Assembly: GCA_026552855.1 (NCBI GenBank)
Contig: JAPMTX010000158.1
Coordinates: 1-36,476 of the forward strand
Length of the DNA stretch: 36,476 bases
Source of the DNA: Candidatus Methanoperedens sp.
GTDB taxonomy: Archaea; Halobacteriota; Methanosarcinia; Methanosarcinales; Methanoperedenaceae
Direction of reading: 5' to 3'
Shown here: positions 1 to 36,476 of the stretch, one piece after another
How the letters are laid out: each line of letters begins with the position of its first letter
Numbering within the stretch: position 1 is the first letter of the stretch
Position numbers and translations under genes: made by a program
Notes under the pieces: generated by a model
What the model saw: the letters and a program-made list of their open reading frames with translations, nothing else
Told to the model about the DNA's origin: nothing
Databases searched by the model: none

Positions 1-379
1 TTCGCTCGATACCGCCGTCCGTGTACTTTATGCTGGAGAAGATTGTCTTGCGCCCCGGTTCGTTCGCGCGTATTATGTATGTTTGCGGCATTGCCTGCTT
101 TGGCGCAAGCGTTCCGTTCCATACATTCATATTTCCTGTTGCATCCCGTACGCCTGAGATAGGGTTCGTCGCAGATACTCCTGATGGGAGGACTGCCACA
201 ATACTTACCTCAGTAGGTATAGCGCCGGAGTTGGTCAGGGAGAGAGTGACCGTTACATCCTCTCCCACCTCTACCTTCTCTTTGCTCACGCCCTGGTTTA
301 CCGTGATCTCTACCTGCGCAGCGGCGTTTGCCGCGAGCGCGAGTATGAGCACACAGATTATTGCGTTTCTGGGTTTCAT
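1..379 (-). CDS. Secreted DUF11/CARDB-like protein, N-terminal part (3' end outside window)
   Basis: The reading frame starts at ATG 379 on the minus strand and is still open at base 1, so about 126 residues are visible. Residues 1-22 (MKPRNAIICVLILALAANAA then AQ) form a typical Sec signal peptide. The following residues have the beta-sandwich pattern of DUF11/CARDB-type repeats: VEITVNQ near the start, then VEVGEDVTVTLSLTNSGAIP, then a VLPSGV segment. Such domains are found in archaeal surface and S-layer-associated proteins. The start is supported by a ribosome binding site (GGAGTGAT, 10 bases upstream) and a TATA box (ATATAAA, about 443-449). A plus-strand frame covering the same bases has no signal peptide logic and is its shadow. 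Function beyond 'extracellular, adhesion-type fold' cannot be stated. Confidence 0.72.
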   Translation of the reverse strand, partial: MKPRNAIICVLILALAANAAAQVEITVNQGVSKEKVEVGEDVTVTLSLTNSGAIPTEVSIVAVLPSGVSATNPISGVRDATGNMNVWNGTLAPKQAMPQTYIIRANEPGRKTIFSSIKYTDGGIER

Positions 380-456
380 GGCTTTTTATCACTCCGTTTT
401 AACAACTTGATGCTATAAATGCTTTTTTTCTACATAAACACCTTTATATGGCGTGT

Positions 457-481
457 ATATCTACACAAACGATGTAGATAT
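457..481. promoter_or_regulatory. 9-bp inverted repeat, probable regulator site of the secreted protein gene
   Basis: ATATCTACA (457-465) and TGTAGATAT (473-481) are perfect inverted repeats with a 7-base spacer. They lie just upstream of the TATA box (443-449, minus strand) of the secreted protein gene, where an archaeal activator or repressor would bind. No run of T follows, so a terminator is unlikely. The regulator is unknown. Confidence 0.5.
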
Positions 482-776
482 CGGGTAGGTATCATGTAGG
501 AGGCTTTTTAATCATTCGTGTAATCTGGCTATGTCCTGTGGCGCATATCAGCAGAGTTCGTATCGAGTTCGTTTCAGTTCGTTGTTTACATGAAACTCTG
601 CTTGCATTACTGAGCAATCGCGGCTTGTCTTCAGATATTATTATTGTAGTCCGTTATTCGGAAAACAGTATAAACTTATCGTTATAATCTCTAAAATACT
701 GTTAACCAGAGATACCATCCGCTAATTCCAATTTCTGAATTGCATGTTTTCTTTAAGAGCTATAAATCAGCCGATA
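482..776. other. Non-coding stretch without recognisable gene
   Basis: About 300 bases between the inverted repeat and the GACAGGAT hairpin repeat. It is AT-rich, has stops in all frames at short spacing, and contains no tRNA or clear hairpin. I see nothing more in it than likely upstream DNA of the left gene. Confidence 0.5.
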
Positions 777-843
777 GACAGGATTAACAGGATTGACAGG
801 ATAAATTTTTACATTTCAATCCCGTTAATCCTGTTATCCTGTC
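777..843. repeat. GACAGGAT/ATCCTGTC inverted repeat element
   Basis: The left arm (777-802) is built from GACAGGAT, AACAGGAT and GACAGGAT units. The right arm (818-843) is nearly its reverse complement (AATCCCGTT, AATCCTGTT, ATCCTGTC). The arms are about 26 bases with a T-rich loop of 15 bases. Elements of this look recur as dispersed hairpin repeats in many prokaryotic genomes. Its right edge abuts the antitoxin remnant at 856, which has lost its start codon there. Confidence 0.6.
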
Positions 844-855
844 AAATTAGCGACG

Positions 856-1074
856 GTCTCCCAGACAATAGAAGCAGTATATGAGGACAATGTATTAAAG
901 CCCATCAAGCCGATAAAAGGTATCATGGAACATGAGAACATTGTAGTAACAATCCGCCAGAGTCTTGTAAAGAAAGGTCTGAGAGAAATAGCCGGAACCT
1001 TAACGCATGAAGAGGCAGAGGAAATGCAGGAACTCATAGAAGGGGAATTTGAAAAGATTGAAGGCGACGGGTAG
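856..1074 (+). pseudogene. DUF104 (AF2212-like) antitoxin, start codon lost
   Basis: From base 856 the plus strand encodes VSQTIEAVYEDNVLKPIKPI and then about 50 more residues rich in Glu and Lys, ending at TAG 1072-1074. The TIEAVYEDNVLKP segment is the N-terminal signature of DUF104, the AF2212-type antitoxin of archaeal VapBC-like pairs. The frame upstream has no ATG, GTG or TTG before the stop at 826-828; instead it runs into the GACAGGAT hairpin repeat. The length (about 72 residues) and C-terminus look intact, so only the 5' end is damaged. It is followed without gap by a PIN toxin stub, as expected for this family. Use of a very unusual start codon is the only way it could be live. Confidence 0.65.
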
Positions 1075-1147
1075 GATTGCTGTAGAAACAAATACTGTGA
1101 TTGCATATCGGTATAAGCGGAATAAAGCATTTTCCTTGCATCAATAA
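1073..1147 (+). pseudogene. VapC-like PIN toxin, N-terminal stub
   Basis: The frame overlapping the end of the antitoxin reads GRIAVETNTVIAYRYKRN and stops at TAA 1145-1147 after about 24 residues. The hydrophobic-x-ETNTVIAY pattern matches the first strand of PIN-domain nucleases (usually VDTNVLIAY, with the first catalytic Asp). Here the Asp is Glu, and the rest of the domain (about 100 residues) is missing. Position directly behind a DUF104 antitoxin supports the call. The remainder has been replaced by the next gene, which starts 18 bases on. The match is short, so confidence is moderate. Confidence 0.5.
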
Positions 1148-1164
1148 AGTAACTTATTTACATA

Positions 1165-2292
1165 GTGGTATCATTCATAGGAACTGCTGTGGACATCCCA
1201 AAATATTCAGATTGGAAGAAAAACGCCCCAAAAGAATTAGAAATAGATACGGAGAGCTTCAAAGCTTTATTCAGTAAAAGGGATGGAAGGACTCCAAACG
1301 AACAGATGCATAATTTCCTGAAGGCGTATGCAATAGCGGTTAACAGGTTCGCCATCTTACAGCAGGATGAGGATAAGAAGCGCTTCCCCCATCTGGACGA
1401 GGTAGCAAAAATAATCCCGGAGGTCAACGCCAGCGTACAGGGAGAAGTGGTTTACAACCTCAAAAGGAGATTCATACAAAATACAGAATTCTTTGAAGAA
1501 AGAACTTTTGGAACAAAAGGAGTCTATCTATTACCAAAAGCACTGAGATTCAGAGATAAGGAGTGTAAATACTCCGATCTAATTTTCGATTTTGATAACG
1601 GCGCTGTTATCCTTCCTGAACTGAAACCACTACCATCGCCGGAAAAATCCCCTGAGCCTCTAAAAGAGATATCGCCGGAAGAACAAACAGCAGGTGAGAG
1701 AACCAGCGGCGATGCTGAGAAAAAGAGCAAAGAACAGAAAACCTCTGAAAGCCTTTCAGCGATCGAGGGCGCGGCTGGGAAGTCCTCACTTATGATTAAG
1801 TCAGTTTTAATCCTGGGTATTATCATAGCGGCTGTCATCACTCTTGCGTATCTTCTTTCCACGCCGCCTGATAAACCGATGTTGAGAGATGTTACTTACA
1901 GGTTTTACGATTCAAATGATGCGGGCGGCGATTTTCTCATGTTCGAGCTATCAAATCCAAGCGGGATACCAATAAACTCAACGGTAGTTCTCCCTCCGAA
2001 AGTAGTAAGCGATATAATCGTTGAAAAAGGTCCTGTTTCAATAAATCAATCCGGTAGCACTATTATCCGCCTGAACACAGATAAAGATGCCAGGGTCAAA
2101 ATGTACGCTCCAGCGTTCGAAAGCGTTCCACTGATAGTCACGCATTATTACACAGGTAATCCGGACGCGGTCGTAAACACGAGTAACAATAACAATCTAA
2201 CGAGAAGCGCCGAAAAATTCCAGTGGCATTTCGAATACAAGAAACCCGGTTCGATTGAAATAATGATAAAGCCCTCCTCTGAGGATTCTTAG
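1165..2292 (+). CDS. Single-pass membrane protein of unknown function
   Basis: A 375-residue protein that I do not recognise. Residues 1-150 look like a folded soluble domain rich in charged residues and aromatic pairs. Residues 151-209 form a Pro/Glu/Ser/Lys-rich, probably disordered linker. Residues 211-232 (IKSVLILGIIIAAVITLAYL) form one membrane helix. Residues 235-375 are a beta-rich domain with Asn-rich stretches (NTSNNNNLT), most likely outside the cell. The lysines before the helix suggest N-terminus in. The start is GTG 1165; there is no clear ribosome binding site, so a leaderless mRNA is possible. It sits alone, downstream of the broken toxin-antitoxin pair and convergent with the TOPRIM gene. 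A sensor or anchoring role would fit the layout but nothing proves it. Confidence 0.75.
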   Translation: MVSFIGTAVDIPKYSDWKKNAPKELEIDTESFKALFSKRDGRTPNEQMHNFLKAYAIAVNRFAILQQDEDKKRFPHLDEVAKIIPEVNASVQGEVVYNLKRRFIQNTEFFEERTFGTKGVYLLPKALRFRDKECKYSDLIFDFDNGAVILPELKPLPSPEKSPEPLKEISPEEQTAGERTSGDAEKKSKEQKTSESLSAIEGAAGKSSLMIKSVLILGIIIAAVITLAYLLSTPPDKPMLRDVTYRFYDSNDAGGDFLMFELSNPSGIPINSTVVLPPKVVSDIIVEKGPVSINQSGSTIIRLNTDKDARVKMYAPAFESVPLIVTHYYTGNPDAVVNTSNNNNLTRSAEKFQWHFEYKKPGSIEIMIKPSSEDS

Positions 2293-2294
2293 CC

Positions 2295-2714
2295 CTAAAC
2301 CCTCCCTTCCAGCTCATACCTCATCCTGTCAATATAATTATAGAGGCTCTCGATATCCTTTATCCTCTTCCTCACAAGTATGCCGATCCTTGAGCGTATA
2401 TCCGTGTTCGGCATTATCCCGTAGAACAGCAACTGGTCTATTATCTTCCGCGCCATTATGCCGCCTTTCTTATCCCAGTCGGTCAGCACTACTATCTTTT
2501 TCCCGCTCCTGGATAACTGCTCTGTGAACTCAAGCAGCGGCTGCTGGGACGCAAGCCTCATTTCGCCGTTTATCCCCAGTGAACGGAGCGATTCAACGTC
2601 CCGCCTCCCCTCGACCACTATGATCGCCCCTGCATCCGCAAGCCCCCGCAGATCCAGGATGACCTCTTCCAAGTTCTCAAGACGTTCTATGTCTTCAAGA
2701 GTTCTGGTATTCAT
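2295..2714 (-). CDS. TOPRIM domain protein (UPF0292 family)
   Basis: A 139-residue protein consisting almost entirely of one TOPRIM fold. The conserved glutamate lies in IIVVEGRRD (Glu35) and the paired aspartates in VVLTDWDKKGG (Asp79, Asp81), which bind the metal in DnaG primases, topoisomerases and RNase M5. Small stand-alone archaeal TOPRIM proteins of this size belong to UPF0292; their substrate is not established, but a role in DNA or RNA processing is assumed. The ATG at 2714 overlaps the TGA of the DUF167 gene (ATGA), so both are translated from one mRNA. Confidence 0.85.
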   Translation of the reverse strand: MNTRTLEDIERLENLEEVILDLRGLADAGAIIVVEGRRDVESLRSLGINGEMRLASQQPLLEFTEQLSRSGKKIVVLTDWDKKGGIMARKIIDQLLFYGIMPNTDIRSRIGILVRKRIKDIESLYNYIDRMRYELEGRV

Positions 2715-3010
2715 TTTTCAGTTAAAACCTTCAGGATCTCATCTGCTCTGGCTCCGATTATCTTCACCGATTTCCTGCTGTTCGCCATACCTGTGATTAT
2801 CTGGATATTTCTGGGATTAACACCGAACAGACCGGATAAAAACGATATGAGCTGGTCATTGGCTCTGCCCTTCTCCGCTCTCTCTGATAATCGGACCTCG
2901 ATGCGCCTGCGCCACGGATTGTACCCGCGCACAGCAGTCTCTTTCGCACCCGGTGAGATTTCAAGGTCAAGTGTAACACCTTCCGGGGTTTCCTTGACAG
3001 CATCTTTCAT
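2711..3010 (-). CDS. DUF167 (YggU/UPF0235) family protein
   Basis: A 99-residue protein with the DUF167 signature: a first strand with ISPGAKET, then RIEVRLSERAEKGRANDQLI and GLFGVNPRNIQIITGMANSR with a KSVKI end. Family members are small cytoplasmic proteins of unknown biochemical role. It is the first gene of a two-gene operon with the TOPRIM gene (ATGA overlap). A TATA-like TATTAATATC lies about 28 bases before ATG 3010, with no Shine-Dalgarno, so the transcript is probably leaderless. Confidence 0.88.
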   Translation of the reverse strand: MKDAVKETPEGVTLDLEISPGAKETAVRGYNPWRRRIEVRLSERAEKGRANDQLISFLSGLFGVNPRNIQIITGMANSRKSVKIIGARADEILKVLTEK

Positions 3011-3135
3011 TATTATTCTAATACGATGGGAATGATATTAATAGTATGGTTTGTACAGTTCCAATCCAGCCTCACCTCAAACCCTGCACCCAATAGACTA
3101 ATATGTACATAAAGCCGTTATAAATCTAATATAAT

Positions 3136-3960
3136 ATGATCCGCCTCGGAAAGATCGCCTTTGCTAACTGTGACTTCCCCTATTATGGCATCGAGCACGG
3201 CAGAATAGGGGCTCCCGGCATCAGCATCACACAGGCGCATCCCGTCGAACTCGCGCGCAGGCTTTTCAACGGCGAACTCGATATAAGCCCGATCTCCTCT
3301 ATCATGTACGGAAAAAGGGACGACCTTCTCATTCTTCCGGGTCTGTCTATAACGTCCAACGATTTTACCAAGAGCGTGCTGATATGCTCGAACGGTAAGG
3401 TTGACCTCTCGGATTTTGAAGGGAAAACGCTCTGTATCCCGGAGACAACAGCGAGTTCCGCCACCCTGATCAGGATTATACTGCGGCTCAAGGGCATAAA
3501 TGCGAACATAAAGCACTGCCCAGGGACAGATATCGATAAGATGTTAAAGAAAGGGGATGCTGCTCTTCTGATCGGCGACAGCGCAATCCATGCCATCGGG
3601 AAATACCGGATCATCGCTGATCTTGGCAATGAGTGGAAGAAGATAACCGGTAAAAAGATGGTCTACGCGCTGTGGGTTGTGAGGGAGGGTTTTGCAAGGC
3701 AACACCCCGATAAGGTAAAGCTCGTACTGGATGCGCTTCTTCGCTCAAAGGATTATGCTTACAGTAACATTAACGAGATTGCCAGTTTTATATCGAGCGA
3801 GAAAAAGATCGATTGCGGGTTCATGCGGGATTATCTCCATACGTTGAACTATGATTTTGATTCTGAGAGCGTTGAGAGCCTTCTTCTCTACTTTAAATAT
3901 GCGAAAGAATGCGGGATTACAGGCGATGTCAAGCTTCGGTTTTTTGAGAGCCTGGATTGA
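3136..3960 (+). CDS. mqnA: MqnA/MqnD family protein, probable chorismate dehydratase
   Basis: A 274-residue periplasmic-binding-protein-like fold. MqnA converts chorismate to 3-[(1-carboxyvinyl)oxy]benzoate, the first step of the futalosine route to menaquinone. Typical features are the N-terminal strand RLGKIAFANCDFPYYG, the ELDISPISSIMYGK loop near residues 50-60 (cf. the 'D..LISS.EY' stretch of MqnA), and the VLICS...LSDFEGKTLCIP hinge near 100-120. There is no signal peptide, as expected for a cytoplasmic enzyme. ATG 3136 lies a few bases behind TATA-like sequence, so a leaderless message is likely. No other mqn gene is adjacent, and MqnA and MqnD are related, so MqnD or an unassigned family member remains possible. 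Menaquinone use would fit the cytochrome c genes further right. Confidence 0.7.
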   Translation: MIRLGKIAFANCDFPYYGIEHGRIGAPGISITQAHPVELARRLFNGELDISPISSIMYGKRDDLLILPGLSITSNDFTKSVLICSNGKVDLSDFEGKTLCIPETTASSATLIRIILRLKGINANIKHCPGTDIDKMLKKGDAALLIGDSAIHAIGKYRIIADLGNEWKKITGKKMVYALWVVREGFARQHPDKVKLVLDALLRSKDYAYSNINEIASFISSEKKIDCGFMRDYLHTLNYDFDSESVESLLLYFKYAKECGITGDVKLRFFESLD

Positions 3961-3977
3961 GGCGACGGGAGGTACTA

Positions 3978-4370
3978 TTGGCTGACCAGCGGGTACTGCT
4001 CATACTGATTCTGGCTGTGGTATTATCCGGCTGCACGGATGAGAAACCCGAGCCTGTTGTAAACATAACGGTCAATGAGACACCGCAGCCGACCATAACT
4101 CCGGCTTTCACAGTTCCTGAGCCTTCTACGGTTTATGTCGAGATCAGAGGTTCAGAGGTTAATCCCTCTATTCTAACTGTTACCAATGGTACTACAGTGA
4201 GGTGGACGAACATGGACAGCGCCCGGCATACAATAAAGGGAAGGAATTTCAGTTCTCCTCCGTTGAACAAAAGGGATTCATGGGACTATACTTTTAACAA
4301 AAGCGGGACTTTCGAGTACAACTGCTCTATCCATCCCGCATCGGCGAAGGGGCGCATAACCGTGGGATAA
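3978..4370 (+). CDS. Cupredoxin (small blue copper) lipoprotein
   Basis: A 130-residue protein starting at TTG 3978, chosen because GGGAGGT (3967-3973) sits 4 bases upstream; an earlier in-frame TTG at 3957 lacks such a site. Residues 1-19 (MADQRVLLILILAVVLSGC) form a lipoprotein signal with lipobox LSGC, so the protein is anchored outside the membrane at Cys19. After a Thr/Pro linker comes a plastocyanin-like domain: ILTVTNGTTVRWTNMDSARH (His84), then FEYNCSIHP (Cys116, His119). These are three of the four type-1 copper ligands. The axial methionine expected at Ala121-Ala123 is missing. A role as an extracytoplasmic electron carrier is likely from the family. Confidence 0.82.
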   Translation: MADQRVLLILILAVVLSGCTDEKPEPVVNITVNETPQPTITPAFTVPEPSTVYVEIRGSEVNPSILTVTNGTTVRWTNMDSARHTIKGRNFSSPPLNKRDSWDYTFNKSGTFEYNCSIHPASAKGRITVG

Positions 4371-4426
4371 CGATCGCATTCAGGTGCGGTCATTTTACCT
4401 GGAGCCGACTGTCAGATGCCAGCATC

Positions 4427-5740
4427 CTACGAGTAGGCTTTCTCAGCATGCTGGGAAAGATCCAGTCCTACGGCTTCTTCATCGTCCCTGACCCTCAGTC
4501 CGGTAGTTGCGTCGATTATCTTTGCAAGAACAAAAGTTACCACAAATGCGTACACTGAAGTCACAACTACAGCTATTATCTGGGTTACGATCTGCCCTGC
4601 ATGGCCGTCCACAAAGCCTGAGCCTGCAGGGTTTACTAAAGCTGTTGCGAATATGCCTGCTGCGATAATCCCCCACGCTCCGCCTATGCCGTGGCACGCC
4701 CAGACATCGAGGGATTCATCGATGTTGCGCCTCATGCGGAACAGCATCGCATAATAGCTTACTACTGCTGCAATCGCACCTATTGCTACCGCTGACAGGG
4801 GCGTGACAAATCCAGAGGCTGGCGTAACTGCCGCCAGTCCGACCACTGCGCCTGTGGCTATACCAAGACCGCTTGGTTTTTTATAGTACCAGCTCAGCAG
4901 CAGCCATGTCAGCGCAGCAACGCCTCCGGCTGTATTTGTCACTACGAACGCGCTTGCTGCAATCCCGCCGCTTGATACTGCGCTCCCTGCATTGAACCCG
5001 AACCAGCCGAACCAGAGAAGCGCAGCGCCCAGTACAGTTATCGGTATGCTGTGCGGCTCCATCGGATGTTTCCCGAACCCCTTGCGCGCGCCTATCACCA
5101 GGGCTACGGCCAGGGCTGATGCTCCGGCGCTAATGTGCACGACCGCGCCCCCTGCGAAGTCGAGCACGCCCATGTTGCGAAGCCATCCTCCTGCACCCCA
5201 GACCCAGTGAGCTATTGGATCGTATACAAGAGTTGCCCATAGCAGGGAGAATACGAGGAAAGCGCTGAACTTGATGCGCTCAACGAATGCGCCTGTGATG
5301 AGCGCCACAGCGATAATGGCGAACATTGCTTGGAATATCATGAACGCCAGTGCAGGAATAGTAGAAGCATAGCTGGCATTGGGCTCCTGACCCACGCCGC
5401 TAAGCCCTGCCCACTGGAGGTTCCCGATTACGCCTCCCACGTCCGGACCGAACGCCAGGCTGTAGCCGAAAAGCACCCACTGCACGCTTATCAGTGCAAG
5501 GATGGCAAAGCTTAATATCATGGTCGAGACCGCATTTTTCTTTCTCACCATACCCCCGTAGAACATGCCAACGCCGGGAATCATGATCATAACCAGTGCC
5601 GCACTGGCAAGGACCCACGCAGTATCGGCTTTGTCGATCCCGCTTGCTTCTGCTGCGTGTGCAGCACCTGCTGATATTAGAAGTAAAATCGCTGCAAGAT
5701 AAAAACACCTAAAGTATTGTACAGATTTATTTGCATTCAT
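4427..5740 (-). CDS. amt: Ammonium transporter (Amt/MEP/Rh family)
   Basis: A 437-residue channel protein starting at ATG 5740, 7 bases after the site AGGTGG; longer in-frame starts lack a ribosome binding site. Residues 1-30 form a cleavable signal peptide as in E. coli AmtB. Eleven membrane helices can be followed. The conserved FQAMFAIIAVALITGAFVER stretch (136-155) and the pore histidines His202 (AVVHISAG) and His350 (WACHGIGGAWG) are present. Ammonium enters by electrogenic transport and is used for glutamine synthesis. Unusually there is no glnK next to it, although most amt genes are paired with this PII regulator. A GGTA-N6-TACC element lies upstream at 5757-5770, suggesting NrpR nitrogen control. 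Confidence 0.95.
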   Translation of the reverse strand: MNANKSVQYFRCFYLAAILLLISAGAAHAAEASGIDKADTAWVLASAALVMIMIPGVGMFYGGMVRKKNAVSTMILSFAILALISVQWVLFGYSLAFGPDVGGVIGNLQWAGLSGVGQEPNASYASTIPALAFMIFQAMFAIIAVALITGAFVERIKFSAFLVFSLLWATLVYDPIAHWVWGAGGWLRNMGVLDFAGGAVVHISAGASALAVALVIGARKGFGKHPMEPHSIPITVLGAALLWFGWFGFNAGSAVSSGGIAASAFVVTNTAGGVAALTWLLLSWYYKKPSGLGIATGAVVGLAAVTPASGFVTPLSAVAIGAIAAVVSYYAMLFRMRRNIDESLDVWACHGIGGAWGIIAAGIFATALVNPAGSGFVDGHAGQIVTQIIAVVVTSVYAFVVTFVLAKIIDATTGLRVRDDEEAVGLDLSQHAEKAYS

Positions 5741-5756
5741 CTTATCCACCTCTGAA

Positions 5757-5770
5757 GGTATACGGATACC
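5757..5770. promoter_or_regulatory. Candidate NrpR operator of amt
   Basis: GGTA-TACGGA-TACC is a perfect match to GGTA-N6-TACC, the operator known for the archaeal nitrogen repressor NrpR in Methanosarcina. It lies 17 bases before the amt start and about 20-25 bases downstream of the probable minus-strand TATA box (TTTAAATAT, 5787-5795), that is at the transcription start, as expected for a repressor site. A second, imperfect palindrome (ACCTAC/GTAGGGT) partly overlaps it at about 5768-5782. Confidence 0.6.
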
Positions 5771-5926
5771 TACTGTAGGGTACTGATATTTAAATTTAAC
5801 TATCGCCCTTCGATTATACCCGGGCAGTTGCACCAGGTTGCAGCCCTTCCCCTAAGATGTATCAAGAAGACAGTACACATTTTTTCTGAGATAAATATAA
5901 TAGCATGTGAAAACCGTTTATAGGCT

Positions 5927-6730
5927 ATGAAAATTGCTGTTGTTTTCGACAGCGCCGGAACACTGCTCCGCATGTACCGCGTGGCTAAAAACATAAAAAC
6001 AGGGGAATACCTGAACGAAGTGGTCTCCACCGAATTCGTCGGGAAAAAACCGTACTGCGCTATTCTTGTAATGCAGGTGGATTCGAATAAGCTCGTCAAC
6101 TGCCCGTGCGATATGCCTATCTCGGATTTCATCAGGAAATACAATATCGATATCGAGGTCGGATGCTCAAGAGCCCAGATAGATAAGGCAACTGCCGAGG
6201 CAGTGGTCGGGAATGATACGACCGCTACCATGAAAGACCTCCAGGACGTGATGGCGGCTGTTAAAAGGAAATGTAAAAATATTTTCTACATGGGCGTAGG
6301 TCTGATAATAGACGTGGAAACAAAGAGCATCCCGTACGTCATCTGCACCGGTGGGAAGGTGTACTCAAACACTCCTTATGTTATAAAGACCCTCACTGAA
6401 CGGAACGTAGGCATATACATCGCGTCAGGCGATAGCATGCGAAACCTCTCTGCGCTTGCTATGAACGTGTGCCTGCCGCTCCAGTGCGTGTTCGAAATAG
6501 CTACGCCGAAGAAAAAAGAGGAGATAGTGAAGAGCTTAAAACAGCAGTACGATAAGGTGATAATGGTTGGCGACGGTATTAACGACATACTTGCGATGCG
6601 CGCCGCGGATTTAGGGGTGCTTTCCATACAGCAGACGGGAAAATGCCCGCCCGGGCTCTGCGAGGAGGCGGATGTTGTTATTAGGGACATTAAGGAGATA
6701 ATCGGGATTATAGAAAAGAACTACTCTTAA
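5927..6730 (+). CDS. HAD-superfamily phosphatase (soluble P-type ATPase-like)
   Basis: A 267-residue cytoplasmic HAD hydrolase. Motif I is FDSAGTLL (nucleophile Asp8); motif II IASGD (165-169); motif III lysines 195-197; motif IV GDGINDILA (215-223). The GDGIND motif and arrangement are those of the phosphorylation domain of P-type ATPases, but there are no membrane helices. The residue two after the nucleophile is Ala instead of Asp or Thr, which in HAD enzymes acts as acid/base or assists phosphoryl transfer; phosphonatases also have Ala there. A Cys-rich insert (residues 59-80) separates motifs I and II. It is divergent from amt and meets the aminotransferase stop to stop with a 4-base overlap. 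Substrate unknown. Confidence 0.8.
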   Translation: MKIAVVFDSAGTLLRMYRVAKNIKTGEYLNEVVSTEFVGKKPYCAILVMQVDSNKLVNCPCDMPISDFIRKYNIDIEVGCSRAQIDKATAEAVVGNDTTATMKDLQDVMAAVKRKCKNIFYMGVGLIIDVETKSIPYVICTGGKVYSNTPYVIKTLTERNVGIYIASGDSMRNLSALAMNVCLPLQCVFEIATPKKKEEIVKSLKQQYDKVIMVGDGINDILAMRAADLGVLSIQQTGKCPPGLCEEADVVIRDIKEIIGIIEKNYS

Positions 6731-7827
6731 ATCAGAACCCTCTCCATCACCCCAAGCGCCTTCCTCAGATTCTCCTCCGAGGTCGAATACGCCAGCCTGA
6801 TGTGCCCCTTCCCGTTCTCGCCGAAAGACGCGCCAGGCACGACGATAACACCGTTCTTGATAAGCTTCTGCGGCGCATTCTCGTCCACAACCTGCGGGAA
6901 CGCGTAGAACGCACCCTGCGGCTTGACGCACTTAATACCCATGGCGCGCAAGCCCTCAAGCAGTATGTCCCTTCTTCGTTTGAAGCTCGCGCACATGTCG
7001 CGCACGCAGTCCTGCGGTCCTTCGATAGCAGCCAGCGCAGCCTTCTGCGCTATCGAGCAGGCGCATGCCTGGATATACTGGTGCACCTTGAGCATCTGCT
7101 CGATATACTCCTTCCGTGCCGCAGCATAGCCTATGCGCCAGCCTGTCATAGCGTACGTCTTTGAGACCGCGTTTATGGTGATGACATTATCTGTGAATTG
7201 TGCGGGACTTACGTGCTCCCCCTCGTAGATGAAATGCTCGTACACCTCATCCGAAATGATGGTAATGCCTGTATCCTCTGCGATCTGCGCCAGCCCTTTA
7301 ATGTCCTTTTTTGTCTGTACTGTGCCAGTTGGATTCGAAGGCGAATTTATGATGAGCACCTTGGTCCTGGGAGTAATGCATTCGTTCACCTTCTCAGGCT
7401 CAAGAGTAAGCTTATCTCCGAGAGGAACGCCCACAACGCTTCCACCCGCCATCTTTGTCAGGGCTGAATAGGACACAAAGCCCGGGTCAGGGATCAAAAC
7501 ATCATCGCCCCTGTCTATGAGAGCAGCCAGGGCAAGGTGAAGCGCTTCAGAGGCGCCTGAGGTCACTATCACCTCATCGGGCGCGACCGTAAAATTATTC
7601 TCCTGCTCAAACTTCCCGCACAGGGCAAGGCGAAGCTCAGGAATGCCAAGATTTGCTGTATAGCCTGTAAAGCCCGAATTGATAGCCTCGATCGCCGCTT
7701 TTTTAATATGCTCCGGCGTATCGAAATCAGGCTGCCCGAGACCGAGGTTGATGGCATTCGGTCCTGCCCCTTCGAACATCTTTCGGATTCCTGAGATATC
7801 AATGCTTTTTACACGCTCAGAGAACAT
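6727..7827 (-). CDS. Class I/II pyridoxal-phosphate aminotransferase (aspartate aminotransferase-like)
   Basis: A 366-residue fold-type I aminotransferase starting at ATG 7827, four bases after GAGTGAT; an in-frame GTG at 7836 is possible. Pyridoxal-phosphate contacts are visible: TSGASEAL (89-96), NSPSNPTG (161-168, Asn165), SDEVYEHF (Asp193, Tyr196) and the Schiff-base lysine Lys223 in VSKTYAMTGWRIGYAA. The GWRIGYAA stretch and length are typical of archaeal AspB-like enzymes that transfer amino groups between glutamate and aspartate or related acids; exact specificity cannot be read. It follows hxlB with almost no gap, so the two are co-transcribed. Confidence 0.88.
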   Translation of the reverse strand: MFSERVKSIDISGIRKMFEGAGPNAINLGLGQPDFDTPEHIKKAAIEAINSGFTGYTANLGIPELRLALCGKFEQENNFTVAPDEVIVTSGASEALHLALAALIDRGDDVLIPDPGFVSYSALTKMAGGSVVGVPLGDKLTLEPEKVNECITPRTKVLIINSPSNPTGTVQTKKDIKGLAQIAEDTGITIISDEVYEHFIYEGEHVSPAQFTDNVITINAVSKTYAMTGWRIGYAAARKEYIEQMLKVHQYIQACACSIAQKAALAAIEGPQDCVRDMCASFKRRRDILLEGLRAMGIKCVKPQGAFYAFPQVVDENAPQKLIKNGVIVVPGASFGENGKGHIRLAYSTSEENLRKALGVMERVLI

Positions 7828-7836
7828 ATCAATCAC

Positions 7837-8445
7837 TCACTCAAATACGGTATGCCTTTTCTTCAGCTCTGCCTCGCTTTCTCCTGTCCTGACCATAAGC
7901 TCCGAGATGACCGCATCGAGGAAAACCAGGGCAGATATCTCAAAAACAGTTCCCAGGGGCGCAAGCTGCGGGTAGCCTATCATCCTTCGCGCCTGGTAGT
8001 CCTCGTAAATGATATCGTCTTTGGGACGACCCGGGATCACAACAACGATATCGGAGATTTTCCCCAGGGATGAGTCCTGGTTCGAGGTTATGGTAGCAAG
8101 CTTTGAGCCGATCTTTTTTGCGATCTCGCCGAGATTTGCGATAGACGGGGTCTCACCCGAGCCTGATACCGCGATCACCAGGTCTTCCTCCTGCACTGCA
8201 GGGGTCGTGGTCTCTCCCACGACATAGACGTTAAAGCCCATATGCATCAGCCTCATCGCAAAGGCTCTTGCCGCAAGACCCGACCTGCCAGCCCCCATCA
8301 AAAATATCCTTTTTGCGCTCATTATGCTGTCCACGAGCGCTGTCACCGAATCTGTATCCAGTCTGGCTGCTATCCTTTTTATATGGTTCGCAATAAAGTT
8401 CATCGATTCAATGGTAGCTTCACATTCACTTTTTTCGGCGTTCAT
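7837..8445 (-). CDS. hxlB: 6-phospho-3-hexuloisomerase
   Basis: A 202-residue SIS-domain isomerase. The motifs RIFLMGAGRSGLAARAFAMR (residues about 46-65) and VIAVSGSGETPS form the sugar-phosphate site, and the C-terminal helix with LAPLGTVFE is characteristic of PHI. The enzyme interconverts D-arabino-3-hexulose 6-phosphate and fructose 6-phosphate. In archaea without the oxidative pentose phosphate pathway, PHI works with hexulose-phosphate synthase (here not adjacent) to make ribulose 5-phosphate from fructose 6-phosphate. The start at ATG 8445 lies 12 bases after the stop of the upstream unknown gene, and the aminotransferase follows directly. Nucleotide-related genes upstream fit a ribose-phosphate supply role. 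Confidence 0.93.
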   Translation of the reverse strand: MNAEKSECEATIESMNFIANHIKRIAARLDTDSVTALVDSIMSAKRIFLMGAGRSGLAARAFAMRLMHMGFNVYVVGETTTPAVQEEDLVIAVSGSGETPSIANLGEIAKKIGSKLATITSNQDSSLGKISDIVVVIPGRPKDDIIYEDYQARRMIGYPQLAPLGTVFEISALVFLDAVISELMVRTGESEAELKKRHTVFE

Positions 8446-8457
8446 TCAGACTCCACA

Positions 8458-8955
8458 TTACTCTACAGCCTTATATTCGATTCGCTTTATCTCCCAGTCA
8501 TCAAGCTTTTTTAGCTCATTATACAGCAGGGTCACACTGTCAAAGCTCCCGTCCCAGTGCAGGTTTTTCCTGACATCCTTCTCCTTAAGCTGGCTGGCAA
8601 TGGATTTCACGAAATGAGCCAGGGCGAATTTTTTGGAGAACTGCAGGTTGAATATAGCCCTGTACCCTCCTTTGGTCTTTGCATATGATATCAATGTATA
8701 GCCCATGCTCTCATATTCGGATATGGTCTTAAAATCACATACTACTTCCTGTTCATGGCTTACGGACGAATCTATGCTGGAGATGCAAAAAATCACCTGA
8801 CGTATCAGTGATTCGCTGACCTGTCTGCCGAACCACAGGATGATCTTCCCCTGGGTGCAGGAGACGGTCATATCGTCCCGTCCCATCTCCACAAGTGATA
8901 CGTTCCTCCCGTCCCCTGAAAAAATCCCGCTGTTCGCCTCCTTATTTTCAGCCAT
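8458..8955 (-). CDS. Uncharacterised 165-residue protein in the hxlB-mtnP cluster
   Basis: I do not recognise this protein. It has no signal peptide or membrane helix. The first 20 residues are polar; residues 25-50 (DDMTVSCTQGKIILWFGR) look like a beta hairpin, and the C-terminal half (GYTLISYAKTKGGYRAIFNL, then KKFALAHFVKSIASQL) alternates strands and helices. Two cysteines are scattered, with no metal motif. It is tightly packed between MTA phosphorylase (stop to start only a few bases) and hxlB (12 bases), so it is translated from the same mRNA and is a genuine gene. Its position suggests a link to sugar-phosphate or nucleotide salvage, but this is only context. Confidence 0.75.
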   Translation of the reverse strand: MAENKEANSGIFSGDGRNVSLVEMGRDDMTVSCTQGKIILWFGRQVSESLIRQVIFCISSIDSSVSHEQEVVCDFKTISEYESMGYTLISYAKTKGGYRAIFNLQFSKKFALAHFVKSIASQLKEKDVRKNLHWDGSFDSVTLLYNELKKLDDWEIKRIEYKAVE

Positions 8956-8958
8956 AGA

Positions 8959-9816
8959 TCATACGCTTACATATTTCCCTATTATCTCGTTCAGCTTTCT
9001 CCTGGTCTCAACAGGGATCCTGTCAGGAGCGGTCAATATTGCCCCGGACAGTGCATTTGCACAGACGCAGCTCCTCTCAAGGGGTATCTTTGCAATAGCC
9101 TCTTTGATTATATTGCGCACAGCTTCCTCATTCTTCATTGCATTGGCGATCACTGTCTCGATGGTGACGTCTTCTTCATGCCATACATCGTAATCCGTTA
9201 CGGTTGCAATAATACTGTAGCACATCTCAGCTTCCCGCGCCAGTTTCGCTTCCGGGAGGGCTGTCATCCCGATTACATCGAATCCGAGGTTTTGATACAC
9301 CTTTGATTCAGCCCGTGTGGAGAACTGCGGTCCTTCCATGCATATGTACGTGCCCTTTTTGTGCACGCTGTATCCGAGCTTGTCCGTAATATCAGCCAGC
9401 AGAGGCGACATCTCGGGGCAGAACGGATCGGCAAAGCCGATATGTACGACTATCCCGTCCTCAAAGAACGTACTGTCGCGTCCCCTCGTCCTGTCAAAGA
9501 CCTGGTCGGGGACCACGATATCGAGCGGCTTGAGTTCAGGTTTCAGGCTTCCGACCGCCGAAGCTGAGATTATCCTCTTCACACCCAGCTTCTTGAGGGC
9601 AATGATGTTCGCCCTTGAATTCAATTTGCTCGGGGAGATGCGGTGCCCCTTGCCGTGCCTGGGGAGGAACGCCACGTTTACTTCTCCGTATGAGCCTACC
9701 GTAACGGCATCAGATGGTTTCCCGTAGGGTGTATCGATCTCGATCTCCCTCACATTATCCAGCATGGTAGCGTCGTAAACTCCGCTTCCGCCTATTATCG
9801 CTATATCTGCATACAT
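8959..9816 (-). CDS. mtnP: S-methyl-5'-thioadenosine phosphorylase
   Basis: A 285-residue purine nucleoside phosphorylase of the MTAP class, starting at ATG 9816 (MYADIAIIGGSGVYD); an upstream GTG at 9825 would add three residues but has no spacing for a ribosome binding site. Phosphate-site GGSG (about 8-11), the PRHGKGH loop (about 51-57), the GTYICMEGPQFSTRAES stretch with the purine-site region and VTDYDVWHEE (about 216-225) are all present. The enzyme cleaves methylthioadenosine, the by-product of polyamine synthesis, into adenine and methylthioribose 1-phosphate. The neighbouring phosphoribosyltransferase may recycle the purine. Specificity for inosine analogues in some archaeal homologues cannot be excluded. 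Confidence 0.9.
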   Translation of the reverse strand: MYADIAIIGGSGVYDATMLDNVREIEIDTPYGKPSDAVTVGSYGEVNVAFLPRHGKGHRISPSKLNSRANIIALKKLGVKRIISASAVGSLKPELKPLDIVVPDQVFDRTRGRDSTFFEDGIVVHIGFADPFCPEMSPLLADITDKLGYSVHKKGTYICMEGPQFSTRAESKVYQNLGFDVIGMTALPEAKLAREAEMCYSIIATVTDYDVWHEEDVTIETVIANAMKNEEAVRNIIKEAIAKIPLERSCVCANALSGAILTAPDRIPVETRRKLNEIIGKYVSV

Positions 9817-9821
9817 GAACC

Positions 9822-10526
9822 TCACGCTCCTTCATATCGCCATGTTTTTTCGCCTGAGACGGTTTTTACTTTCAGTACCCCTCTTCTCACCATCTCCTGC
9901 AGTATCTCTTCCATCCTGTTCGGCTGGGCTATCTCAAAGCTGATAGGGTCGATATTATGGTACTTTAACAGTCCTGACCTGATCTTCTCAACTGTCCATT
10001 CAGGATGTTTTTCCTTTGCCATAAGCCGCGAGATTATATCGATCATATCCTCGATGAAGTTCCACGGGTACACTATCCATGCCCATTCCTCTACGACCTC
10101 TCCTACATAATCCGGCTTGACCTCAGAAGTGTAAAGGTACTGGAGTACTGCTGTTCTGACCTCTGCCGGGTTCTGCTTTGAGACATACTCCTTTGCGTGC
10201 ACGATGCTCTTTCCCGTATCTGTAATATCGTCCACGATGAGTACCCTCTTGCCCGCTACTGCGTTGTTGGCAAGCGGATACCTGATTGAAGGTCCGCTCC
10301 CTGCATTTGCTGTGCCTGTATAGTGCTCTATCTTAAGGCTTGTCAGGTCGTTCAGCCCCAGGAAATCGCAGAGCACCCTGCCGGCGAACCAGCCCCCGCG
10401 TGCCAGCGCGATTATCGTGTCCGGCTTATAGCCTGAATTTTTAATATCGTCCGCGACCTGCCTGCACAGGTCATAGATATAGTCCCAGTTCGTTATGACG
10501 CATTTGAATTTATCCGGAAGTACCAT
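9822..10526 (-). CDS. Purine-type phosphoribosyltransferase
   Basis: A 234-residue protein. The N-terminal 150 residues are a type I phosphoribosyltransferase domain with the PRPP loop VLIVDDITDTGKS (95-107) and the N-terminal ALARGGWFAG loop (40-49). This is the archaeal xanthine/hypoxanthine phosphoribosyltransferase-like family (COG2236). The C-terminal 80 residues (from WIVYPWNFIEDMID) form an extra helical region with a winged-helix look (MEEILQEMVRRGVLKVK), common in archaeal members. ATG 10526 is preceded by GGTGG and, further up, an ATATATAC TATA box. It is the first gene of the salvage operon and overlaps the region of the mtnP start. Base specificity not determined. Confidence 0.85.
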   Translation of the reverse strand: MVLPDKFKCVITNWDYIYDLCRQVADDIKNSGYKPDTIIALARGGWFAGRVLCDFLGLNDLTSLKIEHYTGTANAGSGPSIRYPLANNAVAGKRVLIVDDITDTGKSIVHAKEYVSKQNPAEVRTAVLQYLYTSEVKPDYVGEVVEEWAWIVYPWNFIEDMIDIISRLMAKEKHPEWTVEKIRSGLLKYHNIDPISFEIAQPNRMEEILQEMVRRGVLKVKTVSGEKTWRYEGA

Positions 10527-10685
10527 GAGAGAACCACCGCATCGGAAACGTGTTAGTATAGTATATATTTTTTGCAGGTTTTTATGAGCTTTTCTGAACC
10601 TCCTCTCCTTTTCATTATAATTATCAATATGAAATAAATAGGTATTTCTATCAGTAAGACAATATCAAGAATCCGGTGTTTAGCT

Positions 10686-11456
10686 ATGGCAGACAAAAAG
10701 CAAATTAAAACTGAAACAACCGATTCAAGACGCGTTCCTACTGGAATTCCGGGGTTCGACGAATTGTGCGGCGGGGGGTTGCTAAGGAACAGGACATACC
10801 TTTTGTCCGGGGCAGCCGGTGCCGGTAAAACAATATTCGGGCTCCAGTATCTCTACAACGGGATAACAAAATACGGGGAGAACGGCATCTATATTGCTAC
10901 GGAAGAGCGCCCTGAGCAGGTGAGGGAGAACGTGAAACAGTTCGGGTGGGATTTTGAAGCTCTGGAGGACGAGGGGAAATTAGCGATACTTGACGCATGC
11001 TCCACCAAAATAGGCATACCCTCACACGAGAAATACGTAGATGTAAGACCTTTCGACATGCGCTCGATGATGGACCAGGTCATAGCGATCCAGGAAGATA
11101 TCGATGCTAAAAGAGCCCTTGTCGACGGCACCACATCCATTGGCTTTTACCTCCAGGACCCGGCAAAGATAAGGGTCGAGCTCCTGAAGTTAAGTACAAC
11201 CCTTGAGATCCTGGGACTGACGTCCCTGATGACCTGCGAGATAGTGGATGAGAACTCAGCCAGCCGCTTCGGGGTCGAGACGTTCGTAACTGAAGGAACT
11301 GTCCTGATGTACTATAAGAGGACCGATGCAGTAAGAGTGCGCAGTATCGAGATATTCAAGATGAGGGGCTCAAACCACAGCCAGAACATCCATCCCTACG
11401 ATATAACCACAGGCGGCATAGTGGTGCATCCTCACGAAGAAGTATATACCGATTAA
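10686..11456 (+). CDS. KaiC-like single-domain RecA-fold ATPase
   Basis: A 256-residue ATPase of the KaiC/GvpD/RAD55 group. The usual entry RVPTGIPGFDELCGGGLLRN (16-35) precedes Walker A SGAAGAGKT (41-49); the paired catalytic glutamates are Glu73-Glu74 in YIATEERPEQ; Walker B is RALVDGTTS (near 140). The protein has a single RecA domain rather than KaiC's two, like most archaeal homologues, whose roles (signalling, motility, metabolism) are largely undefined. It starts 6 bases after TAG in an A/T-rich promoter (TATA-like AAATAAATAG about 50 bases upstream). The triosephosphate isomerase gene begins 21 bases after its stop, so they probably share a transcript. Confidence 0.88.
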   Translation: MADKKQIKTETTDSRRVPTGIPGFDELCGGGLLRNRTYLLSGAAGAGKTIFGLQYLYNGITKYGENGIYIATEERPEQVRENVKQFGWDFEALEDEGKLAILDACSTKIGIPSHEKYVDVRPFDMRSMMDQVIAIQEDIDAKRALVDGTTSIGFYLQDPAKIRVELLKLSTTLEILGLTSLMTCEIVDENSASRFGVETFVTEGTVLMYYKRTDAVRVRSIEIFKMRGSNHSQNIHPYDITTGGIVVHPHEEVYTD

Positions 11457-11476
11457 ACTTTTTAGAGGAGCGCAGC

Positions 11477-12148
11477 ATGGGGAAAAGACCTCTGATAGTG
11501 GTTAATTTTAAGACTTATGCGGAGGGTACCGGCGAAAATGCAATCAGGATGGCGCAATACTGTGAAGAGGTAAGCGCCAGTTCCGGGGTTGAGATCGTCG
11601 TCTGTCCCCAGGCGCCTGATATCTACAGGGTGTCAAATTCCGTCAAAATACCGGTTTTTGCCCAGCATACAGATGGCGCCGGGGCGGGAAGCCATACAGG
11701 TCACATTACTGCTGAGTGCGTGAAATCTGCAGGTGCCGGAGGCACGCTCATCAACCATTCCGAGCGCCGCCTCCTGCTGGCAGATATAGATTCGGCTGTC
11801 CAGGCTGCAAGGAGAGCGGGACTTTCGGCTATTATCTGTACGAACAATGTCGCTGTCACAATAGCGGCTGCCATGCTTGCACCACAGTTCGTAGCCATCG
11901 AGCCGCCTGAGCTTATCGGCTCAGGCATCCCTGTCTCAAAAGCCGATCCCGATATAGTGAGGGGCTCGGTAAGCGCGGTAAAAAGGGTGGCGCCTCATGT
12001 GGATGTGCTGTGCGGCGCCGGCATCTCAAAAGGTGAGGACGTGGCGGCTGCGCTTGAGCTTGGGACTGCAGGCGTGCTTCTAGCTTCAGGCGTGGTTAAA
12101 TCCAAAGACCCGAAGGCTGCGCTTTTCGACCTTGTGAAAAGTATATGA
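11477..12148 (+). CDS. tpiA: Triosephosphate isomerase (archaeal short type)
   Basis: A 223-residue TIM barrel of the short archaeal type (bacterial enzymes have about 250 residues). Catalytic residues are all present: Lys12 in VVNFKTY, His94 in LINHSERR, Glu142 in AIEPPELIGSG. The phosphate-binding GAGIS and ASGVV motifs close the barrel. It interconverts dihydroxyacetone phosphate and glyceraldehyde 3-phosphate in glycolysis/gluconeogenesis. GGAG stands 6 bases before ATG 11477. It follows the KaiC-like ATPase by 21 bases. Confidence 0.97.
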   Translation: MGKRPLIVVNFKTYAEGTGENAIRMAQYCEEVSASSGVEIVVCPQAPDIYRVSNSVKIPVFAQHTDGAGAGSHTGHITAECVKSAGAGGTLINHSERRLLLADIDSAVQAARRAGLSAIICTNNVAVTIAAAMLAPQFVAIEPPELIGSGIPVSKADPDIVRGSVSAVKRVAPHVDVLCGAGISKGEDVAAALELGTAGVLLASGVVKSKDPKAALFDLVKSI

Positions 12149-12311
12149 AGGCAATGCAAAAGTTTTTGTAAAATGAGAACAGAGAAAGATTTAAGTTAAA
12201 TGAGGTTGTGTTCAAGGGGCGCACATCTACGAGGTTTTAACAGGATTGCAATTTATTAGTGAGTATTTATCTTCAATGGTTGGCAGCACAGGATTAGATG
12301 GCAAAAGGTTT

Positions 12312-12400
12312 GGGCTCGTAGCTCAGTCAGGCAGAGCACCGGGCTTTTATTCGCAAGAGAAGAAACCCGATGGTCGAGGGTTCAAATCCCCCCGAGCCCG
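12312..12400 (+). tRNA. tRNA-Lys (anticodon TTT) with a 15-nt intron
   Basis: The acceptor stem GGGCTCG (12312-12318) pairs with CGAGCCC (12393-12399), followed by discriminator G at 12400. D arm GCTC/GAGC and the TTCAAAT loop are standard. Anticodon TTT is 12346-12348. Exon 1 is 12312-12349, the intron is 12350-12364 (15 nt, at the canonical 37/38 position) and exon 2 is 12365-12400, giving a 74-nt mature tRNA. In the precursor CTTT pairs with GAAG and a GCAA tetraloop closes a short hairpin, as required for the splicing endonuclease bulge-helix-bulge. Two A.C mismatches remain: C27-A43 in the anticodon stem and A50-C64 in the T stem. Confidence 0.88.
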
Positions 12401-12421
12401 TTTTGCCTGGGAGGTAATAGC

Positions 12422-12679
12422 ATGAAGGAGAAAGAGCGCACTGAAAGGGAGTTTATGCCCTTAGAACACAAACTGGTACCAAGGCATGAAATAATGGACG
12501 AGAACGATCTCAAAAAGATACTGGCGGAGTATAATATAGAAAAAGAACAGATGCCCAAGATACGCGTTTCAGACCCAGCGGCTTTATCCATAAAAGCTAA
12601 AGTCGGCGATGTCGTACGCATCACCCGCGATAGCCCGACCGCAGGTAGAGCCATTTTCTACCGGCTGGTTATTGCATAG
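12422..12679 (+). CDS. rpoH: DNA-directed RNA polymerase subunit H
   Basis: An 85-residue protein corresponding to the C-terminal domain of eukaryotic Rpb5, as in all archaea. The sequence FMPLEHKLVPRHEIM, then AEYNIEKEQMPKIRVSDPAA and the end VVRITRDSPTAGRAIFYRLV are family hallmarks. GGGAGGT lies 6 bases before ATG 12422. Only 21 bases separate the gene from the 3' end of tRNA-Lys. It opens the conserved RNA polymerase operon rpoH-B2-B1-A1-A2. Confidence 0.97.
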   Translation: MKEKERTEREFMPLEHKLVPRHEIMDENDLKKILAEYNIEKEQMPKIRVSDPAALSIKAKVGDVVRITRDSPTAGRAIFYRLVIA

Positions 12680-12698
12680 GTTCAAATCATGAGGTAAT

Positions 12699-14291
12699 AT
12701 GTTAGACAGAAGAGTGCTATCAAATGCATATTTTACGAGCGAAAATATCGTGCGTCACCATGTAGATTCATTCAATGATTTTCTGGATATTGGTCTTCAG
12801 AAAGTTATCGATGAGCAGAGGATTATTGAGACCGATATTGAAGGTACATACGTAAGACTGGGAAAAATCCGCGTAAGCCACCCTGTAGTAAGAGAGGCGG
12901 ACGGCGCGGTCGATAAGCTGTACCCCACTGAGGCAAGGCTGCGGAACATAACGTACGCGGCTCCGCTTCACCTGGGTATGACCATAGTCAGCCCCGAGGG
13001 GGAGAAAGAGGAGAGAGAGGCGGAAATAGGACTTTTGCCTATGATGATCTGGTCAAAGAAATGCAACATTGTCGGCCTGACAGAGAAGGAGATGGTCGAG
13101 CTTGGCGAGGACCCGCAGGATCCGGGAGGATATTTCATAATCAACGGTACTGAGCGCGTGATCACCACCCTGGAAGACCTCGCACCGAACAAGATCCTCG
13201 TGGAATTCGAGGAGAGATACGGCGAGAACATCGAAGTAGCAAAAGTATTCTCGCAGCGACGGGGCTACCGTGCGCTTGTGGTCGTGGAGCGGAACAGGAA
13301 GTCCATTCTTGAGGTCTCATTCCCGTCCATCTCTGGCAGGATCAATTTCGTCACGCTGATGAGGGCGCTGGGTGTGGAAACAGACCAGGATATCGTGAAC
13401 GCGGTGTCCAGCGACCCTGAGATCGTCAAGTTCATGCTTGAGAACCTTGAGGAAGCGGAAGTGGGCGATAAAGAGAAAGCCATGGAGAAAATAGGGACGC
13501 GCGTTGCATCAGGTCAGGCAAGGGAGTACCAGATAAAAAGAGCGAATTATGTGATAGACAGGTACCTGCTGCCTCACCTCGGCAACGATGAGGCGCACCG
13601 CCTGCTTAAAGCGCAGTTCTTAGGAAGAATGGCTCAGGCATGCTTTGAGCTCGCGCTTGGGAAGAGAGAGAGCGACGATAAGGACCATTACGCGAATAAG
13701 AGGCTTAAACTGGCAGGCGACCTGATGGAAGACCTGTTCAGGGTCTCGTTCAACAGGCTTACAAGGGATGTCAAATACCAGCTGGAAAGAGCCAGCATGA
13801 GGAACAGGGACCTGAACGTAGCTACGGTCGTGCGCTCAGACGTGCTGACCGAAAGACTCGTGCATCCTCTTGCCACAGGCAACTGGGTCGGAGGGCGCAC
13901 AGGCGTATCGCAACTGCTTGATCGTACTGATTATATCGCAACCCTCTCGCATCTGAGAAGGGTCATCTCGCCGCTGTCGAGGTCGCAGCCGCATTTCGAA
14001 GCCAGGGACCTGCACCCGACGCAGTGGGGCAGGATATGCCCCACAGAAACCCCTGAAGGACCTAACTGCGGTCTTGTGAAGAACTTCGCCCAACTGGTCG
14101 AGATATCAACGAGCGCAGGGGATGAGAAACTGCTCAAGAACCATCTCTACGAACTGGGCATATCACCAATCATACCTCAGCTGCTTGGAGTTGAGGAAGT
14201 GGTAACCACTTATGCTACTGAACTTGAGGCGCTAGAGGAGGAAGGGGAAATCAAGATCGAGCCTGAAGAGGAGGTGGATGTCTTTGAATAA
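12699..14291 (+). CDS. rpoB2: RNA polymerase subunit B'' (N-terminal half of split B)
   Basis: A 530-residue protein equivalent to the N-terminal half of bacterial beta / Rpb2. It contains the protrusion and lobe regions ([40 protein letters not shown]) and ends in the fork region with [20 protein letters not shown] and [18 protein letters not shown], near the active centre. The split of B into B'' and B' after this region is typical of methanogens, haloarchaea and Archaeoglobus. GAGGT precedes ATG 12699. The stop at 14291 overlaps the rpoB1 start by 14 bases, implying coupled translation of equal amounts. Confidence 0.98.
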
Positions 14292-16098
14292 GACCAGGAT
14301 TTTCTTAAACGGCGAACTCATAGGGACGCACGATAGACCAAAAGAACTTGTAGTGGAGCTGCGCAAAAAACGCAGACAGGGCGATCTCAAGAAACAGGTG
14401 AATATCATCTACTACGAGGATACGAACGAGATCTATATCAATTCTGACCAGGGAAGAGCCAGGCGCCCTGTCATAATTGTAGAAAAAGGCGCACCTCTTG
14501 TGACGAAAGAACAGATTGAGCGGTTAAAGAAGGGAGAGGTCAATCTTGAAAGCCTTGTTAACGAGGGGATGATCGAGTATCTGGACGCTGAGGAAGAGGA
14601 GAATGCATTCATTGCGGTTGATGAGAAAGACATAACAATGAAACATACGCATCTTGAAATCGATCCCGCCCTGATACTCGGCATCGGCGCAGGCATGGTG
14701 CCTTTCCCTGAGCACAACGCATCCCCCAGGAACACAATGGGGTCGGGCATGATAAAACAGTGCCTTGGCATGTCGATGCCCAACATGAAGCTTCGCCCTG
14801 ATACGCGCGCTCACGTCCTCCATTACCCGCAGAAGGCGCTCGTAACCACGCAGACCGCTGAAGCCATTGGTTTTGACAAACGACCTGCAGGGCAGAATTT
14901 CGTGGTAGCTGTGCTGTCCTATGAAGGTTACAATATAGAGGATGCACTTATCATAAATAAGGGTTCGATAGAGCGCGGGCTTGGAAGGAGCCATTTCTTC
15001 AGGACGAACGAGGGCGAGGAACGCAAATACCCCGGAGGTCAGGAGGATAAATTCGAGATCCCGGATGCAGAAGTAAGAGGAGCAAGGGGTGCGGAAGTCT
15101 ACAAGCAGCTGGACAGCGACGGTCTTGTGAACCCCGAGATACCTGTCGGACCCAATGACGTTCTTATAGGCAAGACAAGTCCTCCGAGGTTCCTTGAAGA
15201 GCCGACCGAACTCGGAATCAGTCCCCTCCAGAGGAGAGAGAGCTCTGTGACGATGCGCTCGAACGAGAAAGGCATAGTCGATACGGTGATACTGACAGAA
15301 TCCGAGAACGGCTCAAGGCTTGCAAAGGTAAGGACGCGCGACCAGAGGATACCCGAGATAGGGGATAAATTCGCGTCCCGCCACGGGCAGAAAGGGGTTA
15401 TCGGTCTCATAGTGCCGCACGAGGATATGCCCTTTTCCGAAGACGGAACAGTCCCTGACCTCATAGTCAACCCGCATGCCATCCCCTCACGAATGACCGT
15501 AGGTCACGTCCTTGAGATGATAGGAGGCAAAGTAGGCTCACTCGAGGGAAAGCAGATGGACGGCACCCCCTTTTCCGGTGAATCCGAGGATGAACTGCGC
15601 CTTGCACTGAAAAAATTCGGATATTCGCATACCGGTAAAGAGGTACTGTATGACGGCATAACCGGTAAAAAGATACAGGTCGATATATTCATAGGTACTA
15701 TCCTGTACCAGAAACTCTACCACATGGTCTCATCCAAGATGCACGCCAGGTCAAGAGGACCTGTTCAGGTATTGACCAGACAGCCGACCGAAGGCAGAGC
15801 CAGGGAAGGAGGCTTGAGGTTCGGAGAGATGGAGCGCGATGTGCTGATAGGGCACGGCGCTGCCATGGCACTGAAGGAGAGGCTTCTTGATGAATCTGAC
15901 AGGGTAGTGGAATACGTTTGCTCTAACTGCGGCATGATAGCTACCCTTGATAAAAGGAAAAATATAACAATATGCCCCAACTGCGAGGCTGAGACAGATA
16001 TACATCCGGTTGAGATGAGCTATGCGTTCAAACTTTTGCTTGATGAGATATTATCCCTCGGCGTTGCACCCCGGCTTGTGCTGGAGGACGCAGTTTAG
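14278..16098 (+). CDS. rpoB1: RNA polymerase subunit B' (C-terminal half of split B)
   Basis: A 606-residue protein with the C-terminal half of the B subunit. The hybrid-binding and wall regions are seen in [19 protein letters not shown], with the invariant [15 protein letters not shown] (about residues 361-375). The C-terminal clamp zinc site is [14 protein letters not shown]...CPNCEAE (about 545-570), and the [20 protein letters not shown] stretch is universal. It starts inside rpoB2 at ATG 14278 behind GAGGAGGTGG and ends 9 bases before rpoA1. Confidence 0.98.
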
Positions 16099-16107
16099 GA
16101 GGATATC

Positions 16108-19880
<3,773 letters not shown>

Positions 19881-19892
19881 AGGAGTAAAATT

Positions 19893-20186
19893 ATGGAAAC
19901 TGATATTAGCAAAGTACTGCGAAGCGCTTTATCTACAGGCAAAGTGCTCATCGGAACAAAACAAACGGTAGATGCTGTAAAGAATGGGAAAGCACAGGCA
20001 GTTGTAGTATCTGCAAACTGCTCGGAACAAACAATGAAAGATATCAGCGGTGTACATGTAATAAAGTACCCGGGGTCTGGCGTTGACCTGGGTGTCGCCT
20101 GCGGTAAACCGTTCTCGATCGCCACACTTGCTGTGCTTGAACCTGGGGAATCGGATATCCTCTCTTTCGGGAGTACGAATGAGTGA
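19893..20186 (+). CDS. rpl30e: Ribosomal protein eL30 (L30e)
   Basis: A 97-residue protein of the L7Ae/L30e RNA-binding family: TGKVLIGTKQTVDAVKNGKA, then AVVVSANCSEQTMKDI and GVDLGVACGKPFSIATLAVL. eL30 belongs to the large ribosomal subunit and is encoded within the polymerase operon in most euryarchaea. GGAG stands upstream of ATG 19893. The stop codon overlaps the nusA start by 8 bases. Confidence 0.95.
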   Translation: METDISKVLRSALSTGKVLIGTKQTVDAVKNGKAQAVVVSANCSEQTMKDISGVHVIKYPGSGVDLGVACGKPFSIATLAVLEPGESDILSFGSTNE

Positions 20187-20610
20187 AGTCAAATTAAGTA
20201 CTGAAGGAATAAGATATATAGCGTTATTTGAGAGCCTCACCGGAGCCAGGGCGCGGGATTGCTTTGAGGATATGGAGAACAACAGGCTGGTATTCGTGGT
20301 AAAGAGCGGGGATATGGGACTTGCGATAGGTAAGGGCGGGGACCGCATTAACCGCGTGAAGAAAGCTATTGGCAAGCATGTCGAGGTGATAGAGCACTCA
20401 GAAGACCCAGTTGAGTTCGTGAAAAACGCTTTCCATCCTGTCTCTATAAAGAACGTCAGTATTGCGGAGAAGGATGACAAGCGCATAGCTTATGTAGAGG
20501 TACTTACTAAGGAGAAGGGGCTTGCCATCGGGAGAGACGGCAAAAATATCGAAAAGATAAAAAAGCTCTCCGCAAGACACCATAATATAGACGATGTGAT
20601 TATCCAATGA
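20179..20610 (+). CDS. nusA: NusA-like transcription factor (two KH domains)
   Basis: A 143-residue archaeal NusA, consisting only of two KH domains; bacterial NusA has additional S1 and N-terminal domains. KH GxxG-type loops are seen in LAIGKGGDRINRVKKAIG (about residues 52-69) and LAIGRDGKNIEKIKKLS (about 115-131). ATG 20179 was chosen because GGGAGT lies just upstream and because longer frames run antiparallel into L30e. It binds RNA and is thought to modulate termination or rRNA transcription. The overlap with rpl30e implies coupled translation. Confidence 0.95.
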   Translation: MSEVKLSTEGIRYIALFESLTGARARDCFEDMENNRLVFVVKSGDMGLAIGKGGDRINRVKKAIGKHVEVIEHSEDPVEFVKNAFHPVSIKNVSIAEKDDKRIAYVEVLTKEKGLAIGRDGKNIEKIKKLSARHHNIDDVIIQ

Positions 20611-20640
20611 AAATTATCTACACTGGAGGAAAATAACCTC

Positions 20641-21069
20641 ATGGGCAAAGGAATATACGCCGCTCGCAAACTAAAGAGCGAACATAAGAAATTCAGATGG
20701 AGCGACAGGAATTACAGCAGACGTGCTCTTAACCTTGATGTAAAGGCAGACCCCCTGGGCGGTGCGCCCAGAGCAAGGGGAATTGCGCTTGAAAAGGTCG
20801 GAGTAGAGGCAAAACAGCCCAACTCTGCCATCCGCAAATGCATACGGCTTCAGCTTATCAAGAACGGGAAACAGATCTCGGCATTCTGTCCGGGTGACGG
20901 TGCGATCAATTATATCGACGAGCATGATGAAGTGGTCGTGGAGAGGATAGGCGGAAGGATGGGCGGCGCCATGGGGGATATCCCGGGCGTGCGCTGGAAG
21001 GTAGTGGCTGTGAATAACGTGGACTTAAGACAGCTTGTCCTCGGCAAGAAGGAAAAGCCGGTGAGATAA
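20641..21069 (+). CDS. rps12: Ribosomal protein uS12
   Basis: A 142-residue small-subunit protein at the decoding centre. The universal [19 protein letters not shown] stretch (about 57-75) and the loop [14 protein letters not shown] are present. GGAGG lies 11 bases before ATG 20641. It is followed by rps7 after a single base. In archaea and bacteria this pair is normally continued by fusA and tuf. Confidence 0.98.
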
Positions 21070-21070
21070 T

Positions 21071-21631
21071 ATGCATAAATTATTCGGAAAATGGGATTTT
21101 ACAGAGGTTGAGGTAAAAGACCCCAGTATCAGGAACTATGTCAGCCTTGCACCTGTGACCATACCGCATAGCGGCGGCAGGAACGCAAAGCAGCAGTTCA
21201 GCAAGTCGAGCATGAACATCGTGGAGAGGCTTATTAACAAGATCATACGCGAGGAGAACAATACAGGCCAGAAGATCACCGCGATCAGGATGATCCAGGA
21301 AACCTTCGATGTCATCAATAAGAAGACTGGACAGAACCCCATACAGGTGCTGGTCAACGCCGTCTCAAACGCAGGACCGAGAGAGGAGACTGTCAGGCTG
21401 CAGTACGGCGGCATAGCAGTCCCGAAATCTGTGGACACAGCCCCTCAGCGCCGCGTGGATACTGCGCTCAGGCTTATCGCGCAGGGTGCGCAGCAGGCTT
21501 CGTTCGGCGCGAAGAAGAGATACGTGGATGCGCTCGCCGATGAGATAATCGCGGCGGCAAACTACGATGTTAAAGGTTTTGCCATGGGCAAGAAGGATAA
21601 CATCGAAAGAGTGGCGAAAGCGGCAAGGTAA
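21071..21631 (+). CDS. rps7: Ribosomal protein uS7
   Basis: A 186-residue head protein of the small subunit that binds the 3' major domain of 16S r[40 protein letters not shown] and the arginine-containing [19 protein letters not shown] are family signatures. Length fits archaeal uS7. It ends the conserved operon here: 4 bases behind its stop stands a strong hairpin with a T-rich tail, and the usual next gene fusA is absent. Confidence 0.98.
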
Positions 21632-21635
21632 GTGC

Positions 21636-21676
21636 TTCGCCTTTTCCGAAAGGCGAATTTTATTATTTTTATATTA
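21636..21676 (+). terminator. Terminator of the RNA polymerase/ribosomal operon
   Basis: TTCGCCTTT (21636-21644), loop TCCG and AAAGGCGAA (21649-21657) form a perfect 9-bp hairpin followed by a T-rich run to about 21676. It starts 4 bases after the rps7 stop. Confidence 0.8.
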
Positions 21677-21729
21677 TAGCCGCAGATGAAGTCGGATTAA
21701 CGCGGTGAGGCCGTAAGAATTATTCCGTA

Positions 21730-21873
21730 AGTTATATCACCAAGCGAGATATAACTACCTCAAACCTTCCCTCACTCAGGGGAGAGGAAAAGCTTTCCCA
21801 TGAAAAACTTAAATTACAATGCCCTGGCATTGCGGTTTTTCATGTTTCATGCATGAGCGTTTGCTCATGAGTG
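21730..21873. repeat. Cluster of three hairpins in the gap after rps7
   Basis: The gap 21658-21963 holds no gene. It contains AGTTATATC/GATATAACT (21730-21738 and 21748-21756, perfect 9 bp), an imperfect stem CATGAAAAAC...AATGCC/GGCATT...GTTTTTCATG (about 21799-21844), and CATGAGC-GTTT-GCTCATG (about 21853-21870, perfect 7 bp). The dense structure could be remnants of mobile-element ends or a structured RNA; no known family is recognised. Confidence 0.45.
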
Positions 21874-21963
21874 TTTTTAGGCGAAAAACGTTGGCAAGCC
21901 AGGTACATTTAACAGTAGTTGGCAAGGTAAAGTTTATCATCACACTATCCATATCTTTTCTAT

Positions 21964-22303
21964 ATGTCATCGTTCATTGAAACGAGGTTATACCAAACCC
22001 TCAAGAAAAAATTCTATCCGATATTTGAATTCAATCAGAGACACAATGTCACTGTAGGCAGACCAGAAAATCTTTTAGACTGCATTGTTCATGCAGCCAT
22101 TAGAAGCTGGAGTAACAAAAGACATTTCCAGTCACAGTCTCAGACATAGCTTTGCCACACATCTGTTAGAAAGCGGGGTAGATTTAAGATATATACAGGA
22201 GCTATTGGGGCATAAGAGTAGCAAGACGACAGAAATATATACTCACGTCAGCAATAAAGAAATGATTAAGACTGTTCAGACAAAATGGTATAGACGAACA
22301 TAA
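21964..22303 (+). pseudogene. Tyrosine recombinase (phage-type integrase), C-terminal remnant with frameshift
   Basis: The last about 60 residues, [20 protein letters not shown] then [20 protein letters not shown] and THVSNKEM, contain the HxxR box, the second His and the nucleophile Tyr of XerC/D-type recombinases. The N-terminal core-binding domain and first catalytic Arg are missing. The recombinase segment CIVHAAIR at 22081-22104 is in the other frame and would join AGVTKDIS after a small deletion near 22104, so the gene is also frameshifted. The 40 residues before (from ATG 21964, MSSFIETRLYQTLKKKFY) are not recognised and may belong to a second mobile gene. Not functional as it stands. 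Confidence 0.7.
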
Positions 22304-22354
22304 GTTCGGATATAATACTAAAATATAAGGATATACGAACTCAAGTTCGGATAT
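22303..22354. promoter_or_regulatory. Repeated half-sites AGTTCGGATAT upstream of the nuclease gene
   Basis: AGTTCGGATAT occurs at 22303-22313 and 22344-22354, and its near reverse complement ATATACGAACT at 22331-22341. The last two form a 24-bp palindrome with a 2-base centre and one mismatch. It lies 77 bases before the restriction nuclease start and looks like an operator. No regulator gene is adjacent. Confidence 0.45.
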
Positions 22355-22430
22355 CAACGAGTTGTAAGCAATTCTTGGGTGCAATGAAACAAAAATGCGT
22401 GCATTAAAAATAATCAAGGAAAATTGAAAC

Positions 22431-23456
22431 ATGCCCAAATTTCTAACCATTTCACCAACACACATACCTGGTAAAAAACCTTATGCATGGGAGAAATTTC
22501 GCGATGGAAACTATATTGCAATCGGTTGGAGTGATCTTGGTGATTTGACTGGTCTTTCAGTTGAACAGGTTGTTTCCAAAATCAGAAAGCATCATTTTAA
22601 TAGTGAAACCAATGCTATTAGTACATTCACTAAATTTTTGGCACTCGAAATCGGAGATATAGTCGCAGTTAACAATGTTAATTTTGGTTTATTTGGTGTC
22701 GGCAAAGTTACTTCTGGATATAAATTTAAATTGGACATGCATGATACCGGTTCCGAGGATGACGACAAGGAATTTTACTCTCATTATCGTAAAGTAAAAT
22801 GGCTCGTAACTGATTACAAACGGAAAGAAGATTTATTGCGTATCGATGAAAAACTGTGGAAGCCTTATGGAACAACTGGAACATTAGAACAAGATGTCCC
22901 AGATTTCATAAAGCGTTTGCTAAACATGCCGGTTTCAGATAAACCGAAACCAGATGAGTTAATCCAACCAGATTTCTTAAAAACCGTCATCGACTATATC
23001 GCAATTTTAAAGAAAGATGCAGCACACAAAGAAAGAGCTCATGAGTCCATCGTAGAAGATTTCTTATGTTCCCTGGGTTATGAAAAACACAAGCACATTA
23101 AATATCGACAAGGCCGTTTAGATGTTTCAATCTATAATGATGATCGGGTGGTGTTACTTTTGGAAGTAAAAAGGGATTGGCAATTAGATTTTGAAACTCA
23201 TATGAATGATGTTAAACAGGCTTATTCTTATTCTCTTGAAAAAGGAATTCGTTTTGTTATTTTAACGAATGGTGATTATTACGCATTATTTGATCGGCTT
23301 AAAGGGCTATCTATAGACTCTAATCTTGTCGGTTATTTTCAATTGTCCCAACTTAAACGTGAAGATTTAAAAATTATTGATCGACTTAAAAAAGACAATC
23401 TGTTTAAAACAGATATAAAAGAGCTATTCGTAAATTTATCAGAATCGTTTCAATAA
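22431..23456 (+). CDS. Restriction-type nuclease: PUA/EVE-like reader plus HsdR_N-like PD-(D/E)xK domain
   Basis: A 341-residue protein. The N-terminal 130 residues (YIAIGWSDLGDL at 28-39, then LEIGDIVAVNN and LFGVGKVTSGYKF at 72-99) resemble PUA/EVE-like domains that read modified bases in Mrr/McrB-type enzymes. Residues 200-341 form a nuclease domain like the N-terminus of type I HsdR: Glu205 (HESIVEDFLCSLGY), Asp231 (GRLDVSIY), Glu245 and Lys247 (LLLEVKRDW), then KQAYSYS with Gln263. There is no ATPase and no methylase nearby, so a type IV-like, modification-dependent restriction role is the best guess. AAGGA lies 9 bases before ATG 22431. The gene is more A/T-rich than its neighbours and uses CGN arginine codons (mainly CGT) where the host prefers AGG/AGA, so recent transfer is likely. 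Confidence 0.75.
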   Translation: MPKFLTISPTHIPGKKPYAWEKFRDGNYIAIGWSDLGDLTGLSVEQVVSKIRKHHFNSETNAISTFTKFLALEIGDIVAVNNVNFGLFGVGKVTSGYKFKLDMHDTGSEDDDKEFYSHYRKVKWLVTDYKRKEDLLRIDEKLWKPYGTTGTLEQDVPDFIKRLLNMPVSDKPKPDELIQPDFLKTVIDYIAILKKDAAHKERAHESIVEDFLCSLGYEKHKHIKYRQGRLDVSIYNDDRVVLLLEVKRDWQLDFETHMNDVKQAYSYSLEKGIRFVILTNGDYYALFDRLKGLSIDSNLVGYFQLSQLKREDLKIIDRLKKDNLFKTDIKELFVNLSESFQ

Positions 23457-23578
23457 AATGCGCGTGTGAAAGAATTGCGCTCAAGAACTGCGTCTGACAG
23501 CGGCTATACGCTGCGCCGCCTGGCACATACTCGCTTCGCTCGTACGTCGCATAGCGATCTTTATGCTTACTTCATAGA

Positions 23579-23600
23579 GAGTTCATATTTGTATGAACTC
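23579..23600. repeat. Perfect 9-bp hairpin downstream of the nuclease gene
   Basis: GAGTTCATA (23579-23587), loop TTTG, TATGAACTC (23592-23600). No T-run follows, so it is not a classical terminator. Confidence 0.5.
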
Positions 23601-23773
23601 AGAATCCAAATTCGCTGATTTTCACAAGTACATGGAATTTTATATCCCACAAGGTTATTAGGGATTTGTAAATACTGAAAGCTGCCACTCTCACTATTTT
23701 CGTGCCCATTCTTGCCGATAAAAGCCAAAAAAACAAAAAACGATAGAAGGTCTCATGCACCCGCACCGGGATG

Positions 23774-23793
23774 CCCCGTTTTCGAAAACGGGG
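23774..23793. repeat. 20-bp perfect palindrome
   Basis: CCCCGTTTTC is followed directly by its reverse complement GAAAACGGGG. It stands in the gap between the nuclease gene and hicA. A palindrome of the same length and similar CCCC...GGGG layout sits in the tRNA-Trp intron (32928-32947). Confidence 0.6.
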
Positions 23794-23903
23794 TCGTTAA
23801 CTGAAGGCGATTCTCTTATTATGTTCCTAAAAGCAAATAAAGGCCAGGCAAGATTCAGTTCTATAAAAAATTAGGTGCGCATAACATATTTTACTAAAAA
23901 ATC

Positions 23904-24143
23904 TCATTCCATCAATTTAATAAACTCTTCTCTTGTCAATCCTGATTGCTTGATAATCGATATCAGAGTCCCCTTTGGGACCGGGTCTCTTTTTGGGATA
24001 ATGACGAGATACTTTTCTCCGTTATTCCCTACTCTGACCAAAGCAATATGACTGCCTTTACCCTTAATGGGCGCGTAATCAAACCCGGCTTTAAGGAGGC
24101 GTTTTATAATCTTATTTGATGGAACAGAAGGAAGTTTGCTCAC
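23904..24143 (-). CDS. hicA: HicA-type mRNA interferase toxin
   Basis: A 79-residue dsRBD-like toxin of the HicA/YcfA family. LPSVPSNKIIKRLLKAGF matches the N-terminal helix, GKGSHIAL carries the catalytic histidine (His32), and KGTLISIIKQSGLTREEF is the family's C-terminal helix. HicA cleaves mRNA when not held by HicB. Its ATG overlaps the stop of hicB (24140-24143), so translation is coupled and antitoxin is made first. All key residues are intact, in contrast to the decayed DUF104/PIN pair at 856-1147. Confidence 0.88.
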   Translation of the reverse strand: MSKLPSVPSNKIIKRLLKAGFDYAPIKGKGSHIALVRVGNNGEKYLVIIPKRDPVPKGTLISIIKQSGLTREEFIKLME

Positions 24144-24385
24144 ACTGCCACACCAATGGTAGAAGTGAATTTATTTGGCGAATGTAAGGATGCAGCAAAA
24201 TCATTTAAAATTCCCAGAGCTTTGGCATTCTCAAGATATAATTCAACAGCTTCTTTCAGGTTAAGAAGAGCTTCTTCTGGTGTGTCACCCGCACTGGCAA
24301 CTTCAAGTTCAGGGCATTTTGAAACATAAACATCATCTTCCTGCCAGATTATAGCTGTGACATTTAATTTTTCCATACTTTTCAT
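24140..24385 (-). CDS. hicB: HicB-type antitoxin
   Basis: An 81-residue protein with the partial RNase H fold of HicB: LNVTAIIWQEDDVYVSKCPE, VASAGDTPEEALLNLKEAVE and LYLENA. The C-terminus lacks the ribbon-helix-helix or HTH domain found in many HicB proteins, so self-repression by this protein alone is doubtful. Start is ATG 24385 or, as in many homologues, ATG 24376 (MEKLNV); neither has a good ribosome binding site. It precedes hicA with a 4-base overlap. Confidence 0.85.
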   Translation of the reverse strand: MKSMEKLNVTAIIWQEDDVYVSKCPELEVASAGDTPEEALLNLKEAVELYLENAKALGILNDFAASLHSPNKFTSTIGVAV

Positions 24386-24523
24386 ACTTATTGAAGGGTA
24401 ATTCTTGTTATTAAATTTTTGGTTGAACTCTTCCCTATTTTAAATACTTAACATACTGAGCGGCAAAAATAGCATTATACAGTTGACATTTTAGCAAGCT
24501 TCATTCTCGAAAAATAAAAGATG

Positions 24524-24540
24524 CGGGCGGCAAGCGCCCG
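24524..24540 (-). terminator. GC-rich terminator hairpin after the CxxC-x17-CxxC gene
   Basis: CGGGCG-GCAAG-CGCCCG forms a 6-bp stem directly after the stop at 24548 (minus strand) and is followed on that strand by a T-rich run. On the plus strand TTTTTATTTA follows, so it could work in both directions. Confidence 0.65.
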
Positions 24541-24547
24541 TTTTTAT

Positions 24548-24736
24548 TTAATATCTCTTTGGTCTATGGTTCTGGTAGCATTCTCTGCAGTATACCGGTC
24601 TGTCGCCGGACGGCTTGAATGGTACTTCAGTTTCCTGATGACAATCTGCACAAGTTGCTTTGTGCATCTCTCTTGGACCCATATGCATATTTCTTGGACC
24701 AGTCGGCCTGAAACCGCCTTTTCTTTCGTAATTCAT
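24548..24736 (-). CDS. CxxC-x17-CxxC zinc-ribbon protein
   Basis: A 62-residue protein. Residues 1-28 are Gly/Pro/Met/Arg-rich and probably disordered (RPTGPRNMHMGPREMH). Residues 29-53 contain CADC, exactly 17 residues, then CREC, the spacing of the CxxC-x17-CxxC family (TIGR04272). Between them lies the typical VPFKPSGDRPVYC stretch. These proteins bind zinc and probably RNA; function is not established. GGAGAT lies 11 bases before ATG 24736. It is 30 bases downstream of the TRAM gene on the same strand, suggesting one RNA-related operon. Confidence 0.85.
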   Translation of the reverse strand: MNYERKGGFRPTGPRNMHMGPREMHKATCADCHQETEVPFKPSGDRPVYCRECYQNHRPKRY

Positions 24737-24766
24737 ATTTATATATCTCCGTTGATTTAATTCTTC

Positions 24767-25006
24767 TCAGTTCTTTTCAGCAAGGGCTGCAATCGCGAAT
24801 TTTCGCAAGACTCGCTCTATCTTAATCGTGACATGATCTCCGACCTTCGTGCCTGGCACAAAGATCACAAAACCCTGTATACGTGCTATACCATCTCCCT
24901 CTCTGGCAATGCCCTCAATTGCGACATTGTGGATACCGCCGGTTGAGACAGGAGAATTTCTATCTTGTTCTGTAAACAATCTTTTACCTCTGTTTTTTTT
25001 AATCAA
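24767..25006 (-). CDS. TRAM domain protein (archaeal RNA chaperone type)
   Basis: A 79-residue protein consisting of a short basic tail and one TRAM domain: VAIEGIAREGDGIARIQGFV then IFVPGTKVGDHVTIKIERVL. Stand-alone archaeal TRAM proteins bind RNA and act as cold-shock-like chaperones in methanogens. Start is TTG 25006 behind AGGT; an alternative is TTG 24979 behind GAGGT, which would shorten it by 9 residues. Both precede the domain, so the fold is unaffected. Confidence 0.88.
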   Translation of the reverse strand: MIKKNRGKRLFTEQDRNSPVSTGGIHNVAIEGIAREGDGIARIQGFVIFVPGTKVGDHVTIKIERVLRKFAIAALAEKN

Positions 25007-25235
25007 TTTACCTAAAAAAGTAAAACAGACGGGAAAACCCCTGAATCTATAACTTACCCAATAGCTAACTGATATACACTAATTTAACCCACTTATATAT
25101 ATACTCTTTGTAGTACCAGTGTCTTCCAACGATACATTGGCGACGAAGCTGGCACTAGTATCCTTGTTCAAATCTATTCTCCTGTGCCGCATTAAAAGCA
25201 AGTAAACCCACCTCCATAACCACAACACTTATATT
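25007..25235. other. Divergent promoter region between TRAM and cytochrome c maturation genes
   Basis: About 230 bases, A/T-rich with several TATA-like stretches (TTATATATATAC at about 25094-25105). No gene is seen. It separates the TRAM operon (minus) from the cytochrome c maturation operon (plus). Confidence 0.5.
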
Positions 25236-25256
25236 ACTTTACATCTATTGTAAAGT
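25236..25256. promoter_or_regulatory. 21-bp operator, site A (first thioredoxin gene)
   Basis: ACTTTACA (25236-25243), spacer TCTAT, TGTAAAGT (25249-25256): a perfect 8-bp inverted repeat. It lies between a TATA-like TTATAT (25229-25234) and the TTG start at 25266, where binding would block the start of a leaderless or near-leaderless transcript. Related sites are at 29128-29148 and 32799-32819. Confidence 0.7.
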
Positions 25257-25265
25257 CAGATAAAC

Positions 25266-25715
25266 TTGAAGAAATGGATATTCGTATCACTCGCCCTGAT
25301 AGTTCTCTTCTCAGGCTGTTTGAGCACACAATCGGTAGAATCAGATGCAGGCAAATTGGTATTAAAAGGAGTGACATTCAGTACCGACCTTCAGCCGGCT
25401 CTGGAGACGGCAAAAACGCAGGGCAAGCCGCTGTTCGTATATGTACGCTCTGAATACTGCGGCTGGTGCAAGAAATTTGAAGAAGAGACGTTCACTAATC
25501 AGAGTGCCATCAAGACATTAAACGAAAACTTCATATTGGTCTCAATAGATGTGAACAAGCAAAAGAACGAGACCAGGAACTTCAGGGTACATGGCACGCC
25601 CGCGGAGATATTTCTTGACTCAAACGGCATTGAGATAAAAAGAATACCAGGTTATACGGATACCCAGACATTTCTTAATGTAATAAACCAGATCGCAAAA
25701 CAAAAAGAGGCATGA
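25266..25715 (+). CDS. Thioredoxin-fold lipoprotein, extracytoplasmic
   Basis: A 149-residue protein starting at TTG 25266. Residues 1-18 (MKKWIFVSLALIVLFSGC) are a lipoprotein signal with lipobox FSGC, so the protein is anchored outside the membrane at Cys18. The domain has active site EYCGWCKK (Cys65, Cys68) and cis-proline loop HGTPAEIFL. Such thioredoxins resemble the DsbD C-terminal domain and accept electrons from CcdA to keep haem-binding cysteines of apocytochromes c reduced. It is the first gene of the plus-strand cluster and overlaps the PCYCGC gene by ATGA. The operator at 25236-25256 lies immediately upstream. Confidence 0.88.
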   Translation: MKKWIFVSLALIVLFSGCLSTQSVESDAGKLVLKGVTFSTDLQPALETAKTQGKPLFVYVRSEYCGWCKKFEEETFTNQSAIKTLNENFILVSIDVNKQKNETRNFRVHGTPAEIFLDSNGIEIKRIPGYTDTQTFLNVINQIAKQKEA

Positions 25716-26971
25716 AAATGAAGCCTGAAAAGAAAGCAAAGAACATAAAAGTAAAGAACGAAAAAATCCCTACGAAGAAGGGGAACAGTATGTTGATCAT
25801 TGGAGTGGCAGGTGTAGTATTGCTTGCCGTTATAGGATATTTCATCCTCTCAGGCGGTTCGACCGACAACTCCTCGCCAAATGGCACGAGCGAAGTAAAA
25901 CTCCCGAGTTACGCTTATACGAACCCGATGACGTTGAAGGGATATAAATACGCAACCGAACATCCCGATGTTCTTGAGCAGATACCCTGCTACTGCGGAT
26001 GCGGCGGGCACTCAGGTCACAGGTTCCTGCGCGACTGCTTTATCAATGACGACTGGACGTACGATGACCATGCCTCATTCTGCGATGTATGCATAGGAGA
26101 AGCAGTTAAAGTACAGGATTATCTTGCATCAGGCAAGACGCTCAAGGATGCCAGGGCGCTGATAGACCAGGAGTACGGCGCCAAATATTCTGACGGCAAG
26201 ACGAATACGCCGGCGGTGAGCGACTCTTATATACCAATCCTTTCACCGAAACTTTCAGGCTTACCTGCTCCGGCGCCAGCGGATACCTCAAAATTAACAC
26301 TGGCTGATAATTTCAAAAACCTTGCAGATGGACTGAAACTTACGCCTGTCGGGGTATATACCGCGTATTTTACCAACATCAAACTGCTTATCGGGACGAA
26401 CATGGAAGAACAGTATGTAACCACAATGTCTGAACCGGATGCTTTCTATGGTAAAAAATTAATTGGCATGTATAGCGCGGATTATAGTCCCAACCCGGCT
26501 TCATGGATCGAACTGCATGACCTGGGTTATGATAATACAAAGGATGCAGCTATAAGAGCACATGCTGAGCCGGGAATGAAGAACATTGTATATACAAGAC
26601 CGCTCATTTACGGGCACAGCCAGAATGTGGATAATGTTCTAAAATTGATGACCGACCCGAAAAGTTTGGAGACATCATATCAAACATATAAACCTCTGCT
26701 TGATTCTGTTGATAATCAAAATGCCGGGTATGCAGAAGTGAAAAAGATACCTAATAAGTTCTCCGACATGAATTACATGAGCCTGACCCCTGTTAACGGT
26801 AAAATTGAGCTCATCAAAGCGTATAACATAACGGATAATAAATCCATACCTTCTGCCCTGGACAAATATACCCCGCAGATCAAAGATAAGGTATTGATAA
26901 TAAAAGTAACAGGCGATCTGGCTACAGTTCAGGCTGAAGCTGATAATATAGACACAGCAGCCAGAACATAA
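25712..26971 (+). CDS. Membrane-anchored PCYCGC-motif protein
   Basis: A 419-residue protein. After a Lys-rich start, residues 27-47 form one membrane helix; the rest is probably outside. Residues 92-97 are PCYCGC followed by GGHSGH, Cys109, and FCDVC (Cys124, Cys127), the pattern of the PCYCGC family (PF13798) whose function is undefined. The Cys-rich domain ends at about residue 155. Residues 175-419 form a larger domain that I do not recognise. It lies between a thioredoxin and CcdA, so the cysteines are probably redox active and may handle apocytochrome thiols or haem, the job of CcmH in bacteria, but this is inference. ATG 25718 is an alternative start. Confidence 0.75.
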   Translation: MKMKPEKKAKNIKVKNEKIPTKKGNSMLIIGVAGVVLLAVIGYFILSGGSTDNSSPNGTSEVKLPSYAYTNPMTLKGYKYATEHPDVLEQIPCYCGCGGHSGHRFLRDCFINDDWTYDDHASFCDVCIGEAVKVQDYLASGKTLKDARALIDQEYGAKYSDGKTNTPAVSDSYIPILSPKLSGLPAPAPADTSKLTLADNFKNLADGLKLTPVGVYTAYFTNIKLLIGTNMEEQYVTTMSEPDAFYGKKLIGMYSADYSPNPASWIELHDLGYDNTKDAAIRAHAEPGMKNIVYTRPLIYGHSQNVDNVLKLMTDPKSLETSYQTYKPLLDSVDNQNAGYAEVKKIPNKFSDMNYMSLTPVNGKIELIKAYNITDNKSIPSALDKYTPQIKDKVLIIKVTGDLATVQAEADNIDTAART

Positions 26972-26982
26972 ATAGAATATAA

Positions 26983-27711
26983 ATGCCGACAGCACCATCA
27001 GTATTCTGGGTTTTCGTAGCAGGAATGGCGACACTGATAACGCCGTGCGTTCTTCCAATACTGCCTGCGGTGCTGTCAGGCTCGGTCGGGAGCAGGCTGC
27101 GTCCAGTGGCTATAGTCACGGGCATGTCCATAACCTTCACGCTGATGGGCATACTTATTTCCGCTGTTGCATCTTTTACATTTTTTGCTGATTACCTGCG
27201 CTGGTTCTCGATAATTTTTATTATCCTCATGGGTGCAGTGCTTTTCGATGAAGATATAAACCAGACATACGTAAGGCTTACAAGCTCTATCGTGAACTTC
27301 GGCAGGGAACGCGCCTCGTTTTTTGGGAACTTCAACTCAAAAATATCCAGAGAGGGGCTCCTTGGCGGTCTGTTCCTTGGTATGTCTTTAGGCATACTCT
27401 GGATCCCATGCGTTGGTCCTATACTGGGCTCGGTTTTCGCATACGTGGCAGAGAGTTCGGCGAGTACGGGCGATCTTCTGCATGGTGCAGTTCTTCTCCT
27501 GGTATACTCTCTTGGAGTCAGCATCCCGATGCTCATCATAGCATATTCGGGCAAGGGCATATCCGGACACATAAGCTGGTTCGTGAAGCGCGGTCAATTC
27601 TTGAAGAAGCTCTCAGGTCTGGTATTAATACTCGTAGGGCTGATGATGCTCTTTGGAATAGATAAATATATCAAGGCAGTACTGCTGCCTTATTTCCCAG
27701 TCTATATTTGA
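26983..27711 (+). CDS. ccdA: Cytochrome c biogenesis protein CcdA (first copy)
   Basis: A 242-residue protein with six membrane helices of the CcdA/DsbD-beta family. The redox cysteines are Cys22 (ITPCVLP) and Cys143 (WIPCVGP), each in the first turn of a helix and mirrored in the two halves. It carries electrons from cytoplasmic thioredoxin across the membrane to an extracytoplasmic acceptor, here most likely the CGWC lipoprotein encoded two genes upstream or the PCYCGC protein. Its start is 11 bases behind the stop of the PCYCGC gene, so it is in the same operon. Confidence 0.92.
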   Translation: MPTAPSVFWVFVAGMATLITPCVLPILPAVLSGSVGSRLRPVAIVTGMSITFTLMGILISAVASFTFFADYLRWFSIIFIILMGAVLFDEDINQTYVRLTSSIVNFGRERASFFGNFNSKISREGLLGGLFLGMSLGILWIPCVGPILGSVFAYVAESSASTGDLLHGAVLLLVYSLGVSIPMLIIAYSGKGISGHISWFVKRGQFLKKLSGLVLILVGLMMLFGIDKYIKAVLLPYFPVYI

Positions 27712-27717
27712 GGTCGC

Positions 27718-29124
27718 ATGAATCAGAATAAAAACGATACGGAAAACAACGGAAATAACGAAAAATCTGACCTCCTTGATGTATACTTCTTCAGGAATCT
27801 TGTCAAAAACAGGTTCTTTAAGCCAGCCGTAAACTTAATCTTCTTCATTGTCCTGCTGATTATACTCTATTTCGGTCTGTCAAGCGAGCCTGACCTCCGT
27901 TTCCACGGAGGGATACCGTTCGCTACCACGATGATATGGGATATCTGGCATCCTCTCCTTGCCTTCACCCTCATTCTCCTCGGCAGGTTGTGGTGCTTTG
28001 CATGCCCCATCGGCGCTGTCGGGGACTGGACCCAGTCTGTGTTCAGCCTTAAGAAAAAGTACCCTGAGAAGTACAGGAACCTCTGGATCGCTGTAATACT
28101 TTTCCTGTTCATTTTCGCGGCTGAGCGCCACCTCTTCATGTTCACACGCAATCCTCCGAACACTGCACTCCTGCTCCTGTTCTTTACAGGACTGGCTGTG
28201 GTGATGGGCGCGGTTTACGAGAAGCGAAGCTTCTGCAGGTATATCTGTCCCATCGGGCTTGTGCTCGGGGTCTTCTCCATGCTCTCTGCCATTGAGCTTC
28301 GCTGCAAGTCGAAGAAAACCTGCCAGGAGCACAATATAAAAGAATGCGTCATCGGGAGCGAGGCTGGAAAAGCCTGTCCTGTCGGCGAGTTCCCGCAGAC
28401 GATGGAGAGGAACAACTACTGCATCATGTGTATGGAATGCGTGAAGTCCTGCTCAAAGAACAACATACGCCTATCCCCGCGCCTCCCCGGAGCCGATCTT
28501 GTAAACTCCAGAAAGGCGCATCTTGATGAAGCGTACCTTGTCCACGGCATTATCGTAATATTTCTCTTCGTCATGGGCATGGAGCGATTGCAGTTCAGGA
28601 ACGTGGTGATCAACTTTGTTAAGTCAATAGCACCGTTCGATACGGTAGTTTTCCGCGACTTTTTCGTGAATTACTGGAGGAACATGTGGGCTATCCTCAT
28701 CTTCGCCGCATTAACACTGGGCGCAGCAGGGTTGATGTACCTCTCTGCCAGAGCCTCTATCCCTGGGAAGAGTACCAGACAGAAGTTCATAGAACTCTCC
28801 TATGCCTTCATCCCGTTGAGCCTGTCAGTCTATTTAGCCGAGAATACGTTCAGGCTGCTGAAAGGATTGTTCTTTATCACGGAAACAATTGGGAAATTCT
28901 TCGGGAGAGTCTGGGAATTCGCAATAAATTTCGATACTATAAACCATTTGCAGCTTATCTTGCTGTTTGCGGGTTTTCTTTTTACATTATGGGCTGGATA
29001 CCTTATAAGCAAAAAGCTCCCGGACAGCAAAAATGAAATACAGCATAGCATGATAGCAGTGGGTATTACTGCTGTTGTTTACCTTTTCATAGGAGTGAAA
29101 ATCCTGACACTTCCGATAATATGA
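27718..29124 (+). CDS. Membrane polyferredoxin (NapH/CcoG-like 4Fe-4S protein)
   Basis: A 468-residue protein with about eight membrane helices and Cys clusters typical of NapH/NosR/MauN-type proteins: LWCFACPIGAVGDW (about 93-106), SFCRYICPIGLVLG (about 171-184), CKSKKTC (near 202), and CIMCMECVKSC (about 236-246), enough for at least two 4Fe-4S clusters. Such proteins pass electrons from the quinone pool or cytoplasm to extracytoplasmic acceptors, or help metal reduction. TGAGGT lies upstream of ATG 27718. Lying between ccdA and a thioredoxin gene, it may feed reductant to the maturation system; which partner it uses is not known. Confidence 0.82.
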   Translation: MNQNKNDTENNGNNEKSDLLDVYFFRNLVKNRFFKPAVNLIFFIVLLIILYFGLSSEPDLRFHGGIPFATTMIWDIWHPLLAFTLILLGRLWCFACPIGAVGDWTQSVFSLKKKYPEKYRNLWIAVILFLFIFAAERHLFMFTRNPPNTALLLLFFTGLAVVMGAVYEKRSFCRYICPIGLVLGVFSMLSAIELRCKSKKTCQEHNIKECVIGSEAGKACPVGEFPQTMERNNYCIMCMECVKSCSKNNIRLSPRLPGADLVNSRKAHLDEAYLVHGIIVIFLFVMGMERLQFRNVVINFVKSIAPFDTVVFRDFFVNYWRNMWAILIFAALTLGAAGLMYLSARASIPGKSTRQKFIELSYAFIPLSLSVYLAENTFRLLKGLFFITETIGKFFGRVWEFAINFDTINHLQLILLFAGFLFTLWAGYLISKKLPDSKNEIQHSMIAVGITAVVYLFIGVKILTLPII

Positions 29125-29127
29125 ATC

Positions 29128-29148
29128 ACTTTACATGTTTCGTAAAAT
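29128..29148. promoter_or_regulatory. 21-bp operator, site C (second thioredoxin gene)
   Basis: ACTTTACA (29128-29135), spacer TGTTT, CGTAAAAT (29141-29148): same length and layout as the site at 25236, with two mismatches in the right half. It stands just upstream of a TATA-like AAAATATATACG (29144-29153), 44 bases before the start of the thioredoxin gene. Confidence 0.5.
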
Positions 29149-29191
29149 ATATACGTATAGAATCAATTAAAAATCAAACAGGAACTAACTT

Positions 29192-29665
29192 ATGAGAACT
29201 AAGAAATTGCTGACAATATTTGTGTTGATAATGATGATATCCTTCGCATACGGCACTTTTAACCTTTCTATCAGGGATTTCACGCTGAGCAACCAGACCA
29301 CCAGTTACCTAGGCGGTCTCACATGGTCACGGAACCTGACTACATCTCTTGATGTTGCCAATCAGGAGAACAAGCCTGTCGCAATTTATTTCTGGGCAAT
29401 ATGGTGCCAGTACTGCGCAAAATTCCAGTCCGATACCCTTGGGAACCCGCAGGTAAAAAAGGTACTTGAAAATGATTATGTTCTTGTGGCAATGGACCTC
29501 GATATTGACAGGGATGTAGCGAATAACTATCGCGTGAGCGCACCACCGGCTGTAGTTTTCCTTGACGATAAGGGGACTGAGGTTGACAGGATATCAGGTG
29601 CTGTTGGTGCAGATTATTTTCTGCCAATAGCAACCCAGGTACGGGACAAGGTGAGGAGAAAATAA
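29192..29665 (+). CDS. Secreted/anchored thioredoxin-like protein
   Basis: A 157-residue protein. Residues 1-21 are a signal peptide or anchor (LLTIFVLIMMISFAYG). The thioredoxin domain carries AIWCQYCAKF (Cys72, Cys75) and the VSAPPAVVFL cis-proline loop; Tyr-Cys instead of Gly-Trp-Cys distinguishes it from the first copy. It is probably a second acceptor of electrons from CcdA, or the thiol partner of CcmF. It has its own promoter region with an operator-like site, so it starts a second transcript that continues into ccmF, whose ATG lies 1 base behind its stop. Confidence 0.87.
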   Translation: MRTKKLLTIFVLIMMISFAYGTFNLSIRDFTLSNQTTSYLGGLTWSRNLTTSLDVANQENKPVAIYFWAIWCQYCAKFQSDTLGNPQVKKVLENDYVLVAMDLDIDRDVANNYRVSAPPAVVFLDDKGTEVDRISGAVGADYFLPIATQVRDKVRRK

Positions 29666-29666
29666 T

Positions 29667-31955
29667 ATGGTAACCTTCGGAAACGAAATACTCTATGCCA
29701 GCATAGCCGTGAGTGTAATCGCGCTTGCCGGGCTGTTATTGAAAGAACTGAAAAACGACAATATTCTAACAAAATTAGCCTCACCCCTGATAATGGCTGC
29801 GGCGGGACTTCTAGGCTTCGCATACCTTCTCCTTGTTTACTATTTTGTTGCGGGCGATTATACCTACGAGTATGTATGGCAGTACTCAAGCCGCGATTTA
29901 CCATTGATATATAAGATAGCAGGTTCATGGGCAGGGCAGCCGGGAACGTACCTTCTTTGGGTACTGGTAATATTCATCTCGGCAGCATGGCTTGCGAAAA
30001 CCTCAAAACATGCAACACCCCTGGCGAGAAGGACGCAGATAATAACCGTAATCATAGGAATTTACTTTATAATACTCACACTGATCCAAACCCCGTTCAA
30101 AACAATCTATGAAGGGAGTCCCGAACTCCCACTTAGCTATATTCCGTCTGACGGGAGCGGTCTGAACACGCTTCTGGTTAACTTCTGGATGACAGTCCAT
30201 CCTCCCCTGATGTTCATCGGCTATGCAGCCATGACAATACCATTCGCAGCAGCCATCGTTTACCTCGTAACAAAAGAGGACGGGTGGGAGGAGCTGGGCA
30301 GGCAGTGGGCAAGGTTCACGTGGCTCTTCCTCGGCATGGGCATCGCTGTCGGGGGCGTATGGGCGTACCTGGTACTGGGCTGGGGCGGGTTCTGGGCATG
30401 GGACCCGGTAGAGACCGCATCGTTCATCCCCTGGCTTACGCTCACAGGCTTTCTTCACGCATCAGCACTTCACAGGAAGAACAAAAAGACCTTTTCGATA
30501 GCTGCACCCATTCTTGCAGCGGTCTCCTTCATTCTGGTCATATACGCAGCCATAGTTGTCAGGAGCGGTCTCTTCAACTCGGTCCACGCTTTCGGGGAAG
30601 CTTCCACAGGCACGCTGCTCATTGCATCGGTCCTGGTTACAACACTTGTTTCGGGTGCTCTGGGAATGCGGCGGTACTTTGAGGAGACCGATACAACAGA
30701 AGAAGACCCAGGCTTGTGGAGCAAGGTCAATATCTTCTACGTTACCCTGCTTTTATTTGTAGTACTGGCTTTCATATCCTTCTGGGGCATCAGCTACCCC
30801 GTGTTCATCCAGCTGACCCAGGGACTGAAGGTGAACGTGGCTTCGGATACCAAGAACTTCTTCAATGTATGGAGTTACCCCTTCACAATAATACTGCTCC
30901 TTGCGCTCGGATTCTGTTTGAATTACAAAGAGTCTGATAAAGAGAAACAGAAACAAACGCTGTTCATTGTAGCAGCCCTCACTGTGATATTCATGCTGCC
31001 AAGGACGGCGAACTTCTATGTGCTTGACCACAACAGCCCTTTCTGGGTAAGGGAGCCGGCGATCTACAAACTGATAGGCAGCATCTCTGCACTTTCAATT
31101 TTCCCGCCGTTGATATATGCTGCATATGCCATTATCGGGTATCTTAAAAAACACCTGAGCATCACAAGCCAGCGTGCCAGGATTAAGGGCATAGGGATCT
31201 CGATGGTGCATATTGCGGTCGTTTTGATACTTTTCGGTGCGGTCATCAGTTCCACCATGACCAGCACCATTGAAGGGATCAATATACCGCTTGCGGCAAA
31301 AGGAGAACTTGTTCCCGTGGGTAATAATTACGCTGTTAAGGTTGTGGATTTTTCAACCAGAAGCCTGACAGATACAAGCTATCCCGGAACCCCGATATCA
31401 GATGTGCTTGCCAACCCTTCAAAGTATGAGAAAGAGACAGTAAAAATAAACGGAAAGGTCACCAGTTCGAAATCCCTTGAAGGGCACGGCACTCTTGTGG
31501 AACTGACCGATGCTTCGGACAGTATTTGGGTCGTATTCCCGGGAAATATCTCAGAATCCGTCTTACCCAAAGATACATGGCTGACCGTTACAGGCAATAC
31601 ATTATCTGGTTTTGAACAGCCTCTTCTCAGTGTCACCGGGGCGGACCAGCTTGATATATCGGGTAAATACAAAGTCCAGAGAGTAAATCTTGAAATTTAT
31701 CAGGGCAACAAAAAAATCGGAAGCGGGACTGCTGAATACCTTGAAGGAAAAGGCGGAAGCGGGACGTTCCCTATGGTGGACAGCAGCATCACAGGGACGG
31801 ATCTGTATGTCATTTTCCAAGGTGTTGGAGGCGGTGTTGTACCGTTAACTCTGAAAATAATCCCTGCGGTCAATTTTGCCTGGGTCGGTATAGTGCTCTT
31901 CGCTATAGGGGCAATCCTGATAATGGCTGTTAAACCGAGAGCCAAAGGCGGTTAG
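29667..31955 (+). CDS. ccmF: Cytochrome c haem lyase component CcmF with extra OB-like domain
   Basis: A 762-residue membrane protein of the CcmF/CcmC/NrfE family. The tryptophan-rich haem-handling motif is GWGGFWAWDPVETASFIPWL (about residues 237-256), and PGTYLLWVL and HPPLMFIGYA are typical neighbours. Some fourteen membrane helices can be followed. Residues about 570-660 (KINGKVTSSKS...GHGTLVELTDASDSIWVVFP) form an OB-like beta domain before the last helix; it lacks the haem-binding His/Cys motif of CcmE. CcmF joins haem to apocytochrome cysteines outside the membrane. GGAG precedes ATG 29667. No ccmA, ccmB, ccmC or ccmE is in the window. Confidence 0.93.
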   Translation: MVTFGNEILYASIAVSVIALAGLLLKELKNDNILTKLASPLIMAAAGLLGFAYLLLVYYFVAGDYTYEYVWQYSSRDLPLIYKIAGSWAGQPGTYLLWVLVIFISAAWLAKTSKHATPLARRTQIITVIIGIYFIILTLIQTPFKTIYEGSPELPLSYIPSDGSGLNTLLVNFWMTVHPPLMFIGYAAMTIPFAAAIVYLVTKEDGWEELGRQWARFTWLFLGMGIAVGGVWAYLVLGWGGFWAWDPVETASFIPWLTLTGFLHASALHRKNKKTFSIAAPILAAVSFILVIYAAIVVRSGLFNSVHAFGEASTGTLLIASVLVTTLVSGALGMRRYFEETDTTEEDPGLWSKVNIFYVTLLLFVVLAFISFWGISYPVFIQLTQGLKVNVASDTKNFFNVWSYPFTIILLLALGFCLNYKESDKEKQKQTLFIVAALTVIFMLPRTANFYVLDHNSPFWVREPAIYKLIGSISALSIFPPLIYAAYAIIGYLKKHLSITSQRARIKGIGISMVHIAVVLILFGAVISSTMTSTIEGINIPLAAKGELVPVGNNYAVKVVDFSTRSLTDTSYPGTPISDVLANPSKYEKETVKINGKVTSSKSLEGHGTLVELTDASDSIWVVFPGNISESVLPKDTWLTVTGNTLSGFEQPLLSVTGADQLDISGKYKVQRVNLEIYQGNKKIGSGTAEYLEGKGGSGTFPMVDSSITGTDLYVIFQGVGGGVVPLTLKIIPAVNFAWVGIVLFAIGAILIMAVKPRAKGG

Positions 31956-31964
31956 ATAGTGCGT

Positions 31965-31997
31965 TTGAGGAGAGGTATACAATAGACTGTTCCTCAA
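31965..31997. terminator. Possible terminator between the convergent ccmF and ccdA genes
   Basis: TTGAGGA (31965-31971) and TCCTCAA (31991-31997) are inverted repeats with a 19-base loop in the short gap between convergent genes. There is no strong T-run, so the assignment is weak. Confidence 0.35.
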
Positions 31998-32016
31998 GTC
32001 CGGCAGATGAGGCTGT

Positions 32017-32748
32017 TTATATCCCGTAGAACGTCGTCGGGAAGTACCTGGAGAACAGCCTGATCATAAGCTTATCTATCCCGAAGAGCAGCATTACCCC
32101 GACCAGTATGAGAATAAGTCCTGCGAGTTTCTTGAGCATCTCCCCGTTCCTCATGAACCATTTGTACCTGTTCGTGACCTTTTTGCCGTAATAGGCTATG
32201 GAGAGCATGGGAAGGCTCATGCCTACAGAATAAACGAACAGCATCCCTGCGCCATAGGTCACGTTGCCCACAGAGGCAACATACGCGAGCACCGCGCCGA
32301 GAATGGGACCCACGCACGGGATCCAGACTATGCCTAAAGACATGCCGAGGAAAAACGCGCTGAAGAGACCCTGCCCGGGCGCATTCGATGTTCTATTCAA
32401 AAAGCCGGCATTGTTCCTTAAACCTTGCGTTATCGAGCTTGAAATTTTTATGAACTCCGCGTTTACATCATCGTCAAAGAGCACAAAGCCCATTACCATT
32501 ATGAACAGAATAGACAGACTGCGCAGGATATCTGTAAAGCCCGCAAAAGCAGCACCGAAACCTGAAACGAGCGTGCCCATTACGGTAAAGCTGAGCGTCA
32601 TGCCCGTTACTATAGCCACGGGGCGAAGCTTTCCTCCGGCAGAACCGGACATTACAGCCGGGACAAGAGGAAGGCAGCACGGCTTGAGTATGGTGACTAA
32701 ACCTGCTATAAAGACCAGAAAGATCGAAGGTGTTGTTTCCACACTCAT
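32017..32748 (-). CDS. ccdA: Cytochrome c biogenesis protein CcdA (second copy)
   Basis: A 243-residue six-helix protein, clearly paralogous to the copy at 26983 (shared GGxLRPVAIVTGM and LGMSLGI.WIPCVGPILG.V.AYVA). The start at ATG 32748 (MSVETTPSIF) matches the N-terminus of the first copy; an upstream in-frame GTG at 32772 would add 8 residues. Redox cysteines are Cys24 and Cys145; the first motif is KPCCLPL with a second cysteine next to it. It is transcribed toward ccmF from its own promoter, a TATATAT box followed by the operator at 32799-32819. It may serve a different thioredoxin partner than the first copy. Confidence 0.9.
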   Translation of the reverse strand: MSVETTPSIFLVFIAGLVTILKPCCLPLVPAVMSGSAGGKLRPVAIVTGMTLSFTVMGTLVSGFGAAFAGFTDILRSLSILFIMVMGFVLFDDDVNAEFIKISSSITQGLRNNAGFLNRTSNAPGQGLFSAFFLGMSLGIVWIPCVGPILGAVLAYVASVGNVTYGAGMLFVYSVGMSLPMLSIAYYGKKVTNRYKWFMRNGEMLKKLAGLILILVGVMLLFGIDKLMIRLFSRYFPTTFYGI

Positions 32749-32798
32749 GTTAGCCTGCCTCTGCAGAACCACAGGGTTTTGCCGTATATAAGAGCATA

Positions 32799-32819
32799 AC
32801 TTTACGTACGATGTAAAGT
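32799..32819. promoter_or_regulatory. 21-bp operator, site B (second ccdA gene)
   Basis: ACTTTACG (32799-32806), spacer TACGA, TGTAAAGT (32812-32819) on the plus strand: inverted repeat with one mismatch, same size as sites A and C. On the minus strand it directly follows a TATA box (CTATATATC), as site A follows its own TATA box. Confidence 0.65.
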
Positions 32820-32927
32820 GATATATAGCTTAGCTTTTGTTGGTGTGTCAGTATAATATGGGGCTGGTGAGATTTGAACTCACGATCGACGGGTCTCTCC
32901 GAAAACGCCAGGTTTTTGGCTCCCAGA

Positions 32928-32947
32928 CCCCCGAATTAATTCGGGGG
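32928..32947. repeat. 20-bp perfect palindrome in the tRNA-Trp intron
   Basis: CCCCCGAATT followed directly by AATTCGGGGG. It stands between box D of the guide RNA and the 3' splice site, outside all required guide and splice elements, and may be an insertion. Confidence 0.65.
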
Positions 32948-32958
32948 AATAAGCACGT

Positions 32959-33025
32959 TCAGTGCTCCAACGGCTCCTCATCGCTTACCGCGTCCGGTTC
33001 GCTCGGTAGACCCGTTGCTCATCAT
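32959..33025 (-). ncRNA. Box C/D sRNA inside the tRNA-Trp intron
   Basis: Read on the minus strand: box C ATGATGA (33025-33019), guide GCAACGGGTCTA of 12 nt (33018-33007), box D' CCGA (33006-33003), box C' GCGATGA (32984-32978), guide ending GTTGGAGCA, box D CTGA (32962-32959). By the rule of the fifth nucleotide before D/D', the D guide selects C34 (pairing with GCTCCA) and the D' guide selects C39 (pairing with AGACCCGT) of the same tRNA. This is the arrangement known from haloarchaeal and other euryarchaeal pre-tRNA-Trp introns that guide 2'-O-methylation by fibrillarin. Confidence 0.9.
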
Positions 33026-33256
33026 TACACCTTGTTAAAGGTTTTCCGCTGGAGCCCGTCGCCATGCCGGACTAGGCCACAGCCCCGTGTTGCGGCAAAC
33101 CGTCTGTAGAGGTTCGCCAGAGGGTATCGCTATACTCGATTCGATGGCTATTAAATCTATCTAATCCTCATGTACTGATATCCATGCAGTAAAACCTGCC
33201 ACTTCTGAGAATCATTCCAGACAAATTATTTATAAATGAAAGTATAATCAGCTATT

Positions 33257-34291
33257 ATGGGCTGGTATGGCATAGACGCGGTGGACGCTGCGATTAAACG
33301 GACAAAGAAGGCTCTCATCGAGCCGTTTGATTTCTGGAAATGGATTAAGCTAGGGATTATAGTATTTTTTATCGGCGGAGGCGGGACAGGAATTTCCAAC
33401 TTCAACCCTCCGGCAAGCTATCAGAGGCAGTATGAGGGGACAAAGATACCTTCAACAGAAGAAATTTTTAACCAGGTCAGCCAGTTCTGGCACCAGTATC
33501 AGATATATATTCTGATAGCCATTGCTATTATCATTTTTATAATACTACTATTCACTTTCATATCCAGCGTTATGGAATTCGTATTCGTAGAATCTGTGGT
33601 GACTAATCACGTTGCCATCCGGGCATACTTCAGTAAATACCTGCGTCCCGGATTTAACCTGTTTATAATACAAGTAATTTTGATGGTAGTCTTCCTTTCA
33701 TTGTTTATTCTTGCAATGATACCTCTGCTTCAGCGGTTCCTATCTGGGGCTGTGACCCCTGGATTGATTCTTGGCAGCATCCTGTGGTTCTTTGGTGTAG
33801 TGTTTATATTCGCCATACTCAGCGGGATCATACGCTCATTCATAAGCCTTGCCATCCCTATAGCGATGTATCAAGGGGTGGGCATAACTACAGCTATAAA
33901 AAATGTCTTTGGAAGGTTCATGGAAGACTGGAAGCAGGTAGCGGTCTACTGGGTCGTAAGGATAATCATAATTATAGTTGCAGTGATTATTGTGGGGATA
34001 GCGGCTCTGATACTCTTTATTGTAGTGTTCCTCGTCCTCCTTGTACCGGCTTTGATATTATATTTCATATTGTCGGGTCTCGGTCAGGGGATTTCAAGCC
34101 CCTTATTCTGGATAGTGATGATACCCTACGGGCTGTTAGCTGTAATTGTATTTATATTATTGATTCTGCTTGTATCCGTACCTGTGCCTGTGTTCATGAA
34201 ATACCATTTGCTTACGTTCATGCAGGCGTGGTATCCGGATGTGACTGTGCCTCTTTTTGATTCAGAAAGGACTGGTGTTCAGTACTCCTGA
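33257..34291 (+). CDS. Polytopic membrane protein (DUF7544-like)
   Basis: A 344-residue protein. The start MGWYGIDAVDAAIKRTKKAL followed by IEPFDFWKWIKLGI is typical of archaeal membrane proteins currently grouped under DUF7544. About six to seven helices follow at residues 30-45, 80-105, 130-155, 165-195, 235-275 and 285-315, with an amphipathic region between the first two. The C-terminus MKYHLLTFMQAWYPDVTVPL is cytoplasmic-looking. No motif for transport or catalysis is seen. TATA-like TTATAAAT lies about 30 bases before ATG 33257, so the mRNA probably has little leader. It is a single gene, convergent with the hydrolase operon. Confidence 0.8.
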   Translation: MGWYGIDAVDAAIKRTKKALIEPFDFWKWIKLGIIVFFIGGGGTGISNFNPPASYQRQYEGTKIPSTEEIFNQVSQFWHQYQIYILIAIAIIIFIILLFTFISSVMEFVFVESVVTNHVAIRAYFSKYLRPGFNLFIIQVILMVVFLSLFILAMIPLLQRFLSGAVTPGLILGSILWFFGVVFIFAILSGIIRSFISLAIPIAMYQGVGITTAIKNVFGRFMEDWKQVAVYWVVRIIIIIVAVIIVGIAALILFIVVFLVLLVPALILYFILSGLGQGISSPLFWIVMIPYGLLAVIVFILLILLVSVPVPVFMKYHLLTFMQAWYPDVTVPLFDSERTGVQYS

Positions 34292-34292
34292 A

Positions 34293-35237
34293 TCACTGCA
34301 GCATCAGCTTGAGCTCATTCTCAAGCGGCACCCTCATGCCCTCGCTGAACCCGTGCCTTCCTGCCTCGATCCTGTAAAATTGTTTTGGCTCACTCGCTTT
34401 TCTGAATGTTCTCTCGGCAAGGTCTATCGGAATAACACTGTCGTTTACTGAATGCATCATCACGAACCTGCGCGGGGGAATGAACCCCAGGTATGTATCT
34501 GGATCGACGGAGCGATAGAACTTGAAGAGGGTCTCGTCCATGATATTTGCAGCCTCGGATTCTGCATCGTAGCCGCTTGTACTGATGCCGATAACCCCGG
34601 AAATAGAGGGGTCTATCGCAGCCGCGATGGTGGCAAAGCGTCCGCCGTTGCTCTCCCCGACTATTGCTATCCGCTCTGGATCGACCCGCTCGTCCTGTTT
34701 TAAGACGTCAACAGCGCGCAGGGCATCGAACACTATCTTGTGCTCCACCGGCTCTTTGTTCTCTTTGAACAGCTCGTAATCGTTCCTGATATCCACTACT
34801 CCCCGGTTGCGCTGCTCGATGCCCAGACTGGCATAGCCCAGGTTTGAGAATAGCTCAGCCAGCCCCTGCGTTCCTTCCTTCGGTACGTTGGCGCCGGGAA
34901 GGATCACGACAGCAGGCACCTTTTTCCCGGATAACGGGACCCGGAGCAATCCCTCAACTGTATAGTCTTTGCTCGTAAAGGAGATGGTCTCAAGGGTATA
35001 GTTACTGCCGGATTCTGTTTTAAGGACATTTACATCTACTCTGCCCCTGTCCTCTGGATAGGCGAGAACGCCATCTTTCCTCACGCTCCACCGGTCGCTC
35101 CCTTCCGGCGTGAGGGAGTGAATAAGAACAAGAAGTAAAATAATACCCAGTGCAGCGGCGGTGATTTTTAGATTAAAAGCTGATCTTGTCCTTTTAGTTT
35201 CTTGTTTTACCTTAAGCTGGTTCTTCTTTTTGCTCAT
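34293..35237 (-). CDS. Alpha/beta hydrolase, membrane-anchored (dienelactone hydrolase/esterase type)
   Basis: A 314-residue protein. A basic start (KKKNQLKVKQETKRTR) is followed by one membrane anchor (about residues 24-43), so the enzyme domain is outside the cell. The domain has strand VVILPGANVPKEG, the nucleophile elbow GESNGG (Ser about 194), an acidic residue in HSVNDSVIP and the histidine in GRHGFSE: a complete catalytic triad. The substrate (ester, peptide or amide) cannot be told. The start overlaps the stop of the flavodoxin gene (ATGA). Confidence 0.85.
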   Translation of the reverse strand: MSKKKNQLKVKQETKRTRSAFNLKITAAALGIILLLVLIHSLTPEGSDRWSVRKDGVLAYPEDRGRVDVNVLKTESGSNYTLETISFTSKDYTVEGLLRVPLSGKKVPAVVILPGANVPKEGTQGLAELFSNLGYASLGIEQRNRGVVDIRNDYELFKENKEPVEHKIVFDALRAVDVLKQDERVDPERIAIVGESNGGRFATIAAAIDPSISGVIGISTSGYDAESEAANIMDETLFKFYRSVDPDTYLGFIPPRRFVMMHSVNDSVIPIDLAERTFRKASEPKQFYRIEAGRHGFSEGMRVPLENELKLMLQ

Positions 35238-35713
35238 TTCTTCCTGTATATCAGTTCAGCCAGTTCAGCAACTCTTTTTCCAAGCGCTCTTCCCTCTTTC
35301 AATCCTGCCTCGTCAGAGCCTGCGGCTCCGTAGTGACCTCCTGTCTCGAACGGGTCGCCCACTACCGCCATGCCGCTTATGAGCATTGCCTGGAGTATGG
35401 AGATTATCGTGGTCTCCTTGCCTCCAGTCCTGTGTGCAGAGGTGGCAAATGCTGCGCCCACTTTATTCAATAGCTTCCTTCTTACTACCACGGATTCTTC
35501 AAAGAACTTTTTCAGCTCTGCAGCCATTGTCCCGAAGTACACAGGTGAGCCTGCTATAATGCCGTCAAATTCAGGAAGCTTGTTGATGTCAACCTCGCCT
35601 ACCGGTTTGAGCGTCGGGTTCCCTTTACCTTCACGTACGCCCTCTGCTACCGCTTTCGCAAGCTTTTCGGTGTTACCGCCTTTTGAGTAATAGACTATCA
35701 GGATCTCGGACAT
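35234..35713 (-). CDS. Flavodoxin-fold protein (WrbA/NAD(P)H:quinone oxidoreductase-like)
   Basis: A 159-residue protein starting at ATG 35713; a GTG three codons upstream is less likely because a TATA box (ATATTTATAG, about 35737-35746) puts the transcript start close to ATG 35713, implying a leaderless mRNA. The FMN phosphate loop is YYSKGGNTEKLA (about 8-19), then GSPVYFGTMAAELKKF and TSAHRTGGKETT with GGHYGA resemble WrbA/flavodoxin. It would pass electrons to quinones or other acceptors in the cytoplasm. The hydrolase gene follows with a 4-base overlap. Confidence 0.87.
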   Translation of the reverse strand: MSEILIVYYSKGGNTEKLAKAVAEGVREGKGNPTLKPVGEVDINKLPEFDGIIAGSPVYFGTMAAELKKFFEESVVVRRKLLNKVGAAFATSAHRTGGKETTIISILQAMLISGMAVVGDPFETGGHYGAAGSDEAGLKEGRALGKRVAELAELIYRKK

Positions 35714-35786
35714 AGAAAACACAATATTCTCTGAATCTATAAATATTTCGAAAATACAGGAAAAGACAAGAGAAAAGATAAAAGGA

Positions 35787-36293
35787 TTAGCTCACGAGCT
35801 TGGGTGAGAAATACTTCTTGATGACCGTATCGCACTTACTGCACGTTATCATGAGCCAGTCGCCTACATCCTGTTTATCATAGTGGTCGAATATGGATGC
35901 ACCGCAGCCCGGGCAGACATAATACTCTTTGAAATAGTAGTTGTAGAACTCAGGGCAGCGCTCAAGCCAGTTAATGGTCTGAAGTAGCCTTTCCAGATAC
36001 CTCTGTTTTCCGCCTTCCGGCTTTTTCTGCATCTCTTCGCGCACATGCTCTTCCATGTGCTTGATATGGCTTTTACTATGCTTCCTTATCCTCTGGTAAT
36101 CGCTGATGAACTGCCTCCCGCTCTCAAGGTATTTCAGGTAGCCCATTTTGGTGGCTCTGCCCTCGTACTTCAGCGTCCGCAGGAAGTACTCGCTCATCAG
36201 GTCTTCCATTATGTCCGCGCATTCGGTGCAGATATTATAGCCCTCGAAGTTTTTTGAGTCCTGGTCACCCTTGCATATCCTGCAGGTCTCCAT
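35787..36293 (-). CDS. Double zinc-ribbon protein of unknown function
   Basis: A 168-residue cytoplasmic protein with an N-terminal zinc site (CRIC at 4-7, CTEC at 22-25) and a C-terminal one (CPGC at 127-130, CSKC at 151-154). Between them lies a long, strongly charged helical region (residues 30-115), perhaps a coiled coil (RIRKHSKSHIKHMEEHVREE). Such architecture is seen in nucleic-acid-binding or assembly proteins, but I do not recognise the family. ATG 36293 lies 4 bases after the stop of the upstream gene, and GGAG-like GATGGG precedes it, so the two form an operon. Confidence 0.82.
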   Translation of the reverse strand: METCRICKGDQDSKNFEGYNICTECADIMEDLMSEYFLRTLKYEGRATKMGYLKYLESGRQFISDYQRIRKHSKSHIKHMEEHVREEMQKKPEGGKQRYLERLLQTINWLERCPEFYNYYFKEYYVCPGCGASIFDHYDKQDVGDWLMITCSKCDTVIKKYFSPKLVS

Positions 36294-36297
36294 CCCA

Positions 36298-36476
36298 TCA
36301 CCTTATCTGTACGGGCTTGGTAGCCTCGCGTGTGAACATTATCGGGTACAGGTTAAGCACTGAGAGGAGATCTCCTTTTTTTATCTCGCCTGATTCCTGC
36401 CCCAGTACATATGCTGTATTTATGACGCGGTCTGTCTCCACGGGTGCAGGACCGTCCCTGGCTCCCACTTTTATGA
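36298..36476 (-). CDS. C-terminal part of an unidentified protein (5' end outside window)
   Basis: The minus strand reads open from the right edge to TGA 36300-36298. About 59 residues are visible, including GARDGPAPVETDRVINTAY, then SGEIKKGDLLSVLNLYPIMF and the end TKPVQIR. The GEIKKGDLLSVLN pattern resembles small archaeal DUF22 proteins, but the match is weak. It is 4 bases upstream of the zinc-ribbon gene. Confidence 0.55.
   Translation of the reverse strand, partial: IKVGARDGPAPVETDRVINTAYVLGQESGEIKKGDLLSVLNLYPIMFTREATKPVQIR

Follow-up and report, generated by a model that had tools for sequence, protein, structure and literature searches.

Candidatus Methanoperedens relies on large c-type cytochromes to hand the electrons of methane on to nitrate or metals. 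No described control of the maturation of these proteins was found in the literature searched. An earlier note had proposed that three copies of a 21-bp operator define a maturation regulon in the window (the whole stretch of 36,476 nt that was analysed), and knew of no described regulator for archaeal cytochrome c maturation with such a site. This last statement stands after our literature search, and a candidate regulator can now be named.

One operator at three promoters of the maturation cluster

The cluster starts on the forward strand with trx1, encoding a thioredoxin-like protein with a TTG start (25266..25715; Pfam PF13899/PF13098), followed by genes for a PCYCGC-motif protein (25712..26971; PF13798, 77 bits), a first CcdA (DsbD_TM) copy (26983..27711; PF02683) and a 4Fe-4S membrane protein of the Fer4_5 type, NapH-like by a weak match (27718..29124; PF12801). 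Next come trx2, for a second thioredoxin-like protein (29192..29665; PF13098), and the gene for CcmF of the haem lyase family (29667..31955; PF01578; TIGR00353 with 221 bits, under its cut-off), while ccdA2, the second CcdA (DsbD_TM) copy, lies on the minus strand with an ATG start (32017..32748; PF02683). The three gene groups are those assigned earlier. Searching the window for ACTTTACA-N5-TGTAAAGT with up to three mismatches gave exactly three matches, at 25236 (no mismatches), 29128 (two) and 32799 (one), compared to a mean of 0.11 in 100 shuffles, none of which reached three. The three palindromes are therefore real and, as had been claimed, the window has no other copy at this threshold. 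Site A (25236..25256, plus strand) is a perfect palindrome between the TATA box and the TTG start of trx1 and is kept in the genus; site B (29128..29148, plus strand) and site C (32799..32819, minus strand) have their two and one mismatches to the full consensus but are exact to the core. When the spacer was varied from 0 to 12 bases, core matches (TTTACR..YGTAAA) appeared in the window at N5 alone, and they were the same three sites. Sites A, B, and C are one operator with the core TTTACR-N5-YGTAAA.

The position of the TATA boxes is only in part the one described in the earlier note, which placed sites A and B after their box and site C before it. At site A a TTATAT box (25228..25235, plus strand) does abut the upstream side of the operator, at the same offset in all 28 aligned loci of relatives. 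The AT-rich letters upstream of site B belong to the last part of the gene before it, and TATA-like letters follow this operator instead (29149..29154, plus strand), with ATAT directly after it in 15/15 aligned loci. Concerning site C, in 22/23 loci the alignment has a TATA-like match no more than 14 bases ahead of the operator (here 32820..32828, minus strand), against a 7-of-8 match on the downstream side in nine of the 23; these nine include our own genome (at about 32785-32792), in which both positions seem possible. Judging from the aligned sequences, the TATA box precedes the operator at A and probably at C, rather than at A and B.

The palindrome lies in AT-rich DNA and has two inverted 8-base arms around a 5-base loop, and it might also be taken for an RNA hairpin or a terminator, or for a chance product of base composition. 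We give this reading hardly any credence, as the operator abuts TATA boxes and not gene ends, a position on which a hairpin or terminator was rejected, its letters and spacing are kept across loci whereas the flanks are not, and the reversed-pattern controls of the own genome are close to zero (see below). There was no Rfam match at the operator sites either.

Conservation of the operator and extent of the regulon

The operator is not scattered at random across the genome. At two mismatches or fewer, the own genome holds 11 sites versus none for the reversed pattern, and the core pattern has 14 copies versus a single reversed one, 11 of the 14 being found in cytochrome c maturation, thiol-redox, ABC-transporter or regulator clusters. 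It is also kept in relatives, and the earlier proposal survives on both counts. Of 30 Ca. Methanoperedens genomes, 29 have site A ahead of its operon (the contig of the remaining one ends too early), and site C is kept in 23 of 25 ccdA2 orthologues, compared to none of five ccdA1-type paralogues. Site B is the weakest conserved of the three in the loci compared, with a core match in 15 of 30 trx2 loci and two more loci with one mismatch. In genome G013, at two mismatches, the control count equalled the site count (5 and 5).

The name of a cytochrome c maturation regulon is supported by these genes, but it is too narrow, as sites are also carried by genes for CopA, a CopZ-like protein, a YHS protein, a MacB-type ABC transporter and two regulators; the copper ATPase and CopZ-like genes are among the targets in two genomes. 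The motif predicts, in addition, more genes of unknown function in extracytoplasmic haem, thiol and copper handling. Both regulator genes lie outside the window, each with a copy of the operator at its own start codon; one codes for a BlaI-like protein and the other for an AsnC/Lrp-type protein with a C-terminal TRASH domain, which binds metal (AsnC-TRASH).

A candidate repressor and its linked peptidase

The BlaI-like gene of the own genome (G000:C203:2885-3241) encodes 119 amino acids and was found in all 24 Methanoperedenaceae genomes searched. The operator stands directly before it in 22/22 genus copies listed, and just before its start in 45 of 49 loci, the other four having one mismatch, with a range that reaches Methanosarcina and Methanolobus. 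These 49 BlaI-centred loci (630,646 bases) contain 85 core matches at N5, of which approximately 45 are the gene's own operator, versus 0 or 1 at any of the remaining spacings (0-12). Motif counts follow the gene as well. The mean was 13.3 sites in the 24 Methanoperedenaceae (control 2.2), 3.9 in the 23 genomes from the rest of the order that have the BlaI-like gene (control 1.5) and 1.15 in 100 genomes of the order that lack it (control 1.65). Outside Methanoperedenaceae the difference between genomes with and without the gene had p = 1.4e-9, a share of the excess in Methanosarcinaceae being built in through the gene's own operator. At the level of sequence, motif number is tied to the presence of this repressor gene. 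Six genomes with no BlaI-like hit still hold four to seven core copies (G133, G140, G146, G152, G185, and G053). In G018, which belongs to another family, a BlaI-like gene and the trx-PCYCGC-ccdA operon point away from each other and have sites in the gap, and the same divergent arrangement is seen in G197.

The protein scores best with the BlaI/MecI/CopY family, the Penicillinase_R profile (PF03965) reaching 35.6 bits over a cut-off of 22.6 and matching 32/32 members. This family call is not exclusive, because the MarR and TrmB profiles also match all 32 (35.8, 33.0, and 31.1 bits for Penicillinase_R, MarR, and TrmB, respectively). The best solved-structure hits, and the top Foldseek hits of its structure model (pLDDT 82.5), are likewise MarR-type, with MecI (1sd6) at rank 39 (E 5e-4, TM 0.52). 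In an alignment with the solved BlaI structure 1sd4 (E 0.18; 19-114 over 9-104), an invariant Asn111-Phe112 pair comes to lie on residues 101-102, the BlaI cleavage point, and is suggestive of a possible cut in the repressor. Neither Cys nor His is present in the protein of the own genome; among the 32 aligned proteins two have Cys and 13 have His, none of them conserved.

Where the gene after the BlaI-like one could be read (45 loci), it encodes an HExxH membrane peptidase in 44 cases, and in Methanoperedens it overlaps the BlaI-like gene by four bases. Residues C9, C13, M68, C70, and M73 are invariant in 32/32 peptidases, as is HExxH. All 32 match Pfam M48 and 16 the BlaR1 peptidase M56 (best E 4e-4), the nearest solved sequence being HtpX (3cqb, E 5e-7). 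No Pfam penicillin-binding sensor domain was detected in the 32 members, of about 225-233 amino acids. A low-confidence AlphaFold2 model (mean pLDDT 68) places helices at H20-39, H43-67, and H75-104, the membrane topology itself being predicted; Foldseek found no structural match for this model at E 0.001, and it was left out of the family evidence. Second BlaI-like copies (L231, L232, and L234) have no peptidase neighbour. By gene order and profile matches, the two genes are a candidate BlaI/BlaR1-like pair.

The AsnC-TRASH protein could instead be the reader of the operator, sensing cytosolic copper and controlling the regulon with the BlaI-like gene as one of its targets. The own genome has two copies, in both of which PF13404 and PF24273 (AsnC-type HTH and TRASH_HVO_1752_C) score above cut-off, 3-7 bases separate the end of the operator core from the start in 17 of the 18 copies that are intact in the genus, and copper genes do belong to the regulon. 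Nevertheless, we consider this unlikely. Three genomes with no AsnC-TRASH match (G010, G013, and G015; 87, 97, and 96% complete) retain sites at trx, ccdA, CopA or YHS genes, the start of the AsnC-TRASH copy of G018 (45% identity) lacks the operator, and loci of the BlaI-like gene from other families still have theirs. As sole reader the protein was dropped on account of these three genomes and the other-family relative, and it is more likely a target of the regulon than the reader of the site. Even less probable, in our opinion, is that identical or overlapping sites serve both regulators, AsnC-TRASH bringing a metal input into the BlaI-like switch. Both genes have the operator at their start, an AsnC-TRASH gene directly follows a BlaI-like gene at L234, and L231 holds ccdA, BlaI and AsnC-TRASH genes in one row, where the AsnC-TRASH gene is broken; but it would be unusual for two unrelated DNA-binding families to share half-site and spacing, and AsnC-TRASH being a target accounts for the same data.

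A proposed proteolytic switch and its relation to known systems

We therefore favour the BlaI-like protein, and regard it as probable that a small winged-helix repressor of BlaI/MecI/CopY type has the palindrome as its operator and would be released through its partner membrane peptidase. Repressor dimers would occupy TTTACR-N5-YGTAAA, between or over the TATA box and the start region, keeping down the cytochrome c maturation, thiol-redox, copper-handling and MacB-type transporter genes and turning down the repressor's own gene. An outside signal, possibly copper or thiol, would be sensed by the invariant Cys and Met residues of the peptidase, predicted to lie on the outer face, and the peptidase may then cut the repressor, by analogy with BlaR1 and BlaI, and release the regulon.

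The likeness to BlaI-BlaR1 and MecI-MecR1 of staphylococci, in which BlaR1 cuts BlaI (according to the accessible part of PMC7593790), lies in the PF03965-type repressor, the membrane zinc peptidase (M56 model in 16/32) and the predicted autoregulation. The archaeal TTACA/TGTAA also resembles the TACA/TGTA half-sites of BlaI/MecI (as given in the accessible part of PMC7253601), although the archaeal half-sites are always five bases apart and not two. Unlike BlaR1/MecR1, the peptidase has no beta-lactam sensor domain and is closer to M48/HtpX, the host is an archaeon, and the regulon comprises cytochrome c maturation, copper and ABC transport. The copper repressors CopY/CopR (KACANNTGTM box) share the Pfam family and the half-site, and copper ATPase and CopZ-like genes are targets in two genomes; here, in contrast, the C-terminal Cys-X-Cys motif is absent and the operator spacing is N5. 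Archaeal Lrp/AsnC-TRASH regulators (HVO_1752 type), the kind to which CopT/CopR belong, are represented within the regulon with the operator at the start, although as a target more likely than as a reader. Archaeal members of the BlaI/MecI/CopY family have already been annotated, a Haloferax one resembling TrmB (PMC9240420, accessible part), and the family has been counted in archaea (PMC8253408, accessible part). The Ccm machinery of Methanosarcina acetivorans has the same pathway proteins CcmE, CcmF, and CcdA, and the accessible part of that study makes no mention of a regulator, transcription factor or operator (PMC9084895). The literature searched, which was mostly without subscription papers, gave no description of the operator-repressor-peptidase system.

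If the switch is real, the operator and its regulator make the control of cytochrome c maturation directly testable, regulated proteolysis would carry signals from membrane to gene in archaea, and BlaI/BlaR1-type switches would seem to be older and broader than beta-lactam resistance. We put forward more tentatively, at somewhat under even chances, the wider scenario of an archaeal BlaI/BlaR1-like proteolytic switch with no antibiotic link, in which the peptidase, through Cu(I) bound at its invariant outer Cys/Met cluster or through the thiol-disulfide state sensed there, cuts the small repressor and thereby determines how much cytochrome c the nitrate-dependent methane oxidisers can mature, the regulon having grown from an older pair of repressor-peptidase and MacB-FtrD-like transporter still found in Methanosarcina and Methanolobus. 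Among eight genomes outside Methanoperedenaceae, the sole site cluster of the six Methanosarcina/Methanolobus-type ones is the divergent BlaI/MacB region, and their remaining motif copies are at control level. A separate observation is that G079 has another site pair, about 900 bases apart on C16.

Operator copies in the window and in the genome

Three palindromes ACTTTACA-N5-TGTAAAGT had been claimed for the window in the earlier note, and they were found at 25236 (site A), 29128 (site B) and 32799 (site C) with zero, two and one mismatches, respectively; shuffled windows contained a mean of 0.11 copies and never reached three. All three are exact to a narrower core, TTTACR-N5-YGTAAA, for which spacers of 0–12 other than N5 gave zero matches in the window. 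The gene assignments also hold, with thioredoxin, PCYCGC, CcdA and a Fer4_5 membrane protein downstream of site A, thioredoxin and CcmF downstream of site B, and a second CcdA (ccdA2, minus strand) downstream of site C.

The genome itself (3.40 Mb, 211 contigs, the window being contig C127) contains 14 copies of the core versus one of the reversed control. Nine are located no farther than 75 bases from a theme gene's start (cytochrome c maturation, thiol-redox, ABC transporter or regulator), namely the three of the window and those at CcmE, CcmH, an ABC ATPase, two genes of an AsnC/Lrp-type regulator with a TRASH domain (AsnC-TRASH) and the gene of a BlaI-like protein. Two more fall inside theme clusters, yet 287 and 305 bases upstream of the next called gene (C144:12249 and C155:30007), and three appear elsewhere, C31:13988 and C126:32661 without a theme gene start nearby and C135:7672 within a reading frame. 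Allowing up to two mismatches yielded 11 sites versus 0 for the reversed pattern; a two-mismatch site lies at CcmC (C117), and the one-mismatch site C56:1066 has neither a sensible promoter nor a theme gene nearby. With up to three, the figures were 30 versus 15, so lone three-mismatch sites carry little meaning.

Other features were seen in the window. An Rfam match to the box C/D RNA sR3 (32957–33029, minus strand), just upstream of ccdA2, sits between the flanks of what by eye appears to be an intron-bearing tRNA gene (ca. 32860–33110, minus strand), missing from the ARAGORN output on the window. Another tRNA (12311–12401, plus strand) was called by both ARAGORN (two-letter anticodon, unresolved) and Rfam. 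A short stretch from the C-terminal end of an integrase of phage type (PF00589, 22085–22303, plus strand) adjoins a protein with an HSDR_N-like domain (22431–23456), and a HicA toxin gene (PF07927, 23904–24385, minus strand) is preceded by a weak HicB-like gene.

Conservation, promoter geometry and neighbours

To avoid the bias of site-bearing genomes, proteins were searched first and their upstream DNA inspected second. Among 30 loci from as many genomes, site A gave 28 core matches and one with a single mismatch, the remaining locus having only 356 bases available upstream of the gene; in two of these 29 the site is 60–83 bases ahead of PCYCGC itself. Site B (30 loci, 26 genomes) gave 15 core matches, two with one mismatch and 13 without any. 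For site C, a core match was present at most 215 bases away in 23 of 25 ccdA2 orthologues, and upstream of none of the five ccdA1-type matches. A TTATAT box abuts operator A (28/28 loci), ATAT directly follows operator B (15/15), and in 22 of 23 loci a TATA-like box precedes operator C by no more than 14 bases, nine of the 23 showing a good downstream match too. At the BlaI-like gene, a TTTAATA-like box is followed by an operator ending about 2 bases ahead of the start. The natural reading of this geometry would be repression, through a block of TBP/TFB or the polymerase.

Neighbours, named from Pfam, were surveyed at 135 sites in 15 genomes picked for bearing sites, hence without denominators (G003 by one contig only; G004, G009, G011 and G012 not included). 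Thioredoxins were found beside sites in 13 genomes, CcdA in 11, CcmE in eight, and an ABC ATPase cluster in seven (a loose clustering, one UvrA included). The regulators AsnC-TRASH and BlaI-like appeared in six each, YHS, a Met-rich Fer4_5 protein and a small lipoprotein in five each, CcmH in three, and CopA/CopZ and ResB in two each. On sequence grounds, the operator and its regulon are near certain. The word "regulator" occurs zero times in an archaeal Ccm genetics paper (PMC9084895) and an ANME genome comparison (PMC9012536). No description of the operator, the regulon or the peptidase pairing discussed below was found in the literature searched, most subscription papers being outside its reach; the BlaI/MecI/CopY family is not new to archaea, because members are already annotated there (PMC9240420, PMC8253408).

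The likely reader of the operator

Two regulator genes carry the operator at their own start, that of AsnC-TRASH (17 of 18 intact genus copies) and that of the 119-aa BlaI-like protein, encoded outside the window (22/22 genus copies in one search). Across 49 loci from Ca. Methanoperedens (L205 being Ca. M. nitroreducens ANME-2d), Methanosarcina, Methanolobus and further relatives, the BlaI-like gene has the operator in 45 and a one-mismatch form in the other four (a fiftieth, L249, is a fragment and was excluded; L248 is a broken gene). All 24 Methanoperedenaceae genomes searched have the BlaI-like protein; AsnC-TRASH had no match in G010, G013 and G015, which still have operator sites at theme genes. 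For G013 the count with up to two mismatches was five versus five in the control, four of its five sites sharing a single cluster with thioredoxin, YHS and CcdA. The BlaI-like protein is the likely reader. Second-type BlaI-like copies in L231, L232 and L234 lack the peptidase and lie beside ccdA and/or AsnC-TRASH genes.

Motif number was compared with presence of the gene in 199 genomes of the class. Methanoperedenaceae (n = 24) have a mean of 13.3 core sites versus 2.2 control, other genomes with the gene (n = 23) 3.9 versus 1.5, and genomes of the order without it (n = 100) 1.15 versus 1.65. Outside Methanoperedenaceae the difference with versus without the gene gave p = 1.4e-9, kinship not corrected for and the gene's own operator accounting for part of it. 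Six genomes without a BlaI-like match hold 4–7 core copies (G133, G140, G146, G152, G185 and G053).

Peptidase pairing and the MacB operon

The next gene was readable in 45 of the 49 loci, and in 44 it encodes a predicted membrane protein with HExxH, of ca. 225–233 aa (one shortened to 188 aa), the two genes overlapping by 4 bases in Methanoperedens. Pfam assigned M48 to 32/32 members and M56 (BlaR1) to 16/32; C9, C13, M68, C70 and M73 are invariant in all 32. Charge and hydrophobicity would place these residues outside and the HExxH domain inside, the structure model being poor. Neither Cys nor His is conserved in the repressor. It is therefore unlikely to be switched by metal directly, as CopY is, and the peptidase is the better guess as the cause of its release. 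Its invariant Asn111-Phe112 aligns, weakly, with residues 101–102 of BlaI 1sd4, which we take to be the staphylococcal cut site. Proteolytic release is plausible, and a copper or thiol signal is a guess with some support. According to earlier papers, BlaI/MecI are cut by BlaR1/MecR1 (PMC7593790), proteases release BlaI, and the CopR–CopY box is RNYKACANNYGTMRNY (both PMC7253601). A second peptidase-like gene (319–324 aa, HtpX-like by eye) follows the pair in L205, L208, L221, L224, L227 and L213.

An operon encoding MacB/FtsX permease, ATPase and FtrD-like lipoprotein diverges from the BlaI-like gene in the Methanosarcina and Methanolobus loci, where one to three extra core sites lie in the intervening DNA, and eight genomes outside Methanoperedenaceae have few sites besides those. 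G018, G022 and G197 also have sites at this operon, apart from the repressor gene (the G197 contig holds only its first gene). It may therefore be that the MacB operon was targeted first and that cytochrome c maturation was added later. A second BlaI-like gene, seen in G018 and G197, is transcribed divergently from the thioredoxin-PCYCGC operon with sites in between, and in G018 ccdA continues that operon.
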